Below the pieces are notes generated by a model. That model was not told the DNA's origin. It made no database searches and saw only the letters and a program-made list of their open reading frames with translations. From positions 174,532 to 238,531 of the forward strand of contig NAUB01000018.1 in the NCBI GenBank assembly GCA_003676145.1: 64,000 bases of DNA, written 5' to 3'. Source of the DNA: a gamma proteobacterium symbiont of Stewartia floridana. GTDB taxonomy: Bacteria > Pseudomonadota > Gammaproteobacteria > Chromatiales > Chromatiaceae. This document shows, piece by piece, positions 1-64,000 of the stretch; the stretch's first letter is position 1; the number at the start of each line of letters is the position of its first letter. A program made the position numbers and the translations under genes.

Positions 1-1814
1 TCTTCGATGGTGTGACCTACGGCAAAAGCCCGTTCTGGCAGGGTCACCGTATGCAGACGCTCCTGGAATCCCTCATCATGTTCGATATCGAGCGCCTCCT
101 GGCCATGATAGAAATCCCTCAGCAACTTGTAGTGATTCTCGCGGATCTCGCGCATGATCTTGAGAATTCGTGAGCCGGGGACCTTCAGCAGCAGCAGTAA
201 CTGACCACCCATCATCAGACTCGCTTCCACCGCTTCCGGCATTACCTCGGTCGCGCCGGCCAACTCCAGGGTTTCCATGTGGGTGTCATCCCGGGTGCGC
301 ACCAGCACCTGGATATCCGGGTAGTTGGATTTCAGATGGTGGAGGATTTTCAGTGCTGTGGTGTGCTCTTCAAAAGTGATAACAACCACTGCGGCTCGAT
401 CGATACCGGCTGCCTGGATGATCTCCTGTCGGCTGGCATCACCAAAGTGTACCGGTTCACCCGCTTCATGCGCCTCCTGCACAACGGTCGGATCCAGGTC
501 CAGGGCAACATAAGGAAACCCCTCGTTTTGCAGCAACCGCCCCAGGTTTTGTCCGATACGGCCGTAGCCGCAGATGATCACATGCTGTTCGAGATGCTCC
601 GCCTCATGTACCAGCTCATCAAGTGGTCTCTGATTTACTGTGGAACTGCGCAGTGAGCAGAACAGCTGGGCCAGGCGGCCGTTATAGCGGATCAGAAAGG
701 GGGATATCACCATACTGATGATGATCGCCGCAAACAGTATCTGGCTTGTGCCGGAAGGAAGCAGTGACGATTCGAGGCTCAGATCGAGCAGCACAAACCC
801 GAACTCGCCACCCTGCGCAAGCAGCAGACCGGAGCGGAAACTCGCCTCAATCGGACGTTTGCTGAGATATCCGATGAGAAAGATGATGCCGGCTTTGAAG
901 GCGATCAGCACAATCGCTGCGAGGGTGACCCAGTGGAGTATCGGCAGCAGTGAGCTGAGATCCACCCGCATGCCCACGGTGATGAAAAAGAGTCCGAGCA
1001 GCACATCCTGAAATGGCCGGATGTCCGCTTCGATCTGGTGGCGATACTCTGTTTCACCCAGCATCATACCGGCAAGAAAGGCGCCCAGAGCAAGCGAGAG
1101 CCCCGCTTCATGGGTCAGCCAGGCCGCAGCCAGCGAGACCAGCAGTACGGTCATGGTAAACAGCTCGGCAGACCGGGCGCGGGCTATCTCGTGAAACAGC
1201 GGCCGCAGGATCCAGTGGCCGAAGGCCATGATCACGGCAAATACCGCCGTCGCCTTGACCAGTGCCCAGACCAGCGGCATCAGCAAGCCGTCAGAGCCGC
1301 CTGCGGAGAGCAGGGGGATGATAACCAGCATCGGGATCACCGCCAGATCCTGGAACAGTAGGATACTGATTCCCAAACGTCCATGGTCCGTATTCAATTC
1401 AACCTGTTCAGAGAGTTGTTTGGTGACAATGGCTGTGGAGGAGAGTGCCAGAACCGCTCCGGTGATCAACGCGGCGGAACTCTCCAATCCAAACAGCCAG
1501 GCGATCAATGCGGCGATGATGCCGGTTAACAGAACCTGGGTACCGCCCAGGCCGAACACAGCTCCTTTCATGGCCATCATCTGTGGAAGGGAGAACTCAA
1601 GACCGATGGTGAAGAGCAGAAAAACAACGCCGAATTCAGCCAAAAACCTGGTGTCTTCGTTGGACGCGATCAGTCCGCCACCGAAGGGGCCGACCAGGAT
1701 ACCGACAATCAGATAGCCGAGTATGGGGGGCAGATGCATGCGTCGGAACAGGGTAACCGTCAATACCGAGACAGCAAGCAGCAGGAGAATGATCTGAAGG
1801 GTATGGATGTTCAT
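1..1814 (-). CDS. KefB-like K+/H+ antiporter (CPA2), 3' end cut by window
   Basis: Inner-membrane monovalent cation:proton antiporter of the CPA2 family with a cytoplasmic nucleotide-binding regulatory domain. The 604 residues inside the window begin MNIHTLQIILLLLA. Residues 1 to about 385 are a string of hydrophobic helices typical of Na+/H+ exchanger domains. A TrkA-N (RCK) domain follows from about residue 408, with the dinucleotide motif GYGRIG near 415-420. The frame is open to base 1, so the C-terminus lies outside the window. The start is the first ATG after a stretch with no convincing coding signal; the ribosome site is weak. Family members (KefB, KefC, YbaL) move K+ or H+ during electrophile or pH stress. 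No KefF/KefG partner is visible, so glutathione gating is unproven. Confidence 0.88.
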   Translation of the reverse strand, partial: MNIHTLQIILLLLAVSVLTVTLFRRMHLPPILGYLIVGILVGPFGGGLIASNEDTRFLAEFGVVFLLFTIGLEFSLPQMMAMKGAVFGLGGTQVLLTGIIAALIAWLFGLESSAALITGAVLALSSTAIVTKQLSEQVELNTDHGRLGISILLFQDLAVIPMLVIIPLLSAGGSDGLLMPLVWALVKATAVFAVIMAFGHWILRPLFHEIARARSAELFTMTVLLVSLAAAWLTHEAGLSLALGAFLAGMMLGETEYRHQIEADIRPFQDVLLGLFFITVGMRVDLSSLLPILHWVTLAAIVLIAFKAGIIFLIGYLSKRPIEASFRSGLLLAQGGEFGFVLLDLSLESSLLPSGTSQILFAAIIISMVISPFLIRYNGRLAQLFCSLRSSTVNQRPLDELVHEAEHLEQHVIICGYGRIGQNLGRLLQNEGFPYVALDLDPTVVQEAHEAGEPVHFGDASRQEIIQAAGIDRAAVVVITFEEHTTALKILHHLKSNYPDIQVLVRTRDDTHMETLELAGATEVMPEAVEASLMMGGQLLLLLKVPGSRILKIMREIRENHYKLLRDFYHGQEALDIEHDEGFQERLHTVTLPERAFAVGHTIE

Positions 1815-2150
1815 TGGCGCTTTTTTTGGACTTCTTAAGAGCGTCAGTTTGCGCAAATCGGTTGAAGAAATCCATTCAGCGTGAGTACGGAAATATCATC
1901 TGGGTGGCCAAACTGTTCAATTTCAGGTCATCCAGTCACTGATAGATCAAATTTTGCTTCGCAACGAGTGGTTGTCCTCTGTCAAACCCGCAGGCCTGGG
2001 TGAGCGCTGTCTCGAACTCCCCAAGATTCTGATTTACATTACAGACAGACCATTATCAGCAAACTATTTTGCCATCGGGTCAATATTTCATGGGGTAATA
2101 AACCCTTAAGTGTTAAAATCAACGGATTTGAAGCAAAAGAATGAAATATC
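1815..2150. other. intergenic gap between divergent antiporter and rnr genes
   Basis: About 336 bases without a supportable gene. It must hold the promoters for the antiporter (leftward) and rnr (rightward), but I found no clear -35/-10 pair. An eight-codon ATG ORF at 2141 overlaps the rnr GTG start and may be a leader peptide or chance. Confidence 0.4.
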
Positions 2151-4472
2151 GTGGCAAAAAGATCTAGAAAAGGCGCTACCCATAAGGATCCGTACCGGGA
2201 TCGCGAATCACGCAAGTACGAGAATCCCATCCCCAGCCGGGAGTTCATCATGGAGACCCTGGAGGAAGAGGGGATTCCAATGAACCGCCAGGCACTGGCG
2301 GATCGACTGAAGCTTGAGTCGGAGGAGCAGTTAGAGGCACTGCGACGCCGTTTGCGGGCCATGGAGAGAGACGGCCAGTTACTCTGCAACCGCAATGACA
2401 ACTACTGTCTGGTGAATAAACGGGATCTGATCGTCGGTCGGGTGATCGGTCATGCGGATGGTTTCGGTTTTCTTCGTCCGGATGACGGCGGTGACGATCT
2501 CTATCTCTCCTATAAGGAGATGAGACCGGTGTTCCATGACGACCGGGCGGTGGTTCGTGTGACCGGACTGGATCGCAGGAACCGGCTGGAGGCTGCTGTG
2601 GTCGAGGTGCTGGAACGGAATACCAGCCGAGTGGCGGGCAGACTCTATATGGAGAGCGGTGTCGGCTTCGTGGTACCCGATTCAAAACGCCTGAGCAAGG
2701 ATATCATCATACCCTCCAGTGAGATCAACCAGGCTGAGCAGGGCCAGATGGTGGTCGCGGAGATTCTGGATCAACCGACCAAACGCACACCCCCCATCGG
2801 CCGTATCCAGGAGGTGCTGGGGGATCATATGGGGCCGGGTATGGAGACAGACATCGCAATCCGCACCCACAGCATCCCGGTTGACTGGCCGGATGAGGTC
2901 ACTCAGCAGATCAAATCCCTGACCACCGACGTCGCCGAGAAGGATAAGCAGGGCCGGGTCGATTTGAGAGAGCTGCCACTGGTCACCATCGATGGTGCGG
3001 ATGCGAGGGATTTTGACGATGCAGTCTACTGCGAAGCAAAACCCAAAGGTTGGCGGTTGCTGGTCTGTATCGCCGATGTCTCACACTATGTGGAGCCATC
3101 CAGCGCCCTCGATCAGGAGGGCAGAACCCGGGGTAACTCCGTCTATTTCCCGGATCGGGTGATTCCCATGTTGCCGGAGGTGTTGTCAAACGGCCTCTGT
3201 TCAATCAATCCGCAGGTAGACCGACTCTGTATGACCTGCGAACTCTATGTCAGCAAAGAGGGCAAGATAACCCGGTCCAGATTTTTCACCGCAGTTATGC
3301 GTTCCCATGCCCGCCTGATCTATGATGACGTGGCTGCGATGCTGGATGGTGATGCAGAGCTGACCGCGCAACACGCGGAGCTGCTGCCCCACCTGCATAA
3401 TCTCTACCAGCTCTATCAGGTGTTGCAGGCACAACGCGCCGAACGGGGTGCCATCGACTTTGATACCACAGAGACCCGGATCGAATTCAATGATCTCAAG
3501 CGGGTGGAGCGGATCGTTCCTGTGGTCAGAAATGTTGCTCACCGTATGATTGAGGAGTGCATGCTGGCAGCGAATGTGGCTGCGGCGCGATTCCTTCTGC
3601 GCAACAAAATACCGGCCCTCTATCGCATACATGAAGGGCCGGCAGAGGAGAAGCTGACCGATTTGCGGGAGTTTCTGGCCGAACTGGGTCTGAGTCTGCC
3701 AGGTGGTAAAAAGCCGACTGCCGGAGATTATGCGATCCTGCTGGATCAGATTCGCCAGAGACCCGATCGCCATCTGATCCAGACGGTACTGCTTCGTTCA
3801 CTCTCCCAGGCGGTTTACAGCACCGACAATGTGGGTCACTTCGGCCTCTCCTATCAGGCCTATACCCACTTCACATCACCGATACGCCGCTATCCTGATC
3901 TGATTGTTCATCGTGCTCTGAAACATGCCATCTCCAAACGCAAACCCGATGACTTCGAGTATCCGAAGTCTGAGTTGCAGAGTCTTGGCGAACACTGCTC
4001 CAGTACCGAACGCCGGGCCGATGAGGCGACCCGTGATGCCCTCGACTGGCTGAAGTGCGAATATATGCAGGATAAGGTCGGCGAGACCTTCAGTGGCATC
4101 ATCACCAGCGTCAACTCGTTCGGCGTCTTCGTTGAGCTTGAGGAGATCTATGTGGATGGTCTGGTGCATATCACGGCACTCGATAACGACTACTACCACT
4201 ATGATCCGGTAGGACACCGACTGACCGGGGAACGCACCGGTAAAGTGCTTCGCCTGGGGGATCCGCTGACGATCATTGTGGCCAAGGTCAACCTGGATGA
4301 TCGCAAGATCGATTTCGTACCGGCCAAATCCGCATCGAGCGAAGTCGCGATGAAGCCGAAACCGAAGCGTAAAAAATCGAAACGGAAAAGCAAAAGCAGC
4401 AGCTCTGGAAAGTCCGATAGCAGCACGAAAAAAAGCAGCAAGAAGAAGCGCCGTAAAAGCAAACCCAATTAA
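2151..4472 (+). CDS. rnr: ribonuclease R
   Basis: Processive 3'-to-5' exoribonuclease of the RNB family that degrades structured RNA and takes part in rRNA quality control in the cytoplasm. The 773 residues contain an N-terminal winged-helix region (about 20-75), cold-shock OB domains (about 80-240), the RNB catalytic domain with metal-binding DGADARDFDDAV near 280-292, an S1 domain (about 645-730) and a very Lys/Ser-rich tail. This order and length match E. coli RNase R. The start is GTG. An ATG ten bases upstream is out of frame and stops after eight codons. The stop codon overlaps the start of rlmB by one base (TAATG), so the two are translationally coupled, an arrangement common in Gammaproteobacteria. 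Confidence 0.97.
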   Translation: MAKRSRKGATHKDPYRDRESRKYENPIPSREFIMETLEEEGIPMNRQALADRLKLESEEQLEALRRRLRAMERDGQLLCNRNDNYCLVNKRDLIVGRVIGHADGFGFLRPDDGGDDLYLSYKEMRPVFHDDRAVVRVTGLDRRNRLEAAVVEVLERNTSRVAGRLYMESGVGFVVPDSKRLSKDIIIPSSEINQAEQGQMVVAEILDQPTKRTPPIGRIQEVLGDHMGPGMETDIAIRTHSIPVDWPDEVTQQIKSLTTDVAEKDKQGRVDLRELPLVTIDGADARDFDDAVYCEAKPKGWRLLVCIADVSHYVEPSSALDQEGRTRGNSVYFPDRVIPMLPEVLSNGLCSINPQVDRLCMTCELYVSKEGKITRSRFFTAVMRSHARLIYDDVAAMLDGDAELTAQHAELLPHLHNLYQLYQVLQAQRAERGAIDFDTTETRIEFNDLKRVERIVPVVRNVAHRMIEECMLAANVAAARFLLRNKIPALYRIHEGPAEEKLTDLREFLAELGLSLPGGKKPTAGDYAILLDQIRQRPDRHLIQTVLLRSLSQAVYSTDNVGHFGLSYQAYTHFTSPIRRYPDLIVHRALKHAISKRKPDDFEYPKSELQSLGEHCSSTERRADEATRDALDWLKCEYMQDKVGETFSGIITSVNSFGVFVELEEIYVDGLVHITALDNDYYHYDPVGHRLTGERTGKVLRLGDPLTIIVAKVNLDDRKIDFVPAKSASSEVAMKPKPKRKKSKRKSKSSSSGKSDSSTKKSSKKKRRKSKPN

Positions 4473-5212
4473 TGTCTGATCAACGATCCTGGATCCTGGG
4501 CCTGCATGCAGTAAAAGCCGCCCTGCAACAGAACAGGGCAGCTGAAGTGCTGCTGGTGGATGCTGCGCGTAACGATGGCCGAATCCGGGAGGTGATCTCC
4601 CTGGCTGAGGCGGTCGGTGTCAGCTGCCAGAGAATTGCCGGTAAGAAACTGGATGAGCAGGTGGAGGAGAGCCGCCATCAGGGGGTGGCGCTGCGCATCC
4701 GACAACAACAGGTACAGGATGAGCCCTATCTGAAGGCGCTGCTCAAGCGACTCGACGGACCACCGCTGCTGCTGATACTCGACGGAGTCAAGGACCCGCA
4801 CAATCTGGGCGCCTGTATGCGTACCGCAGATGGGGTCGGGGTGGATGCCATTGTGATTCCGAAAGATCGCTCAGTCGGCTTGACTGCAACAGTCAGAAAA
4901 GTGGCGAGCGGCGCAGCCGAGACGGTGCCGTTGATTCAGGTGACCAACCTTGCACGTACCCTGAAATGGCTGAAGGAAGAGGGTATTTGGTTGATCGGTA
5001 CCGCCGGTGAGGCACAGCAAACCTTGTATCAGGCTGACTTGAGTGGACCGCTTGCCCTGATCATGGGAGGAGAGGAGAAGGGGCTTCGCAGACTTACCCG
5101 GGAAAACTGCGATCTGTTGGTCAAGTTGCCAATGCAGGGAAGTGTGGAAAGCCTCAATGTTTCTGTGGCGGCGGGTGTGTCACTCTATGAAGCGCTCAGA
5201 CAGCGCCAGTAA
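4472..5212 (+). CDS. rlmB: 23S rRNA (guanosine-2'-O-)-methyltransferase RlmB
   Basis: SpoU/TrmH-family methyltransferase that 2'-O-methylates G2251 (E. coli numbering) in the 23S rRNA peptidyl-transferase loop using S-adenosylmethionine. The 246 residues carry an N-terminal substrate-binding region and the three SPOUT signature motifs: LDGVKDPHNLGACMRTAD near 107-125, MGGEEKGLRR near 195, and the knot motif PMQGSVESLNVSVAAG near 219-234. Its ATG shares the last base of the rnr stop codon, so it is expressed with rnr. Length and motifs fit RlmB rather than the longer TrmH. Confidence 0.95.
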   Translation: MSDQRSWILGLHAVKAALQQNRAAEVLLVDAARNDGRIREVISLAEAVGVSCQRIAGKKLDEQVEESRHQGVALRIRQQQVQDEPYLKALLKRLDGPPLLLILDGVKDPHNLGACMRTADGVGVDAIVIPKDRSVGLTATVRKVASGAAETVPLIQVTNLARTLKWLKEEGIWLIGTAGEAQQTLYQADLSGPLALIMGGEEKGLRRLTRENCDLLVKLPMQGSVESLNVSVAAGVSLYEALRQRQ

Positions 5213-5271
5213 ACACTTGGATTCAAGTTCTGTACGTTGCAATGATTCAGTTCAATTGGAGATTTAATGTG

Positions 5272-6030
5272 ATGAGAAAACTTTCCTGTCTCGCCTTGCT
5301 ATCTGTTCTCTCCAGCGCTCAGGTGCAGGCAGATACGCTGCTGGGATTTACTGCAGGCATAGAGCTTTGGAATATTGACTCATCCGGTTCCATTTCCGAT
5401 ATCTCTGAATCGGATCTGCAGTCTTTCGACCTGGGAACCGAGGTCAAAGGGGTCGCTTCGATCGCCTTCGAGCATCCGGTGCCACTTGTACCAAACCTGA
5501 AAGTCAGAACCAATGATTTGAGTTCGGATGGGGATATGGTTCTCAGCGAGACATTCCGTTTTGCGGGGACGACATTCTCAGCCGGTCGCGCGGTGGATGT
5601 CGAGTTCGACATGCAAAGCACCGATTTCGTCTTCTATTATGAGCTGTTCGACAATGATCTTGTGTCATTCGATTTCGGATTGAATCTGAAATATCTGGAT
5701 GGGGACATCCGGGTCGAGGATATTGCTACCAGTCAGGCCTCCCAGGATCGTTTCAAAGGCTATGTGCCGATGCTCTATAGCGCCGCACAGATTGGCATAC
5801 CGTCAACACCCCTGTGGGTTTATGGTGATCTCAACATACTCAGCGTTGGCGACCATAAGCTGCAGGACTATCAACTCGGTCTGGCCTATAGCGTGATCGA
5901 CAATCTGGCGGTGGATCTGCGCGTGAAAGGCGGCTACCGGAGCTTTTTACTCGAGCTGGACGATCTGGATGGGGTCTATACCGACTGGGATTTCGACGGT
6001 TTCTATATGGGGCTGGAGGTGGATTTCTAA
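5272..6030 (+). CDS. TIGR04219-type outer-membrane beta-barrel protein
   Basis: Predicted small outer-membrane beta-barrel protein of unknown function. From the chosen ATG it has 252 residues with a Sec signal peptide of about 20 residues ending VQA before DTLLGF. The mature N-terminus and alternating beta-strand pattern resemble the TIGR04219 family of Gammaproteobacteria, and the protein ends in an aromatic residue (VDF), as porin-type barrels do. ATG 5272 is preferred over ATG 5242 because a GGAGA ribosome site lies nine bases before it and the signal peptide then starts correctly (MRKLSC). It follows rlmB by 59 bases and may be read from its own promoter. The family assignment is from pattern memory. 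Confidence 0.75.
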   Translation: MRKLSCLALLSVLSSAQVQADTLLGFTAGIELWNIDSSGSISDISESDLQSFDLGTEVKGVASIAFEHPVPLVPNLKVRTNDLSSDGDMVLSETFRFAGTTFSAGRAVDVEFDMQSTDFVFYYELFDNDLVSFDFGLNLKYLDGDIRVEDIATSQASQDRFKGYVPMLYSAAQIGIPSTPLWVYGDLNILSVGDHKLQDYQLGLAYSVIDNLAVDLRVKGGYRSFLLELDDLDGVYTDWDFDGFYMGLEVDF

Positions 6031-6059
6031 TCTCCCGTTTCGTCACTGGCTGAGAAATT

Positions 6060-6178
6060 AACCGCAAATGCACGCCAATCACCGCGAAATGCCGCAAATA
6101 ACTATTTACCGCGTGGCCCACTAGGTTATTGCCTCTATTGGCGTGGATTTGCGGCGATTGGCGTCCATTTGCGGCATA
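6060..6178. repeat. palindromic CCGCAAAT-type intergenic repeat
   Basis: Long imperfect inverted repeat. The left arm (6060-6098) contains CCGCAAATG and ACGCCAATC blocks; the right arm (6139-6177) contains GATTGGCGT and CATTTGCGGC. The transcript would fold into a roughly 35-bp stem. A related element with the same CCGCAAAT blocks lies at 46495-46598, so this looks like a dispersed REP-like family. Confidence 0.6.
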
Positions 6179-6320
6179 GCGGCCTTTCGGCCTGAACAAC
6201 ACTGTTGTCAGCAATCTTGCGGATTTTCTGGCAAAAAGGTAGAATCCGCCGCTTTCTGATTCCCGATTGCCGAAGGCTAACCCTCTCAGGGGGTGAATCG
6301 ACAGTCGATCGGGCATCGCT

Positions 6321-6370
6321 CCTTGCCTTACTGCACATGCAGAAGGCTGCCTAAACCGTAAGGAGATACA
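6321..6370 (+). promoter_or_regulatory. candidate S6:S18 leader of rpsF
   Basis: The rpsF leader can form a stem CCTTAC (6326-6331) with GTAAGG (6358-6363) that encloses a CTGCA-CA-TGCAG hairpin and places an ACCG next to the ribosome site AAGGAG (6360-6365). Known rpsF leaders bind the S6:S18 complex through a CCG-containing bulge and are autoregulated. Assignment to that RNA family is an inference from position and shape. Confidence 0.5.
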
Positions 6371-6787
6371 ATGAGGCACTATGAAGTTGTGTTCCTGGTT
6401 CATCCGGACCAGAGTGAACAAGTACCCGCTATGATCGAGCGTTACCGCTCGGGTATCGAAACCAAGGGTGGTTCCATCCACCGGCTTGAGGATTGGGGAC
6501 GCCGTCAACTGGCCTATCCGATCAACAAGATCCACAAAGCACACTATGTTCTGATGAACATCGAGTGCGATCAGGAAGCGCTGGATGAACTGGAAAGCGC
6601 CTTCCGTTTCAACGATGCCGTCATTCGCAATATGGTGATTCGCCGGGAAGAGGCGATTACCGAGCTCTCTCAGTTGGCCAAATCACAGGAAGCTGACGAA
6701 CGCCCAGTGAGCCGTGGCAATGATGATGATGCGCAGGACGATGACGAGGATTCGGTTGTTGAAGAGACTGAATCGAGCGACGACTGA
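6371..6787 (+). CDS. rpsF: 30S ribosomal protein S6
   Basis: Small-subunit protein that binds the central domain of 16S rRNA together with S18. The 138 residues open with [14 protein letters not shown], followed by the conserved region around [10 protein letters not shown] and KAHYVL. They end in a strongly acidic tail rich in Asp, Glu and Ser, longer than the basic core requires but common in Gammaproteobacteria. The ribosome site AAGGAG lies six bases before ATG and is part of the predicted S6:S18 leader stem. It heads the rpsF-rpsR-DUF2232-rplI operon. Confidence 0.98.
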
Positions 6788-6815
6788 GCAGCAGAGATAC
6801 AGAGAGGACATATAG

Positions 6816-7040
6816 ATGGCACGTTTTTTTCGACGTAAGAAATATTGCCGCTTCACAGCGGAAGGCATCAACGAGATCGATTATAAAGATCTGAATCTCC
6901 TCAAGGCCTATGTCAGCGAGAGTGGCAAGATCGTACCCAGCCGCATTACCGGTACGAAGGCTAAGTATCAGCGTCAGCTGGCGACCGCGATCAAACGCGC
7001 TCGTTATATTGCGCTGCTGCCATACACTGATCAGCACTAA
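6816..7040 (+). CDS. rpsR: 30S ribosomal protein S18
   Basis: Small-subunit protein that pairs with S6. It is 74 residues long, the standard length, starting [13 protein letters not shown] and containing the typical [19 protein letters not shown] segment followed by the basic [15 protein letters not shown] helix. It lies 28 bases after rpsF, with an AGAGGA ribosome site about ten bases before the ATG. Part of the ribosomal operon; expression is probably set by the S6:S18 leader. Confidence 0.98.
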
Positions 7041-7069
7041 AGGGAGTTCATACCTGCCGGGGTAGCGGA

Positions 7070-7981
7070 ATGAAAGCAGTAGCATCCTTTGTGATGCGTG
7101 GGCCAGCGCGATCAGCCATGGTGGCAACGGTACTGGCCGTGCTGTCGATCATCATTCCATTTATCGGTGTGTTCAGCAGTGCCAGTGTTGCTCTGGTTAC
7201 CCTGAGACTGGGTGGTCTGGCAACAGCCAAGGTTTTACTCCTTGCAACATTTGCCTGCGCTGTCCTGATGACACTGATATTTGGCAACCCGCTTGCGGCG
7301 CTGGGTTTTCTGCTGGTGTTATGGATACCGGTGGTATTGCTCGGACTGTTGCTTCGGAATACCCGCTCTTTGGCTTTGACAACCCAGGCCGGATTGGTAT
7401 TCGGCCTACTGGCCATACTGGTGCAATACATCAGTATGGGGGATCCGGCCGCTTTCTGGCGAGAGTATCTGGAGCCCATGAGTCAACGCTTCATCGAGGC
7501 CGGTCTGTTTGATCAGGCTCAAAGCGTTGAGGTTTTAGACCAGCTTTCCAGAATGATGTGTGGCCTGGTCTCAGTCGGTTTTCTGCTGCAGATGTTACTC
7601 AGCCTCTATGTGGCTCGTTGGTGGCAGGCGATACTCTACAACCCGGGCGGGTTTGCAGAAGAGTATCAACAGATGCGACTGCACCGGTTAGTGGGCGTTG
7701 CAGGTGCTGCGGCACTGTTGCTGGGACTGCTTCCGGAGCAGAGTTATCCGGCCATATTGGGTTGTATGGGGGCAGTGGTACTGGGGTTGTTGTTTCTGCA
7801 GGGCATGGCAGTGATCCATGGCCTGGTGAAACGGATCAAATCCGCCCAGCTCTGGTTGGTAGTGACCTACCTGATGCTGATTGTTTTTTTACCGCAGATG
7901 GTGCTGGTCATGATCAGCATTGGTCTGCTGGATATTTGGATCGATTTTCGAGCCCGTTTTAAATCGCAAAACAGCGGGTAA
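7070..7981 (+). CDS. DUF2232 (YybS-like) integral membrane protein
   Basis: Polytopic inner-membrane protein of unknown function, 303 residues with about eight hydrophobic segments and few charged residues outside the loops. A DUF2232 protein between rpsR and rplI is a conserved arrangement in many Gammaproteobacteria; the assignment rests on that context and the membrane profile. It begins at ATG 7070, 29 bases after rpsR, and lies 71 bases before rplI. It may respond to growth state because it is co-transcribed with ribosomal proteins, but no function is known to me. Confidence 0.8.
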   Translation: MKAVASFVMRGPARSAMVATVLAVLSIIIPFIGVFSSASVALVTLRLGGLATAKVLLLATFACAVLMTLIFGNPLAALGFLLVLWIPVVLLGLLLRNTRSLALTTQAGLVFGLLAILVQYISMGDPAAFWREYLEPMSQRFIEAGLFDQAQSVEVLDQLSRMMCGLVSVGFLLQMLLSLYVARWWQAILYNPGGFAEEYQQMRLHRLVGVAGAAALLLGLLPEQSYPAILGCMGAVVLGLLFLQGMAVIHGLVKRIKSAQLWLVVTYLMLIVFLPQMVLVMISIGLLDIWIDFRARFKSQNSG

Positions 7982-8052
7982 GAAGTCGCGCGACAAGCCG
8001 CCGAAGGCAGCTTGGACGCAACTAAAGATTTGACCTAATAAGGGTGATTACA

Positions 8053-8502
8053 ATGGAAATTATTCTATTGCAAAAAGTGGATAACCTGGGTGATCTGGGT
8101 GAAAAGGTAAACGTTAAGAGTGGTTACGGTCGTAACTTCCTGATTCCCAGCGGTAAAGCCATTCCGGCTACCGAAGAGAATCTGAAGGTGTTCGAGCAGC
8201 GTCGCGCTGAGCTTGAGAAAGAGGCTCAGGAGAAGCTGCAGGCTGCCGAGTCCCGTAAAGCCAAGCTGGACGATATGGAAGTCTCCATCACCTGTAAGGC
8301 GGGTGATGAAGGACGTCTGTTCGGTTCAGTCGGTACCTCGGATATTGCCAAGGCTGTAAGCGCTGCTGGCGAGTCGGTGGAGAAGAAAGAGGTGATGCTT
8401 CCGAATGGCCCCTTCCGGATTGCCGGTGAGTATGACGTCGACCTGCATCTGCACGCCGATGTGGACGTGACCATCAAACTGACCATCGTCCCAGAGGCTT
8501 GA
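8053..8502 (+). CDS. rplI: 50S ribosomal protein L9
   Basis: Large-subunit protein binding 23S rRNA near the base of the L1 stalk. The 149 residues show the N-terminal domain [16 protein letters not shown], the signature [15 protein letters not shown], a long connecting helix rich in Glu/Lys/Ala, and the C-terminal domain with [16 protein letters not shown] 8053 is chosen over an in-frame GTG at 8044 because it gives the family's usual MEIILL start and has an AAGGG ribosome site nine bases upstream. Last ribosomal gene before a hairpin terminator. Confidence 0.98.
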
Positions 8503-8559
8503 TCGCCACTCACGGCGGTTGATCGTTACCCGCCATCGTGGGATAAACCACGGTTCTCG

Positions 8560-8584
8560 ACGGCGCCTTTCAGGCGCCGTTTGA
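8560..8584 (+). terminator. rho-independent-like terminator after rplI
   Basis: Perfect eight-base stem ACGGCGCC / GGCGCCGT with a five-base loop TTTCA, followed by TTTG. The U tract is short, but position after the ribosomal operon supports termination. Confidence 0.65.
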
Positions 8585-8589
8585 GGGTC

Positions 8590-8876
8590 TGTGATGACGA
8601 CGGTTACCGCCAACGGCACGACAGTTCCGCTTTCGCCAAGGGGGATTGGTTTGCAGCTGACTTTTTTGCAGTTGTTTCAACCCGTTGGCCATACTACCTT
8701 CAATACACTTCTCAGCTTGCTGATTGGTCAGCGGCATTTCATTCCCCAATCAGGCCGCGTTGAAGCATGCTGCAGCCGAAGCAGGGCTCTACTTCTCTTT
8801 CCTCGACTCCTGCAATACCGTATCCTTGTCTGTTCCTGCGGCCAATTTGGTTGAATCCAAAAATTAACCTATTCCG
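8590..8876. other. dnaB upstream region, no gene recognised
   Basis: Roughly 290 bases between the rplI terminator and dnaB. Short ORFs here show no recognisable protein pattern. The region should contain the dnaB-alr-radA promoter; no convincing box was found. Confidence 0.4.
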
Positions 8877-10283
8877 ATGTCTGAATCTGCCTATCCAGAA
8901 GAGCTCGCTGTCTATCCGGAAGTCGAACAGCGGGCGATCAAGGTACCACCCCATTCAAGCCAGGCTGAGCAATCGGTTCTTGGCGGATTGCTGCTGGATA
9001 ATGCCAGTTGGGACAAGGTTGCGGATCTGGTGGTGGATGGGGATTTCTACCGCAAAGAGCATCGTTTGATCTTCAGCGCCATCGCTGCACAGGCTGAGGA
9101 TAATCAGCCTTTCGATGTGGTGACCCTGGCAGAGCATCTGGAACGTAAAGAGGAACTTCAGGATGCCGGTGGCTTGCCCTATCTGGTACGCCTTGCGGAA
9201 GAGACGCCGAGTGCTGCAAACATAAAATCCTATGCCGGGATCGTGCGTGAGTATTCGGTCATGCGCCAGCTGATCTCAGTCGGTACCGATATCTCCGACA
9301 GTGCGTTTCATCCCCAGGGACGTAAGGCTGAAGAGCTGCTTGATGTGGCCGAACGCAAGGTTTTCGAGATCGCCGAACAGACCAGCAAGGGGAAGGGTGG
9401 ATTCACACCCATCAAGTCTCTGCTGACCAAGGCGGTTGACCGGATTGAAACCCTGTTCCAACAGGATGAACCGATCACCGGTATCAGCACCGGCTTTTCC
9501 GACTTCGATCAGATGACCTCCGGTCTGCAGCATGCGGACCTGATTATTGTTGCCGGCCGTCCCTCGATGGGTAAGACCACCTTTGCCATGAACATTGCCG
9601 AGAATGTGGCCATTCAGGCGGGCAAGGCGGTGGCCGTCTACAGTATGGAGATGCCGGGTGACGCCCTGGCGATGCGTATGATGTCCTCCCTGGGGCGTAT
9701 CGATCAGCTGCGGGTGCGCACCGGTAAGCTGGAGGATGAGGAGTGGCCGAGACTCTCATCCGCAGTCAGTATGCTGGCTGAAACCAGGCTCTATATCGAC
9801 GATACTCCGGCCATGTCTCCCACCGAGGTACGTGCCAGAGCGCGTCGCCTGAAACGGGAGCATGATGATCTCGGACTGATTGTGATCGACTATCTGCAGT
9901 TGATGCAGGCACCTGGAGAAGGGGAGAACCGGACCAATGAGATCTCCGCCATCTCCCGCTCCCTGAAGGCATTGGCAAAGGAGTTGGACGTGCCGGTGAT
10001 CGCTCTGTCTCAGCTCAACCGCAGTCTTGAGCAGAGAACCAACAAGCGGCCGATCATGTCCGATCTGCGTGAGTCCGGTGCGATCGAGCAGGATGCGGAT
10101 CTGATCGTCTTCATCTATCGGGATGAGGTCTATAACGAAGACAGTCCGGACAAAGGCATTGCCGAGATCATCATCGGCAAGCAGCGTAATGGTCCGATTG
10201 GAACCACACGCCTGACCTTTCTTGGTAAATACACCAAATTTGAAAACTATACGGAAGATATCTACGGCGACGAGGGGTATTGA
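8877..10283 (+). CDS. dnaB: replicative DNA helicase DnaB
   Basis: Hexameric 5'-to-3' helicase at the replication fork. The 468 residues have the N-terminal primase-interacting domain (SSQAEQSVLGGLLLDN near 28-43) and the RecA-like C-terminal domain with Walker A GRPSMGKTT near 227-235, Walker B LIVIDYLQLM near 335-345 and QLNRSLEQR. No intein insertion is seen, and length is normal. TGA overlaps the ATG of alr (TGATG), so downstream genes are translationally coupled. A dnaB-alr order is common in Gammaproteobacteria. Confidence 0.97.
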   Translation: MSESAYPEELAVYPEVEQRAIKVPPHSSQAEQSVLGGLLLDNASWDKVADLVVDGDFYRKEHRLIFSAIAAQAEDNQPFDVVTLAEHLERKEELQDAGGLPYLVRLAEETPSAANIKSYAGIVREYSVMRQLISVGTDISDSAFHPQGRKAEELLDVAERKVFEIAEQTSKGKGGFTPIKSLLTKAVDRIETLFQQDEPITGISTGFSDFDQMTSGLQHADLIIVAGRPSMGKTTFAMNIAENVAIQAGKAVAVYSMEMPGDALAMRMMSSLGRIDQLRVRTGKLEDEEWPRLSSAVSMLAETRLYIDDTPAMSPTEVRARARRLKREHDDLGLIVIDYLQLMQAPGEGENRTNEISAISRSLKALAKELDVPVIALSQLNRSLEQRTNKRPIMSDLRESGAIEQDADLIVFIYRDEVYNEDSPDKGIAEIIIGKQRNGPIGTTRLTFLGKYTKFENYTEDIYGDEGY

Positions 10284-11380
10284 TGGAGTTTGCGCCGCAG
10301 GCATCGATCGATCATGCTGCCCTGAGGCACAATCTGAGAGTTGCCCGAAAAGCCGCTGAAACGAGCCGAATCTGGGCGGTCATCAAAGCGGATGGCTACG
10401 GCCATGGACTGTTGCGGGTTGCCGAGGCTCTGCAGGAAGCGGATGGGCTTGCCGTGGCACGGCTCGATGAAGCCCTGGCACTCAGACAGCAGGGTGTGGT
10501 CAGGCCCCTGTTGGTGCTCTCAGCCTGTATCAGTCGATCGGATTTCGAACAGGCGATCGCCGCAGACCTGCAGGTGGTCGTGCATCATCGGGATCAGTTG
10601 GCTGTTTTAGCGTCCCTCTCCTCGACCAGCCAGCGGCTATCTGTCTGGCTGAAGCTCGACAGCGGCATGCACAGATTGGGATTTACACCTGATGAGCTCG
10701 AGCAGAGCCTGGCGCAACTCAAGGCTCTGCCGGTTGTTGCTGATATCAATCTGATGAGCCATCTGGCGAATGGGGATGACCCGGAAGATCCTCTGACGGC
10801 GATCCAGTGTGAACAGCTGATGCAGATCGATCCATCCCCTTACAAAGCGCGCTCCCTGGCAAATTCAGCCGGGCTGTTGGCCAATCCGGCTACCCATCTT
10901 GATTGGGTGCGGCCCGGTATCATGTTGTATGGTGCTTCCCCCTTCATCAATACAACCGCCGCAGAGCTGGGACTGCAACCGGTGATGACCCTGAGCAGTC
11001 GTGTGATTGCGGTGAAATCGTGTCAGGCGGGTGATGCTATCGGCTACGGGGGGAGTTATGTCTGTCCTGAAGCCATGCCGGTGGCCGTGGTCGCGATTGG
11101 TTATGGGGACGGTTATCCACGTCATGCGCCGAACGGTACGCCGGTGCTGGTCGATGGGATTCGCCTGCCGCTGGTGGGACGGGTTTCGATGGACATGCTG
11201 TGTGTCGATGCCAGGGCGCAGAGCGGAATCAAGGTTGGCGATGAAGTGGTGCTGTGGGGAGAGGGCTTGCCGGTGGAGGAGATCGCCCGGCAGGCGGGCA
11301 GCATCGCCTATGAATTGCTCTGCGGTGTCAAACGACGGGTTCGATTTCATGATCTCAATCGCCAGCAGCGGGAGGCGTAA
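10283..11380 (+). CDS. alr: alanine racemase
   Basis: PLP enzyme converting L-alanine to D-alanine for peptidoglycan. The 365 residues contain the PLP lysine in WAVIKADGYGHG (K35), the substrate region GMHRLGF, RPGIMLYG near 210-220, and the second catalytic base in the GYGGSY segment, followed by GRVSMDM. Length matches single-domain bacterial racemases. ATG 10283 shares a base with the dnaB stop; a TTG three bases upstream is less likely. The next gene, radA, also starts on its stop codon. Confidence 0.97.
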   Translation: MEFAPQASIDHAALRHNLRVARKAAETSRIWAVIKADGYGHGLLRVAEALQEADGLAVARLDEALALRQQGVVRPLLVLSACISRSDFEQAIAADLQVVVHHRDQLAVLASLSSTSQRLSVWLKLDSGMHRLGFTPDELEQSLAQLKALPVVADINLMSHLANGDDPEDPLTAIQCEQLMQIDPSPYKARSLANSAGLLANPATHLDWVRPGIMLYGASPFINTTAAELGLQPVMTLSSRVIAVKSCQAGDAIGYGGSYVCPEAMPVAVVAIGYGDGYPRHAPNGTPVLVDGIRLPLVGRVSMDMLCVDARAQSGIKVGDEVVLWGEGLPVEEIARQAGSIAYELLCGVKRRVRFHDLNRQQREA

Positions 11381-12753
11381 TGGCACAGGGCGGTAAAAAA
11401 GCGGCGAAAACCCAATATGTCTGCAGTGCCTGTGGTGCCAGTTTTGCCAAATGGTCCGGTCAGTGTTCCGAGTGCCACTCCTGGAATGTGCTGGAGGAGA
11501 GCCTGGCCCCGACCACATCCCCCAAGGGACGCTTTGCCGGTTATGCGGGAACCGGTGGTCAGCAGGTGATGCCGTTGACCGAGGTTGAGATCGAGCATGA
11601 GGCCCGTACCACCACCGACAGCGCGGAACTCGATCGGGTGCTGGGTGGTGGTTTGGTCGAAGGTTCGGTGGTGCTGATTGGTGGTGATCCCGGTATCGGC
11701 AAGTCAACGCTGCTGATTCAGACCCTGGCCAGACTCTCTGTGAACATGCGCTCTCTATACGTGTCCGGCGAAGAGTCTCCGCGTCAGATATCGCTGCGTG
11801 CGAAACGACTCGATCTGGCGGTCGACAAGTTGAAACTGTTACCCGAAACCTGTGTTGAGCGGATTATCGCGGTCGCCGAGCAGGAGAAGCCCCAGGTGAT
11901 GGTGTTGGATTCCATTCAGACCATGTATACCGAACTGCTGCAGTCGGCACCGGGCTCCGTCTCCCAGGTGCGGGAGGCGACGGCGCAACTGGTGCACTAC
12001 GCCAAGCGCACCGGTACCGCACTGTTCCTGGTTGGCCACGTGACGAAGGAGGGCAGCCTGGCCGGACCCAGGGTGCTGGAGCACATGGTGGATACGGTAC
12101 TCTATTTCGAAGGGGAGTCGGGGAGTCAGTTTCGTCTGATTCGTACCATCAAGAATCGCTTTGGTGCGGTCAATGAACTGGGCATGTTTGCCATGACCGA
12201 CAAGGGTTTGAAGGCGGTCAGCAACCCCTCCGCCATATTTCTGTCGCGCCAGGCGGAGCAGGTGCCGGGCAGTGTGATTCTGGTGACCCGTGAGGGAACC
12301 CGCCCGCTGCTGGTCGAGGTTCAGGCGCTGGTGGATGAGAGTCCCCTGGCCAATCCACGACGAATCACCCTGGGACTGGAGCAGAACCGACTCTCCATGT
12401 TGCTGGCAGTGCTCCATCGGCATGGCGGTATCGGCATGTTCGACCAGGATGTCTATGTGAATGTGGTCGGTGGCGTGCGGATCACGGAGACCGCATCCGA
12501 TCTGGCGGTGTTGATGGCAGCCCTCTCCAGTTTCCGCAACCGACCACTCGATCAAGGGTTGGTGGTATTCGGTGAATTGGGGCTGACCGGGGAGATCAGG
12601 CCGGTTCCAAACGGACCGGAACGGTTGCGTGAAGCGGCGAAACACGGTTTCAAACGGGCGGTGGTGCCCAAGGCCAACGCCCCGAAACAACCTATTGAAG
12701 GCCTCGAAGTGGTTCCGGTTGAGACCCTGGCTGAGGTTCTGGAGATTACTTGA
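11380..12753 (+). CDS. radA: DNA repair protein RadA
   Basis: RecA-related branch-migration helicase for recombination intermediates. The 457 residues begin with a C4 zinc finger (C15, C18, C29, C32), then Walker A GGDPGIGKST near 101-110, the RadA-specific KNRFG motif near 253, and a C-terminal Lon-like domain ending in a region like RPVPNGPERLREAAKHG. The ATG overlaps the alr TAA (TAATG). A PilZ gene converges 24 bases downstream; a weak six-base hairpin (AGACGG/CCGTCT) overlaps both stop codons. Confidence 0.97.
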   Translation: MAQGGKKAAKTQYVCSACGASFAKWSGQCSECHSWNVLEESLAPTTSPKGRFAGYAGTGGQQVMPLTEVEIEHEARTTTDSAELDRVLGGGLVEGSVVLIGGDPGIGKSTLLIQTLARLSVNMRSLYVSGEESPRQISLRAKRLDLAVDKLKLLPETCVERIIAVAEQEKPQVMVLDSIQTMYTELLQSAPGSVSQVREATAQLVHYAKRTGTALFLVGHVTKEGSLAGPRVLEHMVDTVLYFEGESGSQFRLIRTIKNRFGAVNELGMFAMTDKGLKAVSNPSAIFLSRQAEQVPGSVILVTREGTRPLLVEVQALVDESPLANPRRITLGLEQNRLSMLLAVLHRHGGIGMFDQDVYVNVVGGVRITETASDLAVLMAALSSFRNRPLDQGLVVFGELGLTGEIRPVPNGPERLREAAKHGFKRAVVPKANAPKQPIEGLEVVPVETLAEVLEIT

Positions 12754-12776
12754 GACGGCAGTAGCACGCAGCCCGT

Positions 12777-13142
12777 CTAGCCGAGGGCTTCCAGATCTCT
12801 CTGCAGGATGATGTCGTCACCGATGTTCAGCTCAACCAGGCGGCGCAGCAGTGAGATGCTGATCATATCGATCTCTTCACAGAGCAGACCGAGCTGATCC
12901 TTTTCCACATGGGCGCAACTGGCCAACATCGAAATGGTGCCCCCATCGCCCAACAGCACTTTCAGGGTGACGCTCTCTCCCACCTCGGGTGACCAGGCTG
13001 CCGGTATCTTAGCCAGGGCGCCTTTCAAGGAGATATCGATCAATTCCGTTTCATAGTTTCCGCTGCTGGTTTCAAGGCTGGCCCGGGCGTCGAAAATGAT
13101 GCGGTGAAAACGTCTGCGCTCTTTGTTTTCGTGATCACTCAT
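12777..13142 (-). CDS. PilZ-domain protein, putative c-di-GMP receptor
   Basis: A 121-residue cytoplasmic protein with the PilZ pattern: ERRRFHR near residues 8-14 supplying the arginine motif, and IDISLKGALAK near 36-46 matching the D/N-x-S-x-x-G loop. Such domains bind cyclic di-GMP and act on motility, adhesion or polysaccharide machines. It lies ten bases downstream of the FHA gene on the same strand and next to the flagellar regulator flrA on the other strand, so a motility link is plausible but inferred. Confidence 0.8.
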   Translation of the reverse strand: MSDHENKERRRFHRIIFDARASLETSSGNYETELIDISLKGALAKIPAAWSPEVGESVTLKVLLGDGGTISMLASCAHVEKDQLGLLCEEIDMISISLLRRLVELNIGDDIILQRDLEALG

Positions 13143-13151
13143 AATTGGCTC

Positions 13152-13793
13152 TTAGGCGTGAAACTGCATCTGTGTGCCGCCCACTTCGATCAAATCCCCG
13201 TCATTCAGCAGCTGGCCCTGATCGGCAAGGGGCTGCTTGTTGACTGTGGGCGGATTGATCCCTTCGAGAAAGGAGATGTAGTACCCCTCTTCGCGGCGGG
13301 CGATCATGGCGCAATCCCCACCGGTATGGCCGATGCGGGTCATGTGGCGGTGTAGCGAGATTATGCGGCCGAAATTGTCGCCATTGACAATCTGCAGCAC
13401 ACTGGAGGAAGAGTCCTCTTCCTCCTCAACATCATCTTCTGTTTCTGCCTTGGGTTGTTCGTCTGCAGCGGCAGGGGAGAGCGTAAGATCCGCTCCCAGT
13501 TCCATTACATCCTCAGCAAAGGTCAGGGTGTGCTTGCCGATCTGTATGACATCACCATGATGAAGATTGATCTCTTCGGTCTTTTCATGGTTGACCAGTA
13601 CCGGAAATTCTTCATCCTGAGCTTCCAGGCGATAGACATCGCCGGATTCGGTGATGGTGGCTTGCAGTGGTGCGATGGCCAGGCTATCGATGGAGATGGC
13701 GCAGTCCGGATCGCGACCGATCTTGGTGGAATCGGCCTCAAGGTGAAAAACGTCGATAACTCGACCTTTGAAGGAGAGGGTTAGTTTTGGCAT
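13152..13793 (-). CDS. double FHA-domain protein
   Basis: A 213-residue cytoplasmic protein with two forkhead-associated domains joined by an acidic linker. The first (about 1-95) has STKIGRDPDCAISID. The second (about 125-213) has MTRIGHTGGDCAMIA and ends in the beta-strand LIEVGGTQMQF. FHA domains bind phosphothreonine peptides, but no Ser/Thr kinase is encoded in the window. It probably forms an operon with the PilZ gene downstream. Function unknown. Confidence 0.75.
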   Translation of the reverse strand: MPKLTLSFKGRVIDVFHLEADSTKIGRDPDCAISIDSLAIAPLQATITESGDVYRLEAQDEEFPVLVNHEKTEEINLHHGDVIQIGKHTLTFAEDVMELGADLTLSPAAADEQPKAETEDDVEEEEDSSSSVLQIVNGDNFGRIISLHRHMTRIGHTGGDCAMIARREEGYYISFLEGINPPTVNKQPLADQGQLLNDGDLIEVGGTQMQFHA

Positions 13794-14076
13794 GGAGCTA
13801 TTTTAGATACAACCTGTACAAATGTAAGTATATATCCAATTTTATTGGTAAATCACTAGTTAACCCACTTTCTAATTCCCATTCTGGGAATTAAAATACT
13901 GTATGGAAAAGATATCAATTGCATACTATTTTTCTGCTAAACTTATTTAATTACAATATCTTAATGGAACTTGTTTAATTAAAATCTTGGATCGACGTAA
14001 TTTTGACATTTTGCAAAAATGCTGCTTAACTTCGCACCATTGCTACGAAATTCACACCGCAATTAGGGCCTGATGA

Positions 14077-15549
14077 ATGGGGCAGAGTTCTGACAAAGAC
14101 GGTTCAGTGTTTCCTAATCTCTGTATTTATCTTTTCGATCAAGACGATCAGCGTCAAAATTATCTACAGCACATTCTGAGCTTTGTTGAAGGGGATGTGG
14201 TTGTGGTTGATGACATCTCTCAGATCGAACTCAGTGATCAGAGTCGGTATACCTGTGTGTCTGTGATGGTTGGCGCCGGAGAGGGGCGTGATAAGCAACT
14301 GGCGGTGGTCAAGGATCTTGCCGTGAGTCATCCCTATCTGCCGGTATTTCAAATCTATGATGAGCAGGAGGGTGCACCTCAACTGTTTGAGGGTATGGAA
14401 AATGTCATCGGCAGTTTCAGGCTGCCCACCCTCTACGACGATCTTATGGCGTTGGCTCACAAGGCGCAGGTGTTTCAGGAGCTGAAGAACCCTGAAGCGG
14501 GCAGTTCCCGCCCGGTGGAGTTGTTCCGCAGTCTCTCCGGTAGCAGTCGCGCGACACGCCAGGTCAACAAGATGATCGAACAGGTTGCCGATTCCGAGGC
14601 GACGGTTCTGATTCTTGGTGAGTCGGGCACCGGTAAAGAGGTGGTTGCCCGTAAACTCCATTTTCACTCGGTTCGCCGTGGCAAACCCTTTGTTCCGGTG
14701 AATTGTGGCGCGATTCCGGGTGATCTGCTGGAAAGCGAGTTGTTTGGTCACGAAAAGGGGGCGTTTACCGGGGCAATCAGCGCCCGTCAGGGACGTTTTG
14801 AGATGGCCGAGGGTGGCACGCTGTTTCTCGATGAGATCGGTGATATGAGCATGCCGATGCAGGTAAAACTGCTGAGAGTCCTGCAGGAGCGTTCATTTGA
14901 ACGTGTCGGCAGCAACAAGACCATTCCCTGTAATGTGCGGATCATCGCCGCGACTCACCGTAATCTCGAATCTGCGATCAAAAACGGTGATTTTCGTGAA
15001 GACCTCTTCTATCGTCTCAACGTTTTCCCGATTGAGATGCCACCGCTCAGGGATCGGGTTGAAGATATACCGGTGCTGGTGAATGACCTGATCCACCGGA
15101 TCGAGAATGAGAAGCGGGGTTCAGTGAGATTGACTCCTGCAGCCATTGCGGCTTTGAGTCACTACCGCTGGCCCGGAAATGTCAGGGAACTGGCCAATCT
15201 GATCGAACGCTTGGCGATCCTCTATCCCTACGGAGTCGTGGATATGGGGGAGCTGCCGGAGAAGTTCAAACCGGCGGCTGAATTGATCGATACCACCAAG
15301 CTGCCGCAGGTCAGTCTGGAGGGGGATGAGCCTGGCACAACCCAGAATGCGCCAAGGTTGCCGAATGACGGCATCGACCTGAAGGCCCACCTCAACTCAC
15401 TCGAGCAGAGTCTCATTCAACAGGCCCTGGATGAGTCGGACGGTATCGTTGCCCATGCTGCAAAACGCCTGCATATGCGTCGTACCACCCTGGTGGAGAA
15501 GTTACGGAAATATGGCCTTCAGCGTCAAACAGAGTCGACGGGAATTTGA
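14077..15549 (+). CDS. flrA: sigma-54-dependent flagellar master regulator FlrA/FleQ
   Basis: Master activator of the polar flagellar cascade. The 490 residues hold an N-terminal FleQ-type receiver-like domain (about 13-125) without a clear phospho-acceptor motif, an AAA+ domain with Walker A GESGTGKE near 181-188 and the sigma-54 contact motif GAFTGA near 229-234, and a C-terminal Fis-type helix-turn-helix ([14 protein letters not shown] near 458-471). Family members bind c-di-GMP and work with FleN/FlhG. The next gene, flrB, has an excellent sigma-54 promoter, the expected FlrA target. The ATG follows a roughly 280-base AT-rich upstream region. Confidence 0.93.
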
Positions 15550-15602
15550 CGTCTCTTCAGTTTATAATTCATAACCTACTGAAAATAAAGAAAAACATAA
15601 TA

Positions 15603-15619
15603 TAGGCACAAATTTTGCC
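15603..15619 (+). promoter_or_regulatory. sigma-54 promoter for flrBC
   Basis: AGGCAC-N5-TTGCC with GG at 15605-15606 and GC at 15617-15618, exactly ten bases apart, as required for the -24/-12 elements. It lies about 46 bases before the flrB GTG, matching the known FlrA-sigma54 control of flrBC. Confidence 0.8.
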
Positions 15620-15664
15620 TTATTAGTCAGTGATGAATGAAGACTGACTACAGAGGCTATCGAC

Positions 15665-16897
15665 GTGTCACCAAAACCATCACTTGCCGATCGACAACAC
15701 GCCCTTGAGGCGGCCTTCAATATGTTCAATCAGCTCTCCGAAGAGTTGACCGGCTCCTACCAACAGTTGCAATCCCAGGTTCTGGAACTGAGTCAGGAGC
15801 TGGCTGCGGCGCGTAGCGAGCGAATGGTGCAGCTGGCTGAGAAAGAGCGTTTGGCCGATCGTCTGGAAAGGTTGCTGGAGACCCTGCCAGCGGCGGTGAT
15901 CGTGCTCGATGGTGAAGAGCGGATTCGTGAATTCAACCCGGCTGCAGAACGTCTGCTGGGCAACCTGGAGGCCATGACCCCATGGCCTGAGGTGATTCGT
16001 CAAAAGGCACTGGGCGGAGTGATCAAAGGCAACGAGATGAAACTGCTCAGCGGTCATTTGCTGACACTGTCATCCAGTCGTCTGGAACAGGCGCCTGGCT
16101 ATATTCTGGTACTGGTCGATGTCACCGAAACCCGCAAGTTGCAGGAACGGCTCAACCGTCGTGAGCGGTTGACCGCCATGGGCGAAATGTCCGCTCAACT
16201 GGCCCATCAGATGCGTACCCCGCTGAGCAGCGCCTTACTCTATGCCTCCCATCTTGCCAGTGATGATCTGAATCCGGCCAAACGTCAGCAGTTTACCCTG
16301 AAGTTGAGGGATCGTTTGCAGCACATGGAGCGTCAAATTCACGACATCCTGATGTTTGCCCGGGGCGAAGACGCGGGCGATTCGCGCATTCTGCTGAGTG
16401 AGCTGCTTAAGCGTTTTTCCTCGACTGTCGAGCATGATCTGCAACAGAGTGGCGTCTCATTGGTGATCGATGACCAGAGTCAGGGAGCGGCGGTCATGTT
16501 GGGGCGTGAGGATGCCTTATTGGGTATGTTGAGCAATCTTCTGGAAAATGCAATACAGCAGGGTGCGAAGATTGTTCAGATCGCACTGCATGTTGAAGAC
16601 GAGATCGAGATTCATCTGGCCGATGATGGTAATGGCATCTCCGATGAGCTGTTACCACGAATTTTTGATCCGTTTTTCACTACCAGAAGCGGCGGCACCG
16701 GTTTAGGTCTGGCGGTGGTGCAGAATCTGGTGCTGAACCACGGTGGCGAGATTCTGGCGAGCCACTCAACCCTTGGCGGGGCACTCTTTCAAATCCATTT
16801 CCCACTTGCCTCACCGGCAATCGAGCCCCTTTCTACCGTGGGATTCAACAAAGAAAAACAGACGCTTGGCGTTGCACAGATAAGGAGCCTGTCATGA
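15665..16897 (+). CDS. flrB: flagellar two-component sensor kinase FlrB/FleS
   Basis: Histidine kinase that phosphorylates FlrC to switch on middle flagellar genes. The 410 residues are cytoplasmic (no membrane helix), with an N-terminal coiled coil (about 15-60), a PAS domain (about 70-155), a HisKA H-box AQLAHQMRTPLSS with His181, and a HATPase domain with N-box LLENAIQQ and G-boxes DDGNGIS and GGTGLGLAV. The start is GTG with an AGAGG ribosome site. The last four bases overlap flrC (ATGA), giving translational coupling with its response regulator. Confidence 0.92.
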   Translation: MSPKPSLADRQHALEAAFNMFNQLSEELTGSYQQLQSQVLELSQELAAARSERMVQLAEKERLADRLERLLETLPAAVIVLDGEERIREFNPAAERLLGNLEAMTPWPEVIRQKALGGVIKGNEMKLLSGHLLTLSSSRLEQAPGYILVLVDVTETRKLQERLNRRERLTAMGEMSAQLAHQMRTPLSSALLYASHLASDDLNPAKRQQFTLKLRDRLQHMERQIHDILMFARGEDAGDSRILLSELLKRFSSTVEHDLQQSGVSLVIDDQSQGAAVMLGREDALLGMLSNLLENAIQQGAKIVQIALHVEDEIEIHLADDGNGISDELLPRIFDPFFTTRSGGTGLGLAVVQNLVLNHGGEILASHSTLGGALFQIHFPLASPAIEPLSTVGFNKEKQTLGVAQIRSLS

Positions 16898-18234
16898 GTC
16901 AAACGACGGTGCTGATAGTAGAAGACGATCCTGCACTGCGGGAAGCGCTGAGCGATACCCTTGAACTGGCCGATTATTCGGTAGTCACCGCAGAAGATGG
17001 CAGATCGGCCCTTGAGCTGTTGAAGCAGGCGCCTGTTGGCATGGTTGTCAGTGATGTACAGATGCAACCCATGGATGGTCATACCCTGTTGCGAGAGGTC
17101 AGAAAAGGTTATCCCGAACTGCCGGTTCTGTTGATGACCGCCTATGGCAGCATCGAAAAGGCGGTAATGGCGATGCATGACGGTGCAGTCGACTATCTGG
17201 TGAAACCGTTTGAGGCGGAAGTTCTGGTCAGCAAAGTGGCGGGTAATATTCTGCCGCTGGTGGATGCCGCCGATGCGGGACCGGTTGCTGAAGACGTACG
17301 TAGCCGTGAAGTACTCGAATTGGCCCATCGGGTGGCGCAAAGCGAGGCCACAGTATTGTTGAACGGCGAGAGCGGTACGGGTAAGGAAGTCTTCGCCCGC
17401 TATATCCATCAGCATTCACCACGAAACAGTGGACCGTTTATCGCGATCAACTGTGCAGCGATTCCTGAAAACATGCTCGAAGCGGTGCTGTTCGGTTATG
17501 AAAAAGGGGCCTTTACCGGTGCCTATCAGGCCACTGCCGGTAAATTTGAACAGGCCCAGGGCGGCACCTTGTTGTTGGATGAGATCTCTGAGATGAGTCT
17601 GGCTCTGCAGGCCAAATTGCTTCGGGTACTGCAGGAGAAGGAGTTGGAAAGACTGGGCGGTCGCAAAATGATTGAACTGGATGTGCGGGTTCTGGCGACC
17701 ACCAATCGCAAGCTTCGCGAGGAGGTCTCGGCCGGTCGGTTTCGTGAAGACCTCTACTATCGCCTGAATGTCTTCCCACTGACTTTGCCACCGCTGCGTG
17801 ATCGACAACGGGATATCCTGCCGCTGGCAAACCATCTGTTGCAGAAGAGTCTGCGACCCGGCCAAAAACTGCCTCAGTTCAGCGAAGCGGCAGAGCAACA
17901 ACTCATGCTTCACCCCTGGCCCGGCAACGTTCGGGAGCTGGACAATCTGATGCAGCGCGCATTGATTCTCAATGGCAGTGGTGAGATCGGTGCCGATGAT
18001 CTCTGCTTTGAATCGACCGGGGTCGATGCCAAGCCGGAGGTGGAGCATCAGGCCGGTAACGCCGGAAAACTTCCCGATGATCTCCGTTCAGTGGAGGAGC
18101 AGATGATTCTGGATGCTCTGGGTGAAGGTGGGGTCAGCAGAAAACATGTGGCCAGTCGTCTGGGTATCAGCGAACGGACCTTGCGCTACAAGATTGCCCG
18201 TATGCGTGATGCGGGTGTGGCGATACCGGGTTAA
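16894..18234 (+). CDS. flrC: sigma-54-dependent response regulator FlrC/FleR
   Basis: Response regulator activating class III flagellar genes (basal body and hook). The 446 residues consist of a receiver domain (about 4-118) with the acidic pair EDD near 9-11 and phospho-acceptor D54 in VVSDVQM, an AAA+ domain with Walker A GESGTGKE near 159-166 and GAFTGA near 205-210, and a Fis-type helix-turn-helix (HVASRLGISERTLRYK near 419-434). It overlaps flrB by four bases. A sigma-54 promoter starts at its stop codon for the fliE operon. Confidence 0.93.
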   Translation: MSQTTVLIVEDDPALREALSDTLELADYSVVTAEDGRSALELLKQAPVGMVVSDVQMQPMDGHTLLREVRKGYPELPVLLMTAYGSIEKAVMAMHDGAVDYLVKPFEAEVLVSKVAGNILPLVDAADAGPVAEDVRSREVLELAHRVAQSEATVLLNGESGTGKEVFARYIHQHSPRNSGPFIAINCAAIPENMLEAVLFGYEKGAFTGAYQATAGKFEQAQGGTLLLDEISEMSLALQAKLLRVLQEKELERLGGRKMIELDVRVLATTNRKLREEVSAGRFREDLYYRLNVFPLTLPPLRDRQRDILPLANHLLQKSLRPGQKLPQFSEAAEQQLMLHPWPGNVRELDNLMQRALILNGSGEIGADDLCFESTGVDAKPEVEHQAGNAGKLPDDLRSVEEQMILDALGEGGVSRKHVASRLGISERTLRYKIARMRDAGVAIPG

Positions 18235-18235
18235 C

Positions 18236-18251
18236 TGGTGCGGATAGTGCA
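18236..18251 (+). promoter_or_regulatory. sigma-54 promoter for the fliE operon
   Basis: TGGTGCGG-N4-TGCA with GG at 18237-18238 and GC at 18249-18250, again ten bases apart. One mismatch in the -12 box. It sits about 40 bases before the fliE ATG, fitting FlrC control of fliEFGHIJ. Confidence 0.65.
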
Positions 18252-18289
18252 TAGACATAAGTAGTTATAAAGATAACGGAGCTTTGCTA

Positions 18290-18610
18290 ATGAACAACAG
18301 CATGAACATCGATCAAGTTTTGGCGCAAATGCGGGTGATGTCTGCTCAAGCTGCTGACAATGCACAGGAGTCACCGAAAGCCTCAGGGGCCGATTTTTCC
18401 GATCTGCTGAAGCAATCGATAGACCGGGTCAACTCGATCCAACAGGAAGCCAGTGCACTGCGCACCAGCTTTGAGAGTGGCGAGGGGGAGATGGACCTGG
18501 CTCAGGTGATGATTGCAGCACAAAAATCGAGCCTCTCTTTCGAAGCCATGGTACAGGTCCGCAACAAGCTGGTTGAGGCCTACAAAGACGTAATGAGCAT
18601 GCCAATCTAA
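18290..18610 (+). CDS. fliE: flagellar hook-basal body protein FliE
   Basis: Small protein at the junction of MS-ring and rod, exported through the flagellar type III apparatus. The 106 residues have a disordered Ala/Ser-rich N-terminus and the conserved C-terminal helices, including DLAQVMIAAQKSSLSFEAM and QVRNKLVEAYKDVMSMPI. ATG 18290 is preferred over a TTG at 18284 because a CGGAG ribosome site lies eight bases before it. First gene of fliEFGHIJ, downstream of a sigma-54 promoter. Confidence 0.95.
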   Translation: MNNSMNIDQVLAQMRVMSAQAADNAQESPKASGADFSDLLKQSIDRVNSIQQEASALRTSFESGEGEMDLAQVMIAAQKSSLSFEAMVQVRNKLVEAYKDVMSMPI

Positions 18611-18633
18611 CTGATTGAATAAGAAGGCGAAAA

Positions 18634-20313
18634 ATGGCAACCGTAACTCCCGAACAAGCAGCAAACGAAGTCGAAGTGGCGCGTATACAGGACAATCCCA
18701 TCGTCAGGCAGATCGCCGTGATGGTGGGGATAGCGGCCAGTGTCGCCTTGGGGGTGGCCGTTGTACTGTGGACCCAGAAGCCCAGTTATGCGCCACTGTT
18801 CGGTAACCTTCCCAACAAGGATGCGATGGAGATCTCTCAGGCTCTGCAGCAGGCCGGTATCGACTATGAAATCGATCAGGCGAATGGCATTGTGATGGTG
18901 CCGAGCTCCAGCCTGCAAGAGGCGCGGATGAAACTTGCCGGCCAGGGTTTGCCGCGTTCCGGATCGACCGGTTTTGAACTGATGCAGGAGGATACCGGGT
19001 TCTCAACCAGTAAACTGGTGGAGACGGCCCGTTATCAGCGTGCCATCGAAGGGGAACTGGCCCGTTCGATCATGACTATGGCGAATGTGGATAGCGCCAG
19101 GGTTCATCTGGCAACACCGAAGCAGTCGGTGTTTATCCGTAAAAGAAAATTCCCCAGCGCGTCGGTGGTGGTGAAACTCTATCCCGGACGCAGCCTGGAA
19201 AAGGGGCATGTGGAAGCGATCACCCATCTGGTCGCCTCGAGTGTGCCTGAACTGGATGTTTCCAATGTCACGGTGGTCGATCAGAAAGGGCGCTTGCTGA
19301 GCACCAAGAAAGACAGCCGTGAAATGCAGCTGACTTCCCGTCAATTTGAATACACCCGTGAGCTCGAAGGTCACTACAAGCAACGGATTGAAGATATCCT
19401 TGAGCCTGTGGTCGGACGGGAAAATCTGCGTGCAGAAGTGACCGCCGATATGGATTTCACCTATGTTGAACAGACCCAGGAGTACTATAATCCGGATGTA
19501 AATGCACTGCGATCAGAGCAGATCAATGAGCAGCAATCTGTGTTGAGCGAAGTGCAGGGTGTTCCTGGCGCCCTGACCAATCAGCCTCCGGCCGCGGCGA
19601 ATGCGCCTCAGGTGGCTGGTGGTGCGGAGGGTGAAGCTGGCGGTACTCCAGTGAATACCAGCAAACGGGCCACCCGCAATTTTGAGCTGGATAAGACCAT
19701 CAGCCATACCCGCCTGCCCAGCAGTCGGCTGCGCAAACTCTCAGTCGCTGTTGTGGTGAATGATCGCTACCAGGCGGGTGAGGATGGTGTGGCTGTGCCG
19801 GTGGAACGCACGGCGGAAGAGATTACACGCATCTCCAATCTGGTCAAAGAGGCGGTTGGGTTCGACATTCAGCGTGGTGACAGAGTGCAGGTGATCAGTG
19901 AGGCATTCTATATTCCACAGCCCATGGAACCACTGCCTGAAACACCCATGTGGGAACAGAGCTGGTTCTGGGATCTGATTCGTCAGGTTGGTGGCGCATT
20001 GCTGTTCCTGCTGTTGGTTTTCGGGGTGTTGAAGCCCACCATGACACGATTGACCAAGCAGGTGGTGACAACACAAATGAGTGAATCGATGGCGACTGCA
20101 GGGGCCGTTGCAGGTGAGGGTGGTATGGCACCGATGCCCGATGGCGCTGGTGGTGAAATGGGCATGCTGTCAGAAGATGATGAATCCCTGCAGCTGCCAG
20201 GGCCAAGAAGTTATGAGAAAACACTGGATGCTGCACGCAATATGATTCAAGAAGACCCTAAGCGAGTGGCTCAGGTAGTTAAAAAGTGGATTGCTGAAGA
20301 TGGCAACAAATAA
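18634..20313 (+). CDS. fliF: flagellar MS-ring protein FliF
   Basis: Forms the membrane MS-ring on which the flagellum is built. The 559 residues show a first membrane helix (about 26-46), the periplasmic ring-building domains with YEIDQANGIVMVPSS and ARVHLATPKQSVF, a low-complexity Ala/Gly/Pro-rich stretch near 310-345, a second membrane helix (about 448-466) and a C-terminal FliG-binding tail ending QVVKKWIAEDGNK. The 3' end overlaps fliG by 14 bases. Confidence 0.96.
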   Translation: MATVTPEQAANEVEVARIQDNPIVRQIAVMVGIAASVALGVAVVLWTQKPSYAPLFGNLPNKDAMEISQALQQAGIDYEIDQANGIVMVPSSSLQEARMKLAGQGLPRSGSTGFELMQEDTGFSTSKLVETARYQRAIEGELARSIMTMANVDSARVHLATPKQSVFIRKRKFPSASVVVKLYPGRSLEKGHVEAITHLVASSVPELDVSNVTVVDQKGRLLSTKKDSREMQLTSRQFEYTRELEGHYKQRIEDILEPVVGRENLRAEVTADMDFTYVEQTQEYYNPDVNALRSEQINEQQSVLSEVQGVPGALTNQPPAAANAPQVAGGAEGEAGGTPVNTSKRATRNFELDKTISHTRLPSSRLRKLSVAVVVNDRYQAGEDGVAVPVERTAEEITRISNLVKEAVGFDIQRGDRVQVISEAFYIPQPMEPLPETPMWEQSWFWDLIRQVGGALLFLLLVFGVLKPTMTRLTKQVVTTQMSESMATAGAVAGEGGMAPMPDGAGGEMGMLSEDDESLQLPGPRSYEKTLDAARNMIQEDPKRVAQVVKKWIAEDGNK

Positions 20314-21358
20314 TCAAACTGCTAACCAGGCAATGCAGGCATCTGATGCAAATGCCTCGGATGTCAACAAAACAAGTGGACTTGAACGCTCAGCTATCTT
20401 GTTGCTGGCTTTGGGTGAGAAAGATGCTGCTGAAATCCTCCGCCATATGGGACCTAAAGAGGTTCAGGATGTGGGGTTGGCAATGGCTACTCTGACGGGA
20501 GTGACCACCGACCAGATGGAAGCAGTGATGCATCAATTTGTATCCACGCTGGAAAAACAGACTGCCTTGGGGCTGGGCTCTGATGAATATATCCGCAACA
20601 TGCTCACCAATGCCTTGGGAGAGGATAAGGCGGGCGGTGTCATCGACCGTATCCTGCTGGGTCGTAACAGTAAAGGCCTGGAACAGCTGAAATGGATGGA
20701 TCCCCGGGGAATTGCAGAGTTGATTCGCCTTGAGCATCCACAGATCATTGCCATCGTGCTCTCTTTTCTGGAACCGGATCAGGCTGCCCAGGTGGTCAGT
20801 CAGTTTGCCGACCGGGTACGCACCGATGTGATCATGCGCATTGCCACCCTGGATGGCATTCAACCGGTTGCCTTGCAGGAGCTGGATGAGATCCTCGAAA
20901 AACAGTTTTCCGGTGCCTCCAACGTCAAATCTTCCAGTCTGGGCGGCATTAAAACCGCCGCAGAGATACTCAACATGCTGGATGGTGCGGTCGAGAGCAA
21001 ACTGATGGAGGAGATCATCGAAGTCGATTCCGATCTCGGTCAGGAGCTTCAGGACAACATGTTTGTATTTGAAAACCTCATCGATGTGGATGATCGGGGT
21101 ATTCAGGCACTGTTGCGCGAAGTCAGTACCGAGCAGCTGTTGCTGGCACTGCGCGGTGCCGATGAAGCACTGAAAGAGAAGATCTTCAAGAATATGTCGA
21201 AACGTGCAGCTGAAATGCTCAAGGATGATCTGGAAGCGGCAGCACCTGCCAAGCTGAGTGATGTGGAGGCCTCGCAGAAAGAGATTCTACAGGTAGCACG
21301 CCGCCTGGCGGATGCCGGTGAGATCATGCTTGGAGGCGGTGGCGATGAGTTCGTCTAA
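20300..21358 (+). CDS. fliG: flagellar motor switch protein FliG
   Basis: Cytoplasmic rotor protein that transmits torque from the stators. The 352 residues include the N-terminal FliF-binding domain, the EHPQ-type motif region near 135-150 (LEHPQIIAIVLSFLEP), the Gly-linker and armadillo region, and the charged C-terminal torque helix (DDRGIQALLREVSTEQL, LRGADEALKEKIF). ATG 20300 lies inside fliF; an in-frame TTG at 20291 is less likely. The N-terminus has a short Ala/Asn-rich extension. The end overlaps fliH by 14 bases. Confidence 0.95.
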   Translation: MATNNQTANQAMQASDANASDVNKTSGLERSAILLLALGEKDAAEILRHMGPKEVQDVGLAMATLTGVTTDQMEAVMHQFVSTLEKQTALGLGSDEYIRNMLTNALGEDKAGGVIDRILLGRNSKGLEQLKWMDPRGIAELIRLEHPQIIAIVLSFLEPDQAAQVVSQFADRVRTDVIMRIATLDGIQPVALQELDEILEKQFSGASNVKSSSLGGIKTAAEILNMLDGAVESKLMEEIIEVDSDLGQELQDNMFVFENLIDVDDRGIQALLREVSTEQLLLALRGADEALKEKIFKNMSKRAAEMLKDDLEAAAPAKLSDVEASQKEILQVARRLADAGEIMLGGGGDEFV

Positions 21359-22028
21359 ATCCGGCGACGGAGGAACCGTTGATATCAGGCAGTGGTTGCC
21401 GCCGGAGATGGGGGAGGGCAAGAAACGGACGAATCGGGGCACAATCCATCCTCCCAGTGCGCCACCCACGGCAGAAGAGCTCGAGGCGATCCAGCAACAG
21501 GCCTACGAAGAGGGTTTTGAAAAAGGCAAGCAGGAGGGCTTCGAGTATGGCCATAAAGAGGGCCTGAACCAGGCCCAAATGCAGCTGAATCAGTACACCT
21601 CACAATTTGATCGTCTGCTGCAAACCTTCGAACGGCCATTGAGAAATCTGGACAATCAAATCGAGAAAGAGCTGCTGGCGCTGGTTATCGCGATTGTAAA
21701 GCAACTGGTCCGCCGCGAGGTCAAAAGTGATCCCAACCTGATTGTCGGTGTGGTCAGGGAAGCCCTTTCCGTACTACCTGTCTCTTCACGCAATGTACGT
21801 CTATTACTTCATCCTGAGGATGCGGAACTGATACGTGAGGTCTACGCGCTGGGTGATTCCGAAGTGGGTTGGCACCTGATTGAGGATCCAGTGATCAATC
21901 GGGGTGGCTGTAAGGTGGTGACCGATACCTCCCAGGTCGATGCCTCACTGGAATCCAGGCTCGCCAGTCTGATTGCGCCTCTGTTGGCTGGTGCCCGTGC
22001 CATCGATGAGCAGATGGAAGAGGAGTAG
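21345..22028 (+). CDS. fliH: flagellar assembly protein FliH
   Basis: Regulator of the export ATPase FliI. The 227 residues have an N-terminal disordered part, a Gly-rich heptad segment ([18 protein letters not shown]) typical of the GxxxG repeats of FliH, and a C-terminal ATPase-binding domain related to V-ATPase subunit E. ATG 21345 is chosen because GGAGG lies eight bases upstream; an in-frame ATG at 21312 would add eleven residues. Overlaps the end of fliG and is followed by fliI after five bases. Confidence 0.9.
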
Positions 22029-22033
22029 TCACG

Positions 22034-23437
22034 ATGCAACTGGGAGCGGAGAGACAACAGATCTGGGCGGAACGGTTACGCCGCTATCAGGATCGACTCG
22101 GCGATGACCGTGGCCTGGTGGTTGAAGGTCGACTGACAAGAATGGTGGGTCTGACGCTCGAGGCGATCGGTTGTCGGGCTGTGATCGGAGGCCAATGTGA
22201 TGTGGTCAGCAGCAACGGCACACATATTGAGTCCGAAGTGGTTGGCTTTGGTGAAGACAGCCTCTATCTCATGCCCACGGGTGATATTCATGGCCTGGAG
22301 CAGGGAGCGAGAGTCATTCCCACCGGGCGTGTCTGTGAAGCGGTAGTTGGAGAACACCTGCTGGGACGGGTCATCGATGGTGCGGGTAAGCCGTTGGATA
22401 ACCTTGGGCCTGTCCACAACGATGAGCGACGTCCTCTGACCGGAACCAGTTTCAATCCCTTGGCCAGAACCCCGATCAGAGAGCCCCTGGATGTAGGTGT
22501 GCGTGCGATCAACTCGCTGTTGAGTGTTGGACGGGGGCAGCGACTGGGTCTCTTCGCCGGTTCCGGTGTCGGTAAGAGTGTGCTGCTGGGTATGATGACC
22601 CGCTACACCAATGCGGATGTCACCGTAGTCGGGTTGATCGGTGAACGTGGTCGTGAGGTAAAGGAGTTTGTCGAGAATATCCTGGGAAAAGAGGGTATGA
22701 AGCGGGCTGTTGTGGTTGCTGTGCCGGCCGACAACCCACCACTGCGGAGAATGCATGGCGCAATGCTTGCCACCAGTATCGCTGAGAGCTTCAGAGAGCA
22801 GGGTAAACATGTGTTGCTACTGATGGACTCACTTACCCGCTATGCCCAGGCGCAGCGTGAGATTGCCCTGGCGATCCATGAACCGCCAGCGACCAAGGGT
22901 TATCCCCCCTCGGTTTTTGCCAAACTGCCACAACTGGTGGAGCGGGCCGGTAATGGGGATAAGGGTGGCGGCTCGATTACCGCGTTCTATACGGTTCTGA
23001 CTGAAGGGGATGATCAAAACGACCCGATTGCCGATGCCGCCCGAGCCATCCTGGATGGCCATATTGTACTCTCCCGGCAGTTGGCGGATGCCGGCCACTA
23101 TCCTGCAATCGATATCGAGGCCTCGATCAGTCGGGCGATGAATGATATCACCAGCTATAGCCATCAGGATGCCGCACGCTCGTTTAAGCATCTATACTCT
23201 CTATATCAGCAGAACAGAGACTTGATCAGTGTTGGCGCCTATGAATCTGGCAGTGATGAGCAGATCGACATTGCGATTTCAGCGATGCCGGCACTGAATG
23301 AATTTTTGCGCCAGGACATGCACACACCAGTGACACTGGCACAGAGTCTTGAAGATCTCGAAACCCTGTTTCCTGCTGAACCGGAGCCGGAAGCAGAGAT
23401 GCCGGCGGGACTGAATCTTCCGAATCCTGTGGAATAA
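22034..23437 (+). CDS. fliI: flagellum-specific export ATPase FliI
   Basis: ATPase of the flagellar type III export apparatus, homologous to the F1 beta subunit. The 467 residues contain Walker A GSGVGKSV near 175-182, Walker [18 protein letters not shown] near 254-270, and the family motif [21 protein letters not shown] (split here as [10 protein letters not shown] and [11 protein letters not shown]). Length is normal. It lies five bases downstream of fliH and 17 bases before fliJ. Confidence 0.96.
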
Positions 23438-23454
23438 CGAACTGAGAATCGATT

Positions 23455-23883
23455 ATGTCGCCTTCGAAACGACTCAAGCCAGTACAGAGATTCGCGCACT
23501 CCAAGGAGCAGAATGCTGCACGCAGTATGGGGCAGGCGCGTAAGAATCTTGAGCAGGAGGAGGCGAAGTTAAAACAGCTGAAGCAATACCATCAAGAGTA
23601 TCTGGAGCGCTTTGAGCAGATGGCGCGGGAAGGGATGACATCCACTCAACTGCAGGAATACAGAACCTTTCTGGCAAAGCTGGATGAGGCGATCAATCAG
23701 CAGCAACAGGTGGTTGCCGCCAGCATGGTCAATCACAATAGCCAAAAAACCGATTGGAAACAGAAGCACAGTCGTACCCAGGCACTGAATAAAGTGATCG
23801 ATCGTTATCGCGAGAAAGAACAGAAAAGTGCCGATCGCAGAGAGCAGAAAGAGAGCGACGAACATAATCAAAGAAATCGTTAA
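23455..23883 (+). CDS. fliJ: flagellar export chaperone FliJ
   Basis: Cytoplasmic coiled-coil protein that activates FliI and escorts export chaperones. The 142 residues are almost entirely charged helix, starting MSPSKRLKPVQRFA and rich in Gln, Glu, Lys and Arg, as expected for FliJ. It is the last gene of the fliE operon here: fliK, fliL, fliM and later flagellar genes do not follow, unlike in Vibrio or Pseudomonas. Confidence 0.88.
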   Translation: MSPSKRLKPVQRFAHSKEQNAARSMGQARKNLEQEEAKLKQLKQYHQEYLERFEQMAREGMTSTQLQEYRTFLAKLDEAINQQQQVVAASMVNHNSQKTDWKQKHSRTQALNKVIDRYREKEQKSADRREQKESDEHNQRNR

Positions 23884-24203
23884 CAGGACTTTTTGATCAG
23901 GCTCTTTCCCTCCAGTCATGCCTCGCTCCAGCGGCTTCACGATGTGCATAAATCCCACAGCTGGTGTCCGTTATTAACCATCCAGCAAGCCGCTACACTT
24001 GCCGCTCTAGCGGAACAACCAGACCTTATTCCTCACGCAATGTTTGATCCATCAAGTTTCTTTGTAAGTGAAATGAATTGCTGGGTAGATCCGGGATTTC
24101 GGAGTCTGATTGAGTGGATGTCCAGCTGACACACCGTTTTGCGACTATGGCGAGGATAGTCTGAGCTATCTTCAAGTGAACGACTGAGAACGCCAACTTA
24201 TGT
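23884..24203. other. gap after fliJ, nothing recognised
   Basis: About 320 bases with only short ORFs of no recognisable type, no terminator hairpin with a U tract and no clear sigma-54 or sigma-28 promoter. Presumably the upstream region of the EAL-HDOD gene. Confidence 0.4.
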
Positions 24204-25475
24204 ATGATAAACAGCATGAGTGAATCGATGCCAGAGACTGAATTGCATCTGCCCCCGGAAGTGGTTCAGGTGGGTCGCCAGCCTATTCTCGACAAAAACC
24301 TGAACGTCTATGGGTATGAGCTGCTCTATCGATCAATCTCTGACTCTCAGCAGGATTTTGATGGGGATGTGGCAACTGCCCGCACTGTGCTGAACAGTTT
24401 TCTGGAGTTTGGCCTGCATCGCCTGGTTGGTAAGCATCGTGTTTTCATCAACATGACTCAGCGTTTCTTTACCGAGTTTACATCTCTACCGGTTGATCCG
24501 CAGCAGATTGTGATTGAGGTTCTGGAGGACTTTGATCTGACACCGGCCGTTGTTGACGGTATTAAAAAACTCCATGAAGCAGGCTATGCGATCGCATTGG
24601 ATGACTATCGGTTCGAGCAACGCTGGAGACCCGTGCTACCTTATTGTTCGTTGATCAAGGTCGAGATTCTGGGACTGGATCTCGAGAAGTATGTTGAGCC
24701 AATCAATGATCTACTGAGGCGCGGTATAACACTGCTTGCGGAAAAAGTGGAGACCCGCGAGGAGTTCGAAACCGCAACACGTCTCGGTTTTACCCTGTTT
24801 CAGGGCTATTTCTTTGCCAAACCCCAGACTCTCAGTACCACACGAAATCCCGGTAACAGGAAAATACTGCTCAGAACCATCGCTCAGCTGAACGATCCCA
24901 AGGCGGATATCGAGGATATTGCCAAACTGATTGAGCTCGATCCCAATTTGAGTTTCAAGCTGCTGCGGGTCATAAACTCTGCTGCTCAGGGCTTGACGCG
25001 CAAGATCACATCGATTCGGGAGGCGGTTGTTTTTATCGGTCTGAATCGCCTGAGGGCCTGGTCGACACTTTTTGTCATGGCCAGTATGCAGGAGGCTTCA
25101 CCTGAGTTGATCACCACCAGTCTGGTCAGGGCGGAGATGTGCAGAGCATTGGCCGATGAGTTTGATTCCGGTCATCCTGATAGTGGCTATACTGTAGGCT
25201 TGCTCTCCACCCTCGATGCGATGATGAATCAACCGATGGAACAGCTGCTCGAAGAGATCCCATTGGCTGACCATATGGTCGAAGCCCTGGGGCGACACTC
25301 AGGCCCCTTCGGTAACGGTCTTCAGTGTGCCATCGATCTCGAAAGATGTGACTGGTTGAGTGAATCGACCAAGCTTCTACCGGTAGAGCAGCTGAATACG
25401 ATGTATGTCCATGCGCTGGAACGGGTCGAGCAGATCAGAGGAGTGTTTTCCGCTGAGACGGTTCAGCAGAGATGA
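24204..25475 (+). CDS. EAL-HDOD signalling protein (YuxH/CdgJ-like)
   Basis: Cytoplasmic protein of 423 residues joining an EAL-like domain (about 15-215) to an HDOD domain (about 215-400). The EAL part retains YELLYR, VIEVLEDFD, ALDDYRF, SLIKVEI and QGYFFAKP, but the EAL signature itself reads ELL and DDFG reads DDYR, so phosphodiesterase activity is doubtful. The HDOD part has LLRVINSAAQG and AVVFIGLNRLRAW. In Vibrio, CdgJ-type proteins affect motility; the flagellar neighbours agree with this. ATG 24216 is an equally possible start; neither has a clear ribosome site. Confidence 0.85.
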   Translation: MINSMSESMPETELHLPPEVVQVGRQPILDKNLNVYGYELLYRSISDSQQDFDGDVATARTVLNSFLEFGLHRLVGKHRVFINMTQRFFTEFTSLPVDPQQIVIEVLEDFDLTPAVVDGIKKLHEAGYAIALDDYRFEQRWRPVLPYCSLIKVEILGLDLEKYVEPINDLLRRGITLLAEKVETREEFETATRLGFTLFQGYFFAKPQTLSTTRNPGNRKILLRTIAQLNDPKADIEDIAKLIELDPNLSFKLLRVINSAAQGLTRKITSIREAVVFIGLNRLRAWSTLFVMASMQEASPELITTSLVRAEMCRALADEFDSGHPDSGYTVGLLSTLDAMMNQPMEQLLEEIPLADHMVEALGRHSGPFGNGLQCAIDLERCDWLSESTKLLPVEQLNTMYVHALERVEQIRGVFSAETVQQR

Positions 25476-25524
25476 GGTTGTAATAATCCCTAAGGGATGG
25501 CGCTCGATTCGCATTTATCAGGCC

Positions 25525-25794
25525 CTAGGGAATCACAACACCGTGTATCGGTCCTGAAGGTGTGTTGCAGATACAGTATGCACCCACCTCACTGCGTCTG
25601 TTCATTGGACAGATGCCTGAGTAGATAGCGCATTTTCGACTGAGTTTCGGTTTGCTGTCACCGCCTGTGGTATAGGTTTTGTTCTGTACGGTCGGTGTTT
25701 GCTCAGTGGCCTTCTCGTCAGCCTGCAGATTCATGGCAAGAGAAACAGAGCCGACCAAGAGAGTAGAGATCAAGCGGGTTCGTTTGCTAGACAT
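25525..25794 (-). CDS. small secreted four-cysteine protein, unknown
   Basis: An 89-residue protein with a Sec signal peptide (MSSKRTRLISTLLVGSVSLA..LQA, cleavage before DEKATE). The mature part of about 64 residues carries four cysteines in two pairs, KCAIYSGIC and GAYCIC, followed by NTPSGPIHG. It could form two disulfides or bind a metal. ATG 25794 is chosen because GGAG lies eight bases upstream; a GTG at 25806 is in frame. It lies 32 bases downstream of the FlhB-tail gene on the same strand. I do not recognise a family. Confidence 0.55.
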   Translation of the reverse strand: MSSKRTRLISTLLVGSVSLAMNLQADEKATEQTPTVQNKTYTTGGDSKPKLSRKCAIYSGICPMNRRSEVGAYCICNTPSGPIHGVVIP

Positions 25795-25826
25795 GATTCG
25801 CTCCACGATGGCTATAGGGTGGTTTG

Positions 25827-26117
25827 CTATTGGTCCTCAAACCCAGGCGGACGTTTACCGGAAAGCAGATAGGCGAAGGCAATTACCTCTGCAACTGCCC
25901 GATAGAGGGCCTGGGGTATCTCATCGCCAAGCGGTATCTGTGAGAGTAGCGCGGCAAGCTCCACATCTTCATGCAATGGTATATCGTGCTCTTCCGCCAG
26001 AGCCAGAATTCTCTCAGCCAGTTCACCACGGCCTTTTGCAGTCAGCCTTGGGGCGTTTTCCCCATCGTACTTGAGTGCGACGGCAAGATCCGAGGTGTCT
26101 AGGTCTTTTCTGTTCAT
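25827..26117 (-). CDS. FlhB C-terminal-domain homologue (FhlB/FlhX-like)
   Basis: A 96-residue protein resembling only the cytoplasmic domain of FlhB, the substrate-specificity switch of the flagellar export gate: DLAVALKYDGENAP, ERILALAEEHDIPLHED, and IPQALYRAVAEVIAFAY match that domain. It has no membrane helices, and the NPTH autocleavage motif is absent at the N-terminus, where MNRKDLDTSD stands instead. Its start overlaps the stop of the FliK-like gene (ATGA). FlhX-type paralogues can assist FlhB; here the role is inferred. Confidence 0.85.
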   Translation of the reverse strand: MNRKDLDTSDLAVALKYDGENAPRLTAKGRGELAERILALAEEHDIPLHEDVELAALLSQIPLGDEIPQALYRAVAEVIAFAYLLSGKRPPGFEDQ

Positions 26118-27325
26118 GCCTGTTCGTTGAGTAGTGAGTGTTCGCCGGGTATCTGTTCTTCGTTTCGCGCAGCACCTTGGAAGGATTCCAACTTCTTCAC
26201 CTCCAGGCCAGCGGTTTCAAAACCGATGCGCAACCTGTCCAGATGGTTGCTTACCAGCTTCGATGTATCCGGATTTTCCGACCAGATGGTGGTTGAAAGG
26301 CTCTCGCCAACCAGATGCAGCCTGATTCGCATTGGTCCAAGTGGATCTATGTTCATGTGCAGGGTTAACTGCCATCCGGATTGGTTGGCAGCTCCCCGCT
26401 GTCCATCCCTGGCAATCTTTACATGAAACAGGTCAAAACCGTTTTCATGGCGGATCGGTAGCTCGAACTGCCAGATCTGTCTGGCCGACTCATCGGTCGG
26501 TGGCAGTGAACTGAGCTGGTTGGTTTGAATCCTGGCAATGGCACCATCAAGATGTTTGAACAGATCGAGCAACAACTTCAGTGTGGGATTGGCTTCCAGG
26601 GTCTGGGCCGGCAATGGTGCCTGGGAGTTGGATAGCAGGATTTGATTGGGTAATGTCACTGCCGGAGCAGGTGACGATGGATTGGTCTGGCTGGTTGCGG
26701 GCGCGCCAGTCATGGGGAGCTTGAGACCGGCGGCCTCGAATGATTGAGCAAGATAGGGTTTGATGATGCCAATCAGTCTGAGCAGATTGAGCTTCAGATC
26801 CTGATTCACCGGGAGTTGCCGAATCAGTAGGGATTCAGTCTGGTTACCACTCAGTTGCAATGCCTGATTCAACTCGGTTTTGAAACTAGGCTTGTCGATC
26901 GACAGGGCGCTTGTCAAAACCTGGCTGATTGCCTGTCTGACCGGTTCCGGTAGGGGTTTTGTCTGTGGTTGCGAGACCAGCTGGGTAAGTGCTTTGAACA
27001 GTTGCGGCAGGGGCTGTTGCCTTGGCAGGTTGCTCTTCAATGCCCAGGCAGTCAACTCCTTCTGGGTGGGTTGAGTCAGGACGCGCAATTCAGGTAATTT
27101 GCCGGCTTTCTCCACCTGAAGCAGCAGGGATTGGCCCGGGGTGACACTCAAGGTGGTCTGGGCCGTCAACTGGGTTACGCCAATTTGCAATCTCATCGCC
27201 CCATTGAGATTTTCGGATAGCGCCGTGCCTTTCAAAAGCTGACCGGGCTGGATCGCCTCCAGCAGGGATCTGGCACTGGTCGCAGTCGGCAGTGGTGGCA
27301 GAATTTTGGCGATCGAAAAGGGCAT
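26114..27325 (-). CDS. FliK-like flagellar hook-length control protein
   Basis: A 403-residue Gln/Leu/Pro-rich protein without membrane segments. The C-terminal third contains the Flg_hook pattern (RQIWQFELPIRHENGFDLFHVKI, split here as IWQFELPIRHENG and FDLFHVKI; then GWQLTLHMNIDPLGPM and RIRLHLVGESLS), as in FliK, which measures hook length and triggers FlhB switching. ATG 27325 is chosen because GGAAG lies just upstream; an upstream in-frame start would add 13 residues. It overlaps the FlhB-tail gene by four bases, so a specificity pair is encoded together. It may be the main FliK or a paralogue. Confidence 0.75.
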   Translation of the reverse strand: MPFSIAKILPPLPTATSARSLLEAIQPGQLLKGTALSENLNGAMRLQIGVTQLTAQTTLSVTPGQSLLLQVEKAGKLPELRVLTQPTQKELTAWALKSNLPRQQPLPQLFKALTQLVSQPQTKPLPEPVRQAISQVLTSALSIDKPSFKTELNQALQLSGNQTESLLIRQLPVNQDLKLNLLRLIGIIKPYLAQSFEAAGLKLPMTGAPATSQTNPSSPAPAVTLPNQILLSNSQAPLPAQTLEANPTLKLLLDLFKHLDGAIARIQTNQLSSLPPTDESARQIWQFELPIRHENGFDLFHVKIARDGQRGAANQSGWQLTLHMNIDPLGPMRIRLHLVGESLSTTIWSENPDTSKLVSNHLDRLRIGFETAGLEVKKLESFQGAARNEEQIPGEHSLLNEQA

Positions 27326-27482
27326 GGAAACTTCCAGTGGGTGGATAATCAGAAGTATACTCAACTTAACAGCCAGGTGACCAAATAGTTCAAATTCAGG
27401 AATTCAGGCTTCGTCCCGCATTCAGGAGATGCTTGAAGCTCCTGAGACAGAGCCGGGTCCAAGCTCCAGTCAGCGGTTAACT

Positions 27483-28259
27483 ATGAACGAAAAAAACAAC
27501 GAATCTGCGAAGGCCTGGTTTACCCGCCATGATGGGGTGATCTCCGGGCCGGTCAGTGAGGCTCGTATCAGACAGCAGTTACTCGAGGGGTTACTCAACC
27601 TGACAGATCAGATCAGCCAGGATCAGCAGGCGTGGCTGGAGATCGGCAAGGTTCCAGGTGTTGTGCCCCTGCAGATGCGTGCTGAATCGGGAGATAAAGC
27701 GGCCATTGCCAAGGTTGAGGCCAGAGCCAAGCAGCGCTCCAAAGAGCGGGCGCGCGTGGGAAGGATTCCTGTGGTACCGCTGGTTGTTTCTGTGGTGATT
27801 CTGGTTGGGGTGCTGTTGCTCTCACTATTGATCGGCATGCCGGAGAAGATCGATACCCCCCAATGTGACCAACCGCCTGCACCTGGTGTCAATTGGCGGA
27901 ACTGTCTGCTGTTGGGCATCGATGTCGGTTCGTCGAGTTTGGCGGGAGCCAATTTAAACAGCGCTGTGTTGCGCCAGGGAAGGTTCAGTGCGACCAACCT
28001 TTCGGCGGCGGATCTCAGTTATGCCGATTTGAGAAAGGCGGATCTGCGTTATGCACAATTGACCAACGCACGGCTGGTCGGCGCCAATCTACAGGGGGCT
28101 GACCTTCGCGACGCTGACCTCAGAGAGAGTGATCTGCGTTTTGCAGACTTTACCGGTGCACGCTTGCAAGGGATGCTGTTATCGGGATCCCGGCTCGATG
28201 ATGCAATCTGGAGCGATGGCAGGCAGTGTGCTGCAGAGTCATTGGGAAGCTGTCGCTAG
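27483..28259 (+). CDS. GYF_2-pentapeptide repeat membrane protein
   Basis: A 258-residue protein with three parts: an N-terminal GYF_2-like domain (AWFTRHDGVISGPVSE near 10-25), one transmembrane helix (about 99-120, VPLVVSVVILVGVLLLSLLI), and a periplasmic or cytoplasmic pentapeptide-repeat segment (about 170-235) with A-D/N-L-x-x repeats such as ADLSYADLRKADLRY. Such repeats fold as a right-handed quadrilateral helix used for protein contacts. The start could also be ATG 27429; neither has a strong ribosome site. Function unknown. Confidence 0.75.
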   Translation: MNEKNNESAKAWFTRHDGVISGPVSEARIRQQLLEGLLNLTDQISQDQQAWLEIGKVPGVVPLQMRAESGDKAAIAKVEARAKQRSKERARVGRIPVVPLVVSVVILVGVLLLSLLIGMPEKIDTPQCDQPPAPGVNWRNCLLLGIDVGSSSLAGANLNSAVLRQGRFSATNLSAADLSYADLRKADLRYAQLTNARLVGANLQGADLRDADLRESDLRFADFTGARLQGMLLSGSRLDDAIWSDGRQCAAESLGSCR

Positions 28260-28342
28260 GTGGGGTTCAATCAGGCAACCAGATCAGAGCCGATACCAGG
28301 GCCCACCGATGGGCTGGATCGGCCTATGTAAACAGACTCGAA

Positions 28343-28918
28343 CTACTCTGCGAAAGACTCGCTCTCGTATCGCCTCACTTCCAGACTGTCAGACCAGTAG
28401 TTACTGGGCAGGCCGGCCTTCAGTTTGAGTTGATCGAGAAAATCCTTTGCGTCGGGCAGCGACTCCCAGACCGATGGCAGAAAGGTACCTCGCCGCATCC
28501 CTTCGATCAGGATCAGTCCATCTCTAGCCGGTCTGATCTTGGCCAAAAGATCGGCTTCTGAGTCAAATTCAATGGCAACCGACGGGGTTAAAAGGGAGAG
28601 GTGAATCGCCACCTGGTCTCTTTCCGAAGGAGTTAGCGGCGGAAATCGAGGGTCACGAAAAGCCGCTGCGAAGGCGTTTCCAGCCACATCGGATACCACC
28701 GGCTGCATGGCTTCCAAGTGACCGATGCAGCCCCGTAGCTGATCAGCCAGTTTCAGAGTGACAAAGCTGGCGCGGATGGCTCTCAGCGCTTCCGGGTAAT
28801 CCTCCGGGTCTACTTCCAACGGCTGGTGATTGCTGAGACCGTAGTCGATTGAGCGGTTTGCAACATCCAGTAATCGGGCGCGATCCTGATCGGAAAGGGT
28901 GGTGAATTCTGAGCTCAT
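28343..28918 (-). CDS. AmmeMemoRadiSam system protein A (AMMECR1 domain)
   Basis: A 191-residue AMMECR1-domain protein. Diagnostic segments are the RGCIGHLEA motif near 60-70, DVAGNAFAAAFRDPRFPPL near 77-95, and LILIEGMRRGTFLPSVWE near 135-152. In many bacteria the domain is encoded beside a Memo-type protein and a radical SAM enzyme, but neither partner is adjacent here; the radical SAM gene at 34174 is of a different subfamily. Biochemical role unknown. The gene converges on the GYF-pentapeptide gene. Confidence 0.88.
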   Translation of the reverse strand: MSSEFTTLSDQDRARLLDVANRSIDYGLSNHQPLEVDPEDYPEALRAIRASFVTLKLADQLRGCIGHLEAMQPVVSDVAGNAFAAAFRDPRFPPLTPSERDQVAIHLSLLTPSVAIEFDSEADLLAKIRPARDGLILIEGMRRGTFLPSVWESLPDAKDFLDQLKLKAGLPSNYWSDSLEVRRYESESFAE

Positions 28919-29247
28919 ACAGCCCCTGACTCGCTTGCTTTGGATTGGGCAGAGCCTAGCTACATAAAGTCAATAGGCCCCAAATAACCGTTTACATGAG
29001 AGGAGATGACGAGATGAAAATCGAGTCTCTCAGTACCTCTCCACACTTAAAGAATAGCCTACAGGCAACCGGCGTCTGGATCCAAACCGCGCCGAGATTT
29101 TTTGCAGTTGAGTGAACCCTATGATTTATCAAAGAAAGCCTGATGGTTGCACTACCCAACTCCGAAAATTGCTGGAAAATCGGTTTGACTTGACAACTGA
29201 CAGTTCTGGATAATCCGCTCCCTGACACTCTCCGATGGAAATAATTT
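28919..29247. other. rdgC upstream region
   Basis: About 330 bases without a recognised gene. A TTGACA-like box near 29192 and a GATAAT-like box downstream are too close together for a standard promoter. No hairpin terminator seen. Confidence 0.35.
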
Positions 29248-30153
29248 ATGTGGTTTAAGAATCTCCGGATCTATCTGTTGCAACAACCTTTGAATCTCTC
29301 ACAGGAGGCCATGGAGGAGCAGCTGAAAAGCAAGTCCTTTCAATCCTGTGGCAGCCAGGAACTGATGAGCATGGGGTGGGATACGCCTCTGGGCAGGCAG
29401 TCGGAGATGCTGGTTCATGAGATCGCAGGGTGCCAGATGATCTGTGCCCGCCAGGAAGAGAAGTTGTTACCGTCGTCGGTCATCAATGAGATCGTCGAGG
29501 AAAAAATCTCTGAGATCGAACAGGGCGAGGGGCGTAAGGTGGGGCGCAAAGAGCGTACCGAACTGCGTGAGGATACCTTCCAGCAGCTGTTGCCCCAGGC
29601 CTTCAGCCGTCATACCCGACAATATGCCATGATCGACAAACAGCAGGGGTGGATATTGGTGGATGCCGCCAGTGCCAACCGGGCTGAGGCTCTGATCACC
29701 CTGCTAAGGGATACTTTGGGCTCTCTGCCGGTGAAACCCCTGGAGAGCGCCACCGCGCCAAGTTTTATCATGACCGAATGGTTGAAACACCCGGGTCAGC
29801 ATAAGAACTTCAGCCTGCTGGACAGCTGTGAACTGCAGGATCGTTCGGAAGAGGCGAGTGTGGTGCGCTGCAAGGGACAGGATTTGACGGCGGATGAGAT
29901 TCTGGCTCATCTGGAAGCGGGTAAAGATGTGGTCAAGCTGGCAGTTGAGTGGGATGAGCGGATCTCCTGTCTGATCGAGTCTGACCTGTCGATTAAACGG
30001 TTGCGGTTTTTGGATCTGATTCAAGAGCAGGCTGCCGACAACCAGATTGAGACAGAGGCTGACGCATTCGACAGCCACTTTACCTTGATGTGTCTGGAGT
30101 TTCGGCGCTTTCTACCCAGTCTGATAGAGCTGTTTGGCGGCGCCTCGGAATAG
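29248..30153 (+). CDS. rdgC: recombination-associated protein RdgC
   Basis: Ring-shaped double-stranded-DNA-binding protein that restrains RecA and helps replication when recombination intermediates accumulate. The 301 residues begin MWFKNLRIYLL and contain the family segments SMGWDTPLG, LLPSSVINEIVEEK, GRKERTELRED, and the C-terminal EFRRFLPSLIELFGG. Length is normal for RdgC (about 300). It stands alone, followed by a probable small RNA gene and a convergent sugar operon. Confidence 0.95.
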   Translation: MWFKNLRIYLLQQPLNLSQEAMEEQLKSKSFQSCGSQELMSMGWDTPLGRQSEMLVHEIAGCQMICARQEEKLLPSSVINEIVEEKISEIEQGEGRKVGRKERTELREDTFQQLLPQAFSRHTRQYAMIDKQQGWILVDAASANRAEALITLLRDTLGSLPVKPLESATAPSFIMTEWLKHPGQHKNFSLLDSCELQDRSEEASVVRCKGQDLTADEILAHLEAGKDVVKLAVEWDERISCLIESDLSIKRLRFLDLIQEQAADNQIETEADAFDSHFTLMCLEFRRFLPSLIELFGGASE

Positions 30154-30253
30154 GTGGGCCCTCAAGAATTGGTTTGGTTTACAGTCGGGTATGTGGGCCT
30201 GTCCTGGTTTTATGGGCGTTGTTTTTCAATAACCTGGTCTATATTGTGGTTTA

Positions 30254-30267
30254 TTGACTCAGGTCAA
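30254..30267 (+). promoter_or_regulatory. FNR/CRP-family operator with class II spacing
   Basis: Perfect palindrome TTGAC-TCAG-GTCAA, the half-site pattern of FNR/Anr/Dnr regulators (TTGAT-N4-ATCAA consensus). A -10-like TATAGT lies at 30288-30293. If transcription starts at A30302, the palindrome is centred at -41.5, the class II activator position. Confidence 0.65.
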
Positions 30268-30301
30268 TGTCCGTCAGGATGAGAGCCTATAGTCTCTCCC
30301 T

Positions 30302-30392
30302 ACGCTCACGGTTGGTCGTTTCCGTGTTAAGCGCTAGTCTGGCGGGGATCGGTGGCCCAACTGCCTCCAGGGCCATCCCCCGCCTGTTTTTT
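30302..30392 (+). ncRNA. candidate FNR-activated small RNA
   Basis: A short transcription unit of about 91 bases between rdgC and the convergent sugar operon. It has an FNR-type palindrome centred at 30260.5, a TATAGT -10 box at 30288-30293, and a strong rho-independent terminator at 30341-30392. No convincing ORF lies between promoter and terminator; a 79-codon frame from ATG 30267 starts inside the operator, upstream of the predicted transcript. The layout resembles FnrS of enteric bacteria in logic, not visibly in sequence. Targets are unknown. The alternative is that the hairpin terminates rdgC, 190 bases upstream. Confidence 0.5.
30341..30392 (+). terminator. strong rho-independent terminator of candidate small RNA
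   Basis: Left arm 30341-30358 (GGCGGGG..GGTGGCCC) pairs with right arm 30370-30384 (GGGCCATCCCCCGCC) over 15 pairs with a three-base bulge and an 11-base loop, followed by TGTTTTTT. The U tract is only on the plus strand, so it does not serve the convergent epimerase gene. Confidence 0.85.
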
Positions 30393-30462
30393 CCCCAGTA
30401 TACTCCCTCTTCAGGCGGTTTGCGATTGTCGCTCGTCAACGATTGTGGATTCGTGGCGGTTT

Positions 30463-31470
30463 TCAGTAATCGTAATAGTCAAGGAACCAGCGGGCGAAGT
30501 TGCTGACGCCATCCTCCAGGCGTGTAGAAGGTTTATATCCGGTATCTTCAATCAACTCCGCCACATCAGCGTAGGTTGCAATCACATCCCCATCCTGAAG
30601 CGGCAGCAGATTCAGTTGTGCCTTTTTACCCAGGCTCTCTTCGAGCAGCTCGATATAGCGCATCAGCTCCACCGGTTGATTGTTACCGATGTTATAGAGG
30701 CGGTAGGGGGCGGTACTGCTGGCAGAATCGGGGTGATCGGAATCCCATTCCGGGTTGGGTTCAGGTATCCGGTCCAATACCCGGATCACCCCTTCGACTA
30801 TGTCGTCGATATAGGTGAAATCCCGTTTGTGCTTTCCATAATTGAAGACATCGATCGGCTCGCCCTGCATGATTTTGTGGGCAAATTTCAACATCGCCAT
30901 GTCCGGGCGGCTCCAGGGGCCATAAACCGTGAAGAACCTCAATCCGGTGGTGGGCAGGCGATAGAGATGGCTGTAGGTGTGTGACATCAGCTCATTGGCT
31001 TTTTTAGTCGCCGCATAGAGGCTGACCGGGTGATTCACGTTGTCGTGTACGGAGAAGGGCATCGAGGTATTCGCGCCATAGACGGAGCTGCTCGATGCGT
31101 ACACCAGGTGCTCAACGCCGTGATGACGGCAACCCTCCAGAATATGGCCGAAGCCGACCAGATTGGAATCGACATAGGCCAGAGGGTTTTCGATGGAATA
31201 GCGGACCCCGGCCTGGGCAGCCAGATTGACAACCCTTTGGGGTTGATACTCTGCAAAAACCTTTGCCATGCCCGACCTGTCCTCGAGCTCGGTCCGAAGG
31301 TCGGTGAAATTGGGGTGAGCCTGGGTACGCGCCAGCCGCGCCTTTTTCAGATTCACATCGTAGTAGTCGTTCAGGCAATCGATGCTGATGACCTCATCGC
31401 CCCTTTCCAACAATCGCAGCGCCAGGGCGGATCCGATAAAACCGGCACCGCCGGTGATGAGTACACGCAT
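30463..31470 (-). CDS. UDP-glucuronate 4-epimerase (CapI/LspL type)
   Basis: Short-chain dehydrogenase-type nucleotide-sugar epimerase, 335 residues. It shows the NAD-binding [14 protein letters not shown] near 7-20, the SSSVYGAN motif near 125-132 (catalytic Ser/Thr), YAATKK with catalytic Tyr and Lys near 150-156, and [12 protein letters not shown], a signature of UDP-glucuronate 4-epimerases making UDP-galacturonate for O-antigen or capsule. It is the third gene of a leftward operon after the TviB and TviC homologues, with a 98-base gap. The exact substrate is inferred from family resemblance. Confidence 0.85.
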
Positions 31471-31568
31471 GAGTTCGAATTCCTACTCCAGGGAAAATAA
31501 CCAGATCGGTTGATCACCACAATGGGTTATTGGCGGCTGAACACCAGGATTAGCCGCAGTTGGAACGG

Positions 31569-32603
31569 CTATTTACCAGTTAAATCATCTACATACCAGG
31601 ACATTGCTTCAGTCAGGCCTTGATCGATATTGTGGCTGGGCTGATAACCAAGCAGGGAACTTGCCTTGTCGATGTTGGCCAGGGAGTGCCTGACATCACC
31701 CGCCCGGAAATCCCGATATACCGGTGCGAGGTCGCTCAGATAGTCGAATCTGTCAGCCAGAATGTCTCTGATCTTGGTGAACAGCTGGTTGAGGCTGGTG
31801 CGATCACCAACCGCAACGTTATAGACCTGATTGGTCGCGTCCGGATTGGTGGTCGTGGCAGCCAACAGGTTTGCCTGAACCGCATTGTCGATGTAACAGA
31901 AGTCACGACTGGTCTCACCATCGCCATTGATGAAGACATCTTCCCGGTCGATCATCGAAGCCACCCATTTGGGAATGACCGCCGCATAGGCGCCGTTCGG
32001 ATCCTGCCGTTGACCGAAGATATTGAAGTATCTCAGGCCAATGGTGTTGAAATCGTAACAACGGGCGAATACCTGGGCATAGTGTTCATTCACCAGCTTT
32101 GTGACCGCATAGGGTGAGAGCGGGTTTCCGGTTTTATCCTCGACTTTTGGCAGACCCGGGTGATCCCCATAGGTCGAACTGGAGGCGGCATAGACGAAAC
32201 GCTTCACCTCTGCATCCCGGCCGGCAACCAGCATATTCAAAAATCCGCTGATATTGCACTCATTGGTGGTTATTGGATCAGTGAGAGAGCGGGGCACTGA
32301 ACCGAGAGCGGCCTGATGGAGCACATAGTCGACACCGCTACAGGCGTCGTGGCAGGTCTGCAAGTCACGAATATCGCCTTCGATGAAGCGGAAACCGGAC
32401 CACTGTTCAGCGGATACTGCGGCCTCTACCTTGTCAAAATTGTAGGCGTGGCCGGTTGCGAAATTATCCAGACCGACAACTTTCTGATTCAGTTTCAGCA
32501 AGGTTTCGAGCAGGTTTGAGCCGATAAATCCGGCCACGCCGGTGATCAGCCAGGTCGACGGCTGACTCTTCAGATTCGCTTTCAGTGATTCATAGGTAGT
32601 CAT
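31569..32603 (-). CDS. tviC: UDP-N-acetylhexosamine (uronate) C4-epimerase, WbpP/TviC-like
   Basis: SDR epimerase of 344 residues with NAD motif [13 protein letters not shown] near 21-33, [14 protein letters not shown] near 141-154, the YAVTK catalytic pair, and [23 protein letters not shown], which is typical of WbpP/TviC enzymes. In Vi-antigen and B-band O-antigen pathways it works with the TviB/WbpO dehydrogenase to make UDP-GalNAc uronic acid. It overlaps the dehydrogenase gene by four bases, which supports joint function. The gene symbol is by homology. Confidence 0.88.
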
Positions 32604-33877
32604 AGTCTGGCATCAACTTCATCAACGGGGAGCACGTTCTTGACATCGAAGAGAACCCCATTCTGTTTGCACAGAGCTCGAATCTTCTCTGCACCCATCT
32701 GCTGGAACTCCTTGTGAGCAACCGCCAGGATGACCGCATCGTAGGTGCCTTCAGCGAGACTCTCGATGGGACGAAGTCCATACTCTTCCTGCGCCTCCTG
32801 AGGATTGACCCAGGGGTCATAGACATCGACCGATGCCCCATAATCCTCGAATTCACTGACGATATCGACGACCCTGGTATTGCGCAGGTCTGGACAGTTC
32901 TCCTTGAATGTCAGGCCGAGCACCAGCACGCGGCTGTTGTTGGTGGCCATGCCCCGTTTCATCATCATCTTGACGACGCTGTGTACCACATAGGCACCCA
33001 TGCCATCATTCAGACGGCGACCGGCCAGGATGATCTCCGGCTGGTAGCCGATGGACTGGGCTTTGTGGGTAAGGTAGTAGGGGTCGACACCAATGCAGTG
33101 ACCACCCACCAGTCCCGGTCTGAAGGGGAGGAAGTTCCATTTGCTGCCCGCCGCTTCAAGTACTTCCAGGGTATCGATATTCAATTTGTTGAAAATCAGA
33201 GCCAACTCGTTGATCAGAGCGATATTCACATCCCGCTGGGTGTTTTCGATGACTTTTGCGGCCTCAGCCACTTTGATGCTGCTCGCTTTATGGGTTCCGG
33301 CAGTGATCACCGATTTGTAAAGTTCATCAACAAAATCAGCGACTTCCGGGGTGGAGCCAGAGGTTACCTTCTTGATGGTGGGTAGCCTGTGCTCCTTGTC
33401 ACCGGGATTGATACGCTCAGGGCTGTAGCCGACATAAAAGTCCTGATTGAACGTCAAGCCGGACTCCTGTTCCATAATCGGTACGCAGACCTCTTCGGTC
33501 GCACCGGGATAGACAGTCGATTCGAAGATGGCAATGTCACCCGGTTTCATCACCTTGCCCAGTGCATGGCTGGCGCCCACCAGTGGTGACAGATCCGGCT
33601 GTTTGTGCTCATTGATGGGGGTTGGAACCGTAACAATGAAGACATTGCATGGTTTCAGATCTTCAAGCTGGCTGGTATAGCTGAGGTGGGGGACCTGCTG
33701 AAGCTCAGCCGGATCGACCTCCAAAGAGCTGTCCTTGCCCTGTTTCAGCTCCTCGACACGTGCTTCATTGATGTCCAAACCGATGGTGGGAAATTTCTTT
33801 CCAAACTCAACTGCCAGAGGCAGCCCAACGTAACCAAGACCAAGTACACCGATGTGCACTTTATCGAAATCGATCAT
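32600..33877 (-). CDS. tviB: UDP-N-acetylhexosamine 6-dehydrogenase, TviB/WbpO-like
   Basis: NAD-dependent UDP-sugar dehydrogenase of 425 residues that oxidises C6 of UDP-GlcNAc or UDP-GalNAc to the uronic acid in two steps. Seen are the Rossmann motif [13 protein letters not shown] near 10-22, [13 protein letters not shown] near 85-98, and the catalytic cysteine in [12 protein letters not shown] near 255-266. The sequence follows the TviB/WbpO branch rather than UDP-glucose dehydrogenase. First gene of a three-gene operon with TviC and a glucuronate epimerase; no glycosyltransferases accompany it, so the polysaccharide product lies elsewhere. Confidence 0.9.
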
Positions 33878-34106
33878 GCTTCCAAATCCTTTCTGCCATG
33901 AGAGTATTAATGTGTGTTCAGAACGCTACTTGAGAAAAACTGAGCAGAGTCTCAATATCTGCAAATAGGCTCGTGAATGATAACTTGGCAGGCCATTGAA
34001 ATCGAGGAATTTCTAATGCTCAAGTGGCGAAAACGATGAACCTGTAAGGTGTACAATAAACAGCCGAATTCAATCATCGAAGGTCCGAGCTCGTCAGGCT
34101 GTCTGC

Positions 34107-34147
34107 GGTTCCAGGCAGGAACCTTTGATTGATGAATCTTGTTCCTG
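34107..34147 (+). promoter_or_regulatory. mutually exclusive hairpins in radical SAM leader
   Basis: GGTTCC (34107-34112) can pair with GGAACC (34118-34123), while the overlapping CAGGAAC (34116-34122) can pair instead with GTTCCTG (34141-34147), just before the ribosome site. Two competing stems suggest a switch, but no ligand motif is visible. It does not look like a cobalamin riboswitch. Confidence 0.35.
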
Positions 34148-34173
34148 GGTCGTTTTAAGGGTAGAGGAAAAAC

Positions 34174-35880
34174 TTGTTACCGCCATCCGCTTCAGAAAAT
34201 CATCCAAAGGTTGCCCTTGTAGCCTTGCATGCCGGATACAGCCACAGCTCTCTCGCGCTCCAATCCATTGCCGCTTATGCGGATACTCGAGGCTGTGAGC
34301 ACCGGATGCAGCTGTTCGATGCCCTGGTCAATACCAGCCACCAGGTCCTGATTGAGAGGCTGGTTGAATATGCTCCGAAAATCCTCGGCTTCTCCACCTA
34401 CTTGTGGAACATCTCGGCCAGCATACGCCTGACCCGGTTGCTCAAACAGTTATTGCCCGAGTTGCGGGTGGTATTCGGTGGGCCAGAGGCAGGTGCCAGA
34501 GGGGTGGAGTTACTACAGCGGGTGGCTGAAATCGATTATGTGATTGAAGGGGAGGGGGAAGCGGCATTTACTCAGCTGATGAATGGAATTTTGCTAGAGA
34601 AAGGGGATTTTAAGGCCGTTTCTGGTCTGGTCTACCGGGAAGATGATCAGATTCAGCAGAATCCAGTTCAGATAATGCCGGTATCGGAGATTCCGCCGAT
34701 TCTGTCAGAAGGGCGTTTCGATAGCGCTAAGCCTTTGGTTTATTGGGAAACGTCCAGAGGTTGTCCGTTTCGATGCAGCTTCTGTAGCAGTGCAACTGAG
34801 CGTTTGAGAGCGTTTCCAATGGATAGGGTCGAAGCTGATCTTGAGGTGCTTGAAAAACTTTCCAATAAAACCATCAAGCTGTTGGATCGCAGCTTCCATC
34901 TTGGGGAAAAACGTACCTCGACACTGCTGCAGCGCTTTGCTGATACCCCTGAAGGGCTACGCTTCCACCTGGAACTCAACCCGGACCGGATCTCTGAACA
35001 GGCGATGAGCGTCTTCAGCGAATCGCTTCCAGGAAAGTTCCAGTTTGAGATTGGATTACAGACCCTGAACGACCAGGTGCTGGTCAACATCGATCGGCGG
35101 ATGGATGTGGCAAAGTCACTGGAAAACATCCGCCAGCTGGTTGAGATGCGAAGACATCCGGTCCATCTTGATCTGATCGTGGGGCTTCCGGGCGAGAGCG
35201 TTGACCTCTGTGGCAGTTCCCTTGATCAGACCTTCAGGCTCTACCCGGATCATCTCCAGTTGGGAATCCTGAAACTGCTCCCGGGAACCCCTTTGCAGCA
35301 ACAGGCTCATCAGCTTGGTTATCGCTGGGATACCGAACCACCCTATGAGGTATTGTCTAATCCCTGCATGGCGTTCAAGCAGATAGCGCAATTCAAACGC
35401 TATGCAGAATTACTCGAGCGTCTCTACAACAGTGGTTTGTTAAAAACCACCCTGGCGGGTTTGGTGAGTCAATGCTTTGATGGCAGTGTCAGCCGCTGTT
35501 TTGACCAGTTGCTCGAAGACTCAGGAGAAAGGATTGCCAGGGATAACCTGCAGCCAGATGCGTTGTTCGGTCATCTGTGCAATTTTGTAATTCCCTATCT
35601 GGAGGAGACACCCGGTCTGCAGGAGTGGCTGCTATGGGACTACTGCCAATTCAGTCTGGTGAATGGAAAAACACCCCAATGGATCGCTGAACGGTTGACC
35701 CTGAGTGAGAAGGTTGTGGTGCAGGGCAGTCGAAGACGCTTGCCTGTTATTGCGCTGACCGATGTGGGGGTAGCCATGATCAATCAATTAACCGGCAATC
35801 GTTATGTTGCCGGTCGTTATGCGCTCTGGCCGAGACAACACAAAAAAGGCAAACCGGTAGAGGTGTTCGCGCTCAATTAG
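34174..35880 (+). CDS. B12-binding-domain radical SAM protein (DUF4080)
   Basis: A 568-residue radical SAM enzyme of unknown substrate. The N-terminal cobalamin-binding-like domain (about 10-145) has VALVALHAGYSHSSLALQ and VVFGGPEAGARG. The radical SAM core follows with the 4Fe-4S motif RGCPFRCSFC near 196-205 and ELNPDRIS. The C-terminal part (about 400-568) resembles DUF4080. The start is TTG: an in-frame TAG lies 12 bases upstream and AGAGG precedes the TTG by seven bases, so this is the only good start. Class B enzymes often methylate unreactive carbons; whether B12 is really bound is untested. Confidence 0.85.
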   Translation: MLPPSASENHPKVALVALHAGYSHSSLALQSIAAYADTRGCEHRMQLFDALVNTSHQVLIERLVEYAPKILGFSTYLWNISASIRLTRLLKQLLPELRVVFGGPEAGARGVELLQRVAEIDYVIEGEGEAAFTQLMNGILLEKGDFKAVSGLVYREDDQIQQNPVQIMPVSEIPPILSEGRFDSAKPLVYWETSRGCPFRCSFCSSATERLRAFPMDRVEADLEVLEKLSNKTIKLLDRSFHLGEKRTSTLLQRFADTPEGLRFHLELNPDRISEQAMSVFSESLPGKFQFEIGLQTLNDQVLVNIDRRMDVAKSLENIRQLVEMRRHPVHLDLIVGLPGESVDLCGSSLDQTFRLYPDHLQLGILKLLPGTPLQQQAHQLGYRWDTEPPYEVLSNPCMAFKQIAQFKRYAELLERLYNSGLLKTTLAGLVSQCFDGSVSRCFDQLLEDSGERIARDNLQPDALFGHLCNFVIPYLEETPGLQEWLLWDYCQFSLVNGKTPQWIAERLTLSEKVVVQGSRRRLPVIALTDVGVAMINQLTGNRYVAGRYALWPRQHKKGKPVEVFALN

Positions 35881-36490
35881 GTGAAAGAGCGATCACCCTG
35901 GTGATCGACCTGATCCGAATCAAACCACGACGCTGGTTGTGGCTATCCCTCACTTCCCCTGATCAGACAGACGTTCAGAATGAGCCCGCTCGGTATCGGA
36001 GCAATGATGATGCCTTTTAGAAATTAAACGTCATTTATATTCTGCTCCGTGCAGACTGGGGATGCCGAACCATCAATCGGGTAATTCGATATAACATTCG
36101 GTACTCAAATCCGTTGTTGTCGAGTGACAGGCTGAAGAATATTTAGGTGGTTTTCAGTGAATCGTATGCAACAGATAGGTTGCCAAAAAAACAGTTGGTA
36201 TTGGGATCAAAAAACCATATTTAATGCAGCTGGTCAGGTGAAACCTAATTGAACAATCACTAGTTCTTAATACTTAAAATCTGCAATAGAATTGGGCTGC
36301 TTTAGAGCCACTGAAAGCAAAAAAATCAACTAAAATTGGCTTGAGTTTCTGTGGACCTGCTTATCCAATAATGTATGATTGGTCTTAAGGTTCTACTGTA
36401 CATTTCATCAGTCATTGTTTGAAAGTAATGATCGGGTTATATCGGTTCAGTACAGGAAACTTATAATTATATGCTCCAAGGAGGTAGCTA
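35881..36490. other. 610-base gap before csrA paralogue
   Basis: No gene recognised. A CGATCACC-CT-GGTGATCG palindrome at 35890-35907, right after the radical SAM stop codon, may act as a transcript-end hairpin but has no U tract. The rest is AT-rich, without a convincing promoter. Contains the ribosome site of the csrA paralogue at its end. Confidence 0.4.
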
Positions 36491-36742
36491 ATGCTGGTAC
36501 TGACACGCCATTTGAATCAGTCGCTGCAAGTAGGAGAAGCAGTCACACTAAGGATTCTGAGTATCAATAATGGCAATGTAAGATTTGGGATCGATGCACC
36601 ATCCGATGTATTGATTTTGCGAGAAGAGCTCGCTAACAGAATGAATACGGCCCCCCTCAAATCCTCTGTTACCGATCGAAAGAGGAATCAACCGCAGGTC
36701 ACATACAAACCAAGACGTAAGAAACTTGTTCTCGATCTGTGA
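36491..36742 (+). CDS. divergent CsrA/RsmA-family RNA-binding regulator
   Basis: An 83-residue CsrA-like post-transcriptional regulator. The core MLVLTRHLNQSLQVGE..VTLRILSI..VRFGIDAP..LREEL is clear, and the RNA-contact residues R6 and R44 (in LREEL) are kept, but the usual His43 is Leu. A 30-residue basic tail (ending RRKKLVLDL) extends beyond the 55-65 residues normal for CsrA. A very strong ribosome site AAGGAGG (36478-36484) with GGA cores nearby suggests CsrA-type autoregulation. Probably a second, specialised paralogue; no neighbour indicates targets. Confidence 0.88.
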   Translation: MLVLTRHLNQSLQVGEAVTLRILSINNGNVRFGIDAPSDVLILREELANRMNTAPLKSSVTDRKRNQPQVTYKPRRKKLVLDL

Positions 36743-36984
36743 CTGCGGCTAAAAATAGAACTCAAGACGGATCCAGGAATGGATAAAACGCTATCAGTGA
36801 ATAAGACCGATAACAGCCGAGAAAAGCAAAGATTAGAAGCCAGTTTTTCCAGGCGCAGGGATTAACCGCTCCTCATGGGATTGATACTGTCGATATTTTT
36901 ATGACTTGTTACAGTAGGGTGAGCTGCCGCTATCCTACTGGAAACGGGTGATCTATCAGCAATCTCTGGATGGTGTAGAGCAGG

Positions 36985-37731
36985 TTATTCCCCAGCCACC
37001 AGTTCTGTGTGACTGACCCACTGCTGTCCTGTCCAGTATTCGAACGGACGGAAGCGGGACTTGTAGTTCATTTTGCTACAGGCTTCGATCCAGAATCCCG
37101 GGTAGACCCACTCCAGGCCGAGCTCTTTCGTATGGTAGATCTGCCAGATCAATGCAAATACACCCAAACCCTCCTGGGTCAATTGCGGATCATAAAAGGT
37201 ATACACCGATGAAGTGCCATTTGGCAGCAGATCGCTGACCGCTACGGCCGCTAAACGACCGGCGTTACGGAACTCTATAAACTGCGTGTCAGCCCAGTCA
37301 CAGGTGAGAAACTGGGTATATTGCCCGGGACTGTTGCATGCCATGGCACCATCAGGATGTCGCTGCAGAAGGTATCTCTTGTAGAGCTGGTAGTGCTCCT
37401 CAGAGTAGTCGGAGTTTAAGAGTTTGATCTGGTAACGTTCACTGTTTCTGGTCCAGTTTCTGCGCTGACTGCGTGATGGTCGATAGGCTTCCACCGGTAT
37501 TCGCAGCGAGACACAACTGGTACAGGTGGGGCAGGCGGGCTGATAGAGATAACAGCCGCTGCGTCTGAAACCTCTGTCGATCAACTGCTGGTAGAGTTCA
37601 TCGTTGACCTTTGCCATAGGATCGAGAAACAGGTTTCTGGCATCTCTGCCGGGCAGATAGGAACACTCATGCAGTTGGCTCATATAGAGCGCATAGGCAT
37701 TCTCCTGTGCAAAGCCCGGGTTATCTAACAT
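36985..37731 (-). CDS. bpt: aspartate/glutamate leucyltransferase (Bpt)
   Basis: N-end-rule enzyme adding leucine from Leu-tRNA to proteins with N-terminal Asp or Glu, marking them for ClpSAP. The 248 residues contain HECSYLPGRDARNLFLDP, the cysteine cluster CPTCTSC near 68-74, LLQRHPDGAM, and YPGFWIEACSKMNYK. ATG 37731 overlaps the aat stop region, and its residues (ALYMSQLHECSYLP) align with known Bpt N-termini, so it is preferred over ATG 37683. Adjacent to aat, the other N-end-rule transferase, as in many Proteobacteria. Confidence 0.93.
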   Translation of the reverse strand: MLDNPGFAQENAYALYMSQLHECSYLPGRDARNLFLDPMAKVNDELYQQLIDRGFRRSGCYLYQPACPTCTSCVSLRIPVEAYRPSRSQRRNWTRNSERYQIKLLNSDYSEEHYQLYKRYLLQRHPDGAMACNSPGQYTQFLTCDWADTQFIEFRNAGRLAAVAVSDLLPNGTSSVYTFYDPQLTQEGLGVFALIWQIYHTKELGLEWVYPGFWIEACSKMNYKSRFRPFEYWTGQQWVSHTELVAGE

Positions 37732-38432
37732 GGTTGGGTTGGCTCGATGTTCGCCCAGCTGCCTATCTGGGTATCAAGGCGGGTCCAACTGTAGAGATCC
37801 TGACAGAACTGCTGTCTTGGAATCTCTTCAGCGCCAAGGCTGGCCAGATGTCGGGTGTAGACCTGGCAGTCAATCATTCTGAATCCCCATGCCTTCAACT
37901 GGTTGCTCAAATAGACCAGGGCAACCTTGGAGGCGTCATTGGCCCGGCTGAACATGGACTCGCCAAAAAAGACTCGCCCGATCGCCATACCGTACAGCCC
38001 ACCCACCAATTGGTCCTCTTTCCAGACTTCCACTGAGTGGGCGAGTCCTAGCTTATACTGTTCAGTGTATGCATCGATCATTTCAGGTACCAGCCAGGTT
38101 CCAGGGGAGTCGTCCCTGGGAGCTGCACAGGCTCGGATGACTTCATCGAATCGATGATCAAAGGTGATGCGATAGAGATTTTTTCTCAGGGTTTTACGCA
38201 GGCTGCGACTGATTTTGATCTTCTCGGGATAGAGCACGGTACGAGGGTCGGGTGACCACCAGAGGATGGGTTCACCCTCGGAAAACCAGGGGAAGATACC
38301 CAACTGATAGGCCTGTATGAGGCGTTGAGGGGTGAGGTCTCCGCCCACGGCCAACAACCCATCCGGCTCTTTTTCAGCCAGCGACACATCCGGGAAAGGG
38401 GTGTTCGGGTTATCGTCGAGTAAAAAAATCAT
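37725..38432 (-). CDS. aat: leucyl/phenylalanyl-tRNA-protein transferase
   Basis: Transfers Leu or Phe from tRNA to N-terminal Arg or Lys of proteins for ClpS/ClpAP degradation. The 235 residues begin with the family start MIFLLDDNPNTPFPDVS and contain GLLAVGGDLTPQRLIQAY, GIFPWFSEGEPILWWSPDPR, SVEVWKEDQLVGGLYG, and FFGESMFSRANDASK. ATG 38432 is chosen on family grounds; upstream in-frame starts would add a non-conserved extension of up to 25 residues. It is followed without a gap by bpt, overlapping by seven bases. Confidence 0.95.
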   Translation of the reverse strand: MIFLLDDNPNTPFPDVSLAEKEPDGLLAVGGDLTPQRLIQAYQLGIFPWFSEGEPILWWSPDPRTVLYPEKIKISRSLRKTLRKNLYRITFDHRFDEVIRACAAPRDDSPGTWLVPEMIDAYTEQYKLGLAHSVEVWKEDQLVGGLYGMAIGRVFFGESMFSRANDASKVALVYLSNQLKAWGFRMIDCQVYTRHLASLGAEEIPRQQFCQDLYSWTRLDTQIGSWANIEPTQPC

Positions 38433-38724
38433 AGTTTGTTTATAGCCTGGTTTTAATATAATCATAACAGGCACTTGTACAAACAATAAAAAATTCGCAT
38501 TATTCACCGATTGAATATGTGGTTATCGGAAAATCGCTGAAATATTTTGCTGAGTAAACACAGTTGACGGTGCCACCGCTCTGGTATTGGTTGGGGTGAT
38601 GGAAGTGCAACTGATCTCCAGTATCGGTATAAGCTAAGTAGCAAGCGCCTGTAAACAACTGTTGTCAGTTTGTCTCTATGGCTTGAAGGGGTATTTATTT
38701 TGAATCAGATTGCGGAGTATTGTC

Positions 38725-39393
38725 TTGTCTGACGCCGTCAAACACCTGCAGATTGGTGATGTATTACAATTGCAGTTTGCACCTCCCTCTGAAAACCAGG
38801 ATCGCTATTCCGCTACCCTGGTCGGCTTTCTGCCAGGCCAAAGTCTGGTGATCACCACTCCGCGTAAATCCGGTAATCCCATTATTGTTCGCGATGGTCA
38901 GAGTTTTACTGTACGGATGTTACAGGGTAGCAACATATTCGGGTTTGTCGCCAGAGTGCTTCACGTCTCGTCTAAGCCCTATCCACACATCCATCTGGCC
39001 TATCCTGACGATGTCGAGAGTGCGGTGGTAAGAAACGCACCTCGCGTACCCACTGAATTGCAGGCTGTGGTCATCAAACCGCAAGCCGCAAGCGGCACGG
39101 ATCTGCAGAGACATGTGATCATCACCGACCTGAGCAGTACTGGCGCCCGGGTAATCGACAGCGACAAACTTGGTGATGTGGGTTCGATCATTCAGATCAC
39201 CCAGACCCTGTCGGTGTGTGGTGGCAATGATGTCCTCAAGGTATTGGCAACCATCAGGAATATCCGAAAGACACCGGCTCCCGATGGGTCCATGCGTTAT
39301 CTCCACGGTCTCGAGTTTCGCGGACTCAATCGCTTTCAGCAGTTACTGCTCTGCTCCTATGTGCTTGGCAGCATTGCCCGTGAAAGAGGCTGA
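38725..39393 (+). CDS. YcgR-like PilZ protein, putative flagellar brake
   Basis: A 222-residue cytoplasmic protein with an N-terminal YcgR-like beta-barrel domain (about 5-105) and a PilZ domain (about 108-215). The PilZ motifs are seen as RNAPRVPTE near 108-116, a variant of RxxxR, and TDLSSTGARV near 138-147. Such proteins bind c-di-GMP and slow flagellar motors. The start is assigned to TTG 38725 because GGAG lies seven bases upstream; TTG 38710 is in frame but poorly placed. Third PilZ/c-di-GMP-linked gene in the window. Confidence 0.8.
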   Translation: MSDAVKHLQIGDVLQLQFAPPSENQDRYSATLVGFLPGQSLVITTPRKSGNPIIVRDGQSFTVRMLQGSNIFGFVARVLHVSSKPYPHIHLAYPDDVESAVVRNAPRVPTELQAVVIKPQAASGTDLQRHVIITDLSSTGARVIDSDKLGDVGSIIQITQTLSVCGGNDVLKVLATIRNIRKTPAPDGSMRYLHGLEFRGLNRFQQLLLCSYVLGSIARERG

Positions 39394-39413
39394 GAGGGTA
39401 CGCTGATAACAGG

Positions 39414-39593
39414 CTAATTCTCGGTATTTCCTGGTTTGGGCCTGACTAAAAAGACAAAGGGTATCGCTATCGGCCCTAACAGCAGGCCTATCAGGCCCCA
39501 AACAGCACCATTTCCTCCTCGTTTCTTAGCGACCCTGTGGCAGAGGATTGCACTGCCCAGGGTGACTATGAGCAATACGATTAACCCGGTCAT
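39414..39593 (-). CDS. small membrane protein, unknown
   Basis: Likely 59-residue inner-membrane protein: a first hydrophobic helix (about 2-18), a basic loop RVAKKRGGNG, a second helix (about 31-51, VWGLIGLLLGPIAIPFVFL), and a polar tail. The helix-KKRG-helix pattern with a GLLLGP turn recurs in small bacterial membrane proteins. ATG 39593 is preferred over an upstream TTG, but the ribosome site is weak. Function unknown. Confidence 0.5.
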   Translation of the reverse strand: MTGLIVLLIVTLGSAILCHRVAKKRGGNGAVWGLIGLLLGPIAIPFVFLVRPKPGNTEN

Positions 39594-39722
39594 AGGCAAA
39601 TAGACGACAGTAGAGTGGCGTTCAGGGAAAATTGCCGATTGATAGGCGAGTGAGGGGTGTAGGGTTTGGCTTGCCCGGATGAGCTTGGCAGGGAGGCATC
39701 CAGATTCATCGGCCTATTGAAT

Positions 39723-39755
39723 CTATCCCGGTTTCCGTTTCAGAGACCGGGATAG
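39723..39755 (-). terminator. hairpin after trxB
   Basis: Ten-base perfect stem CTATCCCGGT / ACCGGGATAG with a 13-base loop, 10 bases beyond the trxB stop codon. No U tract follows on the minus strand, so it may be an RNA-stabilising end rather than a true intrinsic terminator. Confidence 0.5.
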
Positions 39756-39765
39756 TCCAGAGTGT

Positions 39766-40737
<972 letters not shown>

Positions 40738-40908
40738 TTACTCCACTCGGAATCTGCCCGGAATTGGCGGCAGATTATGAAAAACTACGGGACCAGAGGA
40801 ATAGAGAGTCCGAAAACCGGAGACCCGCATCCAGGTCTGAATTAGAGAATGCGGGGAATACTACGGAATCATCACTCCTGGGTAAAGATTCACCACGAGA
40901 AACATGGT

Positions 40909-41973
40909 ATGAAAATTGGAATTCCAACAGAAATCAAACCCCTGGAGGGACGTGTCGGACTGGTGCCGGAAGCCTGTGCGGAGCTGGTCAAGCGAGGCCA
41001 TCAGGTGCTTCTGCAGAGTGGTGCCGGCGTGGCAAGCGGCTACCCGGATCAGAGCTATGCTGAGCTGGGAGTGACGCTTGTCGGGAGTGGGGCTGAGATC
41101 TATCAGCAAGCTGATCTGGTGGTGAAGGTGAAGGAGCCCTATGGGGATGAGCCGGAGATGCTGCGAGAGGGGCAGTTGCTGTTCTGTTTTCTGCATCTCG
41201 CTGCCGATGAATCACTGACACAACGGTTGCTTGCATCCCGGGTCACAGGGATCGCGTTCGAGACGGTAGAGGAGCAGGGCAGATTGCCGATTCTGGCCCC
41301 CATGAGCGATATTGCCGGACGTCTTGCGGTACAGAACGGTACCACTCTGTTGCACCATCAGCAGGGTGGTAAGGGATTGCTGCTTGGTGGTCTGCCGGCT
41401 GCAGAACCGGGTCATGTGGTGATTCTGGGTGGTGGCCAGGCGGGTGGCAATGCGGCGGAGTTGGCTGCCGCCATGGGCGCACGGGTGACTGTGTTCGATC
41501 GCTTGAGGGATCGGATGGGAACGTTGCGCCGGATCGGCCGGAATGTGACCGCTCTCTACCCCTATAAGGATGCGCTGAGCAAGGCTGTGGCAGATGCGGA
41601 TCTGTTGATCGGGGCGGTACTGATTCCCGCAGCCAAGGCACCCAAAATTATTGATCGGTCGCAGATCTCCTCAATGGGTCCTGGTAGTGTGGTAGTGGAT
41701 ATCTCGGTGGATCAGGGCGGCTGCATTGAGACCACCCGGCCGACCAGCTACGAAGATCCAACCTATACAGTGGATGGGGTGACACACTTCTGCGTGACCA
41801 ATATGCCAGGTGCGGTGCCGAGAAGCGCCAGTCAGGCCCTGTCGGCATCGATGATGCCCTATCTGTATCGTCTGGTCGGGGAGGATTGGCAAAGCGATCA
41901 GCAGCTGTGGGCTGCGGTAAACCTGGCCAAGGGAGAGCTGGTGCATCCTGTCCTGCGTGATCAATACTTGTGA
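40909..41973 (+). CDS. ald: alanine dehydrogenase
   Basis: NAD-dependent enzyme interconverting L-alanine and pyruvate plus ammonia. The 354 residues start MKIGIPTEIKPLEGRVGL and show LVVKVKEPYGDE, the nucleotide-binding GGGQAGGNAAELAAAMGA near 169-186, and DISVDQGGCIETTRPT near 260-275. It is slightly shorter than the usual 370 residues. ATG 40909 gives the family N-terminus; an upstream TTG or ATG frame would add unrelated residues. It stands alone between trxB and ftsK. Confidence 0.93.
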   Translation: MKIGIPTEIKPLEGRVGLVPEACAELVKRGHQVLLQSGAGVASGYPDQSYAELGVTLVGSGAEIYQQADLVVKVKEPYGDEPEMLREGQLLFCFLHLAADESLTQRLLASRVTGIAFETVEEQGRLPILAPMSDIAGRLAVQNGTTLLHHQQGGKGLLLGGLPAAEPGHVVILGGGQAGGNAAELAAAMGARVTVFDRLRDRMGTLRRIGRNVTALYPYKDALSKAVADADLLIGAVLIPAAKAPKIIDRSQISSMGPGSVVVDISVDQGGCIETTRPTSYEDPTYTVDGVTHFCVTNMPGAVPRSASQALSASMMPYLYRLVGEDWQSDQQLWAAVNLAKGELVHPVLRDQYL

Positions 41974-42152
41974 ATCAAGAATAACAATAATGTGTAACTC
42001 TATAATTTAGAAGTGATAATTGTTAGAATGTTGTAGGTTGATAAAACCGGAAACGAGCGATTGAGCGGAGATCCCCGTGGGATGATTCATCCTTTGGGCG
42101 CACGCTCCTGATTGAACCCGCCAGGGTCAGCGATTGGATTGAGACGAAACTT

Positions 42153-44465
42153 ATGGCCGTACAGGCAAAAAGCCAACAAACACCAGAACAGAGCGCCTTC
42201 CATTCCCATGTCAGTCATGCCATGCGGGAAGGCATCATGTGGAGCCTGTTCTGCCTCAGTGGTTATCTGCTGCTCTCATTGTTCACTTACTCTCCGCTCG
42301 ACCCGGGCTGGTCCTATACCGGATCCGAAGCCAAGGTACTCAACTCAGGGGGACCTGCGGGCGCCTGGTTTGCAGATGTCTTTCTCTACCTGTTTGGTAT
42401 CTTTGCCTATCTGTTTCCGATCATGCTGAGTTGGAGTGCGGTACTGGTTTTTCGTCGTCGCAATCCGGATGACTCAGTGAACATCAATCTGGTGCTGGTT
42501 CGCTGGTTGGGTTTTTTCATCACGCTGGCATCGGGATGTGCACTGGCGGCACTGCATACCAATCATCTGATGGCGAACCTGCCCACCGGTACGGGCGGGG
42601 CATTGGGAACCCTGTTGGGTAACTATTTCGAGGCGGTTTTCAGTAGCTCGGGCGCCAGTCTGATGATGTTGGCGCTGTTTCTCAGCGGCTTCACTCTGTT
42701 TACCGGCGTCTCCTGGTTCACCGTGATGGATTTTCTCGGTGGTCTGGTATTGAAAACCTCACACGCGCTTCAACAGGGATTTCTTTCACTGCAGGAGCGT
42801 CATGCAGCGAAGCGTGCGCGACAGGAGCGGGTGGAGTTGATCAAAAAGGAGCAGAAGAAGGAGAAGGGCCGCAAGCAACCGAGAATAGAACCGGTAATCA
42901 ATGCACCGAAGCCCAGCGCGCGGGTTGAGAAAGAGCGTCAGGTCCCGCTGTTTGAGGCTGACCCCAACAGCGAGCTGCCGCCTCTGGCGCTACTCGATCC
43001 GGCGAAGCAGACGGTACAGGCCTATTCACAGGAGGCCCTGCAGGCCATGTCGCGTCAGGTAGAGCTTAAATTTGCCGACTTCGATATCGATGTGGCGGTG
43101 GTTGCGGTACATCCCGGGCCGGTGGTGACCCTATATGAATTGCAACTGGCTGCAGGTACCAAGGTCAGCAAGATCAGCGGCCTGTCGAAAGACCTTGCCC
43201 GGGCGCTCTCAACCGTTGCAGTGCGGGTGGTCGAAGTGATCCCGGGCAAATCGGTGATCGGACTGGAGATTCCGAATGAGTATCGGGAGATGGTGTTTCT
43301 CAGTGAGGTGCTGCAGTCGGAGACCTACGAGTCCTCAAAATCGCCACTGACACTCGCGCTGGGTAAGGATATCGCGGGTAATCCGATGTGTGCCGATCTG
43401 GCCAAGATGCCTCATGCATTGATTGCCGGTACCACCGGTTCCGGTAAATCCGTTGCGATCAATGCCATGATCCTCAGTCTGCTCTACAAATCGAAACCGG
43501 ATGAAGTGCGGATGATCATGGTCGATCCGAAGATGTTGGAACTTTCAGTCTACGAGGGCATACCTCATCTGCTGACTCCAGTGGTGACCGACATGCAGGA
43601 AGCTGCCAACGCCCTGCGCTGGTGTGTCGGGGAGATGGAGCGTCGTTATCGCCTGATGGCCAGTCTGGGGGTTCGTAACATCACCGGCTACAACCGCAAG
43701 GTGAAAGAGGCGATCAAGAAAGGCGAACCGATCAAGGATCCCCTGTTTCAACCGGAACCGACGGAAGTCATTGAAGCCATGGCGCATCCGACCCTGGAAC
43801 CTCTACCATTTATTGTGGTCATTATCGACGAGCTTGCCGACATGATGATGATGGCAAGGAAGAAGGTTGAGGAGCTGATCGCACGATTGGCACAGAAGGC
43901 GAGGGCATCCGGTATTCATCTGATCCTGGCGACCCAGCGTCCCTCTGTGGATGTCATCACCGGTCTGATCAAGGCGAATATTCCTACCCGAATCGCATTC
44001 CAGGTCTCATCCCGAGTCGATTCAAGAACGATCCTCGATCAGATGGGGGCCGAACATCTGTTGGGTCATGGTGACATGCTCTATATGGGTACCGGCAGTA
44101 ACATTCCCCAGCGTATGCATGGTGCTTTCGTAGACGACAATGAAGTACATCGGGTGGTGAAACATCTGAAGGCGTCGGGTCAGCCCGATTACCTGGAAGA
44201 GATCGTGCAGGAAGCGACAGAATCGGTACCCGGATTTCCGGCTGAGAATGGTGATACAGAGGACAACGATCCGCTCTATGACGAAGCGGTACGAATCGTT
44301 ACTGAGACCCGGCGGGCCTCGATATCCGGCGTGCAGCGCCGCTTGAAGATCGGTTACAACCGGGCTGCCAGAATGATTGAAGAGATGGAGCGTACCGGGA
44401 TTGTCGGACCGGCAGAAACCAACGGCAGTCGTACGGTACTGGCGCCACCTCCGCCAAAAGATTGA
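42153..44465 (+). CDS. ftsK: DNA translocase FtsK
   Basis: Septal DNA pump coordinating chromosome dimer resolution with division. The 770 residues contain four to five N-terminal membrane helices (about 28-200), a short basic/Pro linker, the beta domain, the motor domain with Walker [12 protein letters not shown] near 426-436 and Walker [12 protein letters not shown] near 551-561, and the C-terminal winged-helix gamma domain ([17 protein letters not shown] near 730-746) that reads KOPS and contacts XerD. The linker is short compared with E. coli (1329 residues), like many non-enteric FtsK. Followed by lolA and rarA, a conserved order. Confidence 0.96.
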
Positions 44466-44491
44466 AGCAACTGGTAAACACGGATCACGCT

Positions 44492-45118
44492 ATGAAAAAG
44501 TGCTTGAGCGGCTTGATGCTGCTACTGTTTTTTAGTCTCTCCCAAAGCCTCTCGGCGGAGAGTGGAATCAGCCAGCTTGAGACTTTTTTGCAGGATCTGA
44601 AAACCCTCAAAGCCGACTTTCGTCAGACCCTGCAACAGCCGGATTACGATCAGGTCTATGCCAGTAACGGCGTCTTCTATCTAAGACGTCCCGGACAGTT
44701 GCGCTGGGAGTATCAGACACCCAGTGAGCAGTTGATCGTTGCTGACGGAGATCGGGTCTGGTTGCACGATATTGAACTGGAGCAGGTATCGCACCGTAGC
44801 CAAGCGGCCGTCTTGGATGGTACACCGGCACAACTGCTGAGTGGTACAGGGCCGATCTCCCAGCACTTTGAGATCAATGAGTTGGGTGTGGAGAGTGAAC
44901 TGACCTGGGTTGAGCTGATTCCAAAAGGCAAAGAGGCTCAGTTTTCCAGTGTTCGCCTGGCACTCCAGGAGAGTCGCCTGGAACGCATGGAGATGTTTGA
45001 CAATTTTGGCCAGGTGACCCGCTTTTTCTTCGATGATTTACAACGCAATCCTCCGTTGGATGACGCTTTGTTCGAATTCGAACCACCCCCTCTGATCGAC
45101 CTGATTGGCGATCTATGA
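44492..45118 (+). CDS. lolA: outer-membrane lipoprotein carrier protein LolA
   Basis: Periplasmic chaperone that takes lipoproteins from LolCDE to LolB. The 208 residues start with a signal peptide of about 22 residues ([20 protein letters not shown], cleavage near SA-ES), then the family segments [27 protein letters not shown] and [18 protein letters not shown] 44492 gives a proper signal peptide; the upstream TTG at 44462 would add ten polar residues. The stop overlaps rarA by four bases. ftsK-lolA-rarA is the standard gammaproteobacterial order. Confidence 0.93.
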
Positions 45119-46449
45119 CGGTTCAGGATCAGGATCTTTTCACGCAAAACCCGGTCGAGGAGTTTCGACCTCTTGCCGACCGTATGCGACCCCGTAAGCT
45201 GGCGGCGTTCATCGGTCAAAGCCACATCATCGGCGCTGGTAAACCGCTGCAGGTAGCGATCGAAGAGGATCGTCTCCACTCGATGATACTCTGGGGGCCC
45301 CCAGGCACCGGTAAGACCACCCTGGCCGGTATGATCGCTGAACACTCCGGTGCACAGTTTCTCAGCCTTTCCGCGGTACTCTCCGGAGTCAAGGAGATCC
45401 GTGCCGCAGTAGAGAAAGCGAAACTGTTTCAGCAACAACAGCAGCGACCGACGGTGCTGTTCATCGACGAAGTGCACCGCTTCAACAAATCACAACAGGA
45501 TGCCTTTCTGCCTCATGTGGAGGACGGCACGGTGGTGTTCATCGGTGCAACCACTGAGAATCCATCGTTTGAGTTGAATAACGCGCTGCTCTCGAGGGCC
45601 CGTACCTACGTTCTCAAAGCGCTGACGAAAAGCGAGATCGAAAAGATCCTCCAGCAGGCCTTGGACGATGCGTCGAACGGTCTTGGCGCCAGGCAGCTGA
45701 GTATCGAAAGACAGGCTTTGGCCCTACTTGCTGAAGCGGCCGACGGAGATGCCCGAAGGGCGCTCAACCTGCTTGAGATTGCCGCCGATCTGAGTGATTC
45801 AAAACAGATCGCAACGGCGACGGTGGAAGAGGTGGCAAGTGGTACCCTGCGTCGTTTCGATAAGGGTGGCGAAGCCTTTTATGACCAGATCTCCGCACTG
45901 CATAAATCAGTTCGTGGATCCTCACCGGATGCCTCACTCTACTGGTTGGCCAGGATGATCGATGGTGGTTGCGATCCTCTCTATGTGGCCCGCCGGGTGG
46001 TCAGAATGGCATCAGAGGATATCGGCAATGCGGATCCCCGGGCTTTGCAACTGGCGATCAATGCCTGGGATGTCCAGCAGCGGCTGGGCAGCCCGGAAGG
46101 GGAACTGGCGATCGCCCAGGCTGTGGTCTACATGGCCTGCGCGCCGAAGAGCAACGCCGTCTACATGGCTTGGAAAAGTGCCCTGGCGGATGCCAAATCA
46201 TCCGGCTCACTGGAGGTGCCGTTGGCACTTCGCAATGCACCGACCAAACTGATGAAGTCTCTCGATTATGGTAAGGCCTACCGGTATGCCCACGATGAAC
46301 CTCACGCCTATGCGGCAGGTGAAAACTATATGCCGGAAGAGCTGAGCGGTCGCCACTACTATGCACCGGTGGACCGGGGCATGGAGATTAAAATCGCCGA
46401 GAAACTGGCGTTTCTGCGCAAGCTGGATCAACAGGCTAGCGAGGAGTGA
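45115..46449 (+). CDS. rarA: replication-associated recombination protein RarA
   Basis: AAA+ ATPase acting at stalled forks, also called MgsA. The 444 residues have [20 protein letters not shown] near 19-38, Walker [10 protein letters not shown] at 61-69, Walker [17 protein letters not shown] near 113-128, sensor-1 [12 protein letters not shown], and the C-terminal tetramerisation domain with [20 protein letters not shown] overlaps lolA by four bases. An imperfect palindromic repeat lies in the region where it converges on the ankyrin gene. Confidence 0.95.
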
Positions 46450-46494
46450 AGCCAGTTTTCTGAGCTTCTGCCAGATTTAACCTGTATTACAGAG

Positions 46495-46598
46495 AAGCCG
46501 CAAATTGCGCAAATCACCGCAAATCCAATACCAACACGTTAATTACTCATTACATCCATTTGCGTCATTTTGCGGTGCTTGGCAAGCATTCGCGGCTT
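46495..46598. repeat. second CCGCAAAT-type palindromic repeat
   Basis: Imperfect inverted repeat of 104 bases between the convergent rarA and ankyrin genes. Outer arms AAGCCGC (46495-46501) and GCGGCTT (46592-46598) enclose repeated GCAAAT and ATTTGCG blocks on both sides. It shares its word content with the element at 6060-6178. Confidence 0.6.
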
Positions 46599-46604
46599 GA
46601 AAGT

Positions 46605-48650
46605 CTAGCGCATCAAGTCGAGCAAACCACCACTGCCTTTATTGGCATCGATATACTCAGCCACTTCATCATGATTTCCCCGTCGGGCGAGGTCTTCGGC
46701 ACTCTCACGTCGCAGGTTGAGATGGTGGGCATTGGCTTTCATCTCCAGCAGACGTTTTACAATGGAGAGATGTCCCTGTTCTGCTGCAAGCATCAGGGCG
46801 CTGTTCCCTGCATTGTTGCGATGTTCCAGGTTTTCCGAATAGCGTAACAGGATATTCAGCGTGTTCAGCGAACCGCTTCTGGCCGCCAGCATCAATGCCG
46901 TATTGCCATTGTTACTCAGCCGGTCCACATAACCCTCACGGGGAATCAGCTCTTCCACCATGTCCGCATGACCGTTTGCAGCGGCGCGCATCATGGGGGT
47001 GAGTCCATCATCAGCCTGCAATTCGATTTTTGCACCACTCTTCAACAGTTGATGAAAAATAGTGGGATCACCAACATCAATCGCGTGGTAGAGCGGAGTG
47101 CGGCCCTTGTTGTCTGCCTGATCCGGTGAGGCACCGCGCGCAAGTAAAATCTTGACGATTTCAGGCTGGGCTTTGAGTACCGCCAGTATCAATGGCGTGA
47201 TACCGGTATCGGTGGTGGTGGACAGTCGGGCATTGTTTCTGATCAGCAGCTCTACCAACTGCAGATTCTGTTGCTCGATCGCCAGATGCAGTGGCGTTAT
47301 CTCATGTTTGCCGGAGACATCAATTTTTGCACCACGTGCGATCAACAGCTTGACCAGCTTCAGGTTGTTCTCACGGCAGGCCAGCAATAGAGGGGTCGGG
47401 CTGCCGCTGGCCGCCAGATTGGGATCGGCACCATGATCGAGCAGTAAGGTTGTCACTTCATCGTGGCCCTGCCATACGCTTCGGCTGAGTGGGGTCAATC
47501 CCTCAGGATCCAGTGTGTCGAGATCACTCTCCTGTTTGAGCAGTGCCTCGATCAAAGGCTTCTGGCCACGCCAGGCGGCAAGATGCAAGGTACTCCAGCC
47601 GGCAAACGGATTGCTCTTGTTTTCCGGGTTATCATTCGACAGGGAAATCGATGCGGTGATCTTCGCAAGATCCGGGAACTCTTTGGTTTTGTTTTGAGTC
47701 TGGGTTGCGATACCACCAGCGGCCTTAAGTTGTCTGGCAATTGCTTTGTCATTACGCAGTATTGCCATATCCAGTGAGGTCTGTTTTTTGCGGTTTTTGG
47801 CATTCACACTGGCACCATTTTCCAGCAGGGCCTTAATGGCCTCCAGGTGTTTTCTGCCGGTGGCGACCAACAAAGGCGTGTTTTCATTGGCGTCCAGGGT
47901 TTCCGTCTTGGCGCCAGCCTTGATCAGGCTGCGCACAATCGATGCGTAGCCTAAACCGGCCGCGGAGTGGAGCGGGGTGTCCCCGAGGCTGTCACTGGTA
48001 TTCGGATTGGCGCCCGCTGCAAGCAGGATTTCAACCGCATTTGTTCGACCATTGATAGCCGCCTCATGCAGGGCGCTGCGACTGAACTCATCCCGGGTAT
48101 CGGGAGAGAGACCTGATGCCAGAATACGTTTCAGGGTTTCACTCTTGCCTGCCGCCGCCGCACGATTGAGAAATTCGGCCGCTTGCTGGTCGCTCAAGCC
48201 TGTCACCGGAGAGGTGGTGGCGAGATTTTCCAACCGCTTCTTGGCCAATCGATGACCCTGAATCGCGGCTTTGTCGTACCATTCGCTGGCGACTGCTGAA
48301 TCCGCATCGACTCCCCAGCCGTTTTCATACATGGTGCCGGTGGTGTACTGGGCTTCGGTATGCTCCTGATTGGCGGCTTTCAGGTACCAGTGGAGTGCCT
48401 TGGCATAATCCTTCTTGACACCGCGGCCGCCACGATAGAGCCCTCCCAGTGCAAATTGCGCCTCGGCATCGCCCTGCTTGGCCAGTTGAGTGTAGATCCC
48501 GACGGCACGATTGAAATCCCGGATACGAATCGCCGCTTCTGCCTCGGCATGTTCTGCTGAAAGTATTGGCAAGGGTACAACCAGTGTGAGACACAGCAAC
48601 ATTGCCATCACTGCCTGTCTGATTATTGTCTTGGATCTAGGCGGTGCCAT
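46605..48650 (-). CDS. secreted Sel1- and ankyrin-repeat protein
   Basis: A 681-residue predicted periplasmic scaffold protein. It has a signal peptide (about 1-32, ending LPILSA before EHAEAEAA), two to three Sel1-like repeats (about 45-120, with AEAQFALGGLYRGGRGV and AEAQYTTGTMYENGWGV), then about 14 ankyrin repeats with TPLHxAA-type motifs to near the end. ATG 48650 is preferred: it follows GGAAA by seven bases, gives a clean signal peptide and overlaps the upstream oxidoreductase gene by only 14 bases. A longer upstream frame merely reads that gene out of frame. It is probably co-transcribed with the oxidoreductase; partner unknown. Confidence 0.88.
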   Translation of the reverse strand: MAPPRSKTIIRQAVMAMLLCLTLVVPLPILSAEHAEAEAAIRIRDFNRAVGIYTQLAKQGDAEAQFALGGLYRGGRGVKKDYAKALHWYLKAANQEHTEAQYTTGTMYENGWGVDADSAVASEWYDKAAIQGHRLAKKRLENLATTSPVTGLSDQQAAEFLNRAAAAGKSETLKRILASGLSPDTRDEFSRSALHEAAINGRTNAVEILLAAGANPNTSDSLGDTPLHSAAGLGYASIVRSLIKAGAKTETLDANENTPLLVATGRKHLEAIKALLENGASVNAKNRKKQTSLDMAILRNDKAIARQLKAAGGIATQTQNKTKEFPDLAKITASISLSNDNPENKSNPFAGWSTLHLAAWRGQKPLIEALLKQESDLDTLDPEGLTPLSRSVWQGHDEVTTLLLDHGADPNLAASGSPTPLLLACRENNLKLVKLLIARGAKIDVSGKHEITPLHLAIEQQNLQLVELLIRNNARLSTTTDTGITPLILAVLKAQPEIVKILLARGASPDQADNKGRTPLYHAIDVGDPTIFHQLLKSGAKIELQADDGLTPMMRAAANGHADMVEELIPREGYVDRLSNNGNTALMLAARSGSLNTLNILLRYSENLEHRNNAGNSALMLAAEQGHLSIVKRLLEMKANAHHLNLRRESAEDLARRGNHDEVAEYIDANKGSGGLLDLMR

Positions 48651-49953
48651 GTTTGGTTTCCACATTGATACCAGTCTCTTTAAGAAAACCTGTTGGAAGT
48701 ATACCGCCGGCACAGATGATGGCGGCGTCATTGGGAATTTCAATCTTCTCCCCACCCTTGTCGATAGTGACAGTCTCTTCAGTGAATTCAGTAACATTGG
48801 TGCTGAGCAACAGATTGAGTTCGCCTGATGCGGCAGCCTGATCCACCTTCTCGCGATTCTTCTTCTTTGCCCGGCTAAAGGCGCCACTGCGGTAGGAGAG
48901 GGTGACTGTGGTGCCAGGTTCCGCAGCGATACTGGTTGCCGCTTCAAGCGCACTGTCACCGCCGCCAACCACCAGTACATGCTGGTTCTTATACTGTTCC
49001 GGATCGATCAATCGGTAGGTGATCTTACTCAGATCCTCGCCAGGCACACCGAGTTTTCGGGGCGTACCGCGACGGCCGATGGCCAGCAGGACCATGCGGG
49101 TATGATAGGTGTCTTTGTTGGTCTTCACATCATAGCCACCTGCCGGGTTGGCAGTTATCTTCTCCACCCGTTCATGGTAGCTGATCTGCACGCCGGTTTT
49201 TTGCTCCACATCCTGCCAGAACTCAAGCAGTTTCTCTTTGGTGGTTTCAGTGAATTTAACCTCGCCTACCACGGGCAGTTTTACCGGTGCAGTCATCACC
49301 AGTTTACCTCTGGGAAACTGGAATACCGTTCCTCCCAGAGACTCCTGCTCCACGGTCTTGTATTTGAGCTTCTTCTCCATCGCCCGCAATGAGGCACAGA
49401 ATCCGGCCGGTCCGGCACCCACGATCAGCAGATCCAGGGGGGCGCTGCCCTCGCTTTTCAGTGCCTCCAGGATCTGGTCCATGGCTTTGGTGCCCTGCAC
49501 GATGGCGTTTCTGATCAGACCCATGCCACCCAGTTCACCGGCGATGTAGATACCCGGCATGCTGGTTTGAAAATTATCCAGTAAGGGGATATCGACACCG
49601 CGCCGTTCCGTGCCGAAGACCAGGGTAATGGCATCAAAAGGGCAGGCGGTTTTGCAGGCGCCGTGGCCGATGCAGTTGGTCGGGGCGATCAGTTCGGCCT
49701 TATTGTCGATCAGTCCGAGCACCGGATGGTTGGCCTGCTCCGGGCAGGCTTTCACACAGGTTCCGCAACCCATGCATTTAGCCGGATCGATCAGTGGGTG
49801 GAGAGAGGCCGGTTCGGTCAGGCCCGCTTCGAACTCTTCCGTCTTAAGGGCAAGATTCTTTTTACTTTTCCTACGGCTATGCAATACGTAAATAGCCCAT
49901 ACAAGGAGTATGGGTATCAGGTAGATCAGCAGGAAATCGATGGTGTACTGCAT
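48637..49953 (-). CDS. membrane-anchored ferredoxin/FAD NAD(P)-type oxidoreductase
   Basis: A 438-residue redox protein. Residues 5-26 form one membrane helix; a two-cluster ferredoxin domain follows. Cluster one has C60, C63, C66 and C70 (CMGCGTCVKACP). Cluster two has C94, His97 in place of the second Cys, C100 and C104 (CIGHGACKTACP). Then comes a TrxR/YpdA-like flavoprotein with FAD motif GAGPAG near 179-184 and a second nucleotide motif GGGDSALEAA near 326-335. It could pass electrons between NAD(P)H, ferredoxin and the membrane. It is divergent from a cytochrome-b-like gene and two multiheme cytochrome genes, suggesting one redox pathway. Direction of electron flow unknown. Confidence 0.82.
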   Translation of the reverse strand: MQYTIDFLLIYLIPILLVWAIYVLHSRRKSKKNLALKTEEFEAGLTEPASLHPLIDPAKCMGCGTCVKACPEQANHPVLGLIDNKAELIAPTNCIGHGACKTACPFDAITLVFGTERRGVDIPLLDNFQTSMPGIYIAGELGGMGLIRNAIVQGTKAMDQILEALKSEGSAPLDLLIVGAGPAGFCASLRAMEKKLKYKTVEQESLGGTVFQFPRGKLVMTAPVKLPVVGEVKFTETTKEKLLEFWQDVEQKTGVQISYHERVEKITANPAGGYDVKTNKDTYHTRMVLLAIGRRGTPRKLGVPGEDLSKITYRLIDPEQYKNQHVLVVGGGDSALEAATSIAAEPGTTVTLSYRSGAFSRAKKKNREKVDQAAASGELNLLLSTNVTEFTEETVTIDKGGEKIEIPNDAAIICAGGILPTGFLKETGINVETKHGTA

Positions 49954-50236
49954 TGTTGATCGTGTCTCAAGGGCTCAAAAGAGTGCTAGCTGTCACAGTT
50001 TGTGGGAAATGATGCCTAAATTGTACACAGTAATTTCAATCACTGAGGTTTCTGCCGAAAACATAAATGTATTTAGAGTGAGTTTTTGTGAAGCCCTTCA
50101 TGGATGGGAAATTTGTCCCAACATAACATAGAGACGTAATGTGGAGAAATTGCTGATCGCGGCTCTCATTCTAAATAAATAGCAGTAATAAAAAATTAAG
50201 TGATTGTAATTAATACCAAATATGTAGGTGATGTCG

Positions 50237-51148
50237 ATGCAAACAGCAGCCATATCAACCAGTGTAAATGAGTCAGTACTGGAGAGTATCCTCTCTGCCT
50301 GGCAGCGCAGAGCGGGGCTTATAACAACCCTTGGATTTACCCTGTTTTCACTCCTGCTGCTCTATATGGCATGGTTGAACCACTCCCAGGCGGTGTGGAC
50401 AGCTGAGGCCGGCTGGGGGTACTGGCTCGGTATCGTCGGTGGCAGCATGATGTTGCTGCTACTGCTCTATCCGATGCGCAAACGTCTCCACTTTATGTCC
50501 AAATGGCTGACTGTCAAGTTCTGGTTCCGCATGCACATGGTGTTTGGTGTGCTCGGTCCAGTACTGATCATGATGCACTCCAGCTTCCATATCGGCTCCC
50601 TGAACGGCCAGGTGGCCCTCTACAGCATGCTGTTCGTTGCCATCAGCGGTCTCTTCGGGCGCTACTTCTATACCCGAATCCACTACGGTTTGTATGGTAA
50701 AAAGGCCACATTTGCCTCACTGCACGCCGACTCTCTGGTGTTGACCAAGAAACTCGGGCGTCTGTTTGAATTGAATCCGAAAGCCAAGGAGCTGATGAAG
50801 CAGTATGAAAAGGATGTCATGAATGCTCCTACCGGCCCGATCGCCAGCGCCAAACACTGGGTCAAGATGCGCTACACCTCAGCCGTGCTCTACCCTAAAG
50901 TGATGCGTTCACTGAACAAGAAACTGCTGGCAGTGGGCTACAAGAAAGGCTGGTCAAAGTCCAAAGTCCGGCGCAATCAGCTGCGCATCAGAAAAATGCT
51001 GTTGTCACACAGATCTATCCTTCGGCAGATTCTAGAGCTACATTTCTATGAAAGACTCTTTGCGATCTGGCATCTGCTGCATATGCCGCTCTTCATCATG
51101 ATGGTGATTACCGGTTTTGTGCATGTCTATGCTGTGCATGCCTACTAG
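50237..51148 (+). CDS. multi-histidine cytochrome-b-like membrane protein
   Basis: A 303-residue inner-membrane protein with about five membrane helices (near 27-50, 63-88, 103-122, 131-150, 275-300). Histidines sit where b-heme ligands are expected: RMHMVFG and MMHSSFHIG around helix three, and WHLLHMP and GFVHVYAVH in the last helix. It therefore resembles ferric-reductase or quinol-oxidising diheme cytochrome b proteins, although no named family is certain. ATG 50237 is chosen because AGGTGA lies five bases upstream. It is followed after 35 bases by a 21-heme cytochrome c and then a 67-heme cytochrome c, so it probably connects the quinone pool to them. Confidence 0.75.
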   Translation: MQTAAISTSVNESVLESILSAWQRRAGLITTLGFTLFSLLLLYMAWLNHSQAVWTAEAGWGYWLGIVGGSMMLLLLLYPMRKRLHFMSKWLTVKFWFRMHMVFGVLGPVLIMMHSSFHIGSLNGQVALYSMLFVAISGLFGRYFYTRIHYGLYGKKATFASLHADSLVLTKKLGRLFELNPKAKELMKQYEKDVMNAPTGPIASAKHWVKMRYTSAVLYPKVMRSLNKKLLAVGYKKGWSKSKVRRNQLRIRKMLLSHRSILRQILELHFYERLFAIWHLLHMPLFIMMVITGFVHVYAVHAY

Positions 51149-51183
51149 ACCGTTAAGCAAGCAACACTCAACCTACACTCGTC

Positions 51184-52758
51184 ATGAATCGATTTGGCTG
51201 GCATGTCATTTGCGTACTTGTGCTAATGATATTTACCCTATCTCCAAGCCATGCAGGGAAGCTGGATCTACTCTTGATGCCGGGACCGGTCATCGAAGGC
51301 CATGCCGAGTTCGAAGAGAAGTGTGAGAGCTGTCATGAGACCTTGAAAAAAGCGGAGCAGGTTGAGCGATGCCTGGCTTGTCATGATCATAGTGATGTGG
51401 CCAAGGATATCGAGCAGGGTACCGGCTTTCACGGCAGACTGGATGAGGAGCGCGCCGCCAACTGCAAACAGTGCCATACCGACCATAAAGGCAGGGATCG
51501 GGATATCGTCAATCTGGATACGGAAGATTTTGATCACTCACAGACCGATTTCCAGCTCAGGGGCCGCCATGAGCAGTTGGCCTGCCAGCTTTGTCATACC
51601 AAAGAGTATAAGAAATACAGCCAAGCCCCCTCGCTCTGTTTCGATTGCCATGAGTCGGACGATGCCCACCGTGGGGAATTGGGCGAAGAGTGCGATAAAT
51701 GTCATAACGAGAAGAGCTGGCGCAAACAGGATTTCGATCATGACCTGGATACCGATTATCCACTGACCGGAAAACATCGGGATCTCGACTGTAAGCTCTG
51801 TCACGCGGATGAACACTACAAGAACACCCCCAAAGAGTGTATTGGCTGCCATCTGATCAATGATGCGCACAATGGCCGTTACGGCCAGGTCTGTGCGAAA
51901 TGCCACGCGACCGAGGATTGGAAGGAGCTCTCTTTCGATCATCGTGCGGATACCAAATTCCCGCTTGAGGGCCGCCATAAGGATGTGCCCTGTGATACCT
52001 GCCATACCCGCGGCCCATTTGAAAAGAAGATCTCAAAGAAGTGTTTCGCCTGTCACGAGAAAGATGATGACCATAAAGGGCGTAACGGTGAGAAGTGTCA
52101 GGATTGTCATCGTCCATCAAGTTGGACTGAGACCAAGTTCGATCACGGCAAAGACGCTAAATTTGAATTGAAAGGCAAACACAAAAAACTGAGTTGTCAC
52201 GCCTGTCACCGAAATGCCGCGATGGATGACTTGAAAGAGGCCGAGTGTATCACCTGCCATCGGGCCATCGATCTGCATAAAGGCGATCTGGGTGAGGATT
52301 GCGGTTACTGCCACAATGAAAAAGGCTGGACAGAAAAGCTCTTTTTCGAGCACGACATCACACGTTTTCCATTGATCGGGATCCATAGCGTCACCGCCTG
52401 TGAATCCTGTCATCTCGATGCGGTCTATCCACAGACAGCGATCGAGTGCCTCTCCTGTCATGAAAAAGACGACACCCATGAAGGAAAAATGGGTGAGCTG
52501 TGTGGCGATTGCCACAACCCGAATGCCTGGATGCTCTGGACCTTTAATCACGACGAACAGACAGAATTTCCATTGGATGGCAAGCACGGTGAGGTTTTCT
52601 GCCATGCCTGCCATCGTGCTGAGTTGACTGAGCACAAACAGTCAGCCAACCACTGTTACGGATGTCATCGTGGGGATGACATACATCGTGGTGGATTTGG
52701 GCGGCATTGTGATCGCTGCCACTCCACGGAAACTTTCGAGAATCCGGAAATTCGCTGA
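51184..52758 (+). CDS. 21-heme periplasmic cytochrome c
   Basis: A 524-residue protein with a signal peptide (1-24, ending SHA before GK) and 21 CxxCH heme-binding motifs. After three N-terminal hemes, the chain is six copies of a roughly 66-residue, three-heme module, each with F-D/E/N-H, FPLxGxH, CxxCH, CxxCH, a DDxHxG segment and a third CxxCH before an aromatic residue. The extra histidines can be axial ligands for bis-His hemes. The protein is very rich in Asp, Glu and Lys. It ends 10 bases before the giant cytochrome gene. Likely a periplasmic electron relay between the membrane b protein and the giant cytochrome; requires the Ccm heme-attachment system. Confidence 0.88.
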   Translation: MNRFGWHVICVLVLMIFTLSPSHAGKLDLLLMPGPVIEGHAEFEEKCESCHETLKKAEQVERCLACHDHSDVAKDIEQGTGFHGRLDEERAANCKQCHTDHKGRDRDIVNLDTEDFDHSQTDFQLRGRHEQLACQLCHTKEYKKYSQAPSLCFDCHESDDAHRGELGEECDKCHNEKSWRKQDFDHDLDTDYPLTGKHRDLDCKLCHADEHYKNTPKECIGCHLINDAHNGRYGQVCAKCHATEDWKELSFDHRADTKFPLEGRHKDVPCDTCHTRGPFEKKISKKCFACHEKDDDHKGRNGEKCQDCHRPSSWTETKFDHGKDAKFELKGKHKKLSCHACHRNAAMDDLKEAECITCHRAIDLHKGDLGEDCGYCHNEKGWTEKLFFEHDITRFPLIGIHSVTACESCHLDAVYPQTAIECLSCHEKDDTHEGKMGELCGDCHNPNAWMLWTFNHDEQTEFPLDGKHGEVFCHACHRAELTEHKQSANHCYGCHRGDDIHRGGFGRHCDRCHSTETFENPEIR

Positions 52759-52768
52759 TTGATTCGGT

Positions 52769-55700
52769 ATGGAAAATAGGATGATGAGACTGCCTAACTA
52801 TAGATTACTGTTGCAACAGGCCAGCTGGCTCTTGGCCGTTGTTGTCAGTCTGTCATTGATGAATTTCGTCCACGCCGAGAGCGCCGAATTCGACCATTTT
52901 GAAACCGGCTTTCCGCTCACTGGTGAGCATCGCAACGTGGAGTGCGATCAGTGTCATGACAAGGGGCAGTTCCAGGGCACACCGGTGATGTGTGACGGCT
53001 GCCATAACGATACCGATGCAGCCGGTAAGCCGATCGATCACATTCAGAGTGACGACCGCTGTGATGATTGCCATACCACAGTCGGCTGGCATGTGGCCCG
53101 TTTCGATCACGGTACCATCGAGAGTGGCTGTTTCTCCTGTCACAACGGTTCGGCAGCCCAGGGCAAGGACAGTGACCATATCAGTACCGGTAATACTTGC
53201 GAGTTCTGCCACACCACTTTCAGTTGGGGCCGGGTCAGCCGTGTGGATCACTCGGTAGTGACCGGCACCTGTGAAAGTTGCCATAACGGCAATATTGCCC
53301 GCGGTAAACACGATACCCACATTGCCACCGAAGAGCCCTGCGATACCTGCCATATCACCAACAGCTGGTTACTGGTCTTTTTCGATCATTCGGCCGTTGC
53401 TGCCGGCAGCTGTGAAACCTGTCATAACGGCACCAGCGCGACGGGTAAATCGGCCAGTCATATTTTGACCAATGAGGCCTGCGATCTCTGCCATACCACC
53501 AACAGCTGGCGAGTGGATAACTTCTCTCATGCCGGAATCCGCGGAGATTGCGAGAGCTGCCATAACGGGGTCAGCGCAATCGGAAAGCCGGTCGGTCATG
53601 TGCCAACCAGTGAACCGTGTGAGATCTGTCATACTTCGACCAACTCCTGGTTGGTGGTTAACTTTGTCCATGGAGAGGAGGTGTTTGGCCGTTGCTCCAG
53701 TTGTCATGACGGTGTTACACAGCCCGGAAAGGATGCGGATCATGTACAGACCACCGCAGAGTGCGATACCTGTCATACCTCGACTGAGGACTGGAGTGTG
53801 GTTGGTTTCGATCACAGTGAAGTGGTAGCGGGTACCTGTGCGAGTTGTCATGATGGCGTACAGGCGCCAGGCAAACACGATACCCATATTGTCACCAATG
53901 AGTCCTGCGACGTCTGTCATGTAACCACCGCGAACTGGCATGTCATTAGCTTCAGTCATGACGGCTTCCAGAGCGCCGGTGTCTGTTCAACCTGCCATGA
54001 CGGTACCCGTGCAACCGGTAAACACGCACAGCATATTCAGACCGCTGAACAGTGCGATGTCTGTCACCTCTCCACCGACAACTGGCTGAATACCAGTTTT
54101 GACCACAGTGGGGTGGATGCTGCCGGGCGCTGCTCAAGCTGTCACAACGGTACCCAGGCAACCGGCAAGCATGCGGCTCACATAGAGACCACCGAGCAGT
54201 GTGATGTCTGCCATAACTCAACCAGTAACTGGAGTGATGTCAGCTTTGATCACAGCTCGATCGAAACCGCCGGCGTCTGTTCAACCTGTCACAACGGCGT
54301 ACGCGCCACCGGCAAGCACGCCAATCACCTGCAGACCAACGGCGAGTGCGACACCTGCCATACAACCACTGCCTGGAACGTCAACAACTTCTCCCATGAA
54401 GGTATCACTGCGGATTGTGAGTCCTGCCACAATGGAGTGACCGCCACCGGCAAGCATTCGAATCATATCCTCACCACCTCACCCTGTGAGGCGTGTCACT
54501 CAACCAATGACTGGACACTGACAGGTTTTACCCATGAAGGTGTCTCCGGAACCTGTGAATCCTGCCATAACGGCAATGTGGCCACCGGTAAGCACGATAA
54601 CCACATACCGACCACCGCCTCATGCGACAATTGCCACAACACCAACGCCTGGACAATCAGCAACTTCAGTCATGAAGGGGTAACCGAGAGTTGTCACTCC
54701 TGTCATGATGGTGTGCGAGCCACTGGCAAGCACGATACCCATGTGGCCACAACGGCCGTCTGTGAAGGTTGTCATACCTCGACCACCAGCTGGGCGGAGG
54801 TTACCTTCGACCACTCCATCGTCACCGGCACCTGTGCCAGCTGTCATGACGGGGTAACCGCAACCGGTAAGTCGGCAAACCATATCGAGACCACAGCGGC
54901 CTGTGACAACTGCCATATCTCCAACGAGACCTGGACCGCGGTTCGCTTCGACCACAGTGGCATCACCAGTGGCTGTGAATCCTGCCACAATGGGGTGGAT
55001 GCGACGGGTAAACCGGCCACCCACATTCCCACCACAGAGCCCTGTGAGAACTGCCATAACACCATCACCTGGAGTACCGGCCGTTTTGATCATGCGGGTG
55101 TGGCAGGGGCCTGTTCGAGCTGTCATGATGGCGTGGTTGCGACAGGCAAACACGCCACGCATATCCCCACGGATGCCCAGTGTGACAGCTGCCACACATC
55201 AACCATCGACTGGCTGTTGCTCACCTTCAATCATGACAACGTGGCTGCCAGCGGCAACTGCTCCAACTGCCATGACGGTACTCAGGCAACCGGTAAGCAT
55301 GCGCAACATATCGAAACCACGGCTCAGTGTGATATTTGCCACCTCTCCACCATCAACTGGCAGGATACAAGCTTCGACCATAGTGGCGTGACCACCACCG
55401 GCGTCTGCTCGAGCTGTCACAACGGCACCACAGCCACCGGCATGCACAGCAACCACATCGCCACCACCGAGCAGTGTGATGCCTGCCATACCTCGACCAC
55501 CAGCTGGCTGAGGGTCAGTTTCGATCACAATTCCGTGCCGACAGCAGGGGTCTGTTCAAGCTGTCACAACGGGGTCCGGGCTACCGGTAAGCACGCCGGC
55601 CATCTGCAGACCAACGCCCAGTGCGACACCTGTCATACGGTGGATGGATGGCTGATCTCCAATTTCGACCATGCGGGGATCACCGGGGATTGTGAATCCT

Positions 55701-57721
55701 GCCATGACGGCACCACCGCCACCGGTAAACATGCCGGACATATAGCGACCACCCAGCCCTGCGAGGATTGTCATACACCGACCAACTGGAACCTCAACGG
55801 CTTTACCCACAGTGGTGTTACCACGGCCTGTCATCTCTGTCATAACGGGGATATCGCCATTGGCAAGTCACCCTCCCATGTGTTGACCAACGCCACCTGT
55901 GATACCTGCCACACCACCAGCAGCTGGACAATCACCAACTTCAACCATGATGGGGTTACGGACAGCTGCCAATCCTGTCACGACGGGGTCAGGGCAACCG
56001 GCAAGCATGCCGCCCATGTGGCGACCACAGCCTCCTGTGAAGCCTGCCATACCTCCACCAACAACTGGTTGCAGATCACCTTTGATCATGCGGTGGTTTC
56101 CGGCGCCTGCGCCAGCTGTCACGACGGCAATACTGCAACCGGCAAACCGGCCGACCATGTGCAGACCAATGCGGCTTGTGACAACTGCCATATCTCCAAT
56201 ACCACCTGGTTGAACATCCGCTTTGATCACACCGGTATCGTCTCCGGCTGTGCAAGCTGCCACAACAATGTGGATGCCACGGGGAAACCGGCCAATCACA
56301 TACCGACCAATGAGCCGTGCGAGAACTGTCACACCACGGTGACCTGGGCAACCGGTACTTTCGACCATGCTGGTGTTGCGGGAACCTGCTCAAGCTGTCA
56401 CAACGGCACCATCGCCACCGGTAAACATGCGAGCCATATCCTTACCAGTGGTCAGTGCGACAGCTGCCACATCTCAACCGTCAACTGGCTCTCGGTTCGC
56501 TTCGACCACAGCACCGTGACCGGTAGCTGTCAGAGCTGCCATAACGGCACCATCGCCACAGGCAAATCGGCCAGCCATGTGGCCACCACTGCGGCCTGTG
56601 ATGTCTGTCATACTTCCCAGACCACCTGGACCGCGGTCAACTTCGATCACTCCGTGGTTACCGGTACCTGCTCGAGTTGTCACAATGGAGTCACCGCTAC
56701 CGGTAAACCGGCCAGCCATGTACCCACCACCTCCGAGTGCGATGCCTGCCATACCTCCCAGACGAACTGGCTGGCGGTCAGGTTTGATCACACCAATGCG
56801 GCGGGCAACTGCTCCAACTGCCATGATGGTATTACTGCCACCGGCAAGGATCCGGGGCATGTGCCGACCACGGCCCAGTGTGACGAGTGTCATCTCTCGA
56901 CAACCAACTGGCTGAATGTACGCTTCACCCACGGCAATGTGGCGGGTACCTGTTCAACCTGTCATAACGGGGTCACCGCAACCGGTAAACATGCCGGCCA
57001 TATCCAGACCTCGGGTCAGTGCGATACCTGCCATATGTCGACAACCGACTGGACCAACGTCGATTTCAACCACGGCAGCATCATTACCGGCTGTTCCAGC
57101 TGTCATAATGGCTCCCTGGCAACCGGCAAGCCCGCTAACCATATTCCGACCACGCAGGAGTGTAATATCTGTCATAACTCAACCAATAACTGGTTGAATG
57201 TGACCTTCAGTCACACCAATGTGGCGGGTACCTGTTCGAACTGCCATAACGGCACATTTGCCACGGGTAAGTCGGCCAGCCATCTGCCGACTACGGCTCA
57301 GTGTGATAACTGTCATACCTCGACCAGTAACTGGCTCAGCGTGACCTTTGATCACAGTGGTGTGACAGGCAACTGTAACAGCTGCCACAATGGCACGACG
57401 GCCACAGGTACGCCTCAAGGACATTTTGTCACCACCCAACAGTGTGATGCCTGCCATACCACCAATGGTTGGTTGCCCGTGATAAATTATCGTCATACAT
57501 CCGGTAACTATCCGGGGGATCACCGGGCGAACCTGTCTTGTCAAGACTGCCACACCAGCAACAGTGAAGCTGTGCCCTGGCCATTCCCGACCTATGCCCG
57601 GACCTGTGCAGGCTGTCATGCCAATGACTACGAACCAGGGGAAGATGATCACAACGGGCTGAGTGCTGACCGGAACTGCGCCGGGAGCGGCTGTCATAGA
57701 GTCAATGCCCGTGAGTGGTAA
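52769..57721 (+). CDS. giant 67-68-heme tandem-repeat cytochrome c
   Basis: A 1650-residue exported cytochrome with signal peptide 1-36 (ending VHA before ES), 67 CxxCH motifs and one CX4CH (NCAGSGCH) at the C-terminus. Residues 98-1558 are 31 tandem units of 46-49 residues, each with C-x2-C-H, a Trp, F-D/S-H, a second C-x2-C-H-N/D-G, A-T-G-K and a final H-I/V. The two extra histidines per unit are probable axial ligands, implying bis-His hemes. Units 7-15 are duplicated as units 16-24. Both ends carry a single module resembling that of the 21-heme partner. Repeats are Thr/Ser/Asn/Gly-rich, as in surface proteins. The ATG at 52781 is an alternative start. Probably a long electron wire; location (periplasm or surface) unproven. 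Confidence 0.9.
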   Translation: MENRMMRLPNYRLLLQQASWLLAVVVSLSLMNFVHAESAEFDHFETGFPLTGEHRNVECDQCHDKGQFQGTPVMCDGCHNDTDAAGKPIDHIQSDDRCDDCHTTVGWHVARFDHGTIESGCFSCHNGSAAQGKDSDHISTGNTCEFCHTTFSWGRVSRVDHSVVTGTCESCHNGNIARGKHDTHIATEEPCDTCHITNSWLLVFFDHSAVAAGSCETCHNGTSATGKSASHILTNEACDLCHTTNSWRVDNFSHAGIRGDCESCHNGVSAIGKPVGHVPTSEPCEICHTSTNSWLVVNFVHGEEVFGRCSSCHDGVTQPGKDADHVQTTAECDTCHTSTEDWSVVGFDHSEVVAGTCASCHDGVQAPGKHDTHIVTNESCDVCHVTTANWHVISFSHDGFQSAGVCSTCHDGTRATGKHAQHIQTAEQCDVCHLSTDNWLNTSFDHSGVDAAGRCSSCHNGTQATGKHAAHIETTEQCDVCHNSTSNWSDVSFDHSSIETAGVCSTCHNGVRATGKHANHLQTNGECDTCHTTTAWNVNNFSHEGITADCESCHNGVTATGKHSNHILTTSPCEACHSTNDWTLTGFTHEGVSGTCESCHNGNVATGKHDNHIPTTASCDNCHNTNAWTISNFSHEGVTESCHSCHDGVRATGKHDTHVATTAVCEGCHTSTTSWAEVTFDHSIVTGTCASCHDGVTATGKSANHIETTAACDNCHISNETWTAVRFDHSGITSGCESCHNGVDATGKPATHIPTTEPCENCHNTITWSTGRFDHAGVAGACSSCHDGVVATGKHATHIPTDAQCDSCHTSTIDWLLLTFNHDNVAASGNCSNCHDGTQATGKHAQHIETTAQCDICHLSTINWQDTSFDHSGVTTTGVCSSCHNGTTATGMHSNHIATTEQCDACHTSTTSWLRVSFDHNSVPTAGVCSSCHNGVRATGKHAGHLQTNAQCDTCHTVDGWLISNFDHAGITGDCESCHDGTTATGKHAGHIATTQPCEDCHTPTNWNLNGFTHSGVTTACHLCHNGDIAIGKSPSHVLTNATCDTCHTTSSWTITNFNHDGVTDSCQSCHDGVRATGKHAAHVATTASCEACHTSTNNWLQITFDHAVVSGACASCHDGNTATGKPADHVQTNAACDNCHISNTTWLNIRFDHTGIVSGCASCHNNVDATGKPANHIPTNEPCENCHTTVTWATGTFDHAGVAGTCSSCHNGTIATGKHASHILTSGQCDSCHISTVNWLSVRFDHSTVTGSCQSCHNGTIATGKSASHVATTAACDVCHTSQTTWTAVNFDHSVVTGTCSSCHNGVTATGKPASHVPTTSECDACHTSQTNWLAVRFDHTNAAGNCSNCHDGITATGKDPGHVPTTAQCDECHLSTTNWLNVRFTHGNVAGTCSTCHNGVTATGKHAGHIQTSGQCDTCHMSTTDWTNVDFNHGSIITGCSSCHNGSLATGKPANHIPTTQECNICHNSTNNWLNVTFSHTNVAGTCSNCHNGTFATGKSASHLPTTAQCDNCHTSTSNWLSVTFDHSGVTGNCNSCHNGTTATGTPQGHFVTTQQCDACHTTNGWLPVINYRHTSGNYPGDHRANLSCQDCHTSNSEAVPWPFPTYARTCAGCHANDYEPGEDDHNGLSADRNCAGSGCHRVNAREW
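53906..55180 (+). repeat. 18-heme super-repeat, copy 1 (units 7-15)
   Basis: First copy of a 1275-bp in-frame direct repeat, residues 380-804 of the giant cytochrome. Unit lengths run 49,49,49,46,46,46,47,47,46 residues, the same series as in copy 2. Confidence 0.85.
55181..56455 (+). repeat. 18-heme super-repeat, copy 2 (units 16-24)
   Basis: Second copy, residues 805-1229, directly adjoining copy 1 with no net insertion or deletion. By eye, unit 14 and unit 23 share 37 of 47 residues, and unit 8 and unit 17 share 36 of 49, above the similarity of neighbouring units. Confidence 0.85.
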
Positions 57722-57727
57722 TCGAAT

Positions 57728-57769
57728 CTCCGAATAATTTCCTAGAATTAGGGGATTATTCGGAGCGTT
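57728..57769 (+). terminator. terminator after giant cytochrome gene
   Basis: Stem CTCCGAATAAT / ATTATTCGGAG with an inner CCTA/TAGG extension, followed by CGTTT, seven bases after the stop codon. It probably ends the cytochrome operon; the downstream barrel gene would then need its own promoter. Confidence 0.7.
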
Positions 57770-57873
57770 TCAGTGCCTTTGTTCATTATTGTCATGAGCT
57801 GATGGGTTGGAGATACTCTCCATCGGGCAACAGTTAATCGTAGAAAGTTTTTGAATTAATCAGGTAAACAAGC

Positions 57874-60414
57874 GTGCAGCTCAAATTTGAATCGAGGCTC
57901 CATTTCTGGCTGTTGCCACTGCTGTTGTTGTTATTCACGACACAGTCACAGGCTGCATCCAGGATTCTCGATCGTATCGAAATCGGTTCCGAAGAGGGGG
58001 CTAACGTCATTGCCGTGCACTTCAATGTGCCGGTCCGCTATGTGTCTCACCTGATCAATGAGTCTAACACTGAACTGGGAGTGCAGGTCAGGGTAGGGCA
58101 GACCACGGATACCGATCTGGGGGCTGCAACCGAGCAGGATCAGGATGGCGAGCTCGATCAGGAGGATCAGCTGACCTGGAGCCCGTCTGCGGCGGTGCCA
58201 CTGGATAAGGTGGTTTTTCAGGGCAGTCGACTGGGTACTTCCACTCTTTTGGTCTCTTTTGCTGCACCGGTAGGGGATGTGAAAATCCGTCAGGGCAGGG
58301 ACTTCTATGTGATGGAGTTTATTCTCCCGCAACAGGTCAGACGCAGCTCCGGCTTCGGCCAGGCCAGATTGAAGACGCTGCAGACCGAAGTGCCTGAGAT
58401 GAAGGCGCCGTTGAGTGTCAAGGCACTGCCCCTGGTGATCTATGTTCTGAATCTCGGAGTGCAGTCCGAACCGGTCGATTATGAGGAGATGCCGCCGGTG
58501 CCGATCGGCGAAAACCAACTGCTCTACAGCACCAAGGGTGAGATCGAAGGCAATCCGATCTACCGTTTGCGACTTGGTTTCTTTCGTACCAAACAGGACG
58601 CCAAACGGCAGCTGGAAGCGGTAAGAAGTTTCTATCCGGATGCCTGGATCGACACGGCGGATATTGTTGAGCGTCGCCAGGCCTTTTTTGAAAGGGGGCT
58701 GGAGCCGGGGCTGGACGGTCAGTACATGGAGGAGCCTGAGCTGGCCAATGTGGATCCCCGTATCACCAAGATGATGGATATGATCCGGCGCACCATCACC
58801 GCCGGTGACTATGCCAAGGCGGTGCGTTTACTGGAAGCCCTGCTGGAAGAGCCCGACAACATCTACACCCAGGAGGCTCTGGAGCTGCTGGGTCTGTCGC
58901 GTGAACGGAATGGACAGATTGCCCATGCGAAAGGGGAGTACCGACTCTATCTGGAAAAATACCCGGAAGGTGAGGATGCCGAGCGTGTAATGCAACGTTT
59001 GTTGGGACTCGAGACCGCACCTCAACGACCCAAAGAGACCTTACGCAAAAGGCCAAAACCGGGTGAACCTGGCAGTGAAGAGGAAGAGGAGAGAGCGATC
59101 TGGGATGTCTACGGCAGTTTCTCCCAGAACTACCGCCGGGATAAGATCGACAGCCCCTTTGTCGAGGATGAAGACAGTATCTCCCGCTCGGAGATCGAGA
59201 GTTTTGTCGATTTCAATGCCCGTCGTCGCAATGAGGACTACGACATGCGCATGAAAGTCACCGGCAGCTATATCTACGATCTGCTGGATGATGGGGAGAA
59301 TGATACCACCCTGAGTGACGCCTATATCGATGTGGAACACCTGGACAGTCGAACCAGCGCCAAGTTTGGCCGTCAAAGGCTCCGTTCAAGCGGTATCCTG
59401 AATCGCTTTGACGGCTTGGTGCTCGGCTATGAGCTGACACCGGATATCAATATCAGAGCCTCAGCGGGTCTGCCGGTGGAGCGTTCCAGAGATACCTTTC
59501 TGCATGATCACAAACAGTTTGCCGGGATCAGCGGTGATTTCTCCAGCATCTTTGAGAATTGGGATGCGAGCCTGTTCTTCGTCGAGCAGCGGGTGGATGG
59601 TCTGGTTGATCGCAGGGCAGTGGGTGGCGAGGTCCGCTATTATGATCCGCAAAAGTCCCTGTTCAGTCTGGTCGATTACGATATCTTCCACAAAGAGCTG
59701 GGCATTTTCATGCTGCAGACCAACTTGCGCCTGGAGAGCAAAACCAGCCTCTATCTCAATCTGGATTACCGCACCAGCCCAATCCTGATGACCTCGAATG
59801 CCTTGAGTGGACAGTCCGACCCGGACAGCTTCCTGCCCATCGAATCGATTGAGGAGCTGCAGGATTTCTACAGTGATGACGAGATCTACGATCTCGCCCT
59901 GGACCGTACCGCCAAATCCACCAGTATCTCGTTGGGTGTCACCCATCCATTTTCGGACACCCTGCAGTTGAGTGGCGACTTCACCGCCAGCAAAACCGGG
60001 GAGACGCCGGCCTCAGGGGGCGTGTTGGCCACAGATGCCACCGATACGGAGTTCTTCTACTCCTTTCAGGTGATCAAAAACGATCTGTTGAAACAGGGGG
60101 ATATCGGGGTCTTTACCCTCAGGTATTCCGATTCGGATACCTCGGACACCTACCGGGTCGGGGTCAGCAGTCGCTATCCAATCACCAACGCCTGGCGAGT
60201 CAATCCGCGTCTGGATGTCTCCTATCGGGAAAACAAAGAGAATGAGGGTACCCGCTTTACGGTCAGTCCGTTCCTGCGCATGGACTATCGACTGCGCAAA
60301 GACTTCACCTTCGAACTGGAGGGGGGCGTGAACTGGTTTGAAGAGGATGACGGTACCGAGGTGACCAACTTCACCGATTTCTTCTTCTACGCAGGCTATC
60401 GATGGGATTTTTAA
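57874..60414 (+). CDS. outer-membrane beta-barrel protein with SPOR-like and TPR segments
   Basis: An 846-residue predicted outer-membrane protein. It has a signal peptide (1-27 or 28, ending SQA), an AMIN-like beta domain (about 29-150), a SPOR-like segment (about 228-262, YRLRLGFFRTKQDAKRQLE), one or two TPR-like helices (about 305-375), and a C-terminal region (about 410-846) of alternating beta-strands ending in YRWDF, typical of barrels recognised by BAM. The start is GTG, fixed by an in-frame TAA nine bases upstream. It follows the giant cytochrome after a terminator. It could be the porin sheath of an electron conduit, or a polysaccharide exporter like PgaA/AlgE-type TPR porins. Confidence 0.7.
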   Translation: MQLKFESRLHFWLLPLLLLLFTTQSQAASRILDRIEIGSEEGANVIAVHFNVPVRYVSHLINESNTELGVQVRVGQTTDTDLGAATEQDQDGELDQEDQLTWSPSAAVPLDKVVFQGSRLGTSTLLVSFAAPVGDVKIRQGRDFYVMEFILPQQVRRSSGFGQARLKTLQTEVPEMKAPLSVKALPLVIYVLNLGVQSEPVDYEEMPPVPIGENQLLYSTKGEIEGNPIYRLRLGFFRTKQDAKRQLEAVRSFYPDAWIDTADIVERRQAFFERGLEPGLDGQYMEEPELANVDPRITKMMDMIRRTITAGDYAKAVRLLEALLEEPDNIYTQEALELLGLSRERNGQIAHAKGEYRLYLEKYPEGEDAERVMQRLLGLETAPQRPKETLRKRPKPGEPGSEEEEERAIWDVYGSFSQNYRRDKIDSPFVEDEDSISRSEIESFVDFNARRRNEDYDMRMKVTGSYIYDLLDDGENDTTLSDAYIDVEHLDSRTSAKFGRQRLRSSGILNRFDGLVLGYELTPDINIRASAGLPVERSRDTFLHDHKQFAGISGDFSSIFENWDASLFFVEQRVDGLVDRRAVGGEVRYYDPQKSLFSLVDYDIFHKELGIFMLQTNLRLESKTSLYLNLDYRTSPILMTSNALSGQSDPDSFLPIESIEELQDFYSDDEIYDLALDRTAKSTSISLGVTHPFSDTLQLSGDFTASKTGETPASGGVLATDATDTEFFYSFQVIKNDLLKQGDIGVFTLRYSDSDTSDTYRVGVSSRYPITNAWRVNPRLDVSYRENKENEGTRFTVSPFLRMDYRLRKDFTFELEGGVNWFEEDDGTEVTNFTDFFFYAGYRWDF

Positions 60415-60510
60415 CTTCAGCAAGCGTAACGACCGTTTTTTTAATCCGATTTTTTTAGTTACCTGGCCAAAAAGCCATCACAAGCGGTTATAATCCCCTC
60501 TTTTCCAGTC

Positions 60511-60801
60511 CCTAGGGCCTGTTAACACTAATCCAATACGCCCTGTTGTGCCTGAAAAAGCGCCAATCAAGGCGCGAGGAGTGTAGTTTGGTTATTCCAA
60601 ATAAGCGACGAGCAACGCGGAGTGGCGCTTTTTCAGGCGCAACCCCTCATATTGATATCAAAGAGTGGGCTGGGCCTGTTTTTGCGCCCAGCGGCGTTAT
60701 CATTCGCTCATGTAGAATGACTAAACGACGCTCATTCTGCCTTGCTAGGCACAAAAACAGACCCAGCAGGGCGTATTGGATTAGTGTTAACAGGCCCTAG
60801 G
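60511..60801. mobile_element. 291-bp MITE with perfect 35-bp terminal inverted repeats
   Basis: The ends 60511-60545 and 60767-60801 are exact reverse complements over 35 bases (outer part CCTAGGGCCTGTTAACAC). Inside are two further inverted repeats, AAAAAGCGCCA with TGGCGCTTTTT, and GCTGGG..CTGTTTTTG with CAAAAACAG..CCCAGC. There is no transposase ORF. If the element proper starts at GGGCC, both flanks are TA, which fits an IS630/Tc1-mariner-type target duplication. It lies between the barrel gene and fluC. Confidence 0.8.
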
Positions 60802-60809
60802 ATTCCGGA

Positions 60810-61184
60810 TTGTATCAACTACTCATTATTGCCAGCGGTGGTGCCGCTGGAGCTCTGTTCCGCTTCTGGGTATCCAGTGGCGTGTATGGGGTTTTGGGGC
60901 GGGGATTTCCCTATGGCACCCTGGTGGTCAATGTTCTGGGTTCCCTGGTGATGGGATTCCTCTATGTGCTGTTTATTGAACGCATGGCGGTCTCGGCTGA
61001 ATTGCGCGCCGGACTTTTGGTCGGATTTCTGGGGGCTTTTACCACCTTCTCCACATTCTCTATGGAGACTTTGAACCTGCTGGAGCAGGCCGAGGTCCTC
61101 AAAGCGGGCTTGAATGTTCTGCTCAGTGTGGTTGCCTGCTTATTGGCCTGCTGGTTTGGCCTGGTGCTCGGGAGACAACTATGA
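60810..61184 (+). CDS. fluC: fluoride channel FluC/CrcB
   Basis: Small four-helix membrane protein that forms a dimeric fluoride exporter. The 124 residues show the family pattern GGAAGALFRFW near 10-20, GTLVVNVLGSLVMGF near 36-50 and the pore signature GFLGAFTTFSTFSME near 71-85. The start is a TTG only eight bases beyond the MITE end, and the AGG at the element terminus may serve as ribosome site. The native upstream region, including any fluoride riboswitch, is not visible. Overlaps the DUF190 gene by four bases. Confidence 0.92.
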   Translation: MYQLLIIASGGAAGALFRFWVSSGVYGVLGRGFPYGTLVVNVLGSLVMGFLYVLFIERMAVSAELRAGLLVGFLGAFTTFSTFSMETLNLLEQAEVLKAGLNVLLSVVACLLACWFGLVLGRQL

Positions 61185-61492
61185 AACAGGCCGAAGTTAT
61201 CATGGTACGGGTCTATATCACCGAGGGTGATCATCAGCTGAGAAAGCTGCTCGACTTTCTGCACAATGAAGAGCAGGTGAGGGGAGTCACTGCGTTTCGC
61301 GGCATTGCAGGCTTTGGCCGTTCAGGCAGAGCCCATGAGGCGTCCTTGTTGGACATCTCCATGGACCTGCCGCTGGTAATCGAGTTCTTTGATGCCCCTG
61401 ATCGGGTGGAAAAGGTTTTACAAGATTTGAATCAATGGGTTGAGCCGGGCTACGTGGTGAGCTGGCCTGCCCAGGTTAATATGGGTGAATAA
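61181..61492 (+). CDS. DUF190 family protein
   Basis: A 103-residue cytoplasmic protein with the DUF190 pattern: VRVYITEGDHQ, LLDFLHNEEQVRGVTAFRGIAGFG, and DLPLVIEFFDAPDRVEKVL (short pieces of a ferredoxin-like, PII-type fold). DUF190 genes are often coupled to crcB/fluC, as here by a four-base ATGA overlap, suggesting a regulatory role in fluoride export, but this is not demonstrated. Followed by serS after three bases. Confidence 0.88.
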   Translation: MKQAEVIMVRVYITEGDHQLRKLLDFLHNEEQVRGVTAFRGIAGFGRSGRAHEASLLDISMDLPLVIEFFDAPDRVEKVLQDLNQWVEPGYVVSWPAQVNMGE

Positions 61493-62767
<1,275 letters not shown>

Positions 62768-62778
62768 AGAATGGGTGG

Positions 62779-62958
62779 CTAGACCATCATGATGAGTAGG
62801 GCCACGAAGCCCACAACAGCGGCCAGGGGCAGAATGACAGCCATCCAATCTCCCTCTTTTGCCTTGGGGCTGTTCTTCATCCAGTGTTTGGCCCGGGGCC
62901 AGAGGAAGACGATCCATCCTACGATGAGGATGGCAGAGAATATTTTCACCCAATCCAT
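62779..62958 (-). CDS. small two-helix membrane protein
   Basis: A 59-residue protein starting MDWVKIFSAILIVGWI and ending FVALLIMMV. It has two hydrophobic helices (about 3-20 and 39-58) around a basic middle PRAKHWMKNSPKAKEGDW. Similar short proteins with a WPxAKHW..P.....DW pattern occur in other Gammaproteobacteria, so it is probably a real gene of unknown function. It sits 11 bases beyond the convergent serS stop and is separated from the upstream YccA gene by a strong terminator. Confidence 0.7.
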   Translation of the reverse strand: MDWVKIFSAILIVGWIVFLWPRAKHWMKNSPKAKEGDWMAVILPLAAVVGFVALLIMMV

Positions 62959-62978
62959 CGTTTTGCCCGCTCTATAAA

Positions 62979-63001
62979 AAACCCCGGCATAGCCGGGGTT
63001 C
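62979..63001 (-). terminator. rho-independent terminator of the YccA gene
   Basis: Stem ACCCCGGC / GCCGGGGT with a three-base loop. On the minus strand it is followed by TTTTTT, 22 bases after the YccA stop codon. On the plus strand the following TTCTTTC is weaker, so it mainly serves leftward transcription. Confidence 0.88.
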
Positions 63002-63023
63002 TTTCATCACATCAAACCGTTGA

Positions 63024-63695
63024 TTAATCTTCCCCACCCAGTGCGCCAAGCAGATGCAGCAGGCTGGTGAAGATGTTGAGAATGGCCAGATAGAGACTGA
63101 TCGTAGCCATGATGTAGTTGGTCTGAGCGCCATTCACCATCTGACTGGTCTCAAACAGGATGTATCCAGACATCAGCAGGATTACGGCTGCAGAGATGGC
63201 CAGATGCAGGCCAGGCATATCCAGGAATAGACCGGCGAGTGAGGCGAGCATCACGACAATCATGCCGGCAAAGATAAAGCCGCCCATGAAGCTGAAATCC
63301 CGCTTGGTGGAGAGGGCATATCCAGACAGAGCCAGGAATATGATGCCGGTACCGCCAAACGCAGTTGCTACGATCTGACCACCGTTAGAGAGAGCGACAT
63401 AGTAGTTGAGTGTGGGGCCAAGGCCAAAACCCAACAAGCCGGTAACGCCGAACACAACCCACAGACCTGCTGCGGAGTTGGCGTAGCGAGGCAGTACAAA
63501 CCAGAGCACCACCAGGGCACCGAGGGAGGTACCCAGGGAGATCATTGGCGGAGGCGCAATGGCCATGGAGACGATAGCCATCAGCGCACTCCAGACGAGA
63601 GTGGCGGACAGCAACATATAAGTATTTTTTATTAGCTTATTAGTCGAAAGAGTGGACTCAATCGATTGTGTTGCGGTGAAATCTAGACGATTCAT
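63024..63695 (-). CDS. yccA: Bax inhibitor-1/YccA family membrane protein
   Basis: A 223-residue inner-membrane protein with seven hydrophobic helices and the BI-1 family pattern: NTYMLLSATLVWSALMA, ALSGYALSTKRDFSFMGGF (in short pieces), and the C-terminal segment YLAILNIFTSLLHLLGALGGED. In E. coli, YccA binds FtsH and limits degradation of SecY. ATG 63695 is chosen because GGAGA precedes it and the MNRLDFTATQS start fits the family; an upstream frame would add 32 residues. Followed by a strong terminator. Confidence 0.9.
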   Translation of the reverse strand: MNRLDFTATQSIESTLSTNKLIKNTYMLLSATLVWSALMAIVSMAIAPPPMISLGTSLGALVVLWFVLPRYANSAAGLWVVFGVTGLLGFGLGPTLNYYVALSNGGQIVATAFGGTGIIFLALSGYALSTKRDFSFMGGFIFAGMIVVMLASLAGLFLDMPGLHLAISAAVILLMSGYILFETSQMVNGAQTNYIMATISLYLAILNIFTSLLHLLGALGGED

Positions 63696-63866
63696 TTTGG
63701 TGTAATCTCCTGATTTATTCCCAAAAATCAAACTCTTTGTATCAGACACTGGTTGCCATGAAATGTTCAGCACAGCATACCGTGCCGGCATAAAAGGTCA
63801 ATACATAGATAGGTGGGGATAACACTAGCAATTTCAAGGATGGTTCTGTATCCTAGCGCACCTTCA

Positions 63867-63957
63867 GGAGAGGTGGCAGAGCGGTTGAATGCGGCGGTCT
63901 TGAAAACCGTTGAGGGTTAGTAGCCCTCCCAGGGTTCGAATCCCTGCCTCTCCGCCA
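63867..63957 (+). tRNA. tRNA-Ser (UGA anticodon)
   Basis: A 91-base tRNA with acceptor stem GGAGAGG / CCTCTCC, discriminator G and encoded CCA. The anticodon loop CTTGAAA gives UGA, reading UCA/UCN serine codons. The long variable arm (GAGGG..CCCTC type) and the T loop GGTTCGAATCC confirm a class II serine tRNA. Confidence 0.97.
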
Positions 63958-64000
63958 TAAAAAAAGGTGCTTGCCACGCGAGATTTGGGTGCCGGCTGAT

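Follow-up and report, generated by a model that had tools for sequence, protein, structure and literature searches.

A giant cytochrome c with 68 heme-attachment motifs, the probable outer arm of a PCC3-type electron conduit in Ca. Thiodiazotropha

Introduction

Among described electron conduits, those of the PCC3 type come closest to the gene cluster reported here. They combine an outer-membrane porin, a large extracellular cytochrome, a periplasmic cytochrome, and a membrane protein of ∼300 amino acids, and were proposed for iron oxidizers, with a quinone as the proposed inner partner (He et al. 2017, PMC5566968). In that account, heme sites number 63 and 85 in extracellular cytochromes of PCC3, and the medians are 34 and 21. 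For the PCC3 clusters of the Gallionellaceae, periplasmic cytochromes of 21–27 hemes and extracellular cytochromes of a variable 10–35 hemes were described, the AlphaFold2 models of which are long and mostly linear (PMC10734462). The function of PCC3 is stated to be untested (PMC12442390).

Here, we describe a PCC3-type cluster from a stretch of 64,000 nucleotides (the whole of which we refer to as the window), in which a first-pass annotation had pointed out a single gene for a cytochrome c with 67–68 hemes.

Organization of the gene cluster

The cluster and its flanking genes comprise the following features.

46605–48650, minus strand: ankyrin/Sel1-repeat protein, the start of which resembles a signal peptide (by eye); profile matches
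48637–49953, minus strand: Fe-S/FAD oxidoreductase with 2×[4Fe-4S] and FAD/NAD(P), YpdA/TrxB/FNR-like; profile matches, co-conservation
50237–51148, plus strand: inner-membrane protein, 303 amino acids from the ATG, two WX3HX13H motifs and SGXXG, predicted to bind two b-type hemes; motifs
51184–52758, plus strand: 21-heme cytochrome c, 524 amino acids, mostly three-heme repeats, predicted periplasmic arm; motif count, conservation
52769–57721, plus strand: giant cytochrome c, 67 CxxCH and one CX4CH, predicted extracellular arm of the PCC3 conduit; motif count, conservation, Pfam
53060–57442 (residues 98–1558 of the giant), plus strand: 31 two-heme units; repeat analysis
57874–60414, plus strand: outer-membrane protein, 846 amino acids; Pfam, AlphaFold2, Foldseek

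The four gene-level features described for PCC3 (PMC5566968) are all found in this cluster: an outer-membrane barrel gene, here for a protein with 22 predicted strands and a C-terminal phenylalanine; a very large cytochrome with 22–39 residues per heme, here with 68 motifs and 24.3 residues per heme; a second cytochrome with a median of 21 hemes, here the neighbor with 21 CxxCH motifs; and a membrane protein of ∼300 amino acids with two WX3HX13H motifs and SGXXG, here of 303 amino acids. Judged by these genes, the cluster is of the PCC3 type.

In the inner-membrane protein (the listed GTG start of which lies 9 bases upstream of the ATG), the motif residues are invariant in 13 of 13 sequences, and the motifs are complete in 35 of 36 loci. 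The protein shares 50–52% identity with two relatives from tubeworm symbionts. Several public records label relatives of this diheme-b-like protein “transcriptional regulator,” which is probably a propagated misannotation. At locus L066 (genome G166), the gene was matched in two pieces with one WX3HX13H in the best match, possibly owing to a frame break.

The Fe-S/FAD gene is transcribed divergently from the plus-strand genes of the cluster, and its end is overlapped by the ankyrin/Sel1 gene. At the N terminus of its product, basic residues come after a hydrophobic stretch (by eye), which we read as a membrane anchor; the protein carries 4Fe-4S motifs and a FAD/NAD(P) fold resembling YpdA, TrxB, and FNR type 2. 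Downstream of the outer-membrane protein gene follow housekeeping genes (crcB-like, serS), so the unit ends at the outer-membrane protein gene. Scans for promoters and terminators found sites no more numerous than in shuffled sequences. The genome also holds a gene of the CcmF/NrfE heme-lyase type, which scores above the family cut-off.

Heme motifs and repeat architecture of the giant cytochrome

The giant cytochrome is encoded by a single uninterrupted open reading frame of 1,650 codons for amino acids. A direct count gives 67 CxxCH motifs and one CX4CH motif, i.e. 68 heme-attachment motifs, whereas 2,000 composition shuffles of the same sequence yielded 1.05 CxxCH on average and never more than 6. 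Two N-terminal and four C-terminal hemes lie outside the repeat (2 + 31 × 2 + 4). Hemes 3–64 form exactly 31 tandem two-heme units of 46–49 residues, each with one tryptophan. Units 7–15 and 16–24 represent a nine-unit block that is present twice (425 amino acids each, 68% amino acid and 71% DNA identity). The protein matches Pfam Cytochrome_C7 above the cut-off. If the signal peptide is cleaved after residue 36, the mature polypeptide would weigh about 170.7 kDa, to which 68 hemes would add about 41.9 kDa.

Besides the 68 histidines within the motifs, the giant contains 89 others (157 in total), 68 of which stand at positions expected of distal ligands. These candidates are His-43 and His-54 before heme 1, His-1585 after heme 65, His-1628 after heme 67, and one histidine at +16/+17 following each of hemes 2–65. 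Because the number of distal histidines is 68, we count the CX4CH motif as a probable real heme site. All cysteines of the protein belong to heme motifs. The recount thus agrees with the first-pass annotation on the number of motifs and on the 31 units, and bears out its claim of two conserved histidines per unit, sufficient for bis-His ligation; its estimate of about one heme per 25 residues compares with a measured 24, a density typical of proposed wire cytochromes.

Conservation of candidate heme ligands

Eighteen loci carry a giant with 67 + 1 motifs and yield 15 distinct sequences including that of the window (L009, L011, and L015 duplicate sequences already counted). Across these 15 sequences, all 68 proximal histidines and 136 of 136 cysteines are invariant, as are 67 of the 68 distal histidines. 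Elsewhere in the protein, 711 of the 1,338 remaining positions and 12 of the 20 remaining histidines are invariant. The dN/dS ratio is 0.03–0.08 in six pairs of giant sequences, with dS saturated in four distant pairs; by this sequence measure, the giant is under purifying selection.

A corresponding pattern is seen in the 21-heme neighbor, where all 21 motifs and exactly 21 of the 30 non-motif histidines are invariant across an alignment of 13 sequences, of which the 12 from elsewhere share 42–78% identity with that of the window. As read from the alignments, there is a conserved partner histidine for every heme in both cytochromes, 68 for 68 (67 invariant) in the giant and 21 for 21 in its companion.

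Structure predictions

The outer-membrane protein was predicted by AlphaFold2 with fair confidence (mean pLDDT 76.3, pTM 0.50) from an alignment of 23 of 26 sequences (that of the window and 25 found). In the model, residues 411–845 form 22 predicted strands that end in the C-terminal phenylalanine and constitute a candidate barrel. The strands are preceded by an N-terminal β domain, a SPOR-like part (above the Pfam cut-off), and TPR-like helices. The 50 Foldseek matches listed are porins, pilus ushers, and exporters with TM scores below 0.5, and MtrB is not among them. By sequence, no convincing match to this protein was found in the PDB.

For the giant, residues 41–526 (486 residues, the first 20 hemes) gave an unusable model with a mean pLDDT of 44.7 and a pTM of 0.24. 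The underlying alignment comprised 23 of 27 segments, with L070, L082, L083, and homologues of fewer than 23 motifs set aside earlier. PDB sequence matches of the giant (6f0k, MtrC, and 6r2q) are weak and partial, as are those of the 21-heme companion, and in both cases may arise from CxxCH composition alone.

Occurrence of the cluster

The closest named loci are those of Ca. Thiodiazotropha, symbionts of lucinid clams, and the giant is 97.6% identical to its counterpart in Ca. T. taylori (L006). The cluster or its giant is found in 20 of the 22 genomes of the genus, and the same gene set recurs wherever the contig extends far enough. Among the cluster-bearing genomes other than the 15 with 67 + 1 motifs, the giant is split over contigs in G163 and G165, has 61 + 1 motifs in G167 and G168, and 49 + 1 in G169. 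The two genomes without the cluster are G171 (2.6 Mb, 93% complete), which has no match to the giant, and G172 (5.0 Mb), which has a weak one (4.0e-5); neither matches the membrane protein. Given the small genome of G171, cluster loss may there accompany genome reduction.

A second giant of 1,879 amino acids with 70 CxxCH and one CX4CH is encoded in G169 (L070:5849–11485). It has a lipoprotein-like N terminus (..LQIAGCGGG..), its heme spacing repeats as in a large internal duplication, and the open reading frames upstream resemble RnfC/RnfD (by eye). No second giant of this kind was found in the genome of the window.

Outside the genus, the gene set recurs in other Gammaproteobacteria and in a single genome from a different class (G356), with altered strand, distance, or content. 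In a sample of 398 genomes from across the phylum, 6, among them that of the window, have a full-length match to the membrane protein (E ≤ 1e-60).

At 33 of 36 loci, the Fe-S/FAD gene and the membrane-protein gene lie 0.3–8.4 kb apart. Of the remaining three, L071 ends before the place, and L080 and L082 show no Fe-S/FAD gene near the cluster in the ∼6 kb of upstream sequence covered. Within the order (210 genomes), the Fe-S/FAD gene (E ≤ 1e-60) and the full-length membrane protein (E ≤ 1e-80) were each matched in 29 genomes, 28 of them shared. The two genes therefore stand together in 28 of the 30 genomes having either, the exceptions being G024 (Fe-S/FAD only) and G170 (membrane protein only); the count leaves aside 26 of the 55 genomes with a membrane-protein match at 1e-10, these matches being weak and partial. 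The ankyrin/Sel1 gene adjoins the cluster in every cluster-bearing genome of the genus whose contig is long enough, as well as in several further genomes; the stretches L081, L083, and L084 gave no match to it. In G064, the giant is present on a contig that begins inside the 21-heme gene, and neither the Fe-S/FAD nor the membrane-protein gene was found.

Proposed electron path and its direction

We consider it probable that the giant cytochrome is the extracellular arm of a PCC3-type conduit that moves electrons across the outer membrane and tens of nanometers outward. In the conduit that we infer, NAD(P)H or reduced ferredoxin would reduce the membrane-anchored Fe-S/FAD protein, from which the two b hemes of the 303-residue membrane protein would carry electrons over the inner membrane. 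The 21-heme cytochrome would bridge the periplasm, and the predicted 22-strand barrel would pass electrons through the outer membrane to the 68-heme arm, which would deliver them outside. Both cytochromes would be loaded with heme and linear in shape, and would form a complex with the barrel. The co-conserved Fe-S/FAD gene suggests that electrons enter at the level of NAD(P)H or ferredoxin.

As to direction, we hold the chances to be about even that electrons flow outward, so that electrons from sulfur oxidation could be dumped when oxygen or nitrate is short. Inward flow, with Fe(II) minerals, reduced humics, or other microbes outside the cell as donors and NAD(P)H formed for the fixation of carbon or nitrogen, is possible but clearly less likely. 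It would be in keeping with the proposal of PCC3 for iron oxidizers (PMC5566968), with the NAD(P)H-binding relatives of the linked Fe-S/FAD protein, and with iron-oxidizing Sideroxydans CL21, for which one PCC3 membrane-protein gene is reported to be up (PMC12442390). In Sideroxydans ES-1, by contrast, both PCC3 clusters are reported to be lower on Fe(II) than on thiosulfate (PMC8788666), which argues against Fe(II) uptake there and fits a role in a sulfur oxidizer, although it falls short of proving outward flow; the rise in CL21 points the other way. Moreover, the named relatives include sulfur oxidizers, which have another electron donor at hand (in part after PMC6872982). Storage or some other role for the conduit is rather improbable.

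Length variation of the two cytochromes

Of 32 intact loci, 31 encode a companion cytochrome of 21 or 24 hemes; the exception, L076, has 20, and one of its motifs reads CNSSH. The coefficient of variation (CV) of the companion is 0.05, whereas the giant ranges from 12 to 68 hemes with a CV of 0.39; short giants of 12–14 hemes occur at L019 and L020. Eighteen of the 32 loci come from one genus; with 15 representatives, the CV is 0.06 for the companion and 0.51 for the giant. The count omits the truncated, split, or gapped loci L047, L075, L077, L080, and L082 as well as the repeat loci L009, L011, and L015. In L075, the 21-heme gene is split in the assembly at about 8100–8600.

The spacings at the ends of the giant are constant in most loci (16 at the start; 30–32, 22, and 24–31 at the end), and the middle differs by two-heme units in most loci, with L081, L083, and L084 deviating. 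The heme total is even in 13 of the 15 representatives and odd in L046, where a motif is lost (CASCLN), and in L083. From these sequences, the outer arm appears to change length in steps of complete two-heme units. In a tree of the other three cluster proteins (29 loci, rooted on L084 by choice), the longest arms are found in Thiodiazotropha (67, 61, and 49 CxxCH) and its sister group (62 and 47), and the shorter giants (11–34 CxxCH) outside the two.

Because the companion keeps to 20–24 hemes while the giant varies between 12 and 68, we infer that the companion spans the fixed width of the periplasm and that the giant is free outside. This reading of the arm locations would agree with where He et al. 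place the two cytochromes and with the 21–27 versus 10–35 hemes of the Gallionellaceae. In OmcS, each heme accounts for about 0.8 nm. MtrA, with 10 hemes, measures about 100 Å (PMC5566968). By extrapolation, 68 hemes would, if linear, extend over ∼55–70 nm and 21 hemes over 17–21 nm.

The length series bears on two further readings, both of them unlikely. The giant could be periplasmic, serving as a large relay or heme store next to a barrel with another job, as might be expected from its Sec-type signal peptide, which lacks a lipobox (by eye) and is accompanied by no visible export signal beyond Sec. However, an extended wire of ∼55–70 nm would be too long for a periplasm whose width the 21-heme partner may already bridge, and the free variation between 12 and 68 hemes also speaks against this location. 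With similarly low probability, the giant would not chiefly conduct but act as a capacitor that stores electrons in oxygen gaps and returns them later. Its 68 motifs per chain would suit such a role, which was suggested for PCC3 in the Gallionellaceae study (PMC10734462). Storage alone, however, needs no outer-membrane protein, conserved 21-heme partner, and b-type membrane protein to be kept together, and it leaves the constant 20–24 hemes of the companion unexplained.

Starting from the preferred reading of the giant as an extracellular arm, we tentatively propose, as a possibility well short of likely, that PCC3 is a modular wire. Its periplasmic arm of 21–24 hemes would be set by the width of the envelope, its outer arm would comprise 3 to 31 units between fixed ends, and a Fe-S flavoprotein would feed it from NAD(P)H or ferredoxin instead of quinone; clam gill symbionts could thereby export reductant over tens of nanometers to sediment minerals, other microbes, or host tissue. 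If the conduit works as predicted, a sulfur-oxidizing animal symbiont that respires oxygen and nitrate would possess a heritable long-range electron outlet, the genes for which are retained by 20 of the 22 genomes in its genus. The series of 12–68 hemes beside a near-constant companion raises two testable questions, namely whether the outer arm is tunable in length and whether NAD(P)H/ferredoxin or quinone supplies the conduit with electrons.

Repeat number

The units of the giant share an average DNA identity of 60%, and exact direct repeats in the gene reach at most 23 bp, which makes a collapse of reads unlikely. Of the 20 genomes of the genus that carry the cluster, 15 have the 67 + 1 motifs in one frame, the genome of the window included, and two of these (G096 and G162) are single-contig assemblies. 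Although metagenome-assembled genomes can get repeats wrong, and the homologue in L077 (G134) carries an N gap and scrambled frames at about 11300–12500, the 23-bp limit and the 15 concordant genomes make a wrong repeat number, which the first-pass annotation had named as what could refute the giant, very improbable.

Comparison with known systems

A protein search returned 2,316 relatives of the giant at E ≤ 1e-10. Among the best 120 of these, counted as relatives by repeat regardless of their PCC3 context, 42 have at least 67 CxxCH motifs and 9 at least 86, with a maximum of 115, which rules out a novel protein without homologues. The earlier impression that no homologue of this size had been described does not hold either: the cluster matches PCC3, and cytochromes with 85 and 86 hemes have been published. 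With 85 hemes reported by He et al. 2017, the giant counts among the large members of PCC3, short of the record.

Two assignments to known families were rejected. The giant passes NCBIfam TIGR03508 (DmsE) with 212.9 bits (cut-off 192.2), but this score is inflated by repeats, with 11 matching stretches against a model of 258 positions, and 68 motifs in 1,650 amino acids do not fit an MtrA/DmsE decaheme. Against TIGR03507 (MtrC/OmcA), it scores 20.2 bits, compared with a cut-off of 209.3.

As far as searched, the presence of the cluster in Ca. Thiodiazotropha, the arm of 12–68 hemes beside a companion of 20–24, and the co-conserved Fe-S/FAD gene are new. The full-text literature covered (main texts, mostly outside subscription journals) contained no multiheme cytochrome of Thiodiazotropha and no extracellular electron transfer in lucinids, and no multiheme cytochrome is mentioned for Thiodiazotropha in the accessible text of PMC6712303, PMC13167027, PMC13137333, PMC6872982, and PMC12172469. 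Thiodiazotropha and extracellular electrons are mentioned together in a magnetic-field study. The main text of He et al. 2017 does not contain the words ankyrin, Sel1, ferredoxin, pyridine, or Thiodiazotropha and mentions a Fe-S gene for the related PCC4 (PMC5566968). In the accessible text of the Gallionellaceae study, ankyrin, Sel1, and pyridine nucleotide are likewise absent, and ferredoxin appears in other contexts (PMC10734462). Gene neighborhoods with over a hundred heme motifs are mentioned elsewhere (PMC11475568), and the accessible parts of PMC2825233, PMC11748539, and PMC12545173 hold nothing that alters the PCC3 reading.

With PCC3 as described by He et al., the cluster shares all four components and a residue-per-heme value within the range given there (PMC5566968). 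That account names tubeworm symbionts, and relatives of the membrane protein from tubeworm symbionts were found here too. The 22 strands predicted for the outer-membrane protein compare with “up to 42” transmembrane regions in PCC3 porins (PMC5566968) and with 26 strands in MtrB (PMC12133095). In contrast to the Gallionellaceae clusters (PMC10734462), the outer arm here reaches up to 68 hemes and differs, in most lineages, by whole-unit steps between fixed ends.

Single chains of this size or larger are described from other lineages and contexts, namely an expressed cytochrome with 86 heme motifs in Desulfuromonas acetexigens (PMC12133095) and cytochromes with 20–80 hemes in ANME archaea (PMC9012536), a likeness drawn from their descriptions. 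The overall logic of a wire in a barrel joined to an outer cytochrome is shared with MtrCAB, MtoAB, and DmsE. The nanowires OmcS, OmcE, and OmcZ are likewise long-range heme wires, built as polymers of small subunits; whereas their length arises from subunit polymerization, here it is encoded in one chain.
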